From the NCBI RefSeq assembly GCF_002210285.1, contig NZ_MWQE01000005.1, positions 124,001 through 188,000 of the forward strand: DNA of 64,000 bases, read 5' to 3'. Both the position numbers and the translations under genes were made by a program. Of this stretch, positions 1-64,000 are shown one piece after another; the first letter of the stretch is position 1; each line of letters starts with the position of its first letter. Origin of the DNA: Fibrobacter sp. UWR2. Lineage in GTDB: Bacteria; Fibrobacterota; Fibrobacteria; Fibrobacterales; Fibrobacteraceae. The notes beneath the pieces were generated by a model. The model was not told the origin of the DNA. It saw nothing but the letters and a program-made list of their open reading frames with translations, and made no database searches.

Positions 1-975
1 TCCATGGAACCGTGCCGCAAGGCTATCGCCGACTCCGGCCTCTCCCTGAGCGAAATCGACGAGGTGATCCTGGTTGGTGGTTCTACCCGTATTCCGGCCG
101 TTCAGGAAGCCGTGAAGAAGTTCTTCGGCAAGGAACCGAACAAGACTGTGAACCCGGACGAAGTGGTGGCTATCGGTGCCGCCGTCCAGGGTGCCGTGCT
201 TAGCGGCGACTCCTCCGTGAAGGACGTGCTCCTCCTCGACGTGACCCCGCTTTCCTTGGGTATCGAGACCCTCGGTGGCGTGATGACCAAGCTCATCGAC
301 CGTAACACCACGATTCCGACCAAGAAGAGCCAGGTGTTCTCTACCGCCGAAGACAACCAGCCGGCCGTGACGATTCACGTGCTGCAGGGCGAACGCGAAT
401 TTGCCCGCGACAACCGTACGCTCGGCAAGTTCGACCTGACCGACCTCCCGAAGAAGCCGCGTGGCGTGCCGCAGATCGAAGTGACCTTCGATATCGACGC
501 GAACGGCATTGTGCACGTGTCTGCTAAGGACAAGGAAACCGGCAAGGAACAGTCCATCAAGATTACTTCTTCCAGCGGCTTGTCTGAAGACGAAATCAAC
601 AAGATGGTGAAGGATGCCGAAGCCAACGCTGCCAAGGACAAGGAACAGCGCGAACTGGTGGACATCAGGAACCAGGCCGAACAGATGGCTTACCAGGCCG
701 AAGGTCAGCTCAAGGAATTTGGCGACAAGTTGCCGGCCGACACCAAGAGCCAGCTGCAGGCTGCCATTGACGACATCAAGGCCAAGAAGGACAACGGCAC
801 CAAGGAAGAGATCAAGGCCGCTATGGACAAGCTCCAGGGCATGATCAGCTCCATGGCTCAGGCCGCCGGTGCAAACCAGGCTCAGCCGGGTCCGCAGCCG
901 GGCGCTTCTGAACAGCCGAAGTCCGACAAGAAGGGCGATGGCCCGGAAGTCGTCGACGCGGAAGTGGTTGACTAA
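1..975 (+). CDS. dnaK: Chaperone DnaK (Hsp70), C-terminal part, 5' end outside window
   Basis: The reading frame is open from the first base, so this is the 3' part of a gene that starts upstream. The visible 324 codons begin near the end of the ATPase domain, with the motif [15 protein letters not shown] and then [11 protein letters not shown]. They continue through the substrate-binding domain ([20 protein letters not shown]) and the helical lid. The protein ends in a Gln/Pro/Gly-rich linker and the acidic tail EVVDAEVVD, typical of bacterial DnaK. It is the cytosolic Hsp70 that refolds proteins with DnaJ, encoded next downstream. A terminator hairpin lies between the two genes, so dnaJ is probably also transcribed on its own. 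Confidence 0.97.
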
Positions 976-1015
976 TTGAATGCGCGGCGGATTCAGACCT
1001 GCCGCAAAATCAAAC

Positions 1016-1049
1016 AGGATTCGCCTCTCAAAAGGGGGCAATCCTTTTT
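1016..1049 (+). terminator. Rho-independent terminator after dnaK
   Basis: An AGGATT-GCCTC stem pairs with GGGGC-AATCCT with one bulged C, and is followed by TTTTT. It lies 40 bases past the dnaK stop and before dnaJ. Confidence 0.8.
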
Positions 1050-1104
1050 GCGTAAATAGAGTAGATGCTTTTTTGGTAGAGAATCGCGACGAAGTGAGCG
1101 AATT

Positions 1105-2247
1105 ATGGCTGAAAAAAGAGATTATTACGAAGTTCTAGGCGTCGGCAAGGACGCGAGTGCTGACGAGATCAAGCACGCCTACAAGAAACTTGCCATCAAG
1201 TACCACCCGGACAAGAACCCGGGCGACAAGGAAGCCGAAGAGAAGTTCAAGGAGGCTGCCGAGGCCTACGACGTGCTCAGCAACCCCGAAAAGCGTAAAC
1301 AGTACGACCAGTTCGGCTTCAACGCCCCCGGTGGCGGTTTTGGTGGCGGCGGATTCGGCGGCCAGGGATTCAGTTTCGAGGATATCTTCGCGAACTTTGG
1401 CGATATTTTCGGTGGCGGATTCGGTGGTTTTGGCGGCAGCCGTCGAGGCGGTCGCAAGGCCGGGCCTCCGCGCGGAAACGACTTGCAGATCAAGGTGGCG
1501 CTCAGCTACAAGGAAATCTTCGAAGGCTGCACCAAGAAGGTTCGCCTGAAACGCTACACGCCGTGTACGGAATGTAACGGCAAGGGCGGTCAGGACATCA
1601 AGGAATGCAGCACCTGTCATGGAACGGGTCGTGTGCGCCGCTCTACAGGCGGATTTTTCCAGATGATTACCGAGAGCGCCTGCCCCACCTGTAACGGTAC
1701 GGGTGAAGTTATCGCGAAACCGTGTAGCAACTGCCATGGCGAAGGCCGTGTGCAGGAAACGGAAGAGATTTCCATCAAGATTCCGGCGGGCGTTGCCGAG
1801 GGCCAGTACCTGAACCTGCGTGGCGAAGGCAACTGCGGGCCTCGCGGCGGTGCCTGCGGCGACTTGCTGGCGGTCATTGCCGAAAAGCCCGACGACTTCT
1901 ACACCCGTGAAGGCGACGATTTGCACTGCGAAATCAAGGTTCCGGTCCACAAGCTGGTGCTTGGCGGAACGCAACGAATCCCGACGCTGGACGGTGGCGA
2001 AGTGCAGATCAAGATTGCGGCCGGAACCCAGGCCGGAAGCATCTTGCGCCTGCGCGAACAGGGCCTTTACCCGCTGAACAAGCGCGGCGACCGTGGAAGC
2101 CTCTACGTGAACATCGGCGTGGAAATCCCGAAGGATTTGAGCCGCGAAGAGAAGGAACTCTACCAGAAACTCGCGGAACTCCGGCACGACAAGGAAACCG
2201 CACAGGAAGAATCCTTCCTCGAGAAGATGAAGAACCTGTTTAAATAG
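1105..2247 (+). CDS. dnaJ: Chaperone DnaJ (Hsp40)
   Basis: This 380-residue protein has the full type I DnaJ layout. The N-terminal J domain (about 1-70) carries YHPDKNPGD, whose HPD stimulates DnaK ATPase. A Gly/Phe-rich linker follows (about 75-115), then a zinc-binding domain with four CxxCxGxG repeats ([32 protein letters not shown]; about 150-225). The C-terminal domains bind clients. The length is normal for the family. It lies 129 bp downstream of dnaK, the usual order. No grpE or hrcA follows, so the other heat-shock genes must lie elsewhere. Confidence 0.98.
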
Positions 2248-2254
2248 ACCCTAT

Positions 2255-2275
2255 CGCCCCCCCCCAATGGGGGCG
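2255..2275 (+). other. GC-rich hairpin after dnaJ
   Basis: CGCCCCC pairs with GGGGGCG across a 7-base loop, starting 8 bases after the dnaJ stop. It has no T-run, so it may protect the 3' end of the mRNA rather than terminate it. Confidence 0.5.
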
Positions 2276-2295
2276 CTTCAAGGTGACATTAATAC

Positions 2296-2322
2296 TCCCG
2301 GGCAGCGATGTCCGGGATTTTT
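2296..2322 (+). terminator. Rho-independent terminator of dnaJ
   Basis: The stem TCCCGG-CA / TG-CCGGGA encloses a GCGA loop and is followed by TTTTT. It lies about 50 bases after the dnaJ stop. Confidence 0.8.
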
Positions 2323-2355
2323 ATATTATTTTTAAAATGACATTTGAAGTTTTAT

Positions 2356-3012
2356 ATGAAAAAAGTCCTTATTATAGCCCTACTCTTTTTGACGACATCC
2401 GCTTTTTGCGATGAATATGGGGTTTATTTATCAGGTGGTTATTCGCAGACATTGACAGGGACCACTCCCGTTGGCGATTTAAGTTACGGATGGCATTCCC
2501 AACCATTTGAAAATTATGGTATGGAAGTGGGGATAGATATCTTTCGTTTTCAAATTGGATTCACAGATCGCTTTCAAACTATCTCAGACGAATCCATATT
2601 CCAATTACCGTTTTTAGTCCTTGCACTCCCTTTTGCAACTTTAGCAAGAGACTCCTCCTGTACTTCGAAGTGTGGGCTCAATGAGATTGATCTGTACCTA
2701 CGAATTATAGAAGTGATTGGATTTATATTACATGGGTCGCTTTATTTTCCGGTAGTGCCCAACAATTATTTTGGCTTTGTAAATAAGCATCGTCTTATAA
2801 CCGAAATGATTACCAAGGGAATCCACAAGGAAAGCTTTACATTCCAAGACGACATTGGTATCCGTCTTCAAATTCACCCCGAAGGCCATTATGGATTTTT
2901 CATTGATGGCGGATTCCGATTCGAGAAAAACTTCGACCGTGATTTTGAAAAGAAATGGTTCGTGCAAGCCGCTCTGATCACTACTAATTCTTTTATTTAT
3001 TTAAGAAAATAA
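2356..3012 (+). CDS. Hypothetical secreted protein, AT-rich
   Basis: I do not recognise this 218-residue protein. The ATG at 2356 is preferred over a TTG four codons upstream because it puts a signal peptide at the very start: MKKVLIIALLFLTTSAF, with likely cleavage near FCD-EYG. The mature part starts with Gly/Tyr-rich short strands (YGVYLSGGYSQ) and ends with GHYGFFIDGGFRFEKNF. This alternating aromatic pattern suits a small outer-membrane or periplasmic beta protein, which is an inference. It is clearly richer in A+T than dnaJ upstream, as are 59359-60208 and 60690-61181, so it may be a lineage-specific or acquired gene. No operon partner is seen. Confidence 0.75.
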   Translation: MKKVLIIALLFLTTSAFCDEYGVYLSGGYSQTLTGTTPVGDLSYGWHSQPFENYGMEVGIDIFRFQIGFTDRFQTISDESIFQLPFLVLALPFATLARDSSCTSKCGLNEIDLYLRIIEVIGFILHGSLYFPVVPNNYFGFVNKHRLITEMITKGIHKESFTFQDDIGIRLQIHPEGHYGFFIDGGFRFEKNFDRDFEKKWFVQAALITTNSFIYLRK

Positions 3013-3049
3013 GTAATTAGAAATACACGCCATAATTGGGGCGCGATTT

Positions 3050-3073
3050 CGGGCTGCGACGCCCGGGATTTTT
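3050..3073. terminator. Terminator hairpin between convergent genes
   Basis: CGGGC and GCCCG flank a 6-base loop, followed by GGATTTTTG on the plus strand. It terminates the secreted-protein gene and lies just before the end of the convergent Cys-cluster gene. Confidence 0.65.
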
Positions 3074-3089
3074 GTTTTATAGGGTTTCG

Positions 3090-3569
3090 TTAAAGAATAA
3101 TCGGGAATCCTTCGCGGTATTCCTTGATAATGTACGGATGCGCTTTGGCGTATTCAAGGATTTTTTCGCCGAGGCCATTCTTTACAAGTTCAATCAGCTC
3201 GGGCCGGGGTGTCGCGCCGATGCTTGGGCACGTGGGAGTGAGCGCGATGACGAGTTCGCCATCTTTATTCATAATGCGGAGCGGCCAGATGCTGCAGTCA
3301 AAGGGCTTGTCTTCGGGATTTAAAATGCACCCTTTGTGCGGATCCAGGAAGGTGCAGGGAACTTCTTCTTCGGGATCGGCGGTTTTGTATCCACCAAGAA
3401 TAACTTGACCGTCGCGGAACTCCCCCACCACACCGTATTCGTTGGGCTTGCTGAGTTTTTCGGCGACTTCAGGCGGGAAAAGCGGGGTTTCCCAGAGGCT
3501 CTGACGCCGGAAGGAGCAGCAGAACTTGCAGGCGGCGCATTGTTTTTTTGAGAGGATGGAGGAAAGCAT
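3090..3569 (-). CDS. YkgJ-type cysteine cluster protein
   Basis: This 159-residue protein belongs by motif to the YkgJ / zinc- or iron-chelating cysteine cluster family. The N-terminus has CAACKFCC, followed by CTFLDPHKGC and a later DCSIWPLRI; these cysteines are the presumed metal ligands. The biochemical role of the family is poorly defined. The ATG at 3569 overlaps the upstream gene's TGA (TGATG), which points to translational coupling. A GTG at 3572 is also possible and would add one residue. No signal peptide is present, so it is cytosolic. It forms a two-gene operon with the DUF2156 gene. Confidence 0.85.
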   Translation of the reverse strand: MLSSILSKKQCAACKFCCSFRRQSLWETPLFPPEVAEKLSKPNEYGVVGEFRDGQVILGGYKTADPEEEVPCTFLDPHKGCILNPEDKPFDCSIWPLRIMNKDGELVIALTPTCPSIGATPRPELIELVKNGLGEKILEYAKAHPYIIKEYREGFPIIL

Positions 3570-4567
3570 CACACCCCCACTCGAACATGCATTTTGTCGA
3601 GAATCGTTTGCGGGTAGTACGAGAGCTTTGCCTTGCGGAGGCCTTCGATGTTGATATCCTCTTCGCGGTTGATGAATTTTGCTCCGGCAGCCACGAGGCG
3701 CTCGGCGAAAAGCTTGTTTATAATCGCGTACCCGCCATTTTCGGCGTATTCGTCGATGACTTTTTCAAAATGGATATCCCATGCGCCGGGAACTATTTCA
3801 GAAGCCATTGTCATGCCGACAGGCTTGCCTTCGACATAGAGCACTGCGCCATTCAAGCCGAGTTTATCGAAGTTTTCCAGCGCCTCCACAATGGCGCAGT
3901 ATTCTGCCATACGGGATTTTTCATCTTCGGAGCGTTCGGCCCAGGCGGCTTCGCGACATTCACAGGTGCATTCACAGTCGGAATCGCCGGATTCGCCTAA
4001 AGATTCCACTTTGAGCCAGCTCTTTTCGACCGCAAGCGCGTCATCAAAGTTCGAAGGCGTAAGCGGGCGGATTTCATAGTCTAAGTAAGTCCTATTGAAT
4101 CGCGAAATGTGATTGCGTTTTTTGCGGTATTGGTTGCCCGCGAGCGTCGCGAGACCTTCTGCGGAGTAAATGTAATCGCTGTCGCCGCGGTTTTCTTCGA
4201 AATGGAGGGCCGTTTCATCGATGTTCGCCCCAGCGCTTGCAAAATATTCCCGCAAAATCTGTGCCCGCGGCTCATCCACCAGGCAAAATTCCAGCGGACG
4301 GCCCGATTTGCGGGCATCTTCGACAATCAACTTCAAGGCAGCCTGCGGCTCCCCTGTCCCTAGCGGGAAAGCATAGCCCCGGCGACTCCCCTGCCCATTG
4401 TAATAGCGGAACAGGAACCCGTCTTGCATGGCAATCTGTGTGCCATACTTTTGCCGTAACAGGAAAATGTTCGCGAAGCTCGCATCGCTGCCGGTATAAC
4501 CCGAATCGGCCACGGCATTTGCCGCTGCAGCCCGATCAGAAAGTTCTGGAGCCTTAAGGTTTATCAT
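3569..4567 (-). CDS. DUF2156 (phosphatidylglycerol lysyltransferase C-terminal-like) protein
   Basis: This 332-residue soluble protein resembles the DUF2156 / LPG synthase C-terminal family, which has a double GNAT-like fold. Supporting stretches are FANIFLLRQKYG near the N-terminus, a central YRKKRNHISRFNRTY, and a C-terminal part ending in GLRKAKLSYYPQTILDKMHV. Unlike MprF it has no membrane domain, so it is the stand-alone form often annotated only as DUF2156. A cysteine-rich stretch, DCECTCECREAAWAE, lies in the middle and could bind metal. It is coupled by a TGATG overlap to the downstream Cys-cluster gene. The aminoacyl or acyl donor and the acceptor are unknown. Confidence 0.8.
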   Translation of the reverse strand: MINLKAPELSDRAAAANAVADSGYTGSDASFANIFLLRQKYGTQIAMQDGFLFRYYNGQGSRRGYAFPLGTGEPQAALKLIVEDARKSGRPLEFCLVDEPRAQILREYFASAGANIDETALHFEENRGDSDYIYSAEGLATLAGNQYRKKRNHISRFNRTYLDYEIRPLTPSNFDDALAVEKSWLKVESLGESGDSDCECTCECREAAWAERSEDEKSRMAEYCAIVEALENFDKLGLNGAVLYVEGKPVGMTMASEIVPGAWDIHFEKVIDEYAENGGYAIINKLFAERLVAAGAKFINREEDINIEGLRKAKLSYYPQTILDKMHVRVGV

Positions 4568-4607
4568 CTCCCAGAAAATACAATTTTTTACGGCTTAAGG
4601 TGCGGAT

Positions 4608-5750
<1,143 letters not shown>

Positions 5751-5803
5751 CTAAGATAAAAAATTATATATATTTCATGAGAAACACGGATTGGTGACTT
5801 ACG

Positions 5804-6475
5804 ATGAAATTGGCTCTCAAAATAGTCTCCCTGCTCATAATTGTATGTGCAACGGTGGTCACGACCGTTTTTGTCATCAAGAAACTGGATGCCCCTGAAA
5901 ACAAGGGAACGAAAATTACCAGCGCATTCGTGGAACAGCAAATAAACGAAATTTCTGAACTGGCTACCCTACACCATCATTACCGCAAGAATGCGAACTA
6001 CCAGGATGCGAAAAAGCTCCTGAAGTACATGCCCGAATGGCGGATCAATCAGTCTGTCAAGCAGTTCATGCTGGTATACCAGGGCGACGTGAAGCTCGGC
6101 TATGACCTGAAGGACATCAAGATTAATGTCGAACCTCTCTCGAGGACGATATTCATTTACCTTCCCGAGCCGAAAATCTTGAGTCACAGTATCAATTTCG
6201 AAAGTATCGATGTCCTATGGGAAAAGAGTGGCTGGCTCAACAACATCAAGTTCGAGGATTTCAAGCAGTTTTTCATTGCTGAACAGAAAAGGTACGAGGA
6301 AGAAAATATTGACGAACTGAAACGTAGGGCCCGAGAGCATGCCATGCGTATTATCTTGCTCTATCTTGGTTCCGCAGTCAAGTTGGCCGAACCGGTCGAA
6401 GACTCCAAGAAATCGTTCATCAGAAGCTGGCTGCATCCCGACGATGGGTACCACATAAAGCTGGAATCGATGTGA
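5804..6475 (+). CDS. DUF4230 membrane-anchored protein
   Basis: This 223-residue protein has one N-terminal membrane segment (about 5-24, LKIVSLLIIVCATVVTTVFV) followed by an extracytoplasmic domain. It matches the DUF4230 pattern: an ELATLHHHYR motif, a strand-rich middle (MLVYQGDVKLGYDLKDIKI) and FIYLPEPKILSHSI, ending in a long helix with REHAMRIILLYLG. The function of the family is unknown. It is divergently transcribed from tgt and about 200 bp upstream of parE, with no sign of operon linkage to either. Confidence 0.8.
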   Translation: MKLALKIVSLLIIVCATVVTTVFVIKKLDAPENKGTKITSAFVEQQINEISELATLHHHYRKNANYQDAKKLLKYMPEWRINQSVKQFMLVYQGDVKLGYDLKDIKINVEPLSRTIFIYLPEPKILSHSINFESIDVLWEKSGWLNNIKFEDFKQFFIAEQKRYEEENIDELKRRAREHAMRIILLYLGSAVKLAEPVEDSKKSFIRSWLHPDDGYHIKLESM

Positions 6476-6573
6476 TTTTTTTGCATTGCTAGCGCATCCG
6501 TCGTTTCAAATCGGATGTTTTACTGCACAAATTGTCACTCTTTGACAAAAATATTTGTTATATTAGGGGCAAA

Positions 6574-6610
6574 GGGCGGACCGGAGCCGCGAGTCCGGGC
6601 AGGTACCGCC
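6574..6610 (+). promoter_or_regulatory. Structured GC-rich leader upstream of parE
   Basis: Outer arms GGCGG (6575-6579) and CCGCC (6606-6610) enclose an inner hairpin, CCGGA (6581-6585) with TCCGG (6594-6598). TTGACA at 6542 and TATATT at 6559 lie just upstream, but their 11-bp spacing is too short for a canonical promoter. The element sits about 70-100 bases before the parE start inside otherwise AT-rich DNA. It could be a 5' UTR structure or a small RNA. I do not recognise a known riboswitch class. Confidence 0.35.
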
Positions 6611-6677
6611 AAAAATTCCGCAAATTTTCTTAAAATTGGCGAAAAAAGGCAGTTTTTTAGTTTTGAAAAGGTAAGAA

Positions 6678-8528
6678 ATGGCTGTAAAGTACGACAAGGA
6701 CAGCATCAAGACTCTAGATTGGTACGAACACATTAGGCTCCGCCCCGGTATGTACATCGGCAAGCTGGGCGACGGACAGAGCCCCGACGACGGCATCTAC
6801 GTGCTCGCGAAGGAAGTTATCGACAACTCCATCGACGAGTTCGCCATGGGCGCGGGCAAGAAGATTGAAATCGACATGGAAGACCACAGCTGCCGCGTGC
6901 GCGACTACGGCCGCGGCATCCCGCTCGAGAAGGTCATCGACTGCGTGTCGAAAATGAATACGGGCGGCAAGTACGACTCCGAAGCCTTCCAGAAGTCGGT
7001 GGGCATGAACGGCGTGGGTACCAAGGCGGTGAACGCGCTCTCTACAAAGTTTATCGTACAAAGTTTCCGTGACGGCAAGGTCAAGCGCGCCGAATTCAGC
7101 AAGGGCATTCTGGTGAAGGACTTCAAGATTACCTCCACCACCGAGAAAAACGGCACCGAAATCTACTTCGAGCCCGATAACGACCTGTTCAAGAACTTCC
7201 GGTTCCTCCCCGCCTACATGGAAGAGAAGATCTGGAACTACGCCTACCTGAACAACGGGCTCACGCTGGTGATGAACGGCAAGGATTACAACAGCCCGAA
7301 CGGGCTCTTGGACCTGCTCCACAGCCGCACCGACGACACCATCCGCTACCCGGTCATCCACTGCAAGGGCAAGGATATCGAGTTCGCCATCACCCACTCG
7401 AACCAGGAAGGCGAACACTACTTCAGCTTCGTGAACGGCCAGCACACCACCCAGGGCGGTACCCACCAGGCGGCATTCCGCGAGGGCTTGGTGAAGGGCG
7501 TGCGCGACCATTTCAAGAAGGAATACGACGCTTCCGACGTGCGCAACTGCATCGTGGGAGCCGTTTCCGTGCGCATCCAGGAACCGGTTTTCGAATCCCA
7601 GACCAAGACAAAGCTCGGTTCCACCACCACGGCCCCGAACGGCCCCGCACTCCGTACCTGGATTGTGGATTTTGTGGCCCGCGAACTGGACAATTACCTC
7701 CACAAGAACGAGGATACGGCCAAGAAGCTCCTGGAACGCATCAACCAGAACGAAAAGCTCCGCAAGGAACTGGCCGGCGTCAAGAAGTTGGCCAACGAGC
7801 GCGCCAAGAAGGCGAACCTCAACAACAAGAAGCTCCGTGACTGCAGCGTGCACCTCACCGATGCCAAAAACCCGCTCAAGAGCGAGACCATGATATTCAT
7901 TACCGAGGGTAATTCCGCCTCCGGTACCATCACTACGGCACGTAACCCCAAGACCCAGGCGGTGTTCAGCCTGCGCGGCAAGCCGAAGAACAGCTACGGC
8001 CTCTCCAAGAAGATCGTGTACGAGAACGAGGAATGGAATCTGCTCCAGGCCGCCCTCAACATCGAAAACGGGCTCGAGGACCTGCGCTACGACAAGGTGA
8101 TTATCGCGACCGATGCCGACGTGGACGGCATGCACATCCGCCTCCTGGTGATGACGTTCTTCTTGCAGTACTTCCCGGAACTCGTGCAGGAGAAGCACCT
8201 CTACATATTGCAGGCGCCGCTCTTCCGCGTGCGCAACCGCAAAGACAAGAAGAAGACCTTCTACTGCTACGACGAAGAAGAACGCGACAAGGCCGCGAAG
8301 GAAATCAACAAGAAGGATTTGGAAATCACGCGCTTCAAAGGCCTCGGCGAAATGGACTCCGAGGACTTCAAGCTGCTTATCGGCGAAAACATGCACCTGG
8401 AGACCGTCACCATGCCGAACGACGCCTCTCTCGGCAAGTTGCTGGAATACTACATGGGCAAGAACACGCAGGCACGCCAGGACTACATCGTAGAAAACCT
8501 GCGCACCGAAGCGGTGGAAGAACTTTAA
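6678..8528 (+). CDS. parE: DNA topoisomerase IV subunit B (ParE/GyrB-type)
   Basis: This 616-residue ATPase subunit of a type IIA topoisomerase starts with a GHKL ATP-binding site ([34 protein letters not shown]). The transducer domain contains [12 protein letters not shown]. The TOPRIM domain carries EGNSASG and [13 protein letters not shown], whose acidic residues bind magnesium, and the protein ends with the conserved RFKGLGEMD. The short form without the large GyrB insert, together with the adjacent A subunit, supports topoisomerase IV, which decatenates chromosomes. EGNSASG replaces the usual EGDSAGG. The RBS AAAGGTAAG precedes the ATG. parC follows after 21 bp. Confidence 0.95.
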
Positions 8529-8549
8529 TAGGCGCGACAAGGCTAGATC

Positions 8550-11084
8550 ATGGACGAAGAACAGAAAACTTTAGGACTTTCGAACGTAAACCACCTGGAA
8601 AAGCTGTACAACGGCTGGTTCCTGGACTACGCGAGCTATACGATTCTCGATCGCGCCGTGCCCTACTTCGAGGACGGCCTCAAGCCGGTGCAGCGCCGCA
8701 TTCTGCATACCATGTACGAGATGCACGACGGCAGTTTCCACAAGGTGGCGGGTATCGTGGGCGACACCATGCACTACCACCCGCATGGCGACGCTTCCAT
8801 CTACACGGCGCTCGTGAACATGGGCCAGAAGAACCTGCTTATCGAGCCGCAAGGTAACTGGGGTAACCCGCTTACGGGAGACGAGGCAGCCGCCCCGCGT
8901 TACATCGAAGGCAAGCTCAGCGAATTTGCGCTCGACGTGATGTTCAACCCCGAGACCACCGACTGGATTCCGAACTACGACGGGCGTTCCAAGGAACCGG
9001 TGACGCTCCCCGCGAAGTTCCCGATTCTCTTGGCCCAGGGCGTGGATGGCATCGCGGTGGGCCTTTCCACCACTATCCTCCCCCACAACTTCAAGGAGCT
9101 GTGCCAGGCGAGCATCGACTACCTACGCGGCCGCAAGTTCACGCTGTACCCGGACTTCTACACGGGCGGCATCATTGACGTGAGCGAATACAACGACGGC
9201 GAACGCGGCGGACGTCTCAAGGTCCGTGCAAAAATCGAGAAACTCGACAACAAGACGCTCGTCATCCGCGAAATTCCCTTCGGCACCACCACCGACAGCC
9301 TTATCGACTCCATCGTGGCGGCCAATGACAAGGGCAAAATCAAGATCAAGCAGATTGTGGACCACACCACCGAAAACGTGGAAATCCAGATCCACCTGCA
9401 GGCAGGTTCCGACCCGCAAGTCGTGATGGACGCACTCTACGCGTTTACCGACTGCCAGACGACACTTGCCGCGAACAGCTGCGTGATTATAGACAAGAAG
9501 CCGCGTTTCAGCAACACGACCGAACTCCTGAAGCTCAGCACCGACCACACCGTGCACCTCCTGGACTGGGAACTCGACAACGAGCTCAAGCACCTGCAGG
9601 ACCAGTGGCACATGACGAGCCTCGAGAAGATCTTCATCGAGAAGGAAGTCTACGAGGTCATCAAGAAGGCAAAGACCCACGACGAGATGGTCCAGCTGAT
9701 TGACGAAGGCTTGAAGCCCTATGTGCGCAAGCTCCGTCGCGAAGTGACCCGCGAGGAAATCCTCAAACTCGCCGAAATCCCGGTGCGCCGCATCAGCCGC
9801 TTTGACCGCAAGAAGGCCGACGAATTCCTCGAAGAACTCGACAAGAAAATCGAGGAAGTGAACTACAACAAGGAACACCTCACCGACTACGCCGTGAACT
9901 ACTTCAAGAACATTTTGAAGAAGTACGGCGAAGGTCGCGACCGCAAGACGGAAATCGCGGAATTCGGCCAGGTGAGCGCCGTGCACGTGGCTCTTGCGAA
10001 CCAGAAGCTCTACGTGAACCGCAAGGAAGGCTTCCTCGGCACGGGCATGAAGAAGGAAGAATACCTCTTCGACGTCTCCGAGTACGACGACCTCATCGTG
10101 TTCAAGGCCGACGGCAGCTTCAAGGTCGTGAAGGTCTCCGACAAGGACTTCGTGGGCAAGAACATCGTGCTCGTGGAAAAGTTCAACAAGGACGACGAAC
10201 GCCATATCTACAACGTCATCCACCAGGACGGCAAGGAAGGCACGGCCTACATCAAGCGCTTCAACGTGGGCGGCGTGACCCGCGACAAGGACTACTTCAT
10301 GGGCAAGAACAAGCCCGGTAGCCGCCTGCTTTACCTCTCCAGCAACATGAACGGCGAGGCCGAAGTCGTGGAAGTGACGCTCAAGCCGCGCCCACGCACC
10401 AAGCTCAACTTCGAAGTGGACTTCAGCACCATCGAGGTGAAGGGCCGCGGTGCCATGGGCAACATCGTCACGAAGTACCCGGTCAAGAGCGTCAAGCGCA
10501 TCCGCAAGGGCGTAAGCACCCTCGGGGCGCGCGTGCTCTACTTCGATGCCCCCAGCGGCCTCATCAGCACGCAGAAGAAGGGTGACCGCATCGGCGAATT
10601 CGGCGAGAAGGACAAGATCCTTATCGTGAAGGAGAACGGTACGGCCCGCGTGCACGACATGGCAGACCCGATTCTCGTGGGTACTGGCGTGAAATACGTC
10701 CACAAGTTCGACCCCGCGCAGGTATTTACCGTGCTCTACTTCGAGGGCGGGAACTTCAACTACATGGTGAAGCGCTTCAACCTGGAAGGCTGCCCCATGA
10801 CGACGGAATTCAGCCTCATCAGCGACCACAAGGATTCGCAGATGATTGAATTCTTCGCCACCGAGGACGCACGCCAGCTCATGGAATACCAGGTGGGCCG
10901 CGAAGTCCAGAAGGAAGAACTGGACCTCACGGAAGTCGCCGACATCAAGAGCTACAAGGCGCTCGGCAGCAAGTTCACCGCCAAGAAGGTCAAGCGCACG
11001 AGCCGCATCACTCCGCCGGATACTTTCGACGACGGCACGAGCGACGACGCTGGCGGCGAGCCCGAAGACCCGACGCTGTTTTAG
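8550..11084 (+). CDS. parC: DNA topoisomerase IV subunit A (ParC/GyrA-type)
   Basis: This 844-residue subunit cuts and rejoins DNA. The winged-helix breakage domain shows DGLKPVQRRILHTM, HYHPHGDASIYTALVNM and AAAPRYIEGKL, in which Tyr118 is the expected catalytic tyrosine. A coiled coil follows (about 420-490), then a C-terminal DNA-wrapping beta-pinwheel region. The GyrA-box consensus QRRGGKG is not evident, which fits a ParC-like rather than a gyrase role. The tail is acidic (DDGTSDDAGGEPEDPTLF). It is cotranscribed with parE, 21 bp upstream, and ends before a shared terminator hairpin. Confidence 0.95.
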   Translation: MDEEQKTLGLSNVNHLEKLYNGWFLDYASYTILDRAVPYFEDGLKPVQRRILHTMYEMHDGSFHKVAGIVGDTMHYHPHGDASIYTALVNMGQKNLLIEPQGNWGNPLTGDEAAAPRYIEGKLSEFALDVMFNPETTDWIPNYDGRSKEPVTLPAKFPILLAQGVDGIAVGLSTTILPHNFKELCQASIDYLRGRKFTLYPDFYTGGIIDVSEYNDGERGGRLKVRAKIEKLDNKTLVIREIPFGTTTDSLIDSIVAANDKGKIKIKQIVDHTTENVEIQIHLQAGSDPQVVMDALYAFTDCQTTLAANSCVIIDKKPRFSNTTELLKLSTDHTVHLLDWELDNELKHLQDQWHMTSLEKIFIEKEVYEVIKKAKTHDEMVQLIDEGLKPYVRKLRREVTREEILKLAEIPVRRISRFDRKKADEFLEELDKKIEEVNYNKEHLTDYAVNYFKNILKKYGEGRDRKTEIAEFGQVSAVHVALANQKLYVNRKEGFLGTGMKKEEYLFDVSEYDDLIVFKADGSFKVVKVSDKDFVGKNIVLVEKFNKDDERHIYNVIHQDGKEGTAYIKRFNVGGVTRDKDYFMGKNKPGSRLLYLSSNMNGEAEVVEVTLKPRPRTKLNFEVDFSTIEVKGRGAMGNIVTKYPVKSVKRIRKGVSTLGARVLYFDAPSGLISTQKKGDRIGEFGEKDKILIVKENGTARVHDMADPILVGTGVKYVHKFDPAQVFTVLYFEGGNFNYMVKRFNLEGCPMTTEFSLISDHKDSQMIEFFATEDARQLMEYQVGREVQKEELDLTEVADIKSYKALGSKFTAKKVKRTSRITPPDTFDDGTSDDAGGEPEDPTLF

Positions 11085-11096
11085 GAGTATAAAAGC

Positions 11097-11125
11097 AATC
11101 CCCGCAGGCATAACCCGCGGGGATT
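11097..11125. terminator. Hairpin between parC and convergent gene
   Basis: AATCCCCGC and GCGGGGATT form a 9-bp stem with an 11-base loop. It lies between the parC stop and the convergent gene at 11175. A TTTTAT follows on the minus strand and a weaker CT/T-rich run on the plus strand, so it can act in both directions. Confidence 0.7.
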
Positions 11126-11174
11126 CTCTATCTCTAGTCAATGATTGCGCCGGCACATGGCCGCGCAACTATTA

Positions 11175-11600
11175 TTACACGCCGTAGCGGGAGAACGCTT
11201 CGTTCTCGTCGACGACCTTGAAATTCACGATGTACTGTTTCTTCGAAACAGGGTTGTTGTATTCCGTAACTTCAATAACCCAGGCGTTCTTTTCGCACTG
11301 GATAAGGAACCCGGTGCGTTCGAGCGTACCAACGGTCTTTGTGCCGAGAATCTCGAAGCCCACAGGCTTGCCATACTGCGCAGAGATGTTCTGGAACACC
11401 GTAGCGTATTGCATCTTGAGGTTAGACACGTTAACGTTACCCTTGAGGAAGGGGCTGTCGTCCAAAACCGCATCAAAAGCCTTGTCGTATTTTTCAGCCT
11501 TCAGGTGATCGACCATGGCCTTGACGCATTCACTGGAATGCGGGCCAGCAAATGCAAACGAACAGAGCAACAGGGTAAGGATTATCGACTTGATTTTCAT
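11175..11600 (-). CDS. Small secreted protein, paralog of upstream gene
   Basis: This 141-residue protein of unknown function has a clear signal peptide (MKIKSIILTLLLCSFAFA, cleaved before GPHSSE). The ATG at 11600 is chosen because AAGGAG sits 8 bases upstream and the signal peptide then starts at residue 1; an upstream extension would hide it. The mature domain (LKAEKYDKAF, NVNVSNLKMQYATVF, GFLIQCEKNAWVIEVTEYN) aligns by eye with the gene at 11614-12039, which also has an I/LxQINCAKSAWLVMIREY-like core. The two are tandem paralogs, probably periplasmic, separated by 13 bp in one transcript. Confidence 0.8.
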   Translation of the reverse strand: MKIKSIILTLLLCSFAFAGPHSSECVKAMVDHLKAEKYDKAFDAVLDDSPFLKGNVNVSNLKMQYATVFQNISAQYGKPVGFEILGTKTVGTLERTGFLIQCEKNAWVIEVTEYNNPVSKKQYIVNFKVVDENEAFSRYGV

Positions 11601-11613
11601 GGGGTTCTCCTTA

Positions 11614-12039
11614 TTATTTCTTTTCATAAAACTTGAAAACGTCATCTTCCGTGAATACGCCAAACTCCCAGAAATTGCTTTTGCCTTCTGGTGTAACATA
11701 TTCCCTAATCATTACGAGCCATGCGGACTTGGCGCAATTAATCTGGTAAACGGTCTCGTCGTGGTTCTTGGCTAGGCGGCGCGTACGTAGTTTTGTATGG
11801 TTCAGTACTTTGCCGTGCTGCTTAATGAAGGTGCTGAAATGCCCGGCATATTGTGTAATATCCACATTTCTCTGTTCTTCACCCATCTCCATATAATTCA
11901 GCAAGGCGGCTGCAGCCTCTTTGTACTTGGCCTTCTTGAGAGACTTTGTAAAAATGTCCATCTGCTTGTCGGCAAATTCACCGGCATGGCAAACGATAGC
12001 CATCAACAAAACATATAAGAAAGAACGCAGGAATTTCAT
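11614..12039 (-). CDS. Small secreted protein, paralog of downstream gene
   Basis: This 141-residue protein of unknown function starts with MKFLRSFLYVLLMAIVCHA, a signal peptide cleaved before GEFADK. An ORF extension to 12081 would bury this peptide, so the ATG at 12039 is used. The middle has a lysine-rich helix (FTKSLKKAKYKEAAAALLNYM), then NVDITQYAGHFSTF and a two-strand core around YQINCAKSAWLVMIREY that matches the neighbouring paralog. The pair looks like a local duplication. It lies 34 bp downstream of nadK, so it may be read from the same promoter. Confidence 0.8.
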   Translation of the reverse strand: MKFLRSFLYVLLMAIVCHAGEFADKQMDIFTKSLKKAKYKEAAAALLNYMEMGEEQRNVDITQYAGHFSTFIKQHGKVLNHTKLRTRRLAKNHDETVYQINCAKSAWLVMIREYVTPEGKSNFWEFGVFTEDDVFKFYEKK

Positions 12040-12073
12040 ATATAAATTAATATAGTAATTTTTGGCAGTTTGA

Positions 12074-12958
12074 TTATGCAAGGCGGGGCTTACCCGTCCA
12101 GCCTAACTTTTCGCGGAGAGCACCTACAAAACCGGTATGGCGCATGCGGATAAACGTCGTCACTGCCTTGCTTTCGCTCAGCACGACCTTCTCACCCACC
12201 TTCATTTCGTAGGCAGTACGGCCATCGAACACGAGGTCCAGCGGGCGCTCCACCGCAGAGACAATTTCAAGCTTCTTGTGGGTCAGCGAGAGCACGAGCG
12301 GGCGCACCGAGAGGCTGCTCGGGGCCACGGGAGTGAGAACGACCGCAGGAGTGGACGGATGGATAATCGGGCCACCGGCCGCGAGGTTGTATGCAGTAGA
12401 ACCCGTCGGGGTCGAAATCAGCAGGGAATCTGCCCAATATTCGGTCAAATCGGTGCCGTTGTAAGCCACATTCACGTTCACCATGCGTTCGGGAGCATGC
12501 GCACGGATATGTACTTCATTCAATACTGTATGACGCATGACGCACTTTTTGCCGCGAAATACGGAGGCGTCAATCATCATGCGTTCGCGCGTAGAGAAAT
12601 CACCGGCAATTAAATCGTCAAGCGTTTTCGAAAGGCCCTCTACCCTACTTTCGGCAAGGAACCCCACGCGACCAGCGTTCACGCCCAATATCGGAATCTT
12701 GTGCCCAAGCGCGATGTGTGCCGCAGAAAGTACGGTTCCATCTCCACCGATAGCAAGCAACAAGTCCATACTGCGAAGGCCAGCTTCTTTTACCACGCGG
12801 ATAGGCTTCTGCACAAGCCCGGATAAACTATCGAGCGCAAAGAACTTTACCTGCGGGTGGGCAATCGCCCAGAGTGCAATCTGGTTCAACGCGCATGCCA
12901 GATCCGCGCTCTTGTCCTTGAAACCGACAATCCCGATTTTCTTGAAAGTGCTTTTCAT
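12074..12958 (-). CDS. nadK: NAD kinase
   Basis: This 294-residue enzyme makes NADP from NAD and ATP. It carries the family signature GGDGTVLSAAH (about 70-80) with the catalytic aspartate, then VNAGRVGFLAE, the substrate loop NEVHIRAHAPERM, and the conserved glycine-rich STPTGSTAYNLAAGGPIIHP that binds NAD. VVLTPVAPSSLSVRPLVL completes the C-terminal beta-sandwich. The start follows from KKIGIVGFKDK, a typical first beta strand. It lies downstream of the chorismate mutase / tyrA / aroA-like operon with a 51-bp gap and upstream of two small secreted genes. Confidence 0.96.
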   Translation of the reverse strand: MKSTFKKIGIVGFKDKSADLACALNQIALWAIAHPQVKFFALDSLSGLVQKPIRVVKEAGLRSMDLLLAIGGDGTVLSAAHIALGHKIPILGVNAGRVGFLAESRVEGLSKTLDDLIAGDFSTRERMMIDASVFRGKKCVMRHTVLNEVHIRAHAPERMVNVNVAYNGTDLTEYWADSLLISTPTGSTAYNLAAGGPIIHPSTPAVVLTPVAPSSLSVRPLVLSLTHKKLEIVSAVERPLDLVFDGRTAYEMKVGEKVVLSESKAVTTFIRMRHTGFVGALREKLGWTGKPRLA

Positions 12959-13009
12959 ATTCCGCCTGCGACGTTGTTCACTTTAAAAATATACTTTATA
13001 GCAAATAAA

Positions 13010-14377
13010 CTAGCCTTCAGATTCGGCCTTTTCTGCAACCAAGACTTGCTTCAGTTTCTCGACAATGCCCGGGAACGTGCGTTCCACGCCTTCGATATTG
13101 GCAACAGGTTCATCATTTTGGAGCGCAAGCGAGAGAACGCTCAACGCAAGGCCCGCCTGTGCAGAATCTCCGCCGTCAAAATCGCTACCATTCACGATGG
13201 TTTCCATTCCGCGGATAACGAGCCCGTCGTCGTACACGCCGACTTCTACGCCGGTCTTGCGCAGGTTTTCGGCCAGGAATTCATTCTTGGTGCGCATTTC
13301 CTTGCGGTATTCCTTGGGCACGCGGAGGATTGTTTCCCCTTCGGCGTAGCATGCCGCAACTGCGAGAAGCGGGAATTCGTCCATCGCTGTTGCAATAGTA
13401 TCTTCGCTAAAGCGGCGGCCCTGCAGGCGTTTGCCCGCGGCGAGCGGGTAAATTTCCACATCGCCATAGACATCGCCGAACTTTTCACGGCGCGTAACGT
13501 TTTCGATGTTTGCACCCATGCGCTTGAGGCACGTGAGCGCACCCGCTCGCGTACTGTTCAGGTCCACGTTCAGGAGCCGCACGACGTTTTCTTTAGGCAT
13601 GTTGCCTATGGTCGCAAGCAAAGCAAATGCCGTTGCCTCGGTCGTGTCGCCGGGCACATAATATTCGCGGCCAGTAATCACGCGGGTCTCGGAGAGTTCG
13701 GTAAACTGCGTGCGTTCAATCTTCTTGCCTTGCGCAATCATGAGTCGGCGTTCGAATTCGCTCAACTGCTCCATGCCACGGCCTTCGTAACGCACCGGGA
13801 CGCCGAAGTACATGAGCATCTTGGTCCATTGGTCATGAACCGTAGAGCGTTCCTCGAAGCTCAGGTATTCCCCGCGCACGAGCGCACGCAACAGGAGTCG
13901 ATTGCGCATTGCAAAAGGCACGTTCCCGAGGGAATCCTTCTTGAGCGCAGGTTCTTCTACGGCAAACCGGAAGACAATTTTTGCAGGAGAATCCTCTTCA
14001 ATGTTCAGCTTGAAATACTTGAGCAGGCTTTCCTTGAGGGCGGCGACCTTCGCAATGCCCGCTTCGTCGGGTTCTTCGGCAATGGTAAACACGTGTTCGG
14101 GATCCTTGCTCGAAAGCGTCCACAGGAGCAAGTTCTCGTCTTCGGCAAAACCGGAAGGCAGCATTGACGGAAGCGGATACTGGAAGCCCTTGCCGTCGAG
14201 TACCAGCTGGTGGCCGTGCTGTTCGTAAACGAGCCCGAATTCAGCGAGTGCGCGGGCGAATTCTTCGGAACCGCTTGCCCATGCGAAATCTTCGAGCACG
14301 GTGCGGCCGTTCACCAGGAGCCCCATCACAAGGGTAAGCGCCATGCGTTCGCGGTCTGGATTCAGCGTAAATTCCAT
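13010..14377 (-). CDS. EPSP synthase-like (AroA fold) protein with lost catalytic motifs
   Basis: This 455-residue protein has the length and fold pattern of 3-phosphoshikimate 1-carboxyvinyltransferase. Recognisable parts are RMALTLVMGLLVNGRTVLED, VPGDTTEATAFALLATI, DEFPLLAVAACYAEGETILR and VERTFPGIVEKL. Several active-site motifs are absent: no GDKSxSxR lysine loop, no GNAGTxxR, no SSQ in the third substrate loop, GDSAQAGLALS where the DHR motif is expected, and Arg where E. coli has Lys411. Asp of DEFP is kept. Its ATG abuts the tyrA stop (TAGATG), so the two are translationally coupled. It may be a divergent enzyme or a pseudoenzyme; a normal aroA elsewhere would settle this. Confidence 0.7.
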   Translation of the reverse strand: MEFTLNPDRERMALTLVMGLLVNGRTVLEDFAWASGSEEFARALAEFGLVYEQHGHQLVLDGKGFQYPLPSMLPSGFAEDENLLLWTLSSKDPEHVFTIAEEPDEAGIAKVAALKESLLKYFKLNIEEDSPAKIVFRFAVEEPALKKDSLGNVPFAMRNRLLLRALVRGEYLSFEERSTVHDQWTKMLMYFGVPVRYEGRGMEQLSEFERRLMIAQGKKIERTQFTELSETRVITGREYYVPGDTTEATAFALLATIGNMPKENVVRLLNVDLNSTRAGALTCLKRMGANIENVTRREKFGDVYGDVEIYPLAAGKRLQGRRFSEDTIATAMDEFPLLAVAACYAEGETILRVPKEYRKEMRTKNEFLAENLRKTGVEVGVYDDGLVIRGMETIVNGSDFDGGDSAQAGLALSVLSLALQNDEPVANIEGVERTFPGIVEKLKQVLVAEKAESEG

Positions 14378-15580
14378 CTAGCGTTCCTTTACATCGTAGC
14401 CGAGGTAGCGCAAAAGTTTTACAGCGCGGGCAGCCTCGTCGGGCGTCTTGAATGCAAGCAGGAGTGTGCCCGCTACATTCTCGCGGACCTTCATCAGTTC
14501 GATGTCGCGAATGTTCAGGCCCTCTTCGGCAAGCGGCTGCATCACGCTCAGGAGAGCGCCCGGCTTGTCCTTGAGCGGCACCGTAATTTCGGAGAAGGCG
14601 GCGCCCGCATTGCGGCCAGGCGCAAACAGGCTGGCGCGGCCGTCGTTGCCCGCCTTGAAAATCTTCTCGAGAGCGTCGGAGCGGTCGGCGCATTTCCCGT
14701 CAGCAGATTTTTCGCCGGCATTGAACGAACCACCCGCAGGCTTTCCGTCCTTGACGACCTGGAGGTTATTCATTGCGTCGATGGTCTCGTTAATCCCGTC
14801 GCGGACTTCTTGCAACGCGCGGACGGTCTCGTCGCGGTTCGTGACAGCAATGTCGTGCCACATTCCCCAACCGCTCGCGGCAATGCGTGTCATGTCGCGG
14901 AAGGCGCGGCCAGCGTAATGCTGGTAATTGTGGTCCAGCAGGCGGCCCGGAATGTTCGCAGCGAGAGTGGAGCTGAGCATCTGAGGCATGTGCGAGACCC
15001 AGGCCATCGTGCGGTCGTGATGTTCCGGCGGGAACACGACAGGGGTAGCCCCGAGGAACTTCACCAGGTCGAGCAACTCCGCGTACACGTTTTCCGGAGT
15101 ACCTTCGGGCGGGCACACGAACCAGTAGGCGTTTTCAAAAATTGCAGGATCGTTAAATTCACATGTGCGCTTCTCGGAACCGGCCATCGGGTGGCTACCG
15201 ACAAAGCGAAACGGCGCGGGCAACTTCACGCCCGCCTTGCAGATTTCGACCTTCGTAGAACCGATATCGCTCACGAGGCACACGTTACAGGTGGCGTTCT
15301 TACCTGCAACGTCCTTGACCCAGGAAACGTGCGAAAGCGCATCGATTGTCTTCAAGATATGTAGAATCGGAGAGCAGAGCAAGATAAGGTCGCAGTCCTT
15401 GGACCACTCCTCCACTTCTCCGTATTCAAAGAATTCGTCGGCGAGTTCCAGTTCACGGGCGCGCGCAAGCGTCGCGGGCGAACTCACGGCACGGATCTTT
15501 GTCGGCCGATTCGCCTGCTTAAGGGCGGAGGCGATTGAACCGGCAAGCAGGCCAAACCCCACTAGCGCAATGCGTTTCAT
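14378..15580 (-). CDS. tyrA: Prephenate dehydrogenase with C-terminal ACT domain
   Basis: This 400-residue TyrA oxidises prephenate to 4-hydroxyphenylpyruvate for tyrosine synthesis. The N-terminal Rossmann fold starts with IALVGFGLLAGSIASAL (GxGxxxxS). The catalytic region has VSDIGSTKVEI, FVGSHPMAGSE and HDRTMAWVSHMPQML, whose His residues fit the family. A helical dimerisation domain follows. After a low-complexity linker (about 270-325), an ACT domain (about 328-398, EITVPLKDKPGALLSVMQPL) suggests feedback control by tyrosine. It sits exactly between chorismate mutase and the AroA-like gene, with no spacer bases at either junction. Confidence 0.92.
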   Translation of the reverse strand: MKRIALVGFGLLAGSIASALKQANRPTKIRAVSSPATLARARELELADEFFEYGEVEEWSKDCDLILLCSPILHILKTIDALSHVSWVKDVAGKNATCNVCLVSDIGSTKVEICKAGVKLPAPFRFVGSHPMAGSEKRTCEFNDPAIFENAYWFVCPPEGTPENVYAELLDLVKFLGATPVVFPPEHHDRTMAWVSHMPQMLSSTLAANIPGRLLDHNYQHYAGRAFRDMTRIAASGWGMWHDIAVTNRDETVRALQEVRDGINETIDAMNNLQVVKDGKPAGGSFNAGEKSADGKCADRSDALEKIFKAGNDGRASLFAPGRNAGAAFSEITVPLKDKPGALLSVMQPLAEEGLNIRDIELMKVRENVAGTLLLAFKTPDEAARAVKLLRYLGYDVKER

Positions 15581-15844
15581 CTACTCCTCCACCTTGCGGG
15601 TTTCTTCCATGATAACCTTGAAAATACGGCGCACCGAATCACCGCTAAGCGGGCCTCCGGCCTTCTCTGCCTTTTCGGCAACAGCGGCGAGCACGGCCTC
15701 TTCGCGGGCCGTATCCAACACGGGCAGGCCCTTCTGCTTCTTGAGTTTTCCGATTTCAGTTGCGTAGACGGCGCGCTTGTTCAAAAGCGCGATTACCGTA
15801 TCGGTAAGTTCATCTATACGTGTGCGCCAATCATCAATATCCAT
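15581..15844 (-). CDS. Chorismate mutase, AroQ type
   Basis: This 87-residue all-helical protein fits a monofunctional AroQ chorismate mutase, which converts chorismate to prephenate. It shows the family pattern WRTRIDELTDTVIALLNKRAVYATEIGKLKKQ, with the N-terminal arginine, the helix-one RID and the Lys/Arg of the second part, then VLDTAREEAVL and the C-terminal helix DSVRRIFKVIMEETRKVEE. The stop codon directly touches the tyrA start (TAGATG). It is first in the operon mutase-tyrA-aroA-like, so its product feeds the next enzyme. No clear Shine-Dalgarno precedes the ATG. Confidence 0.88.
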   Translation of the reverse strand: MDIDDWRTRIDELTDTVIALLNKRAVYATEIGKLKKQKGLPVLDTAREEAVLAAVAEKAEKAGGPLSGDSVRRIFKVIMEETRKVEE

Positions 15845-15959
15845 GCGGAAAAAGATAGTAATTGAACGGACGTCGTTTCCCCGTAGCCTGCTAATGCATC
15901 GTTTTTTCCTTGTTTTTGATACACTTGGTACAGTTTATTTATAATTTATTTTCGCCGTG

Positions 15960-15988
15960 TTGCGTGCCCTATAAAACGGACATATATT
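15960..15988 (+). promoter_or_regulatory. Promoter of the lichenase gene
   Basis: TTGCGT at 15960-15965 and TATATT at 15983-15988 are spaced 17 bp apart. A strong RBS, AGGAGGT, lies 5 bases before the ATG at 16016. Confidence 0.55.
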
Positions 15989-16015
15989 ACAGATGTGTAT
16001 GTTTAGGAGGTATAA

Positions 16016-17068
16016 ATGAAAATCGTAAAAATTCTCTCGGCAGGAACCCTCGCGGTATTGACCATGGCAGCTTCTCTCAGCGCAAAAGACTTTAGCGGTG
16101 CTGAACTCTACACAAACAAGGAGTTCACTTACGGCAAGTTCGAAGCCCGCATGAAAATGGCCGCCGCGTTGGGCACCGTGAGCTCCATGTTCCTCTACCA
16201 GAACGGCTCCGAACAGGCCAGCGCAGAACGCTGGGTCGAAGTCGATATCGAAGTCCTGGGCAAGAGCCCGAACAGTTTCCAGTCCAACATCATTACCGGC
16301 AGGGCTGGCGCGCAAAAAACTAGCGAAAAGCACCACACGGTGAACCCGGCCGCCGACCAGGGATTCCATACCTATGGTATCGAATGGACCCCGAATTACG
16401 TCCGCTGGACTGTTGATGGAAACGAAGTCCGCAAGACAGAAAAAGGCGTGAACGACCCCAGTAACCAGGTGGCTAACCTTATCGGTACGCAGGGCCTCCG
16501 CTTCAATATCTGGTCTTCTGAAAGTGTAGAATGGGTCGGACAGTTCGACGAATCCAAGCTTCCGCTCTTCCAGTTCATCAATTGGGTTAAGGTCTACAAG
16601 TACACTCCGGGCCAGGGCGAAAACGGCAGCGATTTCACGCTTGACTGGACGGACAATTTCGACACCTTCGATTCTGGCCGCTGGAGCAAGGGCAACTGGA
16701 CCTTCGACGGCAACCGCGTCGACCTGACCCCGAACAACATTTACACCAGGGACGGCATGCTGATTCTCGCCCTCACCCGCAAGGGTCAGGAAAGCTTCAA
16801 CGGCCAGGTCCCTGTTGACAACGAACCGTCCCCGCAGTCTTCTAGCAGCAGTGTCACGCCGCCCTCTTCGAGCAGCGTCACCCCGCCGAGCTCTAGCAGC
16901 ATTGAACTTCCGCCGCTTTCCTCCAGCAGCACGGATGCTATTCTCCAGGTTCGCAAGCCGCAACTGCAGGGCAAGGAAACCAGGACCTTCAACGCGAAGG
17001 GTGAACGTGTCAACAACGTCCGCGCGAACGATTCCCGCAACCGTTACCGCGTAAATTTCAAGATTTAA
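16016..17068 (+). CDS. Circularly permuted GH16 1,3-1,4-beta-glucanase (lichenase)
   Basis: This 350-residue secreted enzyme cleaves mixed-linkage beta-glucan. A signal peptide (about 1-23, ending SLSA) precedes a GH16 beta-jellyroll in the circularly permuted order known from Fibrobacter. The catalytic EVDIE lies early: Glu75 and Glu79, equivalent to Glu56 and Glu60 of the studied F. succinogenes enzyme. The half that is N-terminal in Bacillus lichenases comes last (FTLDWTDNFDTFDSGRW). It closely follows the F. succinogenes enzyme as I recall it, with substitutions and a few extra residues around EKGVNDPSNQVANL. A Ser/Pro linker with three SSSS blocks (about 277-307) and a basic tail ending RYRVNFKI follow. 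A regulator gene lies downstream. Confidence 0.96.
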   Translation: MKIVKILSAGTLAVLTMAASLSAKDFSGAELYTNKEFTYGKFEARMKMAAALGTVSSMFLYQNGSEQASAERWVEVDIEVLGKSPNSFQSNIITGRAGAQKTSEKHHTVNPAADQGFHTYGIEWTPNYVRWTVDGNEVRKTEKGVNDPSNQVANLIGTQGLRFNIWSSESVEWVGQFDESKLPLFQFINWVKVYKYTPGQGENGSDFTLDWTDNFDTFDSGRWSKGNWTFDGNRVDLTPNNIYTRDGMLILALTRKGQESFNGQVPVDNEPSPQSSSSSVTPPSSSSVTPPSSSSIELPPLSSSSTDAILQVRKPQLQGKETRTFNAKGERVNNVRANDSRNRYRVNFKI

Positions 17069-17090
17069 GAAAACACCCCCCAAACAACAG

Positions 17091-17118
17091 AGTCTACGTG
17101 GCGAATGTCGCGTAGACT
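17091..17118 (+). terminator. Inverted repeat between lichenase and regulator genes
   Basis: AGTCTACG and CGTAGACT form an 8-bp stem around a 12-base loop, followed by TTGTTATTTTAT. It lies 22 bases past the lichenase stop and 16 bases before the chosen regulator start. It is either a terminator or an operator for the regulator. Confidence 0.55.
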
Positions 17119-17134
17119 TTGTTATTTTATAGCC

Positions 17135-18508
17135 ATGCGCAAGGAACTCGCCCATATTCTGGAGAGCCTCCCCCACAAGGACGGGGACAGGCTCCCTAGC
17201 GTGCGTGAAATCATGAAGGTGTACCGCATGTCTTCGAGTACGGTGCAGGCGGCACTCCGTTCCCTTGAACGCGATGAGAAAATTTGCCGCATTCAGGGAA
17301 AGGGATGCTTTTGGACATCGAAGGGCATCGGCATGATATGCTCGAGCGATTCCGTTCCGGCGGTTCGCGAATCTGCCCTGGAAAAGATTGAGCGCCTGTT
17401 CCGTGAGGACTGGGAGCGCGGGCAGTTCAAGATAGACGAAGACCTCCCCCTCATGAAGGAACTCTCTATCCGCTACAACATTTCGCAGGCGATTATCCGG
17501 AAGTTCCTGACCCAGCAGGAAGGCCGCGGAATCCTGGAGCGAGTCGGCCGGCATTACCGCTTTACCCGCAAGGACGATAAGCCAGCAAATGCCGCCCTGA
17601 GTGAGATTATCTTTGTTACACGCTGCAACAGCTGGGGCGGTTTTACTGCCGAGAGCGAGCGCGAAATGGATTTTTTGCGCATGGTCTACAAGAAGGCAGG
17701 CGCCGAGCACTACAAGCTTATTCTGCTCGGCCTGAACGAGAAGACCGGAATGCTTATCGACCGGAGCGGCAAGCCCCGTAAGCTGACCGATTTCCGCAAT
17801 GCCGTAGGCGCAGTGCTTTCTACCCTCCTCGTGATGGAACCGAAAAAACTCCTGCAACTCTTTGCGGAAGTCCCGTACCCGGTAGCCGTATGGTGGGAAC
17901 ATCCCGTGCAGGTGTTGCCGGAGCGATACCTCCACAAGGATAACTGGACCTTCTTCAATTCCACCTTCGGGCCTGGCCCCGGAAAAGAAATGGGCAAGTA
18001 CCTACTTTCGCGCGGGGTGCACGATGTCGCCTTCTTCTCGCCCTACCACGACAGTTCATGGTCCATTGAGCGCCTTGAAGGCCTGCGGGAAGTAGGCCTG
18101 AGTGTTTTGGATTGCACCGACGATGAGTTTGCAAGCCCATGGGACTACAAGCAGATTGCCCGCGGGAAGGTGGAAAAGCATTCGGTGGAATCGTATGCCC
18201 GCGAACTCCTGAAGCGCAAGATGATCAGCATTCTGGAAAACCGCGACTACGGGCTAATCCCTATCGTTTGCGTGAACGACGACGTGGCATCGGCCTTGTT
18301 GGAACTGCATGAAGAAGGCCGCATTGGCCCGCTGGGGCCGCTCTATGCCTTCGACAATTCCGCAGAAAGTTACCTGCTGAGGCTCCCCTCCTACGATTTC
18401 AACACGCAGGCGCTTGTGGACCGCATGTTCTACAGCCTCGTGAACCGGGACGCGTTCCGCATGCAGCATCGCATACAGCAGGTACTCGGCCAAGTCGTCG
18501 AGAAATAG
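17135..18508 (+). CDS. GntR-like regulator with two winged-helix domains and a LacI-type sensor domain
   Basis: The protein is 457 residues from the ATG at 17135. An in-frame ATG at 17105 lies in the loop of an inverted repeat and is less likely. Residues about 1-60 form a GntR-type winged helix (DRLPSVREIMKVYRMSSSTV, QAALRSLERDEKI). Residues about 75-145 repeat the pattern (DEDLPLMKELSIRYNISQAI). The remainder resembles the periplasmic-binding-protein fold of LacI/GntR regulators (GKEMGKYLLSRGVHDVAFFS; PIVCVNDDVASALLELHEEG), which bind sugars. Its position next to the lichenase suggests control of glucan use, but the ligand is unknown. No good Shine-Dalgarno is seen. Confidence 0.8.
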   Translation: MRKELAHILESLPHKDGDRLPSVREIMKVYRMSSSTVQAALRSLERDEKICRIQGKGCFWTSKGIGMICSSDSVPAVRESALEKIERLFREDWERGQFKIDEDLPLMKELSIRYNISQAIIRKFLTQQEGRGILERVGRHYRFTRKDDKPANAALSEIIFVTRCNSWGGFTAESEREMDFLRMVYKKAGAEHYKLILLGLNEKTGMLIDRSGKPRKLTDFRNAVGAVLSTLLVMEPKKLLQLFAEVPYPVAVWWEHPVQVLPERYLHKDNWTFFNSTFGPGPGKEMGKYLLSRGVHDVAFFSPYHDSSWSIERLEGLREVGLSVLDCTDDEFASPWDYKQIARGKVEKHSVESYARELLKRKMISILENRDYGLIPIVCVNDDVASALLELHEEGRIGPLGPLYAFDNSAESYLLRLPSYDFNTQALVDRMFYSLVNRDAFRMQHRIQQVLGQVVEK

Positions 18509-18520
18509 TTTTTTTCCAGA

Positions 18521-18710
18521 TTACGGACTAAATACCGCCTGCATGTCATTTAGTCCGTAAAAAATGTGCGTAACGCCGCCATGAATTCCGCTTTTTACGG
18601 ACTAAACGCCCACCGCATGTCATTTAGTCCGTAAAAACTGAGTGTGACGCAACTTTAAGAGCGTTATTTTACGGACTAAATCGCTGGGGGTCGCAGATTA
18701 GTCCGTAAAA
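18521..18710. repeat. Three tandem 74-bp palindromic units
   Basis: The 311-bp gap 18509-18819 holds no gene. Three perfect hairpins occur: 18521-18560 (13-bp arms), 18592-18637 (15-bp arms) and 18667-18710 (13-bp arms). Each has left arm TTACGGACTAA and right arm TTAGTCCGTAA. The TTACGG of each unit starts at 18521, 18595 and 18669, an exact 74-bp period. Loops are 14-18 bases; units 1 and 2 share GCATGTC next to the right arm. Spacers are only loosely alike. A degraded echo with GCCGCC and TTCTAAATCG may lie near 18746-18778. Function is unknown: operator array, processed RNA or mobile repeat. Confidence 0.85.
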
Positions 18711-18819
18711 CTAATGCACGCACACCACGTAAAAACGAATGCAGCGCCGCCACTTAATGCTCGCGACGTTCTAAATCGCAAAAAGAAGCTCGCACGCGCA
18801 AAAATCGGTGAATCCAGCT

Positions 18820-20016
18820 CTACGCCTTAAAGCCAGCGCCATACTGGTACAGCTCCAGCCCGAATTCCGACATGGCCGCAATCAGGTGGTCCAGTATATC
18901 TGCCTGGATGCCTTCGAAAACCTCCCACTCGGTGGTATTCGCAAATGCGTAAATCTCGAGCGGAAGCCCCTGCGGGGTTGGCTCCAGCAGGCGCGTCATG
19001 AGCGTCATGTTCTGAGCGACAGTCTTGCGCGAACGGAGGTATGCCGTGCAGTAGGCGCGGAACGTGCCGATATTGGTGAGGTGGCGGCTATTGAGCGTGT
19101 CCGGATTCTCGGTCCCGGAGGCGACCCCCATCAATTCCGCCTTGGACTCCTCGCCCACAATTTCTTGCGCTTTTGCACTCAGGTACGGCGCAAGGATCTC
19201 AATTTTCGACAAGTTCGCAATTTCTTCGGGCGTGAGGAAGCGGACCGTCTTCAAGTCGACATACATCGCCCTCTTGATACGACGCACGCCGGAATCCTGC
19301 ATGCCACGCCAGTTGCGGAACGAATTCGTGATGAGGTCGTATGCCGGGATGACCGAGATGGTGTTGTCCCAGTTACGCACCTTCACCGAAGTGAGCGTGA
19401 TGTCCATGACCGTACCGTCGGTATGGTGGCGCTCGATTTCAATCCAGTCGCCTTTACGGAGCAGGTCGGAAATGTTAATCTGCACGCCCGAAACGACACC
19501 CAGAATGGAATCCTTGAAAATCAACATCAGCACGGTCGTCATCGCGCCGATTGCAGAGAAGATTATCACCGGGCTCTTGTCGGTGAGCTGGCTTACGATG
19601 AATATCGCCGCAAGGCAGAACAAGACAACCTTCACTGCCTGGAAAATACCGTGCAACGGGCGCTTCATGGTGCGTTCGTTGATGCCGTTGAAATGCTCCA
19701 CTACGTCGAGGACCGAGCAGGCAACAGCAAAAGAAAGCAGTGTATACCAGATATTCGCTGCCCTCGAGCAAAGGTCATAAAGCCAGTCTTCGGTATTGAG
19801 AATGCGCGGGATTGTCGATGAAAACGCCGTCGCAGGGATAATCTGCAAAAGGCGCGATGCCACATGCCTTTCGACAAGGAGCATGTTGAAGGTGTTCGGC
19901 GTCTTTTTCGCCCAACGCTTGAGCAGTGGGACAAAGGCCGCGTAGATAGCAAGGAAAAGGAAGGCTATCGCCGAAAGCAGTAGGGCGAGATTCACGTATT
20001 CGTTGTCGATTGGCAT
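18820..20016 (-). CDS. Mechanosensitive ion channel, MscS family (YbdG-like)
   Basis: This 398-residue inner-membrane protein has several transmembrane helices in the first half (about 8-30, 75-100, 125-150, 155-185). The conserved MscS pore and beta domain follow: AIGAMTTVLMLIFKDSILGVVSGVQI, then a beta segment with DGTVMDITLTSVKVRNWDNTI and IPAYDLITNSFRNW. Length and the RHHTDGTVMDI motif fit the YbdG/MscM subgroup, which protects against osmotic downshock. The ATG at 20016 is chosen over a TTG two codons upstream. It lies 30 bp downstream of the HD-GYP gene on the same strand, so they may be cotranscribed. Confidence 0.92.
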   Translation of the reverse strand: MPIDNEYVNLALLLSAIAFLFLAIYAAFVPLLKRWAKKTPNTFNMLLVERHVASRLLQIIPATAFSSTIPRILNTEDWLYDLCSRAANIWYTLLSFAVACSVLDVVEHFNGINERTMKRPLHGIFQAVKVVLFCLAAIFIVSQLTDKSPVIIFSAIGAMTTVLMLIFKDSILGVVSGVQINISDLLRKGDWIEIERHHTDGTVMDITLTSVKVRNWDNTISVIPAYDLITNSFRNWRGMQDSGVRRIKRAMYVDLKTVRFLTPEEIANLSKIEILAPYLSAKAQEIVGEESKAELMGVASGTENPDTLNSRHLTNIGTFRAYCTAYLRSRKTVAQNMTLMTRLLEPTPQGLPLEIYAFANTTEWEVFEGIQADILDHLIAAMSEFGLELYQYGAGFKA

Positions 20017-20046
20017 GACCAAATTATAGAAATTAATTTGAGACGG

Positions 20047-21747
20047 CTATGCCTCGTTCTCGCTCAGGCTCTTGTAGTAGGCTTCCAGGTTTTCGCGGCA
20101 GGCGACAAAGCAGTCACGTAGCGACGGATCGTATTGCGAGCCCATTCCCTCGACGATGATCTCGAATGCATCGGCAAAGGACATGGCCTCCTTGTAGCAT
20201 CGTTTGCTCACTAGGGCATCGTATACGTCGGCAATAGCCATGATGCGGGCCTCGAACGGAATGGCTGTCCCCTTGAGTTTCATCGGGTAGCCGCAGCCGT
20301 CGAAACGTTCGTGATGGTAACGGGCAACGTTGCACGCAATCTTCACGAATTCCGGCTCCTCGATGGAGGTTAGGAGGTTTTCGACAATCATGGCCCCCTT
20401 CTCGGGATGCGTTTTCATTTCTTCGAATTCCTGCGTGGTAAATTTGCCTGGCTTGCGCAGGATGCGGTCGTCTATTGCGATCTTGCCGAGATCGTGCATC
20501 GGCGCTGCCGAAACAAGGCTGTCGTAGAATGAGTCAGGAAAACCGAAGTTCCCCTTTGTACGCAGGTATTCCGCCAGGATAGAGACCACCTTGCTGGTCC
20601 GCTTGATATGGCTGCCCGTATTGCTATCTCGGCTTTCGACAATCTCGGCCATGTTGACAATCATCTTTTCCTGGATGAGCCTTATGTGCGAGTCGTTCTT
20701 CTTTAGCAGCAGTTCGAGGCGGACGTTGTTCGTGCCAAGCATATTGATGTACCTATGCATGGTTGTCGAGTCCTCGATTCTGAACAAGTGAATCCGGTGG
20801 CGCCGGGTGAACGGAAGCTGGCTTAGCCTTATCTTGTAGTATTTGCCGTTGAGGTCAAAACTTTTTTCTACGGGAGCGTCTTTTGCATCTGTTTTGGCAT
20901 TCCACGAAAGGAGTATGTGGTTTATGGGCGTATCATCGGGCATCGCATAGTCGATACGGCACTTTTCGAAACTGGGAAAAAGCTTGCATGCCATCTCGTT
21001 ACAGCCGAGGAAAATGTTGCTGGATGTCAGCATCACGTAGCCGTCGGTGTTCTGGGAATCTAGTGCCTGGGCGATAGTCTGGTCCACATTGTAGCGCTTG
21101 ACGTGGAAGCAGATGTACAGAAGAGCGAACTGGTCGAATATGTAGACTGCCGGCATTACCACGGTATCGCTTTCGAGAATTCTCGAGATGAATAGCGCAG
21201 CGATGGAAGCAAGTTCAATAGAGGAAATCGCCATGAGGCTCTTGTACGAGACATTTCGCTTGCGTAGGAAGGCGTAAACGATTAGACCCACGTTTGCAGC
21301 AAAGAACCCCATGACCATGAGGTTGAACAGGTCGTGTCCTGGCCCGTAGGTGGCGACGTAATTCCCTATCCCGTTGATGTTGACGTACTCGATAGTCTTG
21401 TAATAGATGTCGCTGTAGCCGACAGTGGCTGAGAGTGCGAAAACGAAATAGACAAAAATAGCCAGGAGCGCATGCCCCCAGACGGGGAAACGAACCTTGC
21501 ATACGGCAAGGCATGCGTCAAAAGTCAGGAGCGGCATGAAAATCGCTCCGATATAGTTCATCTTGTTTGCAAGGATGGCCTGGTCCAGGTTTGTTGACAG
21601 GGCTAGGAAAAGGTGACCGGTACAGGCGACAAATACTGCAAAGAATATTAACCGATAAGGGCCATCCTGCCTTGGATTAATACGAATAAGCAGCAAGTTG
21701 TTTATTGCTGCTACGATACAGACTATAGTCAAGAAAACGATGACCAT
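20047..21747 (-). CDS. Membrane HD-GYP domain protein (probable c-di-GMP phosphodiesterase)
   Basis: This 566-residue protein starts with about seven membrane helices (1-225), like the 7TM N-terminal sensor of histidine kinases. A divergent PAS-like region follows (about 235-330), then a helical linker and an HD-GYP domain (about 365-555). The catalytic HD is at His418-Asp419 (MHDLGKIAIDD), followed by ILRKPGKFT, a paired HH in RYHHERFDGCGYP and Gly486-Tyr487-Pro488. This suits hydrolysis of cyclic di-GMP at the inner membrane in response to an unknown signal. A 20-bp palindrome lies 25-44 bp upstream of the start. The mscS-like gene follows 30 bp downstream. Confidence 0.9.
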   Translation of the reverse strand: MVIVFLTIVCIVAAINNLLLIRINPRQDGPYRLIFFAVFVACTGHLFLALSTNLDQAILANKMNYIGAIFMPLLTFDACLAVCKVRFPVWGHALLAIFVYFVFALSATVGYSDIYYKTIEYVNINGIGNYVATYGPGHDLFNLMVMGFFAANVGLIVYAFLRKRNVSYKSLMAISSIELASIAALFISRILESDTVVMPAVYIFDQFALLYICFHVKRYNVDQTIAQALDSQNTDGYVMLTSSNIFLGCNEMACKLFPSFEKCRIDYAMPDDTPINHILLSWNAKTDAKDAPVEKSFDLNGKYYKIRLSQLPFTRRHRIHLFRIEDSTTMHRYINMLGTNNVRLELLLKKNDSHIRLIQEKMIVNMAEIVESRDSNTGSHIKRTSKVVSILAEYLRTKGNFGFPDSFYDSLVSAAPMHDLGKIAIDDRILRKPGKFTTQEFEEMKTHPEKGAMIVENLLTSIEEPEFVKIACNVARYHHERFDGCGYPMKLKGTAIPFEARIMAIADVYDALVSKRCYKEAMSFADAFEIIVEGMGSQYDPSLRDCFVACRENLEAYYKSLSENEA

Positions 21748-21771
21748 ACCAATCCACGTAAAATCCTAGAC

Positions 21772-21791
21772 AACGTTATTAATATAACGTT
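21772..21791. promoter_or_regulatory. 20-bp palindrome upstream of the HD-GYP gene
   Basis: AACGTTAT-TAAT-ATAACGTT is a perfect inverted repeat 25-44 bp before the start codon. It overlaps a possible -10 hexamer (TATATT on the minus strand), so it may be an operator. Confidence 0.45.
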
Positions 21792-21823
21792 ATAAAAATA
21801 ATACAATTTTGTTAAAAGTGTTA

Positions 21824-22519
21824 CTATTTTTTTAACAAACGCATGGTCCCCTGACGATTAAATTCGGGGGAATCCTTTAAAAATGGGCTTTTTTGCTCAC
21901 TTCTGAGGGTAAATAGGCCAAAATCGCCCGCATCGACCTCGGTTCCCGACTTGGAGGAAATCCCGTCGACAAAAATGGAGTCGGCGACTGCGGAAAGGAT
22001 GTTACGTTGTTCGTCGGGCGTGCCGTTCTTGCGGGAAACACACAGATCCGGCAGGTTGAAAACTTCGAGGCCAAGCGTGTAGAGCAGATCTTCGCTTTCC
22101 ACGAAGTTAATCCACGGGTCCATCGGGAATTCACCGTCGTCAAGTTCCTCACGGAATCCGTCTGCAGTCCATGCGGTACCCGACTGCTGCATGTAAATGC
22201 CTGCCGCACCTGCAGAAAGGAATTTCAGTATGGCGGAGTTCACCATCTTGAGGTCATCGGCGCTCTTGAGGGTGCCCAGCAAGAAGATGAGGGACTTGTG
22301 CGCATCTATGGATGCGATGTCCGATGCGGAAATTTCCTGGTGCTCAGCGAAGATTCCGGAAAGTCCAGCGACAGGTTCCTTGCGGACCACCTCGAAATTG
22401 ACGGTACAGCCGGGGACGAGGAGTGTTTTCGCGTCGCCACTGACAGATACCGTATCGGTAATCTGGAAAGCCTCTGCTGCTGTAACGGGTATCGGGAATG
22501 CAAGGACAAACCGGTTCAT
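21824..22519 (-). CDS. Hypothetical cytosolic protein (possibly DUF4261-like)
   Basis: This 231-residue protein has no signal peptide or membrane helix. It starts NRFVLAFPIPVTAAEAFQI and has a central AGAAGIYMQQSGTAWTADGFRE, then DPWINFVESEDLLYTLGLEVFNLPDLCV. The aliphatic-GIY-Q-S-G-x-AW stretch recalls DUF4261 proteins, but I am not sure of the family. A CGAGG RBS precedes the ATG. It lies 24 bp downstream of the MurG-like glycosyltransferase gene and upstream of the HD-GYP gene, so it is probably the last gene of the envelope-glycan operon. No function can be given. Confidence 0.75.
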   Translation of the reverse strand: MNRFVLAFPIPVTAAEAFQITDTVSVSGDAKTLLVPGCTVNFEVVRKEPVAGLSGIFAEHQEISASDIASIDAHKSLIFLLGTLKSADDLKMVNSAILKFLSAGAAGIYMQQSGTAWTADGFREELDDGEFPMDPWINFVESEDLLYTLGLEVFNLPDLCVSRKNGTPDEQRNILSAVADSIFVDGISSKSGTEVDAGDFGLFTLRSEQKSPFLKDSPEFNRQGTMRLLKK

Positions 22520-22543
22520 TTTAACCTCGGATGATAAATGTTG

Positions 22544-23656
22544 TCAGCCAAAGCGAGTCACTACTTTCTTGACTGCTTCTTGGAGAATGTCACTACGCGG
22601 GGGCGCGGGTAGCGCCACCTTTTGGCGGAAAGCCTTTTCCAACGCGCCTGCGGAAAGGTCTTGAGCCGGAATGTGCACGGCATAGCCCGCGGAGGCAAGA
22701 TTCTTTGCGAGCGCCACCTGCTCGTACTGCCCCGGAGTCGGGACGAATATGCTGCGCGCTCCTAGGTAGGCCATATCCATGACGGTACTGTAGCCTCCCC
22801 TACTTATGACCCAGTCGGCCTTTTTTACGGCCCTGGAGAATTCTTCGGTCGGCAAGTGGCTGTGGAACTCGATGTTACCCTCGGTCCAGGTGCGTACGCC
22901 TGATTGCGGTTTCCCTAGTATCATCACGTGATGGCCTGGAATCTGAGCTAGGGTTTCGCGAAGGTCTTTCTCGAAGCGGGTCCGGGCGGGTTCGACCCCC
23001 GAGACTATCGCGAGGATACTTGGGCCGCTTTCGCTAGACTTTGAAGTCTCGCTTCCGCAATCCGAAAAGGTTCTCGCATCTGAATCGGCAAACCGCGAAA
23101 GGAGTCCCACGTACTGGAGCGGAACCGGGCTTCCGTCTACGTGCGAAAGCGTTCCCGCATATCCGGGAAATTCTTCTATGTCGGGTACCCACACCTCGTC
23201 GAAATGCTTCATCAGGGATTTGTGCCAACGGATGCCTATGCCTTCTAGCGCGGCGAATGCTTGCGGGAATGCGATACGTCGTTGGTGCGTCATGTAGATG
23301 CTGTAGGCCTTTCTGGAGTAGAACCCGAAACGGTTGTCCGAGAACACGATGTCGTAGCCATGGCGTTCGACCATCTCTTCGGCGTATCGGTGCTCGTAAC
23401 GGATAATGGCGTTCAGGTGAGAACTCTTCTTGAGTAGCCAGAGCGCCATGTTGAATCCGTGCTTGGGGTATACGATATTGTAGCCTGGAGCAATACGCTG
23501 ACGCACTTCCGGGAACACTTCTCGGAAAAAGGCAGCATTTGCGGGTACTACCGCAAGCTCGACCTCGGCTCCGTTACGGATAAATTCCTTTACGACGGGC
23601 ACGCAACGTGTCGCATGCCCTAGCCCCCAATCCAGAGGGGCTACAAGTACTTTCAC
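22544..23656 (-). CDS. MurG-like (GT28 / GT-B fold) glycosyltransferase
   Basis: This 370-residue protein has a GT-B layout. The N-terminal Rossmann domain opens with VLVAPLDWGLGHATRCVPVVKEF, the glycine-rich acceptor loop of the MurG/GT28 group. The C-terminal domain has SILAIVSGVEPARTRFEKDL, HHVMILGKPQSGV, and then ADWVISRGGYSTVMDMAYLGARSIFVPTPGQYEQ, the nucleotide-sugar binding motif. It probably moves a sugar from a UDP-sugar to an envelope glycan or lipid on the cytosolic face. The start is GTG at 23656, whose GTGA overlaps the stop of the preceding glycosyltransferase-NPCBM gene, so the two are coupled. Confidence 0.85.
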   Translation of the reverse strand: MKVLVAPLDWGLGHATRCVPVVKEFIRNGAEVELAVVPANAAFFREVFPEVRQRIAPGYNIVYPKHGFNMALWLLKKSSHLNAIIRYEHRYAEEMVERHGYDIVFSDNRFGFYSRKAYSIYMTHQRRIAFPQAFAALEGIGIRWHKSLMKHFDEVWVPDIEEFPGYAGTLSHVDGSPVPLQYVGLLSRFADSDARTFSDCGSETSKSSESGPSILAIVSGVEPARTRFEKDLRETLAQIPGHHVMILGKPQSGVRTWTEGNIEFHSHLPTEEFSRAVKKADWVISRGGYSTVMDMAYLGARSIFVPTPGQYEQVALAKNLASAGYAVHIPAQDLSAGALEKAFRQKVALPAPPRSDILQEAVKKVVTRFG

Positions 23657-26223
23657 CGGGCCTCCAGCCAGGCATTCGCCCAGTCGCCATGGTCGCAGTC
23701 CTTGTTGTCGCCCATCTCGATTTTCAGGTTCAGGTGGTTTACACCCTTTATATCGACATCGAGTTTCTGCTTTTCCATCGAATAGAGTTTCTTGGAACGT
23801 GCAAGTTCACGGCCATCGCCGTTTACGACAAAGTAGGCGCCGTCACCGCAGGCGCTTTCATCATCCAGGCCGACAACCGCATGGAACATGTCGAACCCGC
23901 GCAGGAGAGTGTATTCGAGACTCGAATTCGCGTGGCTGCCGATACCGTAGCGGAACGGTTCTCCGTCGAGAGTAAGCCTGTGATGTTCCACGGATTCGTT
24001 CAGCTGCGGGTCGCCCCAGTCCTGCGAGAACCTGTCTATCTTGAGTGTCGAAAGGAGTATCGCGCGGTCGGAATCCATAAAGAAATCCCTGTAGATGACT
24101 GCCGTGTCGCCATCGGGCATGGAGCAGGTAAATACCGCACGGTTCATGCCATTCCTGATTTTCTGGGAATCCAGGCGAAGCGTGTCCGCATCCACGGTCA
24201 CGATGGCATCACCCTGCTTTTCGTCATTGAGCGTGTATTCGCAGGCGATTGTCTCGGGGAATCGCTTGTTCAGGATAATCGTGCCTTCCTTCTGTTCGGA
24301 GACGGTGAAGTTCTGCGCGTACTGCGAGACGCCCTTCTTCGAGAGGATCTTGTAGATGACCAGCGGGTAGCCAAATTTTTTTGCATCGACGAGCATACGC
24401 TCGTGCTTATAGCTGTCGAGAATCTTGTCAATCTGGTCGGTTGTCTTGAAACCTACCACGCGGCTATCGCGATTCACCTTGCCGTAGCCGTCCTGACCAC
24501 GTACCAGATAGATGTTTCCGCCGGATTTCTGCATCCAGTCGGCAAATACGTCGGTACTCCAGCCTTCGAATGTGCGTTCGCTGAAGGCGCTGTGCCCCTG
24601 GGCCAGCATCTGCCAGGGCCTGGAGTAGATGAACACGGAATTCGCAGGGTAGCCCGCCAGTTCGTTGTTCAGGAATTCCTCTTCGCCAAGCAACTTGTTC
24701 TTGTAATAGAGCATGTTGTTGCGGTAACTCGGGGCATGGTACACCATGAGCCCGAGCGTAAGGAGGCACGCAAGCCCCATCACGATAGATGCTGCTGCAT
24801 CTTCGCGTATCTTGGACTTGAACAGGCGTGAGCCCGTGAATTCGAATGCATCGTACAGGCCAAGTGCCATCAGGAGCGCAAACATCGGGAGCGCCACCAG
24901 CACGTAACGCTGGTTGATATCAATCGTGAACGTACCCGACACGTTGAACATGATGACGAAAATCTGGAGGCAGAAGAATATGCCGAGGATAAATCCGCGG
25001 ATATAACGGCGGAAGACGAGCATGCGGACAAGGAGCCACACGGTCGAAGCAAGCAGGATGATGGTGAACGTCGTGTAGAACGGATTCATCATGATGCCGC
25101 CGAATGTCGGGTCTGTATCGAGATTCAACATGGTCTCGATGTTCGTCTTGAGATTGAACCACAGATTTTCGAACGAGTGCGCCGCATGCTCGCCACCCTG
25201 GAAATCGTAACCGCGATAGGCCGCCATGTTGTTGACGCTAGGCCAGCTCACTGCAATCACCGAAGCGATAAAGGCAGGCAGGCGGTAGGGTTTCTCGAGG
25301 AAATAGCGGTAGTAATATAGCGCAAACGGAATGAAAGCAAAGACCGTCTCCTGGCGGGTCTGCGCGAAGAACCCGAGCAGCGGGACCGTCAGCAAGAAGT
25401 GCTTCCAGGTCACCTTATTCGTAGGTACAAACGCGTACCACGCCATGAGGAACGTGAGCAGGCAAATGTAGAGCACCTCGGTAGAGGCGGAGCGTGCCTG
25501 CAGCAGGTATATGGGCATGCCGCCCAGGAATGCTGTTGCCGCCAGGGCGAGCTTGCTGCTCTTGAACCACTTGGATAGCGCGAGGAAGAATGCTAGCAAG
25601 CTCAGAATATAGAATGGATAGTTGACGAGTAGCGCCGTGTCACGGTCGGGTTCCATGAAGTTGAACACGAGAGAGTACACGAAACCGAGAGCCTTGCCTT
25701 TGAAGTTGTTCACTTCCGTCTTGCAGTCGAGAACGCCATCGGTCCACACGCCTTCGTTACAGATGCCGCCCGTATGCTGGAAGTACATCTGCAGCCCCAT
25801 CGATTCCCAGCTAGTTTCGTCACTCAGCACGCGGTGCGTGTTGCTGATGTTTCCGAACATGAACACCGAGAAGAAAATCATCAGCAGGGCAAGCCCGCAG
25901 AAACTCTTGCCGCTCGGCAGGAATCCCTTCACGTTCTTCGCCACGAAAGGCAAGTTCACGATGATGCCAGCAATAAGCAGAATGAATGTCGACAGGATGG
26001 AGTAATAGCCCCAGTCGATATCCCAGCGCCGTGCATACGAGACAGAAAGGTTGTTGAAAATCAGGAACGCGGCAAGCATTACCACGACAGAGACCGCGGC
26101 CATGACGGCCTGCGGCTTGCCCAGGTGCAGGGAGTCAACCCACTCACGCAGGGATTCCGCCAGCGATTTCCGTTCGACTTTATTCTCAACTATATCTGTT
26201 TTTTCCTTCTTTGTGTTGCTCAT
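23653..26223 (-). CDS. GT-C membrane glycosyltransferase fused to a C-terminal NPCBM domain
   Basis: This 856-residue protein has a cytosolic N-terminus (about 1-38), then roughly 11-12 membrane helices up to about residue 500. The first outside loop carries SDETSWESMG, an acidic DE pair as in GT-C (GT39/ArnT-like) transferases, which use polyprenyl-linked sugars. A soluble extracytoplasmic part follows. The last 130 residues (about 725-856) match the NPCBM/NEW2 carbohydrate-binding module: LDGEPFRYGIGSHANSSLEY, FHAVVGLDDES, HLNLKIEMGDNKDCDHGDWANAWLEA. It lies 36 bp downstream of the Aas-like gene and overlaps the MurG-like gene. The acceptor is unknown. Confidence 0.85.
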   Translation of the reverse strand: MSNTKKEKTDIVENKVERKSLAESLREWVDSLHLGKPQAVMAAVSVVVMLAAFLIFNNLSVSYARRWDIDWGYYSILSTFILLIAGIIVNLPFVAKNVKGFLPSGKSFCGLALLMIFFSVFMFGNISNTHRVLSDETSWESMGLQMYFQHTGGICNEGVWTDGVLDCKTEVNNFKGKALGFVYSLVFNFMEPDRDTALLVNYPFYILSLLAFFLALSKWFKSSKLALAATAFLGGMPIYLLQARSASTEVLYICLLTFLMAWYAFVPTNKVTWKHFLLTVPLLGFFAQTRQETVFAFIPFALYYYRYFLEKPYRLPAFIASVIAVSWPSVNNMAAYRGYDFQGGEHAAHSFENLWFNLKTNIETMLNLDTDPTFGGIMMNPFYTTFTIILLASTVWLLVRMLVFRRYIRGFILGIFFCLQIFVIMFNVSGTFTIDINQRYVLVALPMFALLMALGLYDAFEFTGSRLFKSKIREDAAASIVMGLACLLTLGLMVYHAPSYRNNMLYYKNKLLGEEEFLNNELAGYPANSVFIYSRPWQMLAQGHSAFSERTFEGWSTDVFADWMQKSGGNIYLVRGQDGYGKVNRDSRVVGFKTTDQIDKILDSYKHERMLVDAKKFGYPLVIYKILSKKGVSQYAQNFTVSEQKEGTIILNKRFPETIACEYTLNDEKQGDAIVTVDADTLRLDSQKIRNGMNRAVFTCSMPDGDTAVIYRDFFMDSDRAILLSTLKIDRFSQDWGDPQLNESVEHHRLTLDGEPFRYGIGSHANSSLEYTLLRGFDMFHAVVGLDDESACGDGAYFVVNGDGRELARSKKLYSMEKQKLDVDIKGVNHLNLKIEMGDNKDCDHGDWANAWLEAR

Positions 26224-26259
26224 AATTCAATATTGTCTAGTTATGGTTTTATTGAACGA

Positions 26260-29200
26260 TTACCCCGTGATTCCGAGGCGTTCCATTGCAATTTTCTTGC
26301 CGGTCTGTACGTCACTCTTTCCACTGCCGAGCTTCGGGAGTACATCGACCTTCACCACTGCGCCCGGGAGCATGAGCGGCGGGAGGCCCACCTGCTTGAG
26401 CATATCCTTCACTTCGTCTTCGGACTTCTCGCCCGCATAAACGAGCACAATCTTCTCGCCCTTGCTGCCGTCGGGGACGGCAACCGCAAAGTGGTCAATC
26501 TCGTCAAACAGAGAGCATTCCGAAATCTTGAAATCGACGGACCCGAGACTAACCATCTCGCCACCGAGTTTTGCGAATCGGCTGTAGCGGTCCACAATCG
26601 TGAGGTAGCCGTCCTCGTCCACGTGGCCCTTGTCGCCCGTCTTGTACCAGCGCTTGCCGTTGATAACCGCAATCGCCTGTGCTGTGCGTTCAGGATCCTT
26701 CAGGTAACCCTTCATGATCTGTGCACCGCCAATCAGGATGAGGCCATCCTCGCCCACGGCAAGTTCTTCCATGGTGTCGGGATCTACGATGCGGATCTGC
26801 GTTCCGGGCAGCGGAGCGCCGACGGTACCGGGCTTGTTGCCCTCGATGACCGTCTTGTAGTCGTCCATGAGCACGTCCTTCGTGTTTACCGCCGCCACCG
26901 GAGTCGTCTCGGTACAGCCGAATCCCTCGAAAATCTCGAGCTTGAACTTGTTGCGGTAAAGCTGGCGTACGTCCTCGCGGATCTTCTCGGCGCCGGCGTA
27001 GATGGCTCGGACATGCGAGAACATAAGCGGGTGCACGGCGCGGTTCAGACCCCACATACGCAGGAACGTGCCCGTGGCCACCATGATGGAGACCTTGAAC
27101 TGGGCGCACATGCGCGAAACGAGCCTTGCGTCCGTCGGGTCGGGGCAGGTCGCCACCGGAACGCCTTCCACGAGGCAGAGCATTGTCGTAATCGAGAAAC
27201 CGAACGCATGGAATAGCGGGAGCGAACCGAGGAATACATCCTCTGCGCTCGGCAACAGAACGCTTTCGCACTGCTTGATATTGCCAATTAGGTTCTGGTG
27301 CGTGAGTTCCACACCCTTCGGGCGGCCCTCTGAACCTGAACTGAATATGATGGTAGCCACGTCGTCGAGCGTCACCTTCTTGAAGAAGCGCAGTTCCAGG
27401 TACCATGCCGGCAGGATCAGTACGCGCAAGAAGTTCTTCACGAGTGTGGACTTGTGGAGCTGCTCCTTGAGGTCTTCCATGTAGTAGACCTTGTAGTTGT
27501 CGAGCAACTTTTCCATCGGGAGGCCCTTCTGCTTGAGTTTCTCGATGAACACGCGGGCCGTAATGAGGGTCTTGACGTCGGCTACGCCGCAGCAGTAGTC
27601 CATTGTCTCGGGAGTATTCGTGTAGTTCAGGTTGTAGACCGTCTTGCCCTTGATGAGGCAGGCCATGTTCACGATTATGCCCGGGCCAGACGGCGGGATG
27701 AGTACGCCCACCTGCTTCTCGCCCTTCGTAAGTTTGTCTATGATTCCTGCGAACGAGAGGGCTGCTGTTGCAAGAGCATTTGCCGAGAGATGGTTGCCAT
27801 CGGGGCTATAGACCGAGGGGCCGCTCCCCACATGCTTTACCGTGCGGATCCAGGCGGAAGCTACTGGGCGAAGCGAGCGGATATAGGTTGTCCATGCGGT
27901 AATCGAGAGTTCCTGCACGGCGCGCTTTACCATCATCGGACTGGAGTCGAGCGGCAGCTCCTCGCCGAAGGCGACCGTGACGATACGTCCACCGCTATGT
28001 ACAAGGTCCTTGAAGCCGGCATCGGCCATGGAGTAGCTACTCCCCCACAGGCCCTGGACGTAGAAAGGCAGGAGTTTCACGCGGGGAACGTCCTTGATAG
28101 CCTTGGAGTAGTCGAGGCGGAAGCGGCTCATGTTGCCGGTAGATGTCATCGCGTTTTCGGGGAACATCACCACGGCTTCCCCACGCATGAGGGCCTTGCG
28201 GGCCTCCTCCATCGCGGGTCCCGGGTTTGAAATGTCGAGGTCGATCGTCTCCATCTGCGAAAGCAGGAGTTTCACGTACCATTTCTCGAAGGGCCTGCGT
28301 GTAATCACGAAGCGCATCGGGCGCGGGCTTGCCATCTGGATCATTGCCCAGTCGATATACGAGATGTGGTTACCGACTAGGAGCACTGGGCCTTCCCACG
28401 GGATATTCTGTACGCCGTTCACGAGGAACTTGTAGTGGACGGAAAGCACGGAGCGCAGCAACTGACGGAGCAGTGTCTGCGGCATCGCCCAGAGGGCCCA
28501 TACCGTGCCCACAAGGCAGACGATACCGAGGATGAAGAACAGGTTCATCCGGTCGAGGGCCAGATAGCGGATGGCGACAATCGCGAGAATGTCGAACACG
28601 ATAATGCTGAGGTTCTGGACCACGTTTGACAGCGAGAGCACGTGGCCTGCCGACCTAGGTTTCGTATTGTAGAGCATGGTCGCAAACATCGGGAGCGCGA
28701 AAATGCCGCCGCAGAACCCGAGAAGCGCGAATGCAATGGAATTGTATGGACGCGGAATAAACGGAATGAGGAAAATGAGTATGGAGGCACCGGCTGTCCC
28801 CATCGGGATTAGGCCAATCTCGATAAAGTTCCTGGACATGCGCATCGCAAAGAAGAACCCTGCGACAAGTCCGATGCCTGTACCGAAAATGGCATAGTTT
28901 GCGAGCGAATCCTTGTCAAAGAGCGAACCCGAACTGAACTGGTCCTGAATCACGAATACCATAAGGAATATCATGACCCAGAACATGGCCTGGCCGACAA
29001 TCGACTGGCGAAGTGCCCGGTTCTTCCATGCCTTTGCCATCTTGCGGCGAGCGTACTTGGATGTCCAGTAATATTTCCAGGGGAACTTGAGTTCCTTGTC
29101 GTAGGCGCCGATGGACGGGAGCCTGAGTGCAAAGATGAAACCGAGGAGCTGCAGGGCACCGAGCGTGTAGAGCACCGGCTGGACAAGGTCCTCGCGTACG

Positions 29201-29673
29201 GCGAAGGCGAGCGCCACTCCGGCAAAGAACATCGCGCAGAAAGTGACGATCATGAGGGTCCCGCTTCCGCTTGCCAGGAACCTCACCCCCATGAGTTCCT
29301 TCATGAACCCGTTTTTCGCGGGACTCTGGAACGCCTGAAGGATGAAGAACAGCCCGACGCCTCCCATCATCATGTAGAGGTTTCCGAGATAGGCGCCTGC
29401 ACAGAACAGCCCTACGACGGGGAGCGAGAGTAAAGTAGTCCACAGGAGTATTCGCTCCTTGGGGTACTTGTCCGACATGAACCCTGCAGGCGTGAGGAGC
29501 AGTACGCAGGGCAGCAGGAAGAGCAGGTGGAGTACATAGAACTGCCAAGAACCGGTCGGGGTGTATCCCATGCGGTTCAGGATGAGTTCCGCGTATGCGA
29601 TAAGCGCGGTAGAAACAGCCACCTGGGTGAATGCCAAACCAAAAAACGAGAAAAAGCCTTTGACTTTTTTCAT
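26260..29673 (-). CDS. Trifunctional LplT-PlsC-acyl-ACP synthetase (Aas-like), copy 1
   Basis: This 1137-residue protein has three fused parts: an MFS lysophospholipid-transporter-like domain (about 1-400, 12 helices), a PlsC acyltransferase (about 410-600; NHISYIDWAM with the catalytic His-Asp pair) and an AMP-forming acyl ligase (about 620-1137; FSSGSEGRPKG, GFGCTETTP, YKTGDKGHVDEDG and catalytic Lys in LGSGKSD). It probably flips lysophospholipid inward and reacylates it. The usual FPEG acyltransferase motif reads FPEN. The ATG at 29673 with AAAGGAAAGAAG upstream is used; an upstream ORF extension is spurious. A paralog lies at 35122-38553. Two glycosyltransferase genes follow. Confidence 0.93.
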   Translation of the reverse strand: MKKVKGFFSFFGLAFTQVAVSTALIAYAELILNRMGYTPTGSWQFYVLHLLFLLPCVLLLTPAGFMSDKYPKERILLWTTLLSLPVVGLFCAGAYLGNLYMMMGGVGLFFILQAFQSPAKNGFMKELMGVRFLASGSGTLMIVTFCAMFFAGVALAFAVREDLVQPVLYTLGALQLLGFIFALRLPSIGAYDKELKFPWKYYWTSKYARRKMAKAWKNRALRQSIVGQAMFWVMIFLMVFVIQDQFSSGSLFDKDSLANYAIFGTGIGLVAGFFFAMRMSRNFIEIGLIPMGTAGASILIFLIPFIPRPYNSIAFALLGFCGGIFALPMFATMLYNTKPRSAGHVLSLSNVVQNLSIIVFDILAIVAIRYLALDRMNLFFILGIVCLVGTVWALWAMPQTLLRQLLRSVLSVHYKFLVNGVQNIPWEGPVLLVGNHISYIDWAMIQMASPRPMRFVITRRPFEKWYVKLLLSQMETIDLDISNPGPAMEEARKALMRGEAVVMFPENAMTSTGNMSRFRLDYSKAIKDVPRVKLLPFYVQGLWGSSYSMADAGFKDLVHSGGRIVTVAFGEELPLDSSPMMVKRAVQELSITAWTTYIRSLRPVASAWIRTVKHVGSGPSVYSPDGNHLSANALATAALSFAGIIDKLTKGEKQVGVLIPPSGPGIIVNMACLIKGKTVYNLNYTNTPETMDYCCGVADVKTLITARVFIEKLKQKGLPMEKLLDNYKVYYMEDLKEQLHKSTLVKNFLRVLILPAWYLELRFFKKVTLDDVATIIFSSGSEGRPKGVELTHQNLIGNIKQCESVLLPSAEDVFLGSLPLFHAFGFSITTMLCLVEGVPVATCPDPTDARLVSRMCAQFKVSIMVATGTFLRMWGLNRAVHPLMFSHVRAIYAGAEKIREDVRQLYRNKFKLEIFEGFGCTETTPVAAVNTKDVLMDDYKTVIEGNKPGTVGAPLPGTQIRIVDPDTMEELAVGEDGLILIGGAQIMKGYLKDPERTAQAIAVINGKRWYKTGDKGHVDEDGYLTIVDRYSRFAKLGGEMVSLGSVDFKISECSLFDEIDHFAVAVPDGSKGEKIVLVYAGEKSEDEVKDMLKQVGLPPLMLPGAVVKVDVLPKLGSGKSDVQTGKKIAMERLGITG

Positions 29674-29754
29674 CTTCTTTCCTTTGTGAAACCATACGGC
29701 AGGCTTACGCCTTGCCTCATGGTAAATATAGCAAGGAGAGACATATATATAAGA

Positions 29755-29776
29755 ACGGCTCCCCAAAGGGAGCCGT
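29755..29776 (-). terminator. Terminator hairpin after the lipoprotein gene
   Basis: ACGGCTCCC and GGGAGCCGT form a 9-bp stem with a 4-base loop, 38 bases past the minus-strand lipoprotein stop. The following run TTCTTATATAT is T/A-rich. Confidence 0.65.
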
Positions 29777-29813
29777 CCTAATAGGTTCTAGGCGCGATCT
29801 AGCCTAAACAGAC

Positions 29814-30728
29814 TTACTTCACTTCGAAGTAGTAGGTCTGGACCGTCTTGCCGTCCTGGGAAAGCTGGATAATCTGCTTGCCCTTCGGGAGGTCGCCCGT
29901 GATGCGGAAGAGGTTTTCGGCAACGTAGGTGACAGTCAGGTCGGTAGACTTGCTCTTGTCGGCGAAGATGCCCTTCTTTTCGTAGGCCTCGAAGCCCTTG
30001 CAGTCCTTGTGGTTTGCAATGTTGTCTTCAATTGCGGCGAAGGATTTCGCGACGAGCGGAGAAGAAACGGAGTTTGCGTTCACGAAGAGGACGTTGATCT
30101 TGCTGTCGACGACGAGCGGAGCCTTGAGGGCGTTCATCTTTGCGGCCGGAGCAGCGGCAGGTGTCGGAGCGGCAGCCTTCTTGCCCTTCTTACCCTTCTT
30201 GCCCTTCTTGTCCTTCTTGTCGGCCTTCGGCGGGGTCGGCGGGAGCTTGGCGCCTTCGGTAACGGCAGGCATCTCGAGACGGTAGCCGGCGATAGATTCG
30301 GTGCACTGCGTAGAGAACAGCACCCATTCGTTGTTGATCTTGGTCGGGGCCTTCTCGCCCGTCTTGTACAGACCCGGGTTCACCTGGTCACTGTAGATGT
30401 AAAGCTTGACCTTGAGGTTCGGTTCGGCCTCGGAAGTCTGGATCGGGTTACGGCTCTTGATGTACTTGGAACGGCCGGCAAGGATGCGGTAGCTTCCAAC
30501 GGGAACCTTCTGGAACTTGAATTCGCCCTTCTGGAGTTCTTCCTTAAACGGGTACTTTTCCTTGGTGGTCGTGTAGATAGTGGAGTCCATCCATACGGTC
30601 GGCATCGGAACCGGCTGTTCGGTGAACGGATCGAGCACAACGCCTTCGATAGTACCGGTCTTGTCGCAACCGGTCATGGCCATGGCGATGAGTGCCGTAG
30701 CGCATGCAGTAAGAATTTGTTTCTTCAT
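29814..30728 (-). CDS. Lipoprotein with carboxypeptidase-regulatory-like domain and Lys/Gly tract
   Basis: This 304-residue lipoprotein has a signal peptide with lipobox MTGC (Cys21). Residues about 26-95 (GTIEGVVLDPFTEQPVPMPTVW, then FKFQKVPVGSYRILAG) look like a carboxypeptidase regulatory-like beta-sandwich. The middle has a low-complexity tract, KKDKKGKKGKKGKKAAAP (about 170-195), the same KKGKKG motif seen in loops of the giant protein at 44074-51423. The C-terminal part (about 200-304) is beta-rich and ends in QTYYFEVK. The RBS AAGGAAAACAAG supports the start. The likely place is the periplasmic or outer face of a membrane; the role is unknown. Confidence 0.85.
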   Translation of the reverse strand: MKKQILTACATALIAMAMTGCDKTGTIEGVVLDPFTEQPVPMPTVWMDSTIYTTTKEKYPFKEELQKGEFKFQKVPVGSYRILAGRSKYIKSRNPIQTSEAEPNLKVKLYIYSDQVNPGLYKTGEKAPTKINNEWVLFSTQCTESIAGYRLEMPAVTEGAKLPPTPPKADKKDKKGKKGKKGKKAAAPTPAAAPAAKMNALKAPLVVDSKINVLFVNANSVSSPLVAKSFAAIEDNIANHKDCKGFEAYEKKGIFADKSKSTDLTVTYVAENLFRITGDLPKGKQIIQLSQDGKTVQTYYFEVK

Positions 30729-30763
30729 CTTGTTTTCCTTGTTTTTGAAACCGAGTTGAATTT

Positions 30764-30796
30764 AAAAAAAAATGCCCCCCGCAACGTGGAGGGCAT
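30764..30796 (-). terminator. Rho-independent terminator of the L31 gene
   Basis: On the minus strand ATGCCC and GGGCAT pair around a GC-rich loop and are followed by nine T residues, 17 bases past the L31 stop. Confidence 0.8.
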
Positions 30797-30812
30797 CGAA
30801 AATAGCCTGAAA

Positions 30813-31115
30813 TTAAGCTTCTTCTTCGGCCTTTGCGGGTGCAGCCTTGCGGGTCTTGCGCTTTGCACCAGTGATGTTGCCGGCGAAACGCTTGTTGAAG
30901 CGGTCGATACGGCCAGCCGTATCCACGCGGTGCTGCTTACCCGTCCAGAACGGATGGGTATCAGCGGTGATTTCCAGGGAAATCACGCTATGTTCAACCC
31001 CATCGATAGTCTTCTTTTCGGCGGAAGACTTCGTGGAGCGGGTGATGTATTCTTTACCCGTATTCGCATCGACAAACACGACCGGTTGATAGTTAGGGTG
31101 GATACCTTCTTTCAT
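30813..31115 (-). CDS. rpmE2: 50S ribosomal protein L31, type B
   Basis: This 100-residue protein matches L31: MKEGIHPNYQPVVFVDANTG, then ISLEITADTHPFWTGKQHRVDTAGRIDRFNKRF. It lacks the zinc-binding cysteines of type A L31 and has the extra middle segment of the type B form, which needs no zinc. A Lys/Ala/Glu-rich tail of about 15 residues follows. The start has an AGGA RBS. It is a single-gene unit between two terminators or promoters, divergent from the lipoprotein gene at 31213. Confidence 0.96.
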   Translation of the reverse strand: MKEGIHPNYQPVVFVDANTGKEYITRSTKSSAEKKTIDGVEHSVISLEITADTHPFWTGKQHRVDTAGRIDRFNKRFAGNITGAKRKTRKAAPAKAEEEA

Positions 31116-31212
31116 TTTTCAAATCCTATTGAAGTGAATATTTGGAGTTGCAAATTTAGCAGATTTTGCGAATTTTGGCAAGATACGGGCGCTTTTTTTG
31201 TATTTTTAGGGC

Positions 31213-31824
31213 ATGAAATCGCTGAAATGCCTACTTGCCGCTCCCCTTTTCGCGGGTCTTGCCTTTTCTCTGTATGCCTGTAACGATGAACGCCCGCAGG
31301 CAAAAATCATCGTGGTGGACCAGAAAATGCCCCTGATCGAGTGGCCCGACAGCATTTACGTGAACTCGCTCGACTCCATCCTGGCGCTCGAACCGGTCAA
31401 GAAGAAAGACCACAAGGAAGACGTGAATCTCACGTTTAATTCCAAGAATGCGCCCGTTTTCAAGCTGCCGAGTTCCGTGACCGGGAAGAAGGATTCGCCC
31501 AAACAGCCCGATAAGGCGGCAAATCTCAAGAAGCCCGCCACCGACAAGCCGGCGGGTGAATCAGGCAAATCGGCCGAAAATTTCGCCTCGAAGTTCATGA
31601 ATGCGATGAGCGCGCTACAGTCTGACCCGAACAACACCTCGCTTTACCGCATGGTCGAGGTCCGCGATGGCGAAGACCTGCCCAAGTTGCTGCGCCGGAC
31701 CTACGGTGCAGGTTCGCAGGCCCTCCCCGGCTTTTTTGTCAAGTCCGCCCTGCAGACAGTAAACCCCGGCAAGGATGTCGACAACCTGAACGCCGGGGAT
31801 AAAGTGAAAGTGCCGAAAATCTAG
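31213..31824 (+). CDS. Lipoprotein with C-terminal LysM-like region
   Basis: This 203-residue protein starts with a signal peptide ending in the lipobox LYAC (Cys23). A disordered Lys/Pro/Asp-rich linker (about 65-125) leads to a compact C-terminal part (about 140-203): YRMVEVRDGEDLPKLLRRTY, LPGFFVKSALQTVNPG, VDNLNAGDKVKVPKI. The pattern of x-V-x-x-G-E-x-L and a final L-x-x-G-x-x-x-x-V-P resembles LysM peptidoglycan-binding domains. It is therefore a candidate envelope-to-peptidoglycan tether. It converges on the metalloprotease gene with only 3 bp between the stops. Confidence 0.75.
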   Translation: MKSLKCLLAAPLFAGLAFSLYACNDERPQAKIIVVDQKMPLIEWPDSIYVNSLDSILALEPVKKKDHKEDVNLTFNSKNAPVFKLPSSVTGKKDSPKQPDKAANLKKPATDKPAGESGKSAENFASKFMNAMSALQSDPNNTSLYRMVEVRDGEDLPKLLRRTYGAGSQALPGFFVKSALQTVNPGKDVDNLNAGDKVKVPKI

Positions 31825-31827
31825 GGA

Positions 31828-34122
31828 TTAGCGGTTTATGAGGACACGCCTGAACTGGCGGCTCCCGTTTTCACGAACAACGTAAACGCCACTTTGGAAG
31901 CCAGCGGCACGCAATGACGCCTGCATATCGCCGTTGAACGCGGCGTGTCCGAGCATCTTCCCGTTCATGTCAAAGACTATCAACGTAGCCTGCGCGGAGA
32001 ACAATGCCGGTGCGGAAGTGTGCGGAAGTGTCGGAACAGCCTTCACCGTACCTACCGAATCGTCCGCGACCGCATACCAGCGTGCCAAATCTAGGCTCGC
32101 CGTCGCATCCGTTGGTGGCGTCGTGAGGTTCGCGCCGTAATTTGCGTTATTCAGCATGCCGTCGTCGACCATGCCATAGAACACGCCCTTCGTAAGTTCC
32201 TTCGTGAAGTTGTTCTCGAGGTCGCCGCGAAGCTGTGCCGTGCCGGAAAGTTTCTTGCCGTTTACCGCCCACATCACGCCATAGACCTGTGCGTAGTCCG
32301 TCACGGTGGTGTTCACGATAATCGAAATCGCCCCCACCTTCGCGTGCCCGCTAATTGTGCCACTCACGAGCCAGGCGTCTTCTTCGAGCACGGCATCGTC
32401 GGAAATTGTACCCGCAGTTACGAGCGCACGCCCGCGGACAGTCGCATTCCCGCTAATCGTCCCGCCGTTAATGACCGCGAAATCCTCGATTCGCGCGTTT
32501 CCGGAAATCGTCCCGCCGTTCACGACCGCGTCGGGGCCCACGTACACGCTCGCATCGACCTTCGCCTTGCTGCTCACGAGGCCACCGCCGTTGCTATGCT
32601 GCTTGTAGCCGCTCGCATTCGCGGGCTTCCAGAAATCCTTGTTGTAGCCCTCGGGAGCGCCGTTTTCCACCTCGATCATGTACGGGTAGCGGAAAATGCT
32701 GTAGTAGAACTGGTCCCAGAGAATCGTCTGCATCTCGGTCGGCGTTGCGGTAACAGCCAGCCACAATGCCTTGTCGCTATCCTTCGTCTCGATTTCCAGG
32801 TTGAATCCCGTACCGTGCTTCATCTCGCTGTAACGCGGCGTGCCATCGCTGCCTTCCGCAACAAGGCCGACTGTCCATCCCGAAGCCGGGTTCGGCAACG
32901 CATCCGGCGCGTAGTTGCACCACCTGTACGTCTTGCCCATGTAGTAATCCGTATTGTCGCCAAAACAGGTGTAACCGTTCACGGTCGGCTTGTCCTGCAC
33001 GATTCCGCGGAACTTGACCGTGACCTTCCCCGCCTTTTCGGGGTAGATGCGCACTAGGTTATAGCCCCAGCGCTGCGGAGCCCAGTAGCTTGGCGAAATG
33101 TAGCGGTCCGCGCACGCCTCGCCAGCATTCCCGCCAGCAGCCTCGCCCGTCGTACATTCCATCTTGTTCAGCATGGTCACGCGCGGGTGCCTGCGGTAAT
33201 TGTCGCCCCAGCCCGAAGATTCGCGCCTCGTCGCAAATTCGTAATCGCCCCAGGACTTCTTGTACAATGTCTTTTTCGCGGGCGCATACTCGAGCGTCGC
33301 GTTCTTCATCGCGAACTTGCCGAACTGCTGGTTCAGGCTATCGAGCGACCAGCCGAAAACCTTCATCATGGCCGTAAACGGCGTCTGCTCCATGCGACCG
33401 CTTTCCCCGTCGCGGATAGATTCCATCCAGATGCGGTTCACCTCGTGCGCACCCTTGTTGCCACCGCCGAATTCTTCCTTGAGGTGCTCCAGGAATTGCC
33501 AGTTGCAGTAGCGGTCACGCGTGGAGCCGTAATACAGGTACGGGAAGTTGATGAGGTATTCCGCGCAGTGGGCATCGTTCGGATTATATTGGTGGGCCAT
33601 CCAGTTCGCATGGCTCTCGGCGAACCAGCCCGAATGGCTATTGTTGCCCATCCAGCCCGCCACTCCCTGCAGGCCGTGCGCAAACTCGTGCGAAGTTCCC
33701 CAGTAATCCTTGAGGGAACCCACGCCAATCCACATGCCGGGCCCGTATTCGCCATTCAGGCCCTTCACGTAGTCCTGCCCGCCGTAGAGCGCCGCCATCA
33801 CGGAGTTGTCGAACACGTAGATGTTGCTCTTGAGTTTCTTATCCGGACTGCTCGGGAACGGCAGCATCCAGCCAAGCGAATCGATGTAGAACGAAAACAC
33901 CTTCTCGAGCGACTGAAGCACGCCCTGCGCATCCGCATTCGGAATCGAAACATTGTTCGCCTGCCCGTCATCCGTCGTAGGCTTCTTGCAGACCTCGAAA
34001 TGCTCCGATTCGGCAATCAGCGTAAAGCCGTTGCTTGCGCACTGGTTCACCCACTCGATGGCCGCGGCGTTCGAAACCAACCCCGCCACGGCAAACCCAA
34101 CCAACATCCTGTTCAATTTCAT
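31828..34122 (-). CDS. Secreted Svx/AvrXca-like zinc metalloprotease with beta-helix and sorting domain
   Basis: This 764-residue protein starts at the ATG at 34122, where GGAG is the RBS; a TTG four codons upstream would consume it. A signal peptide (about 1-21) precedes a DUF6055 / Svx-like catalytic region with HEFAH at 145-149 and a downstream SGWFAESHANWMAH likely to add a metal ligand. After a beta-rich middle, residues about 535-645 hold left-handed beta-helix repeats (VNGGTISGNARIEDFAVINGG). The last 55 residues (LIVFDMNGKMLGHAAF, GVYVVRENGSRQFRRVLI) resemble a type IX secretion sorting domain. Substrate is unknown; Svx relatives act on plant material. Confidence 0.85.
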   Translation of the reverse strand: MKLNRMLVGFAVAGLVSNAAAIEWVNQCASNGFTLIAESEHFEVCKKPTTDDGQANNVSIPNADAQGVLQSLEKVFSFYIDSLGWMLPFPSSPDKKLKSNIYVFDNSVMAALYGGQDYVKGLNGEYGPGMWIGVGSLKDYWGTSHEFAHGLQGVAGWMGNNSHSGWFAESHANWMAHQYNPNDAHCAEYLINFPYLYYGSTRDRYCNWQFLEHLKEEFGGGNKGAHEVNRIWMESIRDGESGRMEQTPFTAMMKVFGWSLDSLNQQFGKFAMKNATLEYAPAKKTLYKKSWGDYEFATRRESSGWGDNYRRHPRVTMLNKMECTTGEAAGGNAGEACADRYISPSYWAPQRWGYNLVRIYPEKAGKVTVKFRGIVQDKPTVNGYTCFGDNTDYYMGKTYRWCNYAPDALPNPASGWTVGLVAEGSDGTPRYSEMKHGTGFNLEIETKDSDKALWLAVTATPTEMQTILWDQFYYSIFRYPYMIEVENGAPEGYNKDFWKPANASGYKQHSNGGGLVSSKAKVDASVYVGPDAVVNGGTISGNARIEDFAVINGGTISGNATVRGRALVTAGTISDDAVLEEDAWLVSGTISGHAKVGAISIIVNTTVTDYAQVYGVMWAVNGKKLSGTAQLRGDLENNFTKELTKGVFYGMVDDGMLNNANYGANLTTPPTDATASLDLARWYAVADDSVGTVKAVPTLPHTSAPALFSAQATLIVFDMNGKMLGHAAFNGDMQASLRAAGFQSGVYVVRENGSRQFRRVLINR

Positions 34123-34258
34123 TGCGTACTCCAATTAATACTGCACAAAAATCCCGACACACCCGCATCGGCTACTAGTGAATTTATCCTTTTTTCGCAA
34201 AAAAAGAAGGGCTCCGGCATATTCCGGGCCCAAAAGCGTGTAAAATCCGTGCAGAAAC

Positions 34259-35125
34259 CTAGCGCCCCAGTTTCTTGAAGTCGGGCGTGAGCCTTGCACA
34301 GGCGCTGTCCTTCGGGGCGCTGCGGTACAGCACGAGTTCCTTCTCGAAGATGCCCTTTGTGGAGGCGCTTACCATCCACTTGGTTCCTGCCGGGCAGTTC
34401 TCGAGCGGAACCTTTGACACAGCCGTAAAGCGGCCGCCTGTTATCTTGTATTCAAATGTACTTGTCGAGAGCGAATCGGGTATCTGTAGCGCATTCGCAT
34501 TGCCGATGACCTTCCCCTTGGCGAAGAAGGCTCTCTGTGCGTTCATGTATTCTATTGCCTTCTGCTGCATCTCGTCGATGGAATCCGTTATTGACGCGGC
34601 CTTCACCTTCTCGTGGCAGCTTGAAACGGCAAAGAAGGCTACAACGATCGCGAGCACGACTGCGAACGGAACGGCAATCTTCTTGAGCGGGATGTTCCCG
34701 ACTTTCGTAAGAACTTCGCGTAAGGATTCATTCGCGTCTTCCGATGCTGTATCGCCAGTCTCCCACTTGAGCAACTTGAATGCTACGAGCACATGTATGA
34801 AGGGCCGGGGCATGGCAAATCCTGCAAGAGCGATGGCGAACAGGATGATGGATATTACCAGGAAAACGGTCAGCGCTGTTTCGGCACTGGGCAGTAGGTT
34901 CTGGACTTCCTTGAGCAGGTTGAGTAACTGCTTGTCTTCGGCAAAGTTCTGCGACGCGAACCGCCCCGTAAAGTTGTTATAGCGTGCGAGGCCGAGCTTA
35001 ACACCGTCCGCAGCCATGACGAGGACTGCCGAAAGTAGGCGTTCCAGGAATAGGAAAACCATACCCACCAGGGCAATCACGGAGGCGATTAGCCGAGCTG
35101 TCCTTACCGGAGTCAAGCCGTTCAT
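34259..35125 (-). CDS. Membrane protein with pilin-like extracytoplasmic domain
   Basis: This 288-residue protein has about three membrane helices (10-35, 83-105, 148-172). After the last helix comes a long helix and a small beta domain: SIDEMQQKAIEYMNAQRAFF, then STSTFEYKITGGRFTAVSKV and two cysteines (ENCPAGTKW, DSACARL). That sequence logic is like the globular part of type IV pilins and pseudopilins. The N-terminus has no prepilin peptidase site, and the pilin-like part follows an internal helix. Its ATGA overlaps the stop of the second Aas-like gene, so the two are coupled. Function is unknown. Confidence 0.7.
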   Translation of the reverse strand: MNGLTPVRTARLIASVIALVGMVFLFLERLLSAVLVMAADGVKLGLARYNNFTGRFASQNFAEDKQLLNLLKEVQNLLPSAETALTVFLVISIILFAIALAGFAMPRPFIHVLVAFKLLKWETGDTASEDANESLREVLTKVGNIPLKKIAVPFAVVLAIVVAFFAVSSCHEKVKAASITDSIDEMQQKAIEYMNAQRAFFAKGKVIGNANALQIPDSLSTSTFEYKITGGRFTAVSKVPLENCPAGTKWMVSASTKGIFEKELVLYRSAPKDSACARLTPDFKKLGR

Positions 35126-38100
35126 TTAGAGACTCCTGCGAGTTCCTTAGCGATTTTTTTCGCTGTGGTAAAGTCGGCCTTTCCGGTACCGAGCTTCGGC
35201 ACCTTCTCCACCGCAAACGCCACCGCAGGCAACATAATCGGCGGGAACCCGCTCGCGCGCAGTTCCGAAAGCACATCCTTCGGGTCCTTTTCACCCTGGT
35301 AAAGGAGCACAATCTTCTCGCCCTTCGCGGAATCCGGAATCGAGGTCACCACGTAGTCGCAACCTTCGAGCACCGGCGTGTCTTGAATCTTCTTCTCGAC
35401 GGCACCGAGGCTCACCATTTCGCCGCCAAGCTTCGCAAAGCGGCTGTAGCGGTCCACAATCGTAAGGAAGCCGTCCTCGTCGAGGTAGCCCTTATCGCCC
35501 GTGCGGTAGTAGCGCTTGCCGTTAATATTTACGATGACGCTCTTGGTGCGTTCCTCGTCCTTGAGGTAGCCCACCATCACCTGGCAGCCACCGATAAGGA
35601 TCATGCCCGCCTCGCCCGTAGGCAAGGGTTCGTTCGTATCGGGGTCCACAATCAGGAACTGCGAACCCGGGAGCGCCATGCCCACCGTACCCGGCTTGTT
35701 GTTCACCTGCATGGTCATGTAGTCGCTGTGCAGGTTGTTCTCGGTATTGATACTTGCCACCGGGGCCGTTTCGGTACAGCCGTAGCCTTCGTAGATTTCC
35801 TTACCAAACTTGAGGCGGAACGCAGTAGCAAGTTCGGGGCGCAGGGCTTCGGCACCGGCGATAATCAGGCGCACATACTTGAGCGCCATCGGGTGTACGT
35901 AGCGGCTAATAGTAAACGCACGCAGGAACGTCGGGGTCGCCACGAAGGCAGACACGCGGAACTCCGCACACACGCGGGCCATGGTCTTCACGTCGGTCGG
36001 GTCGGCCACGGTCACAATCGGGCAGCCTTCCGTGAGGTTCAAAAGCGTCGTCACCGTAAGGCCGAAGCTGTGGAACAGCGGGAGTTCCGAAAGCATAACG
36101 TCGGCGCGGGTCACGTTAAAGATACAGGCAAGCTGCTGGATGTTGCCCATGAGGTTCCTGTGGCTCAGCATCACGCCCTTCGGGGTTCCTTCGGAACCCG
36201 AACTGAACATGATGGCGGCAATGTCATCCAGCTTGACATGCTTGCGGAAGCAGAGCTTGATGAGCCAGCACGGTGACACGATGCAGAACACGATAAAGAA
36301 CGCAATCTTTGCCTTCGGGATAACCTTCATGAAATCCTCGGCATAGAACAAGCGCAAGTTCTCGCTAGCAATCTTCGAGTAGTCGTTGCCGCGGCCCTTG
36401 AGCTTTTCGATAAACTGGCGGCTCGTTATAACGGTCTTCACGTCGGCACGGGCGGCACAGAACTTCACGTTGTCTACAGAAGAGGTGTAGTTCAGGTTCA
36501 CGTTCGTCTTGCCCAGGAGCCAGAGCGCCAAGTTCACGATGACTCCCGCCGGAGAAGGCGGCAGCATTATACCCACATTCTTTTCTTCGGGGCCAAGAAT
36601 TTTTTTGAGGTGCCTGCTGAACGCAATGACAGCGCCCATCAACTTGAAGCCGGAGAAGTGACCGCCGTCGGGATTGTAAATGGCAGGTCCGTGCTTCACG
36701 AACTTCTTGTAGGTGCGTATCCAGCTGTCGCCAACGGGCTTCACGAACGAAACCGCATAGTCCCAAGCCGATATCGAGATGTTGCGGATGATGGTTCGCA
36801 CCTCGTTTGCGGGCGTCGTTGCGGGAATGGAGTTCCCGAAGGCAACCGTCACCGTACGTTCGGCCGAGGCTCCATACATGTTGGAACCGCTATAGCTGTA
36901 GTTCGAGCCCCAAAGTCCCTGGATGTAGAACGGCACTACCTGAGCGTCGGTGCCCTCCACCGCCTTCGAGTAGTCAATGCTGAACGGTTCCACGTGCGGG
37001 GACCTCGAAACTTCGCCCGTCGGGAAAATGACGACCGCGTGGCCTGCCATAAGGCGGTCATGAATCTTCTTCATCGCCTCTTCGGGGTGGCGATTGTCGA
37101 TGCGGATGCTCCCCAGGCGCTTGAGCAACGAACGCAGGTACCACTTTTCGAAATGGTCCTTGTTGCCGGCAATGCAGAGCGGGCGCGGGCAGGCCATCTG
37201 CAGCATAGCCCAGTCTATAAAGCTGTGGTGGTTACCAACTAGGAGCACCGGTCCATCGTTCGGGATATTGCCCACGTTGAGCACGCGTATCTTGTAACGG
37301 CTGAACACCAGGCGCAACAGCGAGCGGACAAGCGCCTGCGGAAGGTTCAATATGGACCAGTAGAACACGCCCACCGAAATGACGGAAAGCCCGATGAAGT
37401 AATAGTGCGGGCGGAGGTCCGTGTACTGCATGATAATGGTATACACGAACAAGAACACCACAAGCACGAGGGCCTGGATAAGGTTCGCAAGCGCAATCAC
37501 CCAGCCGGAATTGTTCGGGCGTGTGTTGTACAGCAAAAGCGCATTCACCGGCACAAGGAACATGCCGCCAAAGATACCGATAGCCGTATACAGAATAGAA
37601 AGCGGTACAGGATGCACGAAGAACGGGATAAGGAACATGCCGATAGATGCCCCTATCATGCCAAGCGGGATAAAGCCGGTCTCGATGAAGTCCTTGGAAT
37701 TACGTGCAGAGATGATGGAACCGACCATGAGGCCGACAATGGTGAAAGCGAGGTAGTTCTGGAGCGTATTGACGGTCTGAGAACCGGAAACGTCCTGGAA
37801 CATGAGCGTAAAAACCTGCGCCATCGCCCAGAACATCGAAAGCGTGATGATGGTCGCGCGCAGCGTGCGGTGGCGCCAGCCAAAGCTCAGACGGCGACGG
37901 GCTACGGAGAACTTCACGTTCTTGTCTTCGTACTTGACCTTCGGCACGAGGAAGCTCGCGACTGTACCCAGCACGCTCACGCCGGTCAAAATCCAAGGAA
38001 TGACGACGGACTTCGAAAGCAAGAATCCCACAGCCTCGTAGCTGACAAGAGATTCGAGGTCGATTAGGTTTATGCCCACGATAGCAAGCCAGCTCGAGGC

Positions 38101-38553
38101 CATCACGCCGATAAGCGAGAAAATCTGCAGGAATGCGTTAGCATAGCTCAGGTTGTGCACGCCGAACATTTCGCGGATAAGCGCGTACTTGGCTGCACTG
38201 TGGACGGCAAAGCCGGAAGAAAGCCCTATGGCAAGCCAGAAGGCGACTCGCGGGCAGTTGCAGGTCACGAGAACCGCCTGCGCAATGACAAACGCCGTCA
38301 TGAACAGCGAGGACCACGCCAGCACCTTGTTCTTCGAGAACCTGTTGGTGAAGAACCCCGCAGGCCAAATCATCAGCACATAGGGGGCGATGAAGAACAC
38401 CTGGAGCATGAAAGTCTGCCAAATCTGACCACTGTCAGAATCGGAGAACGATCCAGAAAGAATTTTCTGGGCATAAATAAAGACGCCACACTGTACGAAA
38501 GTCGTCGCGAGAATGGACAGGAAATAACGGACGGAGCCTTTAACTTTCCACAT
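35122..38553 (-). CDS. Trifunctional LplT-PlsC-acyl-ACP synthetase (Aas-like), copy 2
   Basis: This 1143-residue protein is a paralog of the one at 26260-29673, with the same three parts: MFS transporter-like domain (about 1-405), PlsC acyltransferase (about 415-610; NHHSFIDWAM) and acyl-AMP ligase (about 630-1143; FSSGSEGTPKG, GYGCTETAP, YRTGDKGYLDEDG, Lys in LGTGKAD). The acyltransferase motif III reads FPTG where FPEG is usual, a different change from copy 1. The RBS AAGGA supports the ATG at 38553. It likely works in phospholipid repair at the inner membrane. A membrane protein gene overlaps its end by 4 bp. Confidence 0.93.
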   Translation of the reverse strand: MWKVKGSVRYFLSILATTFVQCGVFIYAQKILSGSFSDSDSGQIWQTFMLQVFFIAPYVLMIWPAGFFTNRFSKNKVLAWSSLFMTAFVIAQAVLVTCNCPRVAFWLAIGLSSGFAVHSAAKYALIREMFGVHNLSYANAFLQIFSLIGVMASSWLAIVGINLIDLESLVSYEAVGFLLSKSVVIPWILTGVSVLGTVASFLVPKVKYEDKNVKFSVARRRLSFGWRHRTLRATIITLSMFWAMAQVFTLMFQDVSGSQTVNTLQNYLAFTIVGLMVGSIISARNSKDFIETGFIPLGMIGASIGMFLIPFFVHPVPLSILYTAIGIFGGMFLVPVNALLLYNTRPNNSGWVIALANLIQALVLVVFLFVYTIIMQYTDLRPHYYFIGLSVISVGVFYWSILNLPQALVRSLLRLVFSRYKIRVLNVGNIPNDGPVLLVGNHHSFIDWAMLQMACPRPLCIAGNKDHFEKWYLRSLLKRLGSIRIDNRHPEEAMKKIHDRLMAGHAVVIFPTGEVSRSPHVEPFSIDYSKAVEGTDAQVVPFYIQGLWGSNYSYSGSNMYGASAERTVTVAFGNSIPATTPANEVRTIIRNISISAWDYAVSFVKPVGDSWIRTYKKFVKHGPAIYNPDGGHFSGFKLMGAVIAFSRHLKKILGPEEKNVGIMLPPSPAGVIVNLALWLLGKTNVNLNYTSSVDNVKFCAARADVKTVITSRQFIEKLKGRGNDYSKIASENLRLFYAEDFMKVIPKAKIAFFIVFCIVSPCWLIKLCFRKHVKLDDIAAIMFSSGSEGTPKGVMLSHRNLMGNIQQLACIFNVTRADVMLSELPLFHSFGLTVTTLLNLTEGCPIVTVADPTDVKTMARVCAEFRVSAFVATPTFLRAFTISRYVHPMALKYVRLIIAGAEALRPELATAFRLKFGKEIYEGYGCTETAPVASINTENNLHSDYMTMQVNNKPGTVGMALPGSQFLIVDPDTNEPLPTGEAGMILIGGCQVMVGYLKDEERTKSVIVNINGKRYYRTGDKGYLDEDGFLTIVDRYSRFAKLGGEMVSLGAVEKKIQDTPVLEGCDYVVTSIPDSAKGEKIVLLYQGEKDPKDVLSELRASGFPPIMLPAVAFAVEKVPKLGTGKADFTTAKKIAKELAGVSK

Positions 38554-38620
38554 TTATCATTCCTTGTAAAACAAGCCTACCATTAAGACTTGCGTGCAAA
38601 TCTAGAAAAATAGATGCTTC

Positions 38621-39985
38621 TTATCCGCGCATCAATTTCTCGATTTCGGCGATTTCTTTTGGAATTTTTCTCGAAATGTTTACAAAACCGCTTTTTGTAA
38701 TAAGCAGGTCGTCCTCGATGCGGATGCCGATTTTAGCCGTAATCCGTCTGCCTCCGAATATGCCCGAAAACTTGCCGTATAGGCCTGGCTCGCACGAAAT
38801 GAGCATGCCCGGTTCGAGCACAACGTCGAGCGAACGCGAGCCGGGGTCGCCCTCGTGTATCTGCTCACCGATGAAGTGGCTCACCCCATGGGGGCGCCTG
38901 TCGTATAGTAACTTGTATGTGCCCCTCGCTCCCTTCACGAGGCGTTCTTCGAGGGCGGTGAGGATATAGTCCCACGGGATCTGCCCGATTTCTCGCAGCG
39001 AGACACCGGGTTTCACGGATTTCTGGTATTCCCTGCCTGCATCGAGCACTATCTGGTACAGGAGTTTCTGAAGAGGGTCGAACTTGCCATTTGCCGGGAT
39101 GGTGCGCGAGATGTCGCTATGGAGCGTCCCGATGCGTATCCCGAAGTCCAGGAGCACGAGATCCCCTTTTTTAATTTGTTCATCCTTTTTCACGTAGTGC
39201 AGGCAGCAGGCGTTCTCGCCGCCGGCACATATTGTCGGGAATGCGAGGTCGCCATCGCTTCTGCGCAGCATTTCGTAGTCGAGCCGCAGCGAGAGTTCTC
39301 GCTCGTTCTTGAAGCTGTGCACTAGCGGCAATACGGTGCGGAAGGCGCGGTCTGTCACCTGTTGAGCGGTCTCGGCGTCCCTAATGCGTTCGCGTTCTAG
39401 CGGGAGGCGCAGCTTCCAGTGCAGCGAGGCAGCACTCCGCAAAGAAATTCCCGTGCCACGCAGGGCGTTGCTCATCGATCTCCTGAACCGGTCGTTGTGG
39501 TCATCCTTGAACTTCTCGAAGTAGTAGGCGTAGGCATGGGAGCCTTTCGGAAGTCTCGATGCGCGCATGGCGACTTCGTCCCAGAGTTCGCCCGCACTCC
39601 TTACGTCGGTTATACCCGTAATCCTCTTCACCTCTTCCCCATTTCCGCTGTAGCCCAGGCGCTTCCCGTTCCAGAATTCCCTGAAAGGGTCCTTGGGCTG
39701 TACGAACAGGATTTCCTCCCCCGTCTTGGGGTCGAGCAGCAGGTAGCAGCCCGCCTGGTTTATGCCCGTGAGGTAGAGGAAGGCCGGTTCCTGGACCATT
39801 TTGTTCCATATCTGCACAAAGGCCTCTTCCGTGCCCGGGTCAGCCGGCATTCCGGCGACGACACAGAACGAATCTAGCGCATCTAGCATGGCCTTGCGGC
39901 GTTTTTTGTACAAATTCTTGGAATTGTAGCGCGGGGATTCGATGAAAACCTGCGAATACGGCCTAGAAAATGCTCTTGCTGCCAT
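38621..39985 (-). CDS. pepP: Xaa-Pro aminopeptidase (M24 family)
   Basis: This 454-residue enzyme removes the first residue before proline. The N-terminal creatinase-like domain (about 35-190) carries VQPKDPFREFWNGKR. The C-terminal pita-bread domain has all five metal ligands: Asp in LLDFGIRIG, Asp in HSDISRTI, His in GVSHFIGEQ, Glu in SCEPGLYG and Glu in GIRIEDDLL. There is no signal peptide, so it is cytosolic. The RBS GAGGAAAAA precedes the ATG. It is divergent from a small lipoprotein gene across 112 bp of AT-rich DNA that contains a possible -10 (TATTAT) for the plus strand. Confidence 0.93.
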   Translation of the reverse strand: MAARAFSRPYSQVFIESPRYNSKNLYKKRRKAMLDALDSFCVVAGMPADPGTEEAFVQIWNKMVQEPAFLYLTGINQAGCYLLLDPKTGEEILFVQPKDPFREFWNGKRLGYSGNGEEVKRITGITDVRSAGELWDEVAMRASRLPKGSHAYAYYFEKFKDDHNDRFRRSMSNALRGTGISLRSAASLHWKLRLPLERERIRDAETAQQVTDRAFRTVLPLVHSFKNERELSLRLDYEMLRRSDGDLAFPTICAGGENACCLHYVKKDEQIKKGDLVLLDFGIRIGTLHSDISRTIPANGKFDPLQKLLYQIVLDAGREYQKSVKPGVSLREIGQIPWDYILTALEERLVKGARGTYKLLYDRRPHGVSHFIGEQIHEGDPGSRSLDVVLEPGMLISCEPGLYGKFSGIFGGRRITAKIGIRIEDDLLITKSGFVNISRKIPKEIAEIEKLMRG

Positions 39986-40097
39986 TTTTTCCTCTGAAAA
40001 AGTAAAATTTCGCTATAAATTTACCATTTTCGCTATCGTTCCACATTAAAATATTATAGATTTTAGGCATCACAGACTAGAATGGAGCCTGATTAAA

Positions 40098-40412
40098 ATG
40101 TCTCTTACAAAAAAATGGAAACTTATCCTCGCCTCTCTCTCCTTTGCATTCTTTACCGCATGTGCCGGCGGATCTAACGGCGGCAGCGACGATGCCGGCT
40201 ACGCCGGTGATGACGATACGGAAGAAGTCTCTGGCGGCGGTAGCAGCAAGAAGAAGGCTTCTGCCCCGAAGGAAGTCATTGACGAGAACAAGCTGAAGAA
40301 GACTGAAGACGAAGCTATGGCTGCAAACGAAGAAAACCACAAGCTCCGTAAGGAAATCTTCGACGCCAAGAACAAGTTGGGCATTCCTGTGGAACGTCCC
40401 GACGCCGAGTAG
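40098..40412 (+). CDS. Small lipoprotein with C-terminal coiled coil
   Basis: This 104-residue protein starts with a signal peptide ending FFTAC (Cys22, lipobox). The mature part begins with a Gly/Ser/Asp-rich flexible stretch (about 23-50), then a Lys-rich hinge and a charged helix with heptad spacing (ENKLKKTEDEAMAANEENHKLRKEIFDAKNKLG). The design recalls Lpp-like lipoproteins but it is not a recognisable member. The gene lies 5 bp before phoH and may share its transcript. GGAG precedes the ATG by 10 bases. Confidence 0.8.
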   Translation: MSLTKKWKLILASLSFAFFTACAGGSNGGSDDAGYAGDDDTEEVSGGGSSKKKASAPKEVIDENKLKKTEDEAMAANEENHKLRKEIFDAKNKLGIPVERPDAE

Positions 40413-40417
40413 GCAGT

Positions 40418-41362
40418 TTGGAACATTATTCCATCTCAGATAACCTGAAACGCATAGTTTCAGGTGAAAACGAAACGGTTTTCCGCTTATTGGAGAGCCG
40501 TTTTTGTGTTGAGATACAGACCAGACTCCCAGGACTGTCGGTGAAGACGACTGACAAGTCGGATGTCCATGGCCTGTTTTCCGTATTGGACCAGCTGAAA
40601 ATTACCGCAAAGCGTGGCGGAGTGCTCAGTGCCAAGGAGGTCGAGCGCCTCCTCGGCCCGAAGGAGCCGGGTGATGTCGTTGATCTCGACGGCTTGCCGA
40701 CGGCGCCCATCCTCCGCAACCGGTTCGGTATTGCCATCACGCCAAAGACCCGCTCGCAGGCCGAACTGGTCAAGGCGGTCGAAAAGAACGATATCATCTT
40801 CGCGAAGGGCCCCGCCGGCACGGGAAAGACTTTCCTTGCCGTGGCGCTTGCTGTCGCAAGCCTCGAAAACCACGAAGCCGAGCGCATCTGCCTGGTGCGC
40901 CCCGCAGTCGAGGCCGGCGAATCCCTCGGGTTCCTGCCGGGCGACCTCAAGGAAAAAATCGCTCCGTACCTGCGCCCCATCCACGACAGCCTCTCCGAAC
41001 TCCTGCCGACAGAAAAACTCCGCCGCTACGAGGAGACCGGGGCCATCGAGGTGGCGCCCCTCGCCTACATGCGCGGCCGCACGCTCAAGCGTGCCTTCAT
41101 CATTTTGGACGAGGCGCAGAACACCACCAGGGCGCAGATGAAGATGTTCCTCACCCGTCTCGGGCCCCACAGCAAGGCTATCATTACCGGCGACACTTCG
41201 CAGGTGGACCTCGCGAAGGGAGAGGAATCGGGCCTCAAGCATGCTATGCGCATTCTTTCGGGTATCCGCGGCATTGCGCAAATCGAATTCGACAAGACGG
41301 ATGTCCTCCGCCATCACCTAGTCAAGGATATCCTACAAGCATACGAAAACAAGGAAAAGTGA
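40418..41362 (+). CDS. phoH: PhoH-like ATPase
   Basis: This 314-residue cytosolic P-loop protein has the PhoH domain: Walker A in [16 protein letters not shown] (about 128-143), the family motif [21 protein letters not shown], Walker B in [13 protein letters not shown], and [10 protein letters not shown]. PhoH proteins are implicated in RNA metabolism and phosphate stress. The start is TTG at 40418; no in-frame ATG exists until the middle of the ATPase domain, and the N-terminal KH-like part needs this start. It is followed after 1 bp by the pgpH-like gene, the same order as in Firmicutes. Confidence 0.92.
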
Positions 41363-41363
41363 T

Positions 41364-43652
41364 ATGAAGAAGAAACAGAAAAGAATCCATCTCGCCATCG
41401 GGTGGATACTTATCACGGTAATCGCCATTCTCCTTTTCCCCGACAAGAACATCGCCTTGCAGGCGGAGCACCCGCATTTGGGCCAGTTGAGCACGCGCAC
41501 CATCGTGTCGACGCTCAAGTTCGATATTCCCAAGTCCAAGCAGGAAATCGAAATCGAACGCCAGCGTGCCGAAGAGAAGGTAAACGCCATCTTTGGGTAC
41601 AATACCGACGAGACGAACCGCATCAGCGAGGACCTCAAGCAGTACATGCAGAAACTGGCGCAGTACGGCTACCTCCAGGCGCAGATCAGTGCGAATGGCG
41701 GTGCTTCGGCCGAAGGCAACGATTCCCTGCAGCGCAAGGTGCAGCAGGCCAGCCGCATTTATGAAACGTTGAAGCAGCGTATCTCTGTTACCGCCATTCG
41801 CCCGCTGAGCCAGAACTCCAAGGCGCGCGACTCCCTGCTCGCCACTTTCAACCGTATGCTCGAGAAGGGTGTTTCCAATACGCTTATCGCGAAGACCGAG
41901 ACTGAGGTCCAGCTGTTCAGCAACAACTACAACCTGCAGAACACCAAGGCCATCATCTACAACAAGCCTACCGTTTCGCTTATCAAGGATAGCGAGGAGA
42001 ACACGCTTGAGGTGAGCGAGATCCAGCCCATCCAGCGCCGCATCGAGGAGGCCTTCAGCCAGCTGCAGCGCGCGTTCCCTTCTGAACAGGGGCTCCAGAG
42101 CGCCTTCTACGAAATCCTGTACGTCTTTACGCTCCCCAACGTGTTCTATCTCGAAAAGGAGACGCTTGCCCGCAAGCAGGAAGCTCGCGACAAGGTCACC
42201 CTCATCAAGGGTATGGTCCCGCGCGGTGTTGAAATCGTGACGCAGGGAACCCCGGTGACCAAGGAAATCCTCGAGAAACTCGAGGCGTTCCAGCAGGCAC
42301 AGCAGAAAGAAGAGAACGCCCGTACGCTTACGGCCCCCTATGGCCAGGCGCTCGTGTTCTTCGTCTGCATTACCATACTCTTCTGCTTCTTCGCGTTTTC
42401 CGCATCTACCAAGACCTTGCGTACCCCGCGCCAGCTTTGGAGCCTGATGGCGCTCCTCGCCCTGCAGCTCATTGCGTTCTGGCTCATGCACAACTTCTCG
42501 GATAGCCTCAACAAACTCAACGTGATGCCTCTCCCTGAGGGAATCGACATCATGTGGCTGTACCCGTTCGCCATAACGCCCGTCATTGCGATGGTGCTTT
42601 ACGAACAGCGCATCGGTATTGCCTTCGAGGCCTTCTCCTCCGTATTCTTTGGCATTCTCAACGGCTACGACCTGGCTGCCATGGTGACTGTATTCGGGGT
42701 TCTCTCCGTCCTCACCTACCCGTTGGTCCGCATCCGCTACCGTATCCAGTTCGTGTGGTCCATGATGGCGGGCGTGCTCGGGCTTGCCGGTGCCATTTGC
42801 ATCATGTTCCTGCTGCGCAACCGCATGGGACTCGTCCCCTTCTACCAGACGCTTATAGCGGGCTCCGTGAACATCATGATCTGTACTGCTGTCGCGTCGG
42901 TGTTCTTCATTCACCTTGTCGAGCGTATCTTCGGCATCACGACCGTCCTTACGCTCATGGAAATGTCCGACTTCAACCGCCCGGCGCTCAAGCGTATTTC
43001 CGAACTTTCTCCCGGTACCTTCCACCACAGCATTCAGGTCTCGAACCTTGCCGAGAAGGTCGCCGACAGCATCGGTGCAAACTCTCTGTTGGTGCGTGTT
43101 ATGGCGCTCTATCACGATATCGGCAAGACCATGCGACCGGAATACTTTACCGAGAACCAGAAACAGGGCGTGAATCCGCACAACAACATCGATCCGGAAC
43201 ATTCCGTGAAGATTATCGTGGGCCATGTGGAGCAGGGCAACGTACTTGCCAAGGAATACAAGCTCCCCGACCTCGTTATTGCGGGTATCAACGAACATCA
43301 TGGGACGACGCTTATCCAGTACTTCTACCACAAGGCGGTCGAGAAAGCGGCTGCCGAGGGTAAGACCGTGAACGAGGCGGATTACCGCTACAAGGGGCCG
43401 AAACCGCAGACAAAGGAAACGGCTATCCTGATGCTTGCAGACATCATCGAGGCCACGAGCCGCTCGATGACCGACCAGAACCAGGAAAACCTGGCCGACA
43501 TGATCCACAATACCATCCAGGGCCGTTTCAACGAAGGGCAGTTTAGCGAGTGCGACCTTTCCATCAAGGAACTCTTCAAGCTCGAGAAGGCCTTCCTGCA
43601 CAGCCTGGACGGCACGTTCCATACGCGAGTCAAGTATCCCGGCCAGAAATAA
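41364..43652 (+). CDS. pgpH: 7TM-HD phosphohydrolase (PgpH/YqfF family)
   Basis: This 762-residue membrane protein has one N-terminal helix (about 10-27), a large extracytoplasmic 7TMR-HDED domain (about 30-325), seven membrane helices (about 330-510) and a cytosolic HD domain (about 525-745). The HD residues are visible in [42 protein letters not shown] and [13 protein letters not shown]. Relatives degrade cyclic di-AMP. The ATG lies 1 bp after the phoH stop with AAGGAAAAG as RBS. In many bacteria ybeY follows; here tRNA-Asp comes next instead. Confidence 0.92.
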
Positions 43653-43701
43653 TGTGGCATGCCAAACGCGCATTATTTTTCAAAAAAAAGCCGATTTCCA
43701 C

Positions 43702-43730
43702 TTGACAGAATGCAAAAACCTTTATATATT
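43702..43730 (+). promoter_or_regulatory. Sigma-70-type promoter of tRNA-Asp
   Basis: TTGACA at 43702-43707 and TATATT at 43725-43730 are 17 bp apart, a near-consensus promoter. The tRNA starts 36 bases downstream of the -10. Confidence 0.85.
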
Positions 43731-43766
43731 TGGCTCGTTGACTGAGAAATCGGTCAAAACCACTCT

Positions 43767-43842
43767 GGGGTGGTAGCTCAATTTTGGTTAGAGCACCGGC
43801 CTGTCACGCCGGAGGTTGCGAGTTCAAGCCTCGTCTATCCCG
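43767..43842 (+). tRNA. tRNA-Asp (GTC)
   Basis: The cloverleaf is read directly: acceptor GGGGTGG/CTATCCC with two G-T wobble pairs, D stem GCTC/GAGC, anticodon stem CCGGC/GCCGG with loop CTGTCAC (anticodon GTC), T stem GCGAG/CTCGT with loop TTCAAGC, and discriminator G at 43842. CCA is not encoded. It is a GUN-anticodon tRNA and thus a substrate of the Tgt enzyme at 4608-5750. Confidence 0.96.
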
Positions 43843-43850
43843 CGAAAAAA

Positions 43851-43873
43851 GCCTCTCGAAAGAGAGGCTTTTT
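43851..43873 (+). terminator. Terminator after tRNA-Asp, copy 1
   Basis: GCCTCTC-GAAA-GAGAGGC followed by TTTTT, 8 bases after the tRNA. Confidence 0.85.
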
Positions 43874-43907
43874 CGTTTATCGAGCGTAGCGAGATAAACC
43901 AAATGCC

Positions 43908-43930
43908 GCCTCTCGAAAGAGAGGCTTTTT
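43908..43930 (+). terminator. Terminator after tRNA-Asp, copy 2
   Basis: The same hairpin and T-run, and the following CGTTTATCGAGCG, recur 57 bases after copy 1. The 40-bp unit is a tandem duplication. Confidence 0.8.
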
Positions 43931-44020
43931 CGTTTATCGAGCGCAGCGAATACGGAACACGTCCGCAGCGCTTCATGAGCATTGGCAAATTATTCTCGAT
44001 ATACATTTCTCTAGATACAG

Positions 44021-44048
44021 AAAAACCCGCGCCATAAAGCGCGGGTTT
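44021..44048 (-). terminator. Rho-independent terminator of the giant repeat protein gene
   Basis: On the minus strand AAACCCGCGC and GCGCGGGTTT form a 10-bp stem with a 6-base loop and a T-run, 26 bases past the stop codon. Confidence 0.85.
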
Positions 44049-44073
44049 CAAAGTTCGCATTACTGCCTAGGGG

Positions 44074-47000
44074 CTACCTTTTCTTCTTTTTCTTTTTGCC
44101 CTTACGGTCTTCCTTGGCGGGCTTTTCTTCTTCCTTCGGTTCTTCAAGCTTCGGAGCCGGCTTCGGAGCGTTACCGCGCAGGTCCTTCATCTTGAAGGTG
44201 ACGTTGACTTCGGCAGTCTCGACCTTGGAGTAGACTCCACCCGGGTCCTTCACCTTGAAGGTGAATTCGTCGAGGCCGGAGAATCCGCGGTTCGGCGTGT
44301 AGGTGAAGCTACCGTCGCGTTCGTTCAGGTCGATCTTGCCGTTGCGCGGGCGCTGCACGAGCTGCACGGCCACGGGCTTCTCGCCATCGGCATCGAATAC
44401 GCCGGCCATCAGGCCTTCAGATGCGGGCACCTTGAGTGCTTCGCCTTCCTGGGTCATGTAGGTCTGCGACTTCGCGATCGGCGGGTCGTTCACGGGGATT
44501 ACCGTGAAGGTGGCCGTCTTCTGGGCCTTGGCGCCTTCCGGGTCGGTGACCGTGAACGTGATGCGTTCCGGCTTGCCGTTCCAGTTTTCGTGCGGCTGAG
44601 AAACGGTGAGGATCCTCTTGAACTTGTCGTACTTCACCTGCAGGAACTTGTTGCCAGTCCAACTCCACTTGAGCTCTTCGGGCCTGTGGTCCTTGTCGCG
44701 GGCGTACTGATCGGTCTTGATGGTGGCGATTACGCCGTCATTGTCGTCTTCCCTGATGGTGAAGTCCTGAATGTCACGCATCACCGGAGCGGCGTTCACG
44801 TGCTTCACGACGAACTTCACGACGGTCTTGTCCATTCCGCCGGCCGGGTCCTGAGCCATGAACACGAGCGTTTCTTCGCCGAACCAGTCCTGTCTCTTGG
44901 GCTTCACGACGGCTTCGCGGCCACCGGAAATCATCACGTCGAGGTTCTTGGCTCCCGTGACCTTCCACTTGATTTCGTGCGGCTTGTGGTCGGGGTCGGA
45001 TACGTACTGGTCGAGCTTGATGGGCTTGAAGGACTTGCCTTCGAGCGTTTCCTGGCCCGGGATTTCCTTCACGACCGGCGGGTCGTTCACCGGCTTCACG
45101 GTGAACTTCACGTTGACGGAGGCCTTCTCGCCTGCCGGGTCGAACACGTTCACCGTTACGGTTTCGGTACCGTACCAGTACTTGTTCGGGGTTTCGCAGG
45201 TCAGCACGCCCTTGTCGCTGATGCTGAAGATGAGTTCATGCTTCACAGGAGCGGCTTCGGGTTCGGACTTGCCCTTCTTGCCCTTCTTGCCCTTCTTGCC
45301 CTTCTTGGCAGGGGCTTCCTTTGCATCGGGCTTGTCGTTGTCAAGTGTCCACCTGAGTTCGGAGAGCTTGTTGTCCGGGTCGTTCACGACCTTGCTGAAG
45401 TCGAACGGCTGGAACTGTCTCTTTTCTTCGATGACGAACGGCTGCACCGGCTTGAGGGTCGGCGGATCGTTCACCGGGGTCACCTCGAAGGTGGCTGTCT
45501 TGGATGCAGATGCGCCGGACGGGTCCTTCACGGTGAACGTAAGGGTTTCCTTGCCGAACCAGTTCGGGTTCGGGGTCACCACCATGGCGCGGCTGCCCTT
45601 GATGTCGACCTTCAGGTCCTTGTTGCCGGAAACAGACCAGCGGAGTTCGGCGGGCTTGTTGTCCGGGTCGGTCGCAGCCTTCGAGAGGTCGATTGGTTCG
45701 AACCTTTCCTTCTCCTTGATCTTCTGGCCCGGGATGGCGTGGACGACCGGCGGGTCGTTAACCGGGGTCACTTCGAAGGTAATCTGCACGGATGCCCTAG
45801 AACCTTCCGGGTCAAATACGTCGAGTTTCACCTTTTCGGTACCGCTCCAGAACTTGTCCGGAGTCGTGACCACGAGTTCCTTCTTGCTGTTCACGGAAGC
45901 CTTCAGGGAGCGGGTAGAGCCCACTTCGAACTTGAGAGAACCGAATGCATGGTCAGGGTCAGACACGAACTGAGAAAGGTCGATCGGCTTGAAGTGTTCC
46001 TTTTCCTGGATAGACTGGATAGGAATCGGCTTGATGACCGGAGCGTCGTTAACGGATTCCACGAGGAAGTTGACCGTCTTGGAGGCCTTTGCGCCTTCGG
46101 GGTCGTTAACCGTGAAGGTCACGTTACGTTCGCCATGCCAGTACTTGTCGGCAATCTTGATATGCGCGATGTTCCTGTTGTCGATTTCCACCTGGAAGTC
46201 GTCAGCAGGTACCGGAGCCGGTTCTGCCTCTTCTTCCTTCTCTTCCTTGGCGCCCTTCTTGCCCTTCTTCGCGGGCTTCTTCTTTTCGGCCTTTTTCGGG
46301 GCCGGAGCAGCGCCGCCAGCCTTGGCGACCGTAGCCGTCCAAGTGAGCTGTTCGGCCTTGTGGTCCGGGTCACGCACGAACTTGTTCAGGTCGATTTCCT
46401 TGAACTGGCCCTTTTCCTTGATCTTTTGGTTCGGAATGTCCTTCATTTCGGGAGAGTCGTTCACGGAGGTAATCTCGAAGGTCACGGTCTGCGACGTTTC
46501 GGCACCGTCCGGGTCCTTCACGATAAGTACCATCGTTTCGGGTGCGCACCAGAAGTACTTGTCCGGAGCAGAAACGGTGAGGATGCGGCTCGGCGAGATT
46601 TCGGCCTTGAGCTGCTTGTTGCCCGAAATCGTCCAGCTGAGTTCGTTCGGCTTGTTGTCCGGGTCCTTCACGTATTCGTCGAGCTTGATCTGCTTGAAGG
46701 TTTCCTTTTCCTTGATCTTCTGGTCAGGAATCTTCTTGGCGAGCGTCGGCGGGTCATTCACGCGGGTGACTTCGAAGGTCATCTTGTGGTTGGCGGATGC
46801 GCCTTCGGGGTCGGTGACCGTGAAGGTGAGCATTTCGCGGCCGGACCACTGCGGGTCAGGCACGGCGACAATGACCGTGTTGTCCTTGCGGATATCGACC
46901 TTCAGCTGCTTGTTGCCCGAGACTGTCCACTTGAGGCTGGATGCCGGGTGGTCCGGGTCCTGAGCGAGGCTTGCGAGGTCAATCGTCTTGAAGCGGCCGC

Positions 47001-50000
47001 CTTCGCGGATGGTTTCACCCTGCGGCGCTCTTTCGGAAATCTTCGGCGAGTCGTTGATGGAACGCACTTCGAAGTGAGCGGTCTTCGAGACCTTCGCACC
47101 TTCCGGGTCGGTCGCCGTGAACGTGATGTTCGCTGCACCGTTCCAGAACTTGTTCGGAATCTCGATGGTCGCAACCTGGTTGCCGTCCACCTTGACCTTG
47201 AGGGTCTCGCCGGCAGGAGCTTTCTCTTCGGCCGGCTTCTTGCCCTTCTTCGGGGCGGCCTTCTCGGCACCGCCAGCCTTCGCCGGCTTCACCTCGAAGC
47301 TCCATTTGAGTTCGGAGGTCTTGTGGTCCGGGTCCTTCACGAGGTCGGCGAGCTTGATTGTCTGGAACTGCTTCTTCTCGTCGATGGACTGGTCCTTGAG
47401 TTCGCGCACGAATTCAGGAGCGTCGTTCACGGATTCCACGGTGAAGGTCACGTTCCTGCTGTCGGTAGCGCCTTCCGGGTCGGTCACAGTGAACTTGATG
47501 GTCTCGGAACCGTTCCACTGCGGGTTCGGCTGCGTGACGGTCACCTTGTGGCTGCCGTCCATCTGCACCTTGAGTTCCTTGGCGCCTTCGATCTTCCACT
47601 TGAGCTTGTTCTTCGGATGGTCGAGGTCGTCAACAAAGTTGTCGAGTTCGATAGGCTTGAACTGGCCCTTTTCCTTGATGGTCTGGCTTGCGATATCCTT
47701 CATGACCGGCGGGTCGTTGATGGATTTCACCGTGAAGGCCACCATAGTCTTGGCAGAAGCGCCTTCCGGGTCGGTCACGACGAAGGTGAGCTTCTCTGTG
47801 CCGTTCCACATCTTGTTCGGAGCCTTGACAGTAGCCTTGCCGTCCTTGGAGATGTCGACCTTCAGTTCCTTGTTGCCGGTAACTTCGATCTTCAGCTTTT
47901 CGTACGGATGGTCCGGGTCCTTGATGATAGCGGCAAGGTCGATCGGAGTGAATTCCTGCTTCTCTTCGACGGTCTGGTCGTTAATCTTGCCAATCGTCGG
48001 GGCATCGTTCACGGAGGTCACGGTGAAGAGTGCCGTGCAGGTAGCCTTGCCACCTTCCGGATCTTCGACCTTGAACGTAATTTCTTCAGCACCGTTCCAG
48101 TTCTTGTCCGGAATGATGATGCGTGCCATGCGGTTTTCGACCTTCACGGAGAGCTTCGGAGTGTAGCCCTTCGGAGCGCCCTTCGCACCCTTCACATCGA
48201 AGCTCCAGGTGAGCTGTTCGGGCTTGTGGTCCGGGTCGGTGACGATGTCAGCGAGGTTGATAATCGCAAATTCGCGCTTTTCGGGAATGGTCTGGTCCTT
48301 GATGGGCTTGGTGAACACCGGCAGGTCGTTCACGGATTCCACGGTGAACTTGACCTTGCGGGAATCGGCAGCGCCTTCCGGGTCAGTCACGGTGAACGTG
48401 ACGGTTTCTTCACCATGCCAGAACTTGTTCGGAGCGGTAACGGTCACGACATGCTTGCTGTCCATCTGGACCTTTAGGTCCTTGTTGCCGGAGAACGTCC
48501 ACTTGAGCTTGGAGTTGTCGTGGTCCTCGTCCTTCGCGAAGTCATCCAGCGCGATGGTCTTGAACTGTTCCTTTTCCTTGATCTTCTGGCTCGGAATGTC
48601 CTTCATGACCGGCGAGTCGTTGATGGACTTCACGGTGAACACAGCGTCGGACTTGGCAGAGGCGCCTTCCGGGTCGGTTACGGTGAAGGTCACCTTTTCG
48701 GAACCGTTCCACTTCGGGTTCGGAGTCTTGATGGTCGCCACACCGGACTTGTCGATATCGATCTTCAGGTCCTTGTTGCCAGCGATGGTCCACTTCAGAT
48801 CCTTGAATTCATGGTCGGCATCATGAGCGAGTTCGGCGAGGTTCACGGAATTGAACTGCTGCTTTTCTTCGATCATCTGGTCCGGAATCTTCTTGAGTTC
48901 GGGCACGTCGTTCACGGAGGTCACGGTGAACAGGGCCTTCGATGTCGCCTTCGCACCTTCGGGGTCGGTGACCGTGAACGTAATCTCGGCGGCGCCGTTC
49001 CAGAACTTGTTCGGGATACTGATCTTTGCAACATGCTGGGCATCGATTTCCACGGAGAGTTCTCCGTTCTTGCCCTTCGTTGTCGGCTTTACGTCAACGG
49101 AGAATGTGAGGTCAGAGAGCTTGTTATCCATGTCGCGCACCATCTCGCCGAGCTTGATGGGCTGGAACTGAGTCTTTTCCTTGATGGTCTGCGGAGCGAC
49201 CTGCTTCGTAAATTCAGGCACGTCGTTCACGGATTCGACCGTGTAGGCGATAGCGCGTTCATCGGTAGCGCCTTCCGGGTCGGTCACCTTGATATTGAGC
49301 GTTTCGGAGCCGTTCCACTGCGGGCTGGGCGGCGTCACCTTCATCACGCGGTTGCCGTCGACAGTTACCTTGAGTTCTCGGTTGCCAGTGATGGTCCACT
49401 TGAGCTTGTCCTTGCCGTGGTCGAGGTCTTCGACGTACTTGTCGAGTTCAACATCCTTGAACTGGCCCTTTTCCTTGATGGTCTGTTCCGGGATGTCCTT
49501 CATGACCGGCGGGTCGTTGATGGACTTCACCGAGAGCTTCATCGTGGTCTTTGCAACTCCCCCATCCGGGTCGGTAGCAGTGAACGTGAGTGTCTCGGAA
49601 CCGTTCCAGAGTTCGTTCGGGGTCTTGAACGTGACTTCACGGGTCTTCTGGTTGATGTTGACCTTGATGTCCTTGTTACCGGAAACTTCGATCTTCAGCT
49701 TCGAAATGTCGTGGTCCGGGTCAGAGAGGAACTCGTCGAGCACGATGGAAGAAAGTTCGGTCTTCTCTTCGACTTCCTGGTCAGGAATCTTGGTGAACAC
49801 CGGCTTGTCGTTTATGGAATTCACGGTCAGCGTAACCGGCTGCTTGATGGAAGCGCCTTCCGGGTCCGTGCAGGTGAACGTCGCAATGGCGGTACCGTTC
49901 CAGTAGGTGTCCGGAATTTCGATAGATGCTACACGATTTTCGTCGATGTTCACGACGAGCGTTCCCGTTTCGGGTTCCTTGCCCTGGTGCTTCACGTCGA

Positions 50001-51423
50001 CATCCCAGGAGAGTTCGGAATTCTTGTGGTCGGCATCCTTTACGTAATCATCGAGCTTGATCTTGGCGAACTGCTTCTTCTCTTCGATGGTCTGGTTCGG
50101 GATGGGCTTCGTGAATTCGGGCTTGTCGTTCACGGAATTGACGGTGAAGCTTGCTTCGGAGGTTGCGCAGGCGTTAGCCGGGTCGCATACCTTGAACTTG
50201 AGGGTCTCGGAGCCGTTCCAGAACTTGCTCGGGATGGAGATGGTGGCGCTGCCGCCGGCAATCTTCACCTTCAGGTCCTTGTTGCCGGAGACTTCCCACT
50301 TGAGCTGTTCCATCTTGTGGTCCGGGTCCTTTACCAGCTGAGCGAGATCCACAGGCTTGAAATCCTGCTTTTCATCGATAGTCTGTTCAGGCACGTCCTT
50401 CGTGAACTCCGGAGGGTCGTTGATGGACTTCACCGTGAAGGTGGCCTTCGTGCTCACGGCCGCACCGGCAGCGTCGGTCGCCGTAAAGGTCACGGTCTCG
50501 GAACCGTTCCAGAATTCGTTCGGGATCTTGATGTTTGCGGTACCGTACTTGTCGATATCGAACTTCAGGTCCTTGTTGCCCGCGATGGTCCACTTGATCT
50601 TCGAGACGTCGTCGTCGACATCGCTCACGAAATCCGTCAGGGAGATAGACTCGAATTCGTTCTTCTCTTCGATCGTCTGGTCGGGAATCTTCTGCAGCAC
50701 GGGGGCGTCGTTGATGGGCTTCACCGTGAAGACTGCCGTCTTCTTGTCGGACGCATACTCGCCATCGGTTGCCGTGAAGGTAATCTTTGCCGCGCCGTAC
50801 CAGTTGGTATCGGGGATTACGATGGTCGCGACGCGCTTCGGGTCGATTTCCACGTTGAGGTCGCCATCAGCCTGGTCCTTGCCTACCGGTTGGATGTCGA
50901 ATTCCCACAGGATCTGGTCCTTCGGGTGGTCGGGGTCCGTCACGAAATCGTCGAGCTTGATCTTTGTAAACTGCTTGCCTTCGTCGACGGTCTGGTCGGG
51001 AATGGCCTTCATTACAGGCGGGTTGTTCACGGATTCGACCGTGAAGTTCACCGTCTCGGAACCGACGGCACCCTTGGTATCCTTAGCCTCGAAGGTGATG
51101 TCTTCGGAGCCGTTCCAGTACTGGTCGGGAACCTGCAGGGTGGCCACATGGTCATTCGATATGGACACCTTGATACTCTTGTTGCCCGATACAGACCATT
51201 TCAGCTGAGCGGGCTTGTCCATGTCGTCCGAAACATAACTATCAAGCTTGATTGGCGCGAACTTGCCGCCTTCGTTGATAGATTCACCAGGAATTCCGTT
51301 CACCGACGGCGCATTGTTTTCCACCGCCGGAGCGTTGCCGGAATTTTCCTGTGCTATTACGACAGAAGCTAAAACTCCAGCCGATGCCAAAAGCGCTGTT
51401 ACTGGCCATTTCATTCTATTCAT
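44074..51423 (-). CDS. Giant secreted cadherin/Ig-like repeat protein, 2449 residues
   Basis: After a signal peptide (about 1-24) come 22 tandem domains of about 100 residues. Each opens like NDPPVMKDIPDQTIEEK, has DPDH and LKWTISGNKDLKV strands, and closes with WNGSETLTFTVTDPEGA and FTVxSVNDxP. A 23rd unit (GVFDADGEKP, GSFTYTPNRGFSGLDEFTFKVKD) is of the tandem-95/VCBS type. Domains 2, 5, 8, 11, 14, 17 and 20 carry an extra loop, every third domain; in 14, 17 and 20 it grows into Lys/Ala/Glu tracts such as KKGKKGKKGKKGK. The C-terminus is polylysine-rich (GKKKKKKR), with no LPXTG or type IX domain visible. It is probably a surface adhesin or scaffold; ligand unknown. Confidence 0.88.
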   Translation of the reverse strand: MNRMKWPVTALLASAGVLASVVIAQENSGNAPAVENNAPSVNGIPGESINEGGKFAPIKLDSYVSDDMDKPAQLKWSVSGNKSIKVSISNDHVATLQVPDQYWNGSEDITFEAKDTKGAVGSETVNFTVESVNNPPVMKAIPDQTVDEGKQFTKIKLDDFVTDPDHPKDQILWEFDIQPVGKDQADGDLNVEIDPKRVATIVIPDTNWYGAAKITFTATDGEYASDKKTAVFTVKPINDAPVLQKIPDQTIEEKNEFESISLTDFVSDVDDDVSKIKWTIAGNKDLKFDIDKYGTANIKIPNEFWNGSETVTFTATDAAGAAVSTKATFTVKSINDPPEFTKDVPEQTIDEKQDFKPVDLAQLVKDPDHKMEQLKWEVSGNKDLKVKIAGGSATISIPSKFWNGSETLKFKVCDPANACATSEASFTVNSVNDKPEFTKPIPNQTIEEKKQFAKIKLDDYVKDADHKNSELSWDVDVKHQGKEPETGTLVVNIDENRVASIEIPDTYWNGTAIATFTCTDPEGASIKQPVTLTVNSINDKPVFTKIPDQEVEEKTELSSIVLDEFLSDPDHDISKLKIEVSGNKDIKVNINQKTREVTFKTPNELWNGSETLTFTATDPDGGVAKTTMKLSVKSINDPPVMKDIPEQTIKEKGQFKDVELDKYVEDLDHGKDKLKWTITGNRELKVTVDGNRVMKVTPPSPQWNGSETLNIKVTDPEGATDERAIAYTVESVNDVPEFTKQVAPQTIKEKTQFQPIKLGEMVRDMDNKLSDLTFSVDVKPTTKGKNGELSVEIDAQHVAKISIPNKFWNGAAEITFTVTDPEGAKATSKALFTVTSVNDVPELKKIPDQMIEEKQQFNSVNLAELAHDADHEFKDLKWTIAGNKDLKIDIDKSGVATIKTPNPKWNGSEKVTFTVTDPEGASAKSDAVFTVKSINDSPVMKDIPSQKIKEKEQFKTIALDDFAKDEDHDNSKLKWTFSGNKDLKVQMDSKHVVTVTAPNKFWHGEETVTFTVTDPEGAADSRKVKFTVESVNDLPVFTKPIKDQTIPEKREFAIINLADIVTDPDHKPEQLTWSFDVKGAKGAPKGYTPKLSVKVENRMARIIIPDKNWNGAEEITFKVEDPEGGKATCTALFTVTSVNDAPTIGKINDQTVEEKQEFTPIDLAAIIKDPDHPYEKLKIEVTGNKELKVDISKDGKATVKAPNKMWNGTEKLTFVVTDPEGASAKTMVAFTVKSINDPPVMKDIASQTIKEKGQFKPIELDNFVDDLDHPKNKLKWKIEGAKELKVQMDGSHKVTVTQPNPQWNGSETIKFTVTDPEGATDSRNVTFTVESVNDAPEFVRELKDQSIDEKKQFQTIKLADLVKDPDHKTSELKWSFEVKPAKAGGAEKAAPKKGKKPAEEKAPAGETLKVKVDGNQVATIEIPNKFWNGAANITFTATDPEGAKVSKTAHFEVRSINDSPKISERAPQGETIREGGRFKTIDLASLAQDPDHPASSLKWTVSGNKQLKVDIRKDNTVIVAVPDPQWSGREMLTFTVTDPEGASANHKMTFEVTRVNDPPTLAKKIPDQKIKEKETFKQIKLDEYVKDPDNKPNELSWTISGNKQLKAEISPSRILTVSAPDKYFWCAPETMVLIVKDPDGAETSQTVTFEITSVNDSPEMKDIPNQKIKEKGQFKEIDLNKFVRDPDHKAEQLTWTATVAKAGGAAPAPKKAEKKKPAKKGKKGAKEEKEEEAEPAPVPADDFQVEIDNRNIAHIKIADKYWHGERNVTFTVNDPEGAKASKTVNFLVESVNDAPVIKPIPIQSIQEKEHFKPIDLSQFVSDPDHAFGSLKFEVGSTRSLKASVNSKKELVVTTPDKFWSGTEKVKLDVFDPEGSRASVQITFEVTPVNDPPVVHAIPGQKIKEKERFEPIDLSKAATDPDNKPAELRWSVSGNKDLKVDIKGSRAMVVTPNPNWFGKETLTFTVKDPSGASASKTATFEVTPVNDPPTLKPVQPFVIEEKRQFQPFDFSKVVNDPDNKLSELRWTLDNDKPDAKEAPAKKGKKGKKGKKGKSEPEAAPVKHELIFSISDKGVLTCETPNKYWYGTETVTVNVFDPAGEKASVNVKFTVKPVNDPPVVKEIPGQETLEGKSFKPIKLDQYVSDPDHKPHEIKWKVTGAKNLDVMISGGREAVVKPKRQDWFGEETLVFMAQDPAGGMDKTVVKFVVKHVNAAPVMRDIQDFTIREDDNDGVIATIKTDQYARDKDHRPEELKWSWTGNKFLQVKYDKFKRILTVSQPHENWNGKPERITFTVTDPEGAKAQKTATFTVIPVNDPPIAKSQTYMTQEGEALKVPASEGLMAGVFDADGEKPVAVQLVQRPRNGKIDLNERDGSFTYTPNRGFSGLDEFTFKVKDPGGVYSKVETAEVNVTFKMKDLRGNAPKPAPKLEEPKEEEKPAKEDRKGKKKKKKR

Positions 51424-51756
51424 CGTTTACTGTCTCCCATAATACTTCCACAAGCATCTTGACTTTTTTTGCAAATAAACAAAAACAGGCACGCTTGCTT
51501 TTGCGTGTTATGGGCTCAAATATAATGCTTTTACTCACGAAAAATCGCCATTTTTTGCAAAAAATCGCCGTTTTGTTAAATAAAATTGTCAAAAAAAATT
51601 GTAAGTCATTGATACTCAACGACTTACGAGCATCTTGCGAAAATCGTCCAAATTGGGATAAATGCCCGCCTTTTTTGTCCCGAATGACAAAAAAACAAAA
51701 AAATGCTAATATTGGGCTCATTATTGCAATAAAATCCTTTAACGCTGGGAAACAAC
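51424..51756. other. AT-rich divergent promoter region
   Basis: This 333-bp gap has no gene. It separates the giant protein gene (minus) from the gene at 51757 (plus). It holds two near-identical AAAAATCGCC-A/G-TTTT tracts (about 51540-51576) and a 7-bp inverted repeat, GTAAGTC / GACTTAC, at 51602-51628. A possible plus-strand promoter is ATGACA at 51683 and TAATAT 18 bp later. None of these is proven. Confidence 0.4.
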
Positions 51757-52167
51757 ATGAAATTCGTCTTTCTCTGTGACGCCAACTATCTCAAGGGTGA
51801 TTTGGTCAACTTCGTCAACAACTTCCCGACCAACCACGAACTGGTGACGATGACCTCCGACGATCTTCTCCAGTCGAAATCCGTCATGGACGGTACGTTC
51901 GCCATCCTCGCCGAGCGCGCCACCTGGCAGAAGAACTTCAGCCTTTTCCGCTACTTCGGTCTCCTCCCGCTTCTCGAAGTGCTTCCGCTGGGTGTTGTTT
52001 CCCGCGGCCGCCGTGGTGAACCCCTCAAGGGCAGAAGCCAGAACAGGAACCAGGAAATCTACTTCAACCCCTCCGCAAGCCCCGAGGAACTCTACATCCA
52101 GGTCGACAAGTTCGTCGCCGCTCCTCCTTCCGGCTTTACCTACCCGAGAGGCTCCAGGAAGGTCTAA
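51757..52167 (+). CDS. Hypothetical cytosolic protein, receiver-like
   Basis: This 136-residue protein has no signal peptide. It starts MKFVFLCDANYLKGDLVNFV and ends with NQEIYFNPSASPEELYIQVDKFVAA. The overall alternation of strands and helices, and the ending so similar to the KPFSPEEL segment of response regulators, suggest a degenerate receiver fold without the phospho-accepting motif; this is an inference. The stop TAA is followed after 6 bases, in the same frame, by the ATG of the M23 gene, whose RBS (AGGAAGG) lies inside this gene's last codons. The two look like one ancestral protein split by a stop. Confidence 0.7.
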   Translation: MKFVFLCDANYLKGDLVNFVNNFPTNHELVTMTSDDLLQSKSVMDGTFAILAERATWQKNFSLFRYFGLLPLLEVLPLGVVSRGRRGEPLKGRSQNRNQEIYFNPSASPEELYIQVDKFVAAPPSGFTYPRGSRKV

Positions 52168-52173
52168 TCGCCT

Positions 52174-53679
52174 ATGCAGCGACAGGTCCTCGATTACCTG
52201 TATGCTCAAGGCGAACTGGTGATGGCGGTTTTCCCCGGAAGCCCCGTCCCCTACGAAGCCCTGAAAAAATTCGCGCTGGCACTTAACGCTGGCGCGTCTT
52301 TTGTAATATTCGACTTTGCCAACGGTACGCCCGAAAACGCTCCTGTCCCGCTTGCGGATCTGTTTACGCGCGTACTCACGAATGCGGAACTGCAGTCCAT
52401 CGAAGAAAGCAAGGGGCAGGGAATCATATTCGGTGGTTTCGGTCCCGCCGAGCGCTCCGAAGAAGCATTCCGCACGTTCTACCACAACCTTCAGTCGATA
52501 AAGAAGATTGTCCCGCATGCGATATGCGTGATGCCCGCGGATGACCCGACAACGCTTGACAGGAACATCTTGGAGATCTCGAAACTTGTGATGGTTTCCG
52601 CGGAGAACGGGTCCGATGCGGCTGCCTTTATCGAGGACTGCCCCGAACTGCAGAAGAAGGACATCCTGTGGCTCATGTCGAGGTTTCCGGACAAGAAGCG
52701 CTTCCCGCGAGCGGCGAAGGCAATAAAGCGCGGGTCCTCCAAGGATACACCTGCACGGACTTCTTTCGAAAATAGCCCCGAAGCGCTCGCCGAGAGCGTG
52801 AAGTTTATCCTCAAGGAAGGCATCCTCCGCAAGAATCCGATGGAAGGGCTCCCGAGACTGTTTCGCAACCTGTTCCCGTTGCTCCTGCTGGTTGCGCTGC
52901 TCGTGCCCTTCATCTACCCCACAAGCATCGATGCGAGCCACTCGAACATGCGTGACCGAATTCCCGAAAGGAACAAACTTTCGGTAGCGCCTTCCTTCGA
53001 CTACACGTTCGACGGGAAGGAAAACCTGAGGCGCATCGCACGCTATGCCATTGGGCGATTCAATGCCGTCATCTCTGACGACAAGATGATCCGCCAGTAC
53101 CTGGACGAGACGATAAGCGAGAACGGTTACAAGGGCCAGGGATGGGAAGACAATGCGCTTGCCGTACCGCCGCAGGGGACGGTCATCAAGTTCTCTAGGC
53201 CGAACAACCTTTCGCTGACAGCCGCCGATTCCATTGGTGCCGCATGGAAATACTGGTCGTCGATCCTTTCGGACAGCGTTGCCTATATTACCGAGTTCTA
53301 CAATGAGAAAGGGATTGGCGGGCGTAAGCACAATGGAATCGACCTCGCTTCCAGGCAGGGCGCACGAATTCTTGCCCCCTTCTCGGCGAAGGCCTATACC
53401 AGCAGGAACGAGCGCGGAGGCGTGATCATCGGGCTTGTGCGCGAGAAGGACGTGTTGCTTTTTATGCACTGTGACCAGCTCCTGTACCTCGATGGCCAGG
53501 AAGTGATGCAAGGGGATCCGATTGCGACTGTGGGCATGACGGGCCACACGACGGGCCCGCATGCGCATATAGTAACTGGGGTCATCGACAAGCGGGGAAC
53601 AAACCGTATTGGCAACGTTACGTACAAAGTAATAGACCCGATTGCGTGGTATTACAAGTTCAAGCCGAACATGCCTTAA
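52174..53679 (+). CDS. Membrane-anchored M23 peptidase with large cytosolic N-terminal domain
   Basis: This 501-residue protein has a cytosolic part (about 1-225), one membrane helix (about 232-250, LFPLLLLVALLVPFIYP) and an extracytoplasmic part. The C-terminal LytM domain keeps zinc ligands: His386 and Asp390 (HNGID) and His463/His465 (HAH in GPHAHIVTG), as in glycyl/D-Ala-DAP endopeptidases acting on peptidoglycan. The N-terminal part (SFVIFDFANG, SKLVMVSAENGSDAAAF, DILWLMSRFPDKKRF) recalls the beta strands of MinD/ParA-type ATPases but has no P-loop. It could couple cytosolic position to wall cleavage. It lies in frame with the receiver-like gene upstream. Confidence 0.8.
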   Translation: MQRQVLDYLYAQGELVMAVFPGSPVPYEALKKFALALNAGASFVIFDFANGTPENAPVPLADLFTRVLTNAELQSIEESKGQGIIFGGFGPAERSEEAFRTFYHNLQSIKKIVPHAICVMPADDPTTLDRNILEISKLVMVSAENGSDAAAFIEDCPELQKKDILWLMSRFPDKKRFPRAAKAIKRGSSKDTPARTSFENSPEALAESVKFILKEGILRKNPMEGLPRLFRNLFPLLLLVALLVPFIYPTSIDASHSNMRDRIPERNKLSVAPSFDYTFDGKENLRRIARYAIGRFNAVISDDKMIRQYLDETISENGYKGQGWEDNALAVPPQGTVIKFSRPNNLSLTAADSIGAAWKYWSSILSDSVAYITEFYNEKGIGGRKHNGIDLASRQGARILAPFSAKAYTSRNERGGVIIGLVREKDVLLFMHCDQLLYLDGQEVMQGDPIATVGMTGHTTGPHAHIVTGVIDKRGTNRIGNVTYKVIDPIAWYYKFKPNMP

Positions 53680-53708
53680 AGCTATTTTTGGGGAGTGAAA
53701 AAGCACTT

Positions 53709-53758
53709 TGTGACAGGTGTCACTAATTGTTCCGAAAAATGGGGTGACATGGGTCACA
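53709..53758. promoter_or_regulatory. Two CRP/FNR-type palindromes
   Basis: GTGACAGGTGTCAC (53710-53723) and GTGACATGGGTCAC (53744-53757) both fit TGTGA-N6-TCACA. Their centres are 34 bp apart, about three helical turns. They lie between the M23 gene and the lipoprotein gene at 53905. Confidence 0.5.
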
Positions 53759-53904
53759 AGATTGCTTTTATTTTTCTTTTTTGGTCCTGAAGTAAGCAAA
53801 TAATTACATATTCACTATCGCCAAGAAATCAACAATTAAATAACTTTGTAGCAGTTTTAGGGATGAAGAGAAAATCGGAGTAAAAACCAAGGAGCATTAA
53901 GTAA

Positions 53905-54339
53905 ATGAAATCTGGATTTGTGGCCTCTCTCCTCCTCGTAGCAGCAATGTTGGCCGGCTGCTCTGGCATCAAGACCCCCACGGCGAGCCTCGCCAGTCAC
54001 GATGCACGTCATGACATCCCTGCAATCGACCAGATGATTGTCGATATGAAGCAGGACTACATACAGGCTTGCTACCTGCCCGTTGCAAAGAGGGAGCCGC
54101 CTGTGAACGCTTGCCAGACTGAACTCTTCCAGATGCTTGAACGCCGCTACCACATGAACTACACGCAGAATCATGTGGACATGGCTAGCAACGATCTCTT
54201 CTTCAAGGATGTGAACACCAAGATTAACGATCTTGTCCGTAAGGACCGTCAGGTTGGCGCTGCTGCTCGCAGGGCGTTCGGGAGCACGGACGAGATGATG
54301 GCGTACTACCGCGAAGCCTACAAGTTCGAGACGAACTAG
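53905..54339 (+). CDS. Small lipoprotein of unknown function
   Basis: This 144-residue protein has a signal peptide ending in the lipobox LAGC (Cys19). The mature part is mostly helical, with two more cysteines (IQACYLPVA and VNACQTELF) that may form a disulfide, and a C-terminal helix ending AYYREAYKFETN. I do not recognise a family. The RBS AAGGAG lies 11 bases before the ATG. Two CRP/FNR-type palindromes lie 150-195 bp upstream, and a structured repeat region follows. Confidence 0.8.
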   Translation: MKSGFVASLLLVAAMLAGCSGIKTPTASLASHDARHDIPAIDQMIVDMKQDYIQACYLPVAKREPPVNACQTELFQMLERRYHMNYTQNHVDMASNDLFFKDVNTKINDLVRKDRQVGAAARRAFGSTDEMMAYYREAYKFETN

Positions 54340-54345
54340 AAACCG

Positions 54346-54580
54346 CTCGTTCGACATTTAGGGTGAGGAACCTCCGGTTACTCACTCACTCTCGCAACCG
54401 CCCCTGTTTAAGAACAGGGGCTTTGTTGCTCACAGGAAGACCGTGCACTCGACGTTTCTAGAGCTGAACCTCCGGTAACTCGTGCACTCTCACTGCTCGC
54501 TCGACGTTTCGACAGGTGGACCTTCTGTGGTCACTCTTTTTTGCAACTGTCCCTAGTAGTACTAGGGACTTTTCATATTT
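54346..54580 (+). repeat. Three related hairpin modules with two terminator-like hairpins
   Basis: This 340-bp gap (54340-54679) has no convincing gene. Modules start at 54351, 54449 and 54501 with TCGAC-A/G-TTT and reach a hairpin around ACCTCCGGT or ACCTTCTGTGGT. Outer pairs differ but still pair: GTGAG/CTCAC in the first, GAG/CTC in the second, GTG/CAC in the third. The first is followed by GCCCCTG-8-CAGGGGC with T-rich flank (54400-54425) and the third by a near-perfect GTCCCTAGTA/TACTAGGGAC stem with TTTT (54549-54573). One of these hairpins probably ends the lipoprotein transcript. Confidence 0.6.
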
Positions 54581-54679
54581 CGGGCTTCTCTTTGGTAACA
54601 GGAGTATACAATTTACGCTCGAAAAAAAGGTTTTTGGCGTTGCTCAAAAGATATTTTTATGGTGTAAAGAGAGGTTGTC

Positions 54680-57025
54680 ATGTCTATTCGCAAAATATCC
54701 ATACCGGCCCTGTTCATCTCATCCGCGCTCTTCCTTGGAGCGGGCTTGCTTGCCTGTTCTGATGATTCCAGCAGTTCGAGCGCTCCGGAAACAGATTCCC
54801 CGACCGACCCCGGAACAAAACCGTCTGACGAGCCGAGCAAAACTACTCCTGAAGCGAAAGACACGACCTTCCTCACTCCGGACGTTCCTACGCCGGAGGG
54901 CGGCTACTCCGGAGTCCTCGTCGGTACCTGCGAGAAGGGCCCGCTCACTATCGGCTCCGCTGTCAACCTTCAGGACCTCTCCGAAACCGACCTGACCGCA
55001 ACGGGTAAAAAGGCCGCATCGACCGTCACCGACGATTTCGGAACATATTCGCTCCAGTATTCGGGATTCAACTCCTTCGCCATGCAAGAAGCGAGCGGCA
55101 TATTCCTGAACGAAGTTACGGGCGACAAGACCGGTTCCGTGACGCTACGTTCCCTTATCCGCGCCATCGACGGTGACACCGCCAACGTGAACGTGATGAC
55201 CCATCTCGAAGCGCCCCGCATCGCCTACCTGATGAAGGAAAATTCCATGAGTTACGCCGAGGCCCAGGGCAAGGCCGAAAGCGAAGTCCTGCGGGCTTTC
55301 CATATGCAGAACTTCATGGCCCCGGCGCGCAAGCTCTCTGTATTCGGGCAGACGGAAGCCGACGCAAACCTGCTCGCCATGACCCTTTTGCTCCTGGCCG
55401 AAAACGCCTCCAGCGACATGCAGGCGGTAATTGATGCCATCGCCGCGGACATCGAAAAGGACGGTACCTGGGACGATAACGCCACGAAGGCCAAAATTGC
55501 GGACTGGGCATACCTGCAGAGGATGGACGACCTCTCCTATTACCTTGAAAACATGGGTACAGGGATCAAGTTGCCGAACTACGAACAGAAATTCCGTACG
55601 TTCTGGTTCGAAACTTTCGGACTTGGCATCTGCGATTCCACGAACCAGGGGAAGATCACTGCCTGCACCAATGAACTGAGCCAGTACTCGACCAAGGAAT
55701 TTGTCTGTGTCGACTCCACGTGGCGCATTGCGTCTGCGTCTGTCCTGCAGAACCGCGAAGGTGTCGAGCTGTTTGGTGAATGTACCGCCGATATGGAAGG
55801 GACGGTAAAAGATGGTAACGGGAAGACGTTTATCTGCAAGAAGCAAAAATGGAATTACGCAAGCGAAGCGGAACTCCTGAACATCGCGGTTTCTGCGAAG
55901 AACGGGGCCTGTACGGCAGCCAACAACGGAAGCGTCCTGCAACATGAATCCAGCTATGTGCTGTGCCAGAACTCGACTTGGAAAAAACTCGACTCGCAGC
56001 CCGTCGACTACTCCAAGGGCCGCGCCATGAACGAAAAACTCGGCCCCGGCATCAACCTGGGCAATGCTTGGGAATCTCAGGGCCAGAAGGGCGCCAGTGC
56101 CGACTGCGGATGGAGCAACTGCATCAAGGATGAATACTTCAAGATTATCAAGGATGCCGGATTCAAGTCCGTACGCCTCCCCGTGCGCTGGAACTACGAT
56201 GCCGCAAAGGATGCTCCCTACACGCTCGACGCCGGCCGACTTGCTGGCGTGAAGGCCGATATCGAACTCGCTCTCGCGCAGGGGCTCATAGTCATCGTGA
56301 ACTTCCACCATTACGTTGAACTCAACAACTACGCCGTCTATTACGACAACAATCCTGGCGGCTACGACAAGGAAAAAGCCCGATTCCTTGGAATGTGGGA
56401 ACAAGTGGCAAAGGAAATGGACGCCTACGGTGACGACCAAATCGTTCTTGAAATCTTGAACGAGCCGCACGAAATGAAGAACAAGTATGTCGATGACCTG
56501 ATGATGTCCGCATACGAGGTCATCCGCAAGAACGCCCCGGGCAAGACCATCATGTTCGAAGGCAACGGATATTCCAAATTTGCGCAGATATCCAACGTGA
56601 AACTTCCCGCAGATGGCAACATTATCTTCTCGGGCCACTATTACGAACCGTTTGAATTCACGCACCAGGGGCACGGCTACGACTGCGGATACAAGCTGAA
56701 GGACAGCGACATTTCGAGAGTTCCCTCGCACTTCAAGGCATACGTGGATTCTGCCACCACCCACTTCCCCGACATTAACGGAGGCCATATCCCGCTGAAC
56801 ATGGGTGAATTCGGCGTCTCGGGCCAATACGGCAGCTGCGGAGGCAACGGGCCTTCCGATAGCGACCGCGCAAAATGGACCGATGCCGTCATCAAGGCCG
56901 CAACCGACAACGGCATGTCCTGGCAGTACTGGGGGCTCGTTGGCGTAGGCGGGTTCGAGGCATACAACAAGAATTCCAACCAGTGGTACACCGAACTCCT
57001 GGATGTATTCAACAAATACCTCTAG
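54680..57025 (+). CDS. GH5 family endoglucanase-like lipoprotein
   Basis: This 781-residue lipoprotein has a signal peptide with lipobox LLAC (Cys26) and a Ser/Pro/Thr linker. Residues about 75-310 form a helical domain of unknown role. Three short Cys/Trp modules follow (about 310-450), each with a Cys near the start and a closing CxxxxW. The GH5 barrel spans about 455-781: GINLGNAWES, VRLPVRWNYD, VNFHHYVELN, acid/base Glu595 in LEILNEPHE, GHYYEPFEFT and nucleophile Glu710 in MGEFGVSG. It probably cleaves beta-1,4-glucans at the cell surface. GAGAGG precedes the ATG. A perfect terminator follows. Confidence 0.93.
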   Translation: MSIRKISIPALFISSALFLGAGLLACSDDSSSSSAPETDSPTDPGTKPSDEPSKTTPEAKDTTFLTPDVPTPEGGYSGVLVGTCEKGPLTIGSAVNLQDLSETDLTATGKKAASTVTDDFGTYSLQYSGFNSFAMQEASGIFLNEVTGDKTGSVTLRSLIRAIDGDTANVNVMTHLEAPRIAYLMKENSMSYAEAQGKAESEVLRAFHMQNFMAPARKLSVFGQTEADANLLAMTLLLLAENASSDMQAVIDAIAADIEKDGTWDDNATKAKIADWAYLQRMDDLSYYLENMGTGIKLPNYEQKFRTFWFETFGLGICDSTNQGKITACTNELSQYSTKEFVCVDSTWRIASASVLQNREGVELFGECTADMEGTVKDGNGKTFICKKQKWNYASEAELLNIAVSAKNGACTAANNGSVLQHESSYVLCQNSTWKKLDSQPVDYSKGRAMNEKLGPGINLGNAWESQGQKGASADCGWSNCIKDEYFKIIKDAGFKSVRLPVRWNYDAAKDAPYTLDAGRLAGVKADIELALAQGLIVIVNFHHYVELNNYAVYYDNNPGGYDKEKARFLGMWEQVAKEMDAYGDDQIVLEILNEPHEMKNKYVDDLMMSAYEVIRKNAPGKTIMFEGNGYSKFAQISNVKLPADGNIIFSGHYYEPFEFTHQGHGYDCGYKLKDSDISRVPSHFKAYVDSATTHFPDINGGHIPLNMGEFGVSGQYGSCGGNGPSDSDRAKWTDAVIKAATDNGMSWQYWGLVGVGGFEAYNKNSNQWYTELLDVFNKYL

Positions 57026-57058
57026 AAGGAGCATTTTATAGCGTTTGTGCATGGGAAG

Positions 57059-57083
57059 ACCTCGGCAATTGCCGAGGTTTTTT
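57059..57083 (+). terminator. Rho-independent terminator after the GH5 gene
   Basis: ACCTCGGCAATTGCCGAGGT is a perfect palindrome followed by a T-run, 33 bases past the stop. Confidence 0.9.
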
Positions 57084-57152
57084 CTATATTTGAGCCCGCA
57101 ATTAATCAGCCTTGGAGAACAAATCGAAAAGGCATAAAAAAGAGACAAAATC

Positions 57153-58562
57153 ATGGGAAAATCACTCTATCAGAAGATTTTTGAAAGCCACACGGTAGCA
57201 AAGCTCCCGAGCGGCCAGTGCCAGCTCTTTATCGGGCTCCACCTCTGCCACGAAGTCACGAGCCCGCAGGCTTTTGCGCAGCTCCGCGAAGAAGGCCAGA
57301 AGGTGCTGTTCCCGGAACGCACTTTCGCCACGGTCGACCACATTATCCCGACCACCTTCCCGGAACGCAACCGCCCGCTCAAGGACGGCATTTCCGAAGA
57401 GATGTTCTCCCACATTGAAAACAACACCAAGAACAACGGCATCAAGTTCTTTGGCCCCGCTACCGCCGAACAGGGCGTTATCCACATCGTGGGCCCCGAA
57501 GAAGGCGTGACCCAGCCGGGTATGACCGTTGCCTGCGGTGACTCTCACACGGCAACACACGGTGCCTTCGGTGCTATCGCATTCGGTATCGGCACAAGCC
57601 AGGTGGCAGACGTTTTGGCCACCCAGACGCTCGCCATGAGCCCGCTCAAGACTCGCCGCATCAAGTTCACCGGCAAGCTCAAGCCGGGTGTGACCGCCAA
57701 GGATGTCGCCCTCGCCTACATCGCCAAGCTTGGCGTGAACGGTGGCGTTGGCTACGCTTACGAATTTGCAGGCCCGGTCATCGAAGAAATGGGCATGGAA
57801 GGCCGTATGACGGTCTGCAACATGGCTATCGAAGGCGGCGCCCGCGTCGGTTACTGCAACCCCGACGAAAAGACTTTCGAATACCTCAAGGGCCGTCCGT
57901 ACGCCCCGAAGGCCGACAAGTGGGACGAAGCAGTCGCTTACTGGAAGTCCGTTGCTACCGACGCCGACGCCCAGTTTGACGACGAAGTTGAAATCAACTG
58001 CGACAACCTCGAACCGATGGTCACCTGGGGTATCACTCCGGCTCAGGCCATCCCGCTCAACGGCAACATGCCGAAGATTAGCGAATTCGAAGGCAGCGAA
58101 AAGAAGGTCATCTCCGAAGCTTATGAATACATGGGCTGGGAAGAAGGTTCCAAGATGATTGGCCGCCCCATCGATATCGCGTTCGTGGGTAGCTGCACCA
58201 ACGGCCGCCTCAGCGACTTGCAGGCCGCCGCCGAAATCATCAAGGGCCACAAGGTCGCCCCGACCGTGAAGATGTGGGTCGTTCCGGGCTCCATGAAGAT
58301 CAAGGTGGAAGCCGAAGCTCTCGGTCTCGACAAGATTTTCAAGGAAGCCGGTGCCGAATGGCGCGAAGCGGGCTGCTCGCTCTGCCTCGCCATGAACCCG
58401 GACAAGCTCAAGGGCCGCCAGGTGAGCGCAAGCTCCAGCAACCGTAACTTCAAGGGCCGTCAGGGCAGCCCCTCGGGCCGCACCATCCTCATGAGCCCCG
58501 CCATGGTGGCCGCTGCCGCCATCGAAGGCTGTGTCACCGACGTCCGCAAGTACATCAAGTAA
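57153..58562 (+). CDS. leuC: 3-isopropylmalate dehydratase, large subunit
   Basis: LeuC with LeuD isomerises 2- to 3-isopropylmalate in leucine synthesis. The 469-residue protein has the aconitase layout: [39 protein letters not shown], and 4Fe-4S ligands in [12 protein letters not shown] and [11 protein letters not shown], ending with [20 protein letters not shown]. The length is normal. leuD follows after 18 bp. The 69-bp gap upstream, after the GH5 terminator, shows no leucine-codon leader peptide. leuA and leuB are not in the window. Confidence 0.97.
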
Positions 58563-58580
58563 CGCAAGGAGATTTAAAAA

Positions 58581-59183
58581 ATGAATTCTATCGACATTGT
58601 TAAAGGTTCCGGCGTTCCTGTACGCGGCAACGACATCGACACTGACCGTATCATCCCGGCACGCTTCCTCAAGTGCGTCACGTTCGAAGGCCTCGGCGAC
58701 AACGCCTTTGCCGACGATATCGCTGGCCTCGCCGCCCAGGGCAAGGTCCACCCGTTCCGCGATCCGGCCTACAAGAACGGTTCCATCCTCGTTTCGAACC
58801 AGAACTTCGGTTGCGGTTCCAGCCGTGAACACGCACCGCAGGCTCTCAAGCGTTGGGGCATCCGCGCCATCATCGCCGAAAGCTACTCCGAAATCTTCTT
58901 CGGTAACTGCGTTGCCATTGGCGTGCCTTGCTACAAGGTGAGCCACGAAGTGGCCGACAAGATTCTCGCCTGGATCGAAGCACACCCGAGTGAAGAACTA
59001 GTGACGAGCACCGAAAGCCGCACGCTCAAGATGGGCGACGAAACCATCGAGCTCACGCTTGCCGACGGCCCCCGCGGTCAGTTCCTCGACGGCTCCTGGC
59101 ACGCACGCTCCGCCCTCATGGCCAACGCCGACAAGGTGCAGGAACTCGCCAGCAAGCTGCCGTATATGCAGTTCCTTAAGTAA
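58581..59183 (+). CDS. leuD: 3-isopropylmalate dehydratase, small subunit
   Basis: This 200-residue swivelling subunit pairs with LeuC. Typical stretches are GNDIDTDRIIPARFLKC near the N-terminus, FGCGSSREHAPQALKRWGI in the middle and IIAESYSEIFFGNCVAIGVPC. The RBS AAGGAG lies 8 bases before the ATG. It is cotranscribed with leuC and followed by a repeat and a strong terminator. Confidence 0.97.
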   Translation: MNSIDIVKGSGVPVRGNDIDTDRIIPARFLKCVTFEGLGDNAFADDIAGLAAQGKVHPFRDPAYKNGSILVSNQNFGCGSSREHAPQALKRWGIRAIIAESYSEIFFGNCVAIGVPCYKVSHEVADKILAWIEAHPSEELVTSTESRTLKMGDETIELTLADGPRGQFLDGSWHARSALMANADKVQELASKLPYMQFLK

Positions 59184-59192
59184 TTGTAAAGT

Positions 59193-59235
59193 GTCATCCT
59201 GAGCGAAGCAACGCTAGTTGCGTAGTCGAAGGATC
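59193..59235. repeat. Dispersed intergenic repeat of the GTCATCCTGAGCGAAGC type
   Basis: The motif GTCATCCTGAGCGAAGC, a short variable middle and CGTAGTCGAAGGATCT form an imperfect palindrome (ATCCT...AGGAT). Very similar elements recur between genes of many bacterial genomes. Only one copy is in this window. Confidence 0.65.
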
Positions 59236-59244
59236 TAAAGCATT

Positions 59245-59277
59245 ACAAAGCGCCCGGTTCAAAACCGAGCGCTTTGT
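59245..59277 (+). terminator. Rho-independent terminator of leuCD
   Basis: ACAAAGCGC and GCGCTTTGT pair (9 bp), then CGGTT and AACCG after one mismatch, with a 3-base loop. It lies 60 bases past the leuD stop. Confidence 0.85.
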
Positions 59278-59358
59278 TGTTTGTAAAAACAAAATGCTTG
59301 CACCCCCTCATAAATAAAGGTATATTCAATAAAGTTTTAACAGGGATACAGGTTTGTC

Positions 59359-59772
59359 ATGAACAATTTAGGGGCTAAACACATATTATGCTGGATGCTT
59401 TTCAGCATGCTCATGTCCATCATCCCCGTAATAAGTCTTTGGGGGTACAAAACGGGACACGAGGACTTCCTCGCTCTTATCCTTTTCCTCGCTGCAATTG
59501 CAGAACTGCTAGCCATTCCCTTAAGCCTGCTGAATTTATTTCTTTTCAAAAAGAATCTCAGCATCAAGGCCGCCAAGCGGATTGCCACCATCCCCCTTGG
59601 GCTCTGCATTGTCTGCTCCACAATACTTCTCATGTACAGCATTGTTATCTTTTATGACGGCAATTCTTCCGTAATCATAACATCGGTTGCAACAATGCTT
59701 CAACTTTTCGTAGCAATCATTGCGATTAGCTGGTTTAGGAACAAAATTGAGGAACTGTATACTCATTTATGA
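59359..59772 (+). CDS. Small four-helix membrane protein, tandem paralog 1
   Basis: This 137-residue protein has four predicted membrane helices (about 10-30, 35-60, 70-95, 100-125) and little else. It starts MNNLGAKHILCWMLFSMLMS and contains LLNLFLFKKNLSIKAAKRIA. The next gene is clearly homologous along its whole length (MNNLKAKHILGWMIF; LLNLFLFKKNLNTDVAKRIA). I do not recognise the family. Both are AT-rich compared with leuD. The stop and the next start are 13 bp apart, so the pair is one transcript. Confidence 0.75.
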   Translation: MNNLGAKHILCWMLFSMLMSIIPVISLWGYKTGHEDFLALILFLAAIAELLAIPLSLLNLFLFKKNLSIKAAKRIATIPLGLCIVCSTILLMYSIVIFYDGNSSVIITSVATMLQLFVAIIAISWFRNKIEELYTHL

Positions 59773-59785
59773 GCCGAGGTTTGTC

Positions 59786-60208
59786 ATGAACAATTTAAAG
59801 GCCAAACACATACTTGGTTGGATGATTTTTTGCATGATTATGCCAATCATTCCCGTAGTAAGTTATTTTGTATTTTTAGATCACTCGCAAATGAGAGATG
59901 GAGGCCTATTATTAATCTATCCTGGACTTGCAGTACTACTCGTCATCCCATTGAGTCTGCTGAATTTATTCCTTTTCAAGAAAAATCTAAATACCGATGT
60001 GGCCAAACGGATTGCAACAATTCCCTTTGGGTTCAGCATCGTTTGCTCAGGGACACTTTTCTATATAATGATTCGGTTTATTTTGAGCAGCAATTACGGT
60101 GCCACCTTCATGCCGGTATTCATCACCGCCATTTATCATGTTATTGCATTCAAGGCGATTTTCTGGTTCAGGAATAAAATTGATCAGAACGCATCAACCG
60201 ACTCCTGA
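59786..60208 (+). CDS. Small four-helix membrane protein, tandem paralog 2
   Basis: The protein is 140 residues from the ATG at 59786, whose context (GAGCCGAGGTTTGTC before ATGAACAATTTA) copies that of paralog 1; an upstream extension is not needed. It has four membrane helices in the same places. Loop residues after helix 1 (FLDHSQMRDGG) differ from paralog 1 (GYKTGHED), so the outer loop has diverged most. Function is unknown. The stop is 9 bases before the L,D-transpeptidase start. Confidence 0.75.
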   Translation: MNNLKAKHILGWMIFCMIMPIIPVVSYFVFLDHSQMRDGGLLLIYPGLAVLLVIPLSLLNLFLFKKNLNTDVAKRIATIPFGFSIVCSGTLFYIMIRFILSSNYGATFMPVFITAIYHVIAFKAIFWFRNKIDQNASTDS

Positions 60209-60217
60209 TTTCAACCC

Positions 60218-60658
60218 ATGTTCACCTCCCCCATCAACAACATTCTCGTAGAAAAGGCAAAACGCCAAATGCACTTGCGCAACGGCGAGAATATCGTCAA
60301 GACGTACAGGATTTCGCTGGGCAAGAATCCCGTGGGAGCGAAGGTCAAATCCGGAGACAACAAGACGCCCGAGGGCAATTACACCATCGAGTGGCATAAT
60401 CCTAAAAGCAAGTTTCATTTATCGCTGAAGATTTCGTACCCGAACGCAGAGCAAATCAAGGCCGCAAAAGAAGGCAACTACGAGCTCGGCGGCGACATCA
60501 TGATCCACGGCTACCCGAACAAGGTTCCTGCATTCCTCTTTAAATTCTGGCACAAGTGGAAAGACTGGACTGCCGGCTGCATCGCCGTCACGAACGACGA
60601 AATCGAGGAAATCTACGACGCCGTCAAGGACGGAACTCCAATAACCATTCTGCCATAG
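60218..60658 (+). CDS. L,D-transpeptidase (YkuD family), no signal peptide
   Basis: This 146-residue protein is a nearly bare YkuD catalytic domain: YRISLGKNPVGAKVKSGDNKTPEGNYTI, then DIMIHGYPNK and DWTAGCIAVTNDEIEEIYDAV, with the catalytic His and Cys in HGYPN and TAGC. Such enzymes crosslink peptidoglycan through a Cys. Most are exported, but this one starts MFTSPINNILVEKAKRQMHL with no signal peptide or helix, and the frame upstream is closed by the preceding stop 9 bases away. It may be exported by another route or act in the cytosol. No RBS is evident. Confidence 0.85.
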   Translation: MFTSPINNILVEKAKRQMHLRNGENIVKTYRISLGKNPVGAKVKSGDNKTPEGNYTIEWHNPKSKFHLSLKISYPNAEQIKAAKEGNYELGGDIMIHGYPNKVPAFLFKFWHKWKDWTAGCIAVTNDEIEEIYDAVKDGTPITILP

Positions 60659-60689
60659 CGTTTCTGCAAATCTTTTTTATATTATAATC

Positions 60690-61181
60690 ATGCCAAGATT
60701 TACACACATAATCCTAGCCCTCGGCCTTTTGATGATTCCTGCAAAGACGTTTGCGTCGGACTTCTTTGTGTATCCCCATGGCATTTCCGTTGGAGCCGGT
60801 TCGGACATGCTATCCGTAGCATTCGACTGGACAACCTCATATTCTCGAATCATCAAACGCACCAATGACGAGTTGATAACACACGATTTTTGGTGGGCAG
60901 TCAGGACACGCTACTTTTACGATTCTGATGAAGAACAATCGTGTATTTTCTTACAGCCAAACGTGCACTACTTATTAAAAATCTTCATCCTCGATTTGGC
61001 GTTAGGGCCAGAAATAGGATGGAAGGAAGATACCGGTTTTGACTACGGAGGGTCAGCACGGATAGGATTTTTGAGTATCGCCTATATTGAATTCGGATAT
61101 TTGTTCAATTCAGACAAGACATACGCCCAGTTCCTACTCAATGTGCCATTAGGCCCCCTCTTTAGCTTATTTATGCCGTAA
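60690..61181 (+). CDS. Hypothetical secreted or outer-membrane protein
   Basis: This 163-residue protein has a signal peptide (MPRFTHIILALGLLMIPAKTFA, cleaved before SDFF). The rest alternates short hydrophobic strands and loops (GISVGAGSDMLSVAFDW, FWWAVRTRYFYD, GGSARIGFLSIAYIEFGYLF) and ends in a hydrophobic stretch, LLNVPLGPLFSLFMP. This suggests a small beta-barrel-like envelope protein. I do not recognise a family. It is AT-rich and converges on the PH-domain gene. Confidence 0.7.
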   Translation: MPRFTHIILALGLLMIPAKTFASDFFVYPHGISVGAGSDMLSVAFDWTTSYSRIIKRTNDELITHDFWWAVRTRYFYDSDEEQSCIFLQPNVHYLLKIFILDLALGPEIGWKEDTGFDYGGSARIGFLSIAYIEFGYLFNSDKTYAQFLLNVPLGPLFSLFMP

Positions 61182-61194
61182 CGAGCCTTTCCCC

Positions 61195-61827
61195 CTACCC
61201 CATATACTTTGACTTATACCCGTGGTTTTCCTTGGGGCGCAGGTCGTTGGGGTACATCACATCGGTGTAGATGTCCTCCTGCAGTTGCTTCACGAGCTTG
61301 TACACCTCTGCATAATCGGCGACGCTGTCGATGGAAATGCCCGCGTTGGTAGAAGTCCTACGCCCATTCATCGTTGCGGGATTGGCCTGCGCGGAGGTCG
61401 TGATGATGTCGCCCACGCCAAACCACTGGTCAAAAATGCCGCGGTGCAGGTCCACGTGCGAAAGTTCCGCGAACGGCTTTGACTTGTATGTCCTGGCGAA
61501 AATGCCGCCGGAGGCATAGATGGCCTTGTCCGTGACGATGTAGGCCGTATTGCGGTACCGCCGGAACGAGAGCAGAGCCCCGCCCAGATAGAGCCAGACC
61601 GGCATCAGGTGGAGCAGCATAAAGGGCACCATGAAGAATGCCATGTTTTCAGACTTGTCAGCCGTAAACGCAGCCCCAATAACGCCAAAATCTATAGCAG
61701 CCCAAATCGCAGCAAACGGGAGCAGCGGATTGAAAATGCATTCGAAGATGAAGCACGTCTTGTCCGGCTTGCCGGCATAAAGGATCTTTTCATCCTTCCC
61801 TATCAAAAGCGTCAGTTCGTTATCCAT
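61195..61827 (-). CDS. Membrane PH-domain (DUF304 / bPH2) protein
   Basis: The protein is 210 residues from the ATG at 61827, which has AAGGGG 5 bases upstream; a GTG two codons earlier is less likely. Two membrane helices (about 25-47 and 65-90) are followed by a bacterial PH domain: YRNTAYIVTDKAIYASGGIFA, AELSHVDLHRGIFDQWFGVGDI. This is the usual bPH2 layout of small membrane proteins of unknown role. A tail of about 30 residues ends in GYKSKYMG. It is transcribed toward the end of the secreted-protein gene at 60690. Confidence 0.85.
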   Translation of the reverse strand: MDNELTLLIGKDEKILYAGKPDKTCFIFECIFNPLLPFAAIWAAIDFGVIGAAFTADKSENMAFFMVPFMLLHLMPVWLYLGGALLSFRRYRNTAYIVTDKAIYASGGIFARTYKSKPFAELSHVDLHRGIFDQWFGVGDIITTSAQANPATMNGRRTSTNAGISIDSVADYAEVYKLVKQLQEDIYTDVMYPNDLRPKENHGYKSKYMG

Positions 61828-61984
61828 GTGCACCCCTTAGGTAAAAAGTCCATAGATGAAACGCAGTTCGTCCAACTGTCTAATTATAAAAAAATGTGAG
61901 CGTACGCACAAAGACAGGCCTTTTTACCGGATGAATTTTATGAAAAACAGCCCGAATAACGTATATTCAAAATAGGTGGTTCCC

Positions 61985-63295
61985 ATGAAACCGAATCTGT
62001 TGCCCAATTTGCTCTTCTTGCTTTCCTTGAGCCTGCTTGCCGCAGGCTGTTCGCAGGTTGTCTCTAACCCTGCCAAAGGTGAACTCGATGACGACGGTTT
62101 CTACTACACCGATGTCGACTGGGTATTTTCGGAATGGACTCTTCCTGAATATTTCCACGCCGAATTTTTCGATTCCGTAAAATACCTCCCCCCACCCGAA
62201 GAGAATATCATCCCTATTCCGGATGACGGTTGGTGGCTCGTCGAACTGAATGAGACTAGCAGTAAGATTTATGGAGGCTTCTTCATCGGCAGTGAAGACG
62301 GTGTTGCACGCTACATGCTTAGCATGGATAAGGTTGACGGGGAGCCTCCCCTGCTCGCACCTACGGCCGATTACTATGCAGAGGGAGAACCTATGATGGA
62401 AATAACGGCCCTGATAGAACCTATAGAATATGAGGACCGCCTATTTTATCCGATAGAATCTAGCATTCTGGATACTAGCTTTGTCTTTTCGCGCATTCGC
62501 CTGTACAACAGGGACGGAACGCCTTATCGGGATACGGTAGACAACGTGCTGGTAGTCGGCAGTAAACAGGAAACCTACTCGCTGGAATTCAGTGCGAACA
62601 TCATTCTTGCAGGCAAGTATATGGGCACAAGCGACGGAGCATCCCTGGAGGAACTTGTCGAAAAGATTAGGGATCGCCTGAACAAGGCGCTCAACCCGGG
62701 CGGCGTGAACGTGAAGGAACTCAATATCCTCTATGCCAAGGATCACCCGCGTGCAGCGGACGCCTTCCCCGAATCAGAACAGTTTGTCGTCGATAGGGAT
62801 GCATCCTTGGATGCCCTAGACTTACTTGCCAAATGGCCCGGTCACGAAGGCGAGATAAGTTTCGTCCTGGGGTACTATGTACAGGACGATTCGGACGAAG
62901 ACGGTGCGGTTGCCGGTTTCTCGGCTTCTCCTGGAGCAATTTATAACGGAGATTCCGATAGTTTTGCCGACATTATTGTCATTTCCTCACATATAAAAAA
63001 TGGACGGTGGAATGAAGACCTCTCCAGCACGGGAGTTGCGAACACGGCCATTCATGAACTGGGCCATTTCTTTGGGCTCAGCCACACCACGGAATTTGGC
63101 GGTTACGCATTCGACAATCTGGACGACACTCCGGAATGCCCGGACTTGCAGAATAGCGAGCAGCGCATGAACAAGTGCCCGGACCGGCATTACCTCATGT
63201 TCCCGAAGGAACCGCTGGACTGGGAATATTCGACATTTACGCCGCAACAGATGGATGTTATCCGCCAGTACCTTTCGATGCACCAGCATAAATAA
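61985..63295 (+). CDS. Lipoprotein with metzincin-type zinc protease domain
   Basis: This 436-residue lipoprotein has a signal peptide ending in LAAGC (Cys22). The ATG at 61985 is chosen; AGGTGGT directly upstream serves as RBS, and a GTG three codons earlier would consume it. The catalytic motif HELGHFFGLSH (His357, Glu358, His361, His367) matches HExxHxxGxxH of metzincins, and HYLMFPK about 45 residues later can be the Met-turn. The first 200 residues are beta-rich and of unknown function. A cysteine pair (PECPDLQN, NKCPDR) lies near the active site. It is probably a surface protease; substrate unknown. Confidence 0.85.
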   Translation: MKPNLLPNLLFLLSLSLLAAGCSQVVSNPAKGELDDDGFYYTDVDWVFSEWTLPEYFHAEFFDSVKYLPPPEENIIPIPDDGWWLVELNETSSKIYGGFFIGSEDGVARYMLSMDKVDGEPPLLAPTADYYAEGEPMMEITALIEPIEYEDRLFYPIESSILDTSFVFSRIRLYNRDGTPYRDTVDNVLVVGSKQETYSLEFSANIILAGKYMGTSDGASLEELVEKIRDRLNKALNPGGVNVKELNILYAKDHPRAADAFPESEQFVVDRDASLDALDLLAKWPGHEGEISFVLGYYVQDDSDEDGAVAGFSASPGAIYNGDSDSFADIIVISSHIKNGRWNEDLSSTGVANTAIHELGHFFGLSHTTEFGGYAFDNLDDTPECPDLQNSEQRMNKCPDRHYLMFPKEPLDWEYSTFTPQQMDVIRQYLSMHQHK

Positions 63296-63302
63296 ACAAA
63301 AA

Positions 63303-63331
63303 TCCCGGCAAATACTGTGTACCTGCCGGGA
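63303..63331 (-). terminator. Rho-independent terminator of the superoxide dismutase gene
   Basis: On the minus strand TCCCGGCA and TGCCGGGA pair (8 bp) and are followed by TTTTTG. It lies 33 bases past the sod stop, between convergent genes. Confidence 0.8.
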
Positions 63332-63363
63332 ATATTGAATAAATTAGTCACTGCTAGAACAAA

Positions 63364-63963
63364 CTAGCCGAGGCGCTTGTTGACTTCGTCCCAGTTGACG
63401 ATGCTCCAGAGCGCCTTGAGGTAGTCCGGACGGCGGTTACGGTAGTCGATGTAGTAGGCATGTTCCCAGACGTCGAACGTGAGGAGCGGCTTGAGGCCCT
63501 TGGTGAGCGGGTTTTGGGCGTTGCCTTCCTGCGTAATCACGAGCTTGCCGCTTGCATCGGCGGAGAGCCAGACCCAGCCGGAACCGAAGAGGCCCGCACC
63601 CTTCGCCTGGAATTCTTCCTGGAACTTCTCGAAGGAGCCGAAATCGCGTGCGATGGCTTCCGCGATCTTACCGGTCGGGGCGTTGCCGGACTTCGGGACG
63701 GCAAACTGCAAGAAATACATGGAGTGGTTCAGGAACTGGCCCGCGTTGTTGAAAACGCCGCCTTCGGCAGTCTTCACGATGTCTTCGAGGGACTTGCCTT
63801 CGAAGGCGCTGCCCGGAAGCGCCGCGTTCAAGTTGTTCAGGTAGGTCTGCAGGTGCTTGCCGTAGTGGAACTCGATGGTTTCGGCGCTGAGGGCCGGGGC
63901 CAGGTCCGCCGCTGCATACGGGAGGGCGGGCATTTCAAATTTTCCGTTTTTCTGTTCGGTCAT
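63364..63963 (-). CDS. sodB: Fe-type superoxide dismutase
   Basis: This 199-residue enzyme disproportionates superoxide in the cytosol. Metal ligands are visible in FHYGKH (first His), LNHSMYF, and DVWEHAYY (Asp and His). The glutamine in NNAGQFLNH is at the position typical of iron enzymes, as in E. coli SodB. The N-terminus FEMPALPYAAADLAPALSAETIEF closely follows the SodB pattern. An AAAAGGAGA RBS precedes the ATG at 63963. Oxygen defence in an obligate anaerobe fits occasional exposure. The window ends 37 bases upstream of the start. Confidence 0.96.
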   Translation of the reverse strand: MTEQKNGKFEMPALPYAAADLAPALSAETIEFHYGKHLQTYLNNLNAALPGSAFEGKSLEDIVKTAEGGVFNNAGQFLNHSMYFLQFAVPKSGNAPTGKIAEAIARDFGSFEKFQEEFQAKGAGLFGSGWVWLSADASGKLVITQEGNAQNPLTKGLKPLLTFDVWEHAYYIDYRNRRPDYLKALWSIVNWDEVNKRLG

Positions 63964-64000
63964 GGTGTCTCCTTTTCGCGGCTACGCCGCGGTGTGAGGT

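Follow-up and report, generated by a model that had tools for sequence, protein, structure and literature searches.

The array and its neighbourhood

The window, by which we mean the whole stretch of 64,000 nucleotides of Fibrobacter sp. UWR2 DNA that was analysed, contains an intergenic array of three 40-bp units of the form TTACGGACTAA-N18-TTAGTCCGTAA. The array lies between two convergent genes, which Pfam assigns to a GntR-type regulator and an mscS-like channel, the neighbours that an earlier note on this DNA had named from the letters. The features are as follows:

17105-18508, plus strand: GntR-type double winged-helix regulator gene, one flank of the array
18521-18560, no strand: dyad unit 1; arms 18521-18531 and 18550-18560; 18-nt middle ATACCGCCTGCATGTCAT; exact match to the genome-wide unit
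18561-18594, no strand: 34-bp spacer separating units 1 and 2; distance between unit starts 74 bp, or 7 helical turns
18595-18634, no strand: dyad unit 2; arms 18595-18605 and 18624-18634; middle ACGCCCACCGCATGTCAT
18635-18668, no strand: 34-bp spacer separating units 2 and 3; distance between unit starts 74 bp, or 7 helical turns
18669-18708, no strand: dyad unit 3; arms 18669-18679 and 18698-18708; middle ATCGCTGGGGGTCGCAGA, centred on a run of G as is usual in Fibrobacter sp. UWR2
18820-20022, minus strand: mscS-like channel gene, the other flank of the array

Each unit consists of two 11-bp arms around an 18-nt middle, with the inverted match extending to 13, 15 and 13 bp in the units starting at 18521, 18595 and 18669, and the period is exactly 74 bp, just as the note had described (three palindromes with perfect arms of 13-15 bp). 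The successive arm-to-arm offsets are 29, 45, 29, 45 and 29. The window holds 6 exact arms against 0.46 expected (at most one mismatch), a number that no shuffle reached. A search of Rfam with the element gave no match, and the note's remark that no known element came to mind holds. A decayed fourth unit at 18764 was considered and rejected, given that other offsets score equally and the resemblance is not distinguishable from chance.

The regulator and channel genes are incidental to the array. In five relatives (G052, G070, G082, G053 and G045), the two genes are direct neighbours, separated by 26 to 83 bp that contain no array, compared to 312 bp in Fibrobacter sp. UWR2 (hereafter G000), and other arrays adjoin unrelated genes, so we rejected the two neighbours as partners of the array. 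It appears probable from this comparison that the array was gained in the G000 lineage, at this one locus. Target-site duplications or precise ends were not found at the array-free gene pair in the relatives, where the intergenic DNA is too diverged to show them.

Among close strains, 89 of 90 arm positions are identical, as against 78 of 90 positions in the middles (Fisher p = 0.002) and 240 of 260 in the inter-unit DNA, bearing out the note's view that selection acts on the arms and the period, in contrast to the drifting middles and spacers; the free decay of arms in close relatives that it had envisaged is not what these strains display. One close strain carries a 40-bp unit identical to a unit elsewhere in the array. 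Locus L114, from the 'Treponema' MAG RGIG7950, consists of DNA resembling that of Fibrobacter within a mixed MAG, and its use was confined to the close-strain comparison. The contigs of L114 and L189 (G048:C28) are approximately 97-98% identical in parts to this Fibrobacter and lie within genomes of other taxa; it is likely that they are misbinned or contaminating.

A genome-wide family with relatives in other genomes

The pattern searches of the same and other Fibrobacter genomes that the note had proposed reveal a family spread throughout G000, with related forms in its relatives. The 11-bp arm occurs in 56 exact copies in the 3.28-Mb genome, compared to 4 for the reversed control, and all 56 fall in arrays. 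When arm variants are allowed, G000 contains 38 units in 14 places, the middle being exactly 18 nt long in 36 of the 38 and variable in sequence. The note had considered that the unit might prove to be a generic repeat scattered at random: scattered in the genome it is, but the arrays are phased and the arms constrained, so the distribution is not random. Most of the G000 arrays are located away from divergent promoters, with unrelated genes at their flanks. A crude gene caller had suggested that arrays are strictly confined to the gaps between convergent genes; codon-based calls and Pfam weakened this rule, which we rejected, and a bias in certain genomes is all that is left of it.

The generic form ACTAA-N18-TTAGT is plentiful in some of the 80 Fibrobacter genomes searched and missing from others, and its outer arm bases vary by species (TTACGG, TTACAT, RTGCT, TAGG, TRCMT). 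Arm classes beyond ACTAA, such as GGGCGTATAAA, ACCTATAAA and TACGGATAAA, are found near homologues of the nuclease described below, the overall span being similar in all. In G006, two arm families coexist that obey separate spacing rules, and several arrays of the second family sit between divergent genes. Two MAGs, one of a rumen Spirochaetaceae and one of a Lachnospiraceae, also carry arms of the G000 type. The centre of the middle is often a homopolymer, G in G000 and A in others, significantly so in 4 of 5 families tested, G009 being the exception.

A second motif, TTACATACAAATTAA, recurs between or beside G000 units, for example around 5014-5030 and 5124-5139 of locus L043, and its 9-mer ACAAATTAA is present in 7 of 16 G000 arrays. 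This motif is similar to ACATAC, the half-site that goes with related nucleases, and could be either an ancestral site or an accessory one.

Helical phasing and half-site behaviour

The distances between neighbouring units take many values (53, 63, 74, 84, 95, 106, 137, 148, 158, 169, 179 and 200 bp, and others), and the sets of distances are species-specific, yet all are near whole helical turns. For 178 unit spacings between 52 and 242 bp from many species, the best period is 10.55 bp at phase 0 (R = 0.92), and with one value per genome and distance (n = 94), R is 0.90, and the highest null value is 0.33. Two close strains have spacings of 85 and 63 bp at one locus, that is, two turns apart. 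Because the unit distances are multiples of 10.55 bp, the sites all face the same side of the double helix.

The arms themselves point the same way. The variant half-sites of G000, TTACAGACTAA and CGACAGACTAA, the latter mostly at outer ends, are without a matching change in the partner arm, and the compensatory changes preserving the stems that the note had suggested looking for are absent: at the variable arm positions of five arm families, 185 of 320 pairs are complementary, compared with 202.8 +/- 6.8 after shuffling. The arms therefore behave as duplex half-sites rather than as the two sides of a stem. Of the two possibilities offered in the note, a DNA site or an RNA stem, the helical spacing favours the former and the lack of arm compensation speaks against the latter.

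A nuclease family beside the arrays

A blind, all-against-all comparison of the proteins encoded near arrays in five genomes (G000, G006, G009, G068 and G072) recovered one protein family only that lies beside arrays in four genomes, in non-syntenic places. The protein is approximately 286 aa long and combines an N-terminal beta-hairpin domain with a PD-(D/E)XK / EDxHD-like nuclease; searches against Pfam and NCBIfam gave no match at a meaningful score. In G000, the gene is single-copy, is located away from the window array, and has on either side an array, the two having identical units in common:

435-1292 of G000:C3 (L035:435-1292), minus strand: nuclease gene

In G068, matching arrays in inverted orientation, approximately 4 kb apart, surround the nuclease gene, whereas most homologues, unlike the two-sided G000 gene, have arrays on the 5' side only. 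The 61 homologue loci that we collected come from Fibrobacter, rumen spirochaetes and a Lachnospiraceae MAG, and a de novo search around them found at least 2 identical-arm dyads at 47 of the 61, compared to 0 of 305 shuffles; at some of the 61 loci, a recognisable array was not found. Arrays lie 5' of the nuclease gene at 41 of the 46 loci with assigned arrays, most of them 13 to 390 bp from the start codon. The spirochaete and Lachnospiraceae homologues have upstream ACGG arrays with 84 and 73-74 bp spacing, and the two paralogues in G006 adjoin different arrays, that on C55 an RTGCT array and that on C83 a TTACAT array.

The nuclease search matched 49 of the 80 Fibrobacter genomes, among which G014 matched via a C-terminal domain only and is left out of the comparison of dyad counts. 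The 48 genomes with the nuclease have a mean of 7.1 dyads versus 0.5 in the 32 without it (p = 6e-8), and at least 5 dyads are present in 21 of the 48 and in 0 of the 32. That the nuclease and the dyad arrays are a cognate pair is strongly supported. Four dyads are present in G069, where a nuclease gene was not detected; these are possible orphan arrays.

Three further observations concern the surroundings of the gene. A terminator-like hairpin with a T-run (GCGTTGATAC...ATCAGCGC-TTTTTT) lies at L035:1325-1360, between a TATATT-like promoter and the start codon of the nuclease, and a similar hairpin is found upstream of homologues L132-L135, L139 and L142 (the G000/ACATACTAA clade); possibly, it is an attenuator. 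There is an assembly break inside an array beside the G000 nuclease gene, where the end of contig C6 and the start of C3 overlap in one unit, and the two contigs probably join. Near the TTACAT arrays of G006 (L084, L086 and L088), there are six related ORFs of a paralogous family (MKDILEY..YRQYIADYY...).

Catalytic domain and specificity

Residues 176-284 match the catalytic domain of I-Bth0305I (3r3p) over 91 of 97 residues, with a modest Z of 8.2 and an rmsd of 2.9, followed by the Bax1, Vsr and VRR-NUC folds; Foldseek alone found no match below E = 0.001. Residues E179, D210, E225 and H226 are invariant in 36 homologues, and alignment shows the predicted active site to be intact.

Variation in the arms follows the other half of the protein. 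In a partial Mantel test on 32 dereplicated pairs, the N-terminal half predicts arm distance once the C-terminal half is controlled for (r = 0.32, p = 0.0005); with the roles of the two halves exchanged, there is no such correlation (r = -0.10, p = 0.93). Covariation with the arm peaks at residues 41-65, and in a confident AlphaFold2 model (mean pLDDT 89.9), residues 42-59 form a beta-hairpin, followed by a long helix (79-114) and the nuclease domain from approximately residue 160. Within the hairpin, residues 46-53 track the arm core: the NH-type goes with ACAT, a spirochaete protein included, the KSNG-type with ACGG in spirochaetes, the HKN-type with GCGT and the CR-type with ACCT. Foldseek found no match to the isolated N-terminal domain below E = 0.001, only helical-hairpin look-alikes and no convincing solved relative; it is from arm covariation that we infer a DNA-binding role for this domain.

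In the tree, the G000 nuclease is placed among the Fibrobacter readers of ACATACTAA with support of 84/85, and the spirochaete readers of ACGG are in another clade. Because these proteins fall in separate clades, convergence fits better than horizontal transfer of the ACGG specificity between phyla, which we rejected, and the ACGG arm probably arose at least twice independently, in G000 and in rumen spirochaetes.

Proposed mechanism and alternatives

We read the arrays as dispersed duplex target sites of a putative dimeric, homing-endonuclease-like nuclease, the window array being an outlying member, and assign to this reading a probability of about 0.72. The co-occurrence of nuclease and dyads, the arrays beside the gene, the tracking of the arms by the N-terminal domain and the 10.55-bp phasing are all established at the level of genome comparison. 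In the mechanism that we propose, two nuclease protomers would occupy each unit, each reading through its N-terminal beta-hairpin (residues 42-59) a half-site of 11 bp with AA(A) at the end, and the two C-terminal EDxHD / PD-(D/E)XK domains would meet over the sequence-tolerant 18-bp middle, while neighbouring dimers on one helix face would assemble together. A nick or cut in the middle, followed by repair from another array, could then copy units or arrays to new intergenic places and hold the arms of any one genome to the same sequence. The unit found at two positions of the array in a close strain and the inverted matching arrays of G068 speak for copying. Both the cutting and the spread by repair are conjectural: 38 uncut targets in one chromosome would be dangerous with an unregulated cutter, which counts against cutting. 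The full proposition, that a dimeric nuclease with a variable hairpin cuts the arrays, spreads the units by repair and switches specificity together with them, and that the arrays accordingly would be an undescribed class of repeats, we put forward tentatively, at somewhat less than even odds.

The main rival is that the nuclease-fold protein only binds the arrays, in chromosome organisation or gene control, with no cutting or copying. Helical phasing suits cooperative binding, the position of arrays directly upstream of the nuclease's own gene at most loci is what autoregulation would produce, and the arrays between divergent genes in G006 fit gene control. We nevertheless regard pure binding as unlikely, given that homologues from three phyla all keep the acidic residues of the active site, that G000 arrays are mostly not at divergent promoters and adjoin unrelated genes, that arrays appear and disappear between gene pairs which themselves stay fixed, and that copies of units are made. 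A role in anti-phage defence, with the nuclease attacking invaders and the chromosomal arrays serving as decoys or self marks, draws on the resemblance of the C-terminus to the nuclease domain of PDC-S68 proteins, which PADLOC lists as candidates for defence (matches with E as low as 2e-28), but this likeness is confined to the nuclease domain of large multi-domain proteins, viral contigs carry no arms of the two families tested against them, and the full-length protein was not found on plasmids and annotated phages. The plasmid and phage matches consist of the C-terminal domain of large helicases or of weak fragments, apart from one match of 31% identity and 72% coverage on an unannotated 4.2-kb faecal phage record, and we rejected plasmid, phage or viral carriage. 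Defence is, in our judgment, very improbable.

Two explanations of the palindromes that dispense with this nuclease have even less to recommend them. Were the units REP/RAYT-type repeats, in which a Y1 (HUH) tyrosine transposase mobilises hairpins of ssDNA, their dispersal in intergenic DNA, the several orthogonal families per genus and the catalytic gene between its own repeats would all be accounted for. Yet Y1_Tnp (PF01797), found in 27 of the 80 genus members, is absent from the array-rich G000, G006, G007 and G068, and the arms display duplex phasing with no compensation. A GTAG (or CGTC) tetranucleotide at one repeat end belongs to the definition of a REP (PMC3733652), and none of the listed units has this tag: they start with TTACGG or CGACAG and end with CCGTAA or CTGTCG. 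We accordingly give such an origin scarcely any credence. The perfect inverted arms of 13-15 bp and the location of the window array between convergent genes could suggest that the intergenic DNA is transcribed into RNA stem-loops acting as terminators or processing signals, but compensatory pairing is absent, the arms are followed on both strands by A-runs rather than T-runs, the units keep the 10.55-bp periodicity and Rfam offers no match, which makes this explanation barely tenable.

Comparison with known systems

The role that we propose for the nuclease is closest to that of REP/RAYT systems, in which the enzyme and the site geometry are unrelated to those described here. REPtrons comprise dispersed intergenic palindromic units in several orthogonal families per genus, with the enzyme gene flanked by its own repeats (PMC3116915, PMC3733652), and REP/REPIN sequences with their RAYT (TnpA-REP) form doublets and arrays whose recognition co-evolves with the enzyme (PMC3116915, PMC3733652, PMC8266576). 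The dyad arrays share with them the short dispersed palindromic units, their grouping into arrays, the several families, the flanking of each enzyme gene by its own repeats and a recognition sequence that changes along with the enzyme. However, the enzyme here has a PD-(D/E)XK / EDxHD-fold nuclease domain, whereas RAYT is an HUH Y1 transposase, and the sites are phased pairs of duplex half-sites, with neither the GTAG tag nor stem compensation. The arrays may represent a second route to dispersed palindromic repeats in bacteria, independent of RAYT transposases.

I-Bth0305I acts as a dimer on a target of nearly 60 bp, with the nuclease domain tethered to a separate DNA-binding region (PMC3943268). 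The fold of the catalytic domain, the conserved acidic residues and, in our proposal, the separate DNA-binding region and the dimer on a very long target are shared with this and other EDxHD homing endonucleases. In contrast to these, the nuclease described here is not part of an intron or intein, its home genome contains tens of cognate sites rather than one target that insertion destroys, and it carries an N-terminal domain that is unrelated as far as tested. The PDC-S68 and HEAT_CxxC_PD-DEXK candidate defence proteins likewise share the C-terminal nuclease domain but are other, mostly much larger proteins. In the open-access literature, to which our assessment of novelty is limited, we found no paper describing such a system of nuclease and dyad arrays.

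Taken together, these comparisons delineate an unnamed but recurrent nuclease family linked to its DNA targets by sequence alone, with several mutually distinct nuclease-array systems across at least three phyla. The variation of the arms, with matching changes in one short beta-hairpin, would allow a DNA-recognition code to be tested directly. The targets of engineered TALENs and ZFNs consist of inverted half-sites around a sequence-tolerant spacer where two nuclease domains meet. The dyad units have the same layout, inverted half-sites around a tolerant middle, whereas the protein is a natural single-chain family with a predicted beta-hairpin reader and putative cleavage. A hairpin reader fused to a nuclease that would act on inverted half-sites deserves attention as a small analogue of TALENs that occurs in nature.
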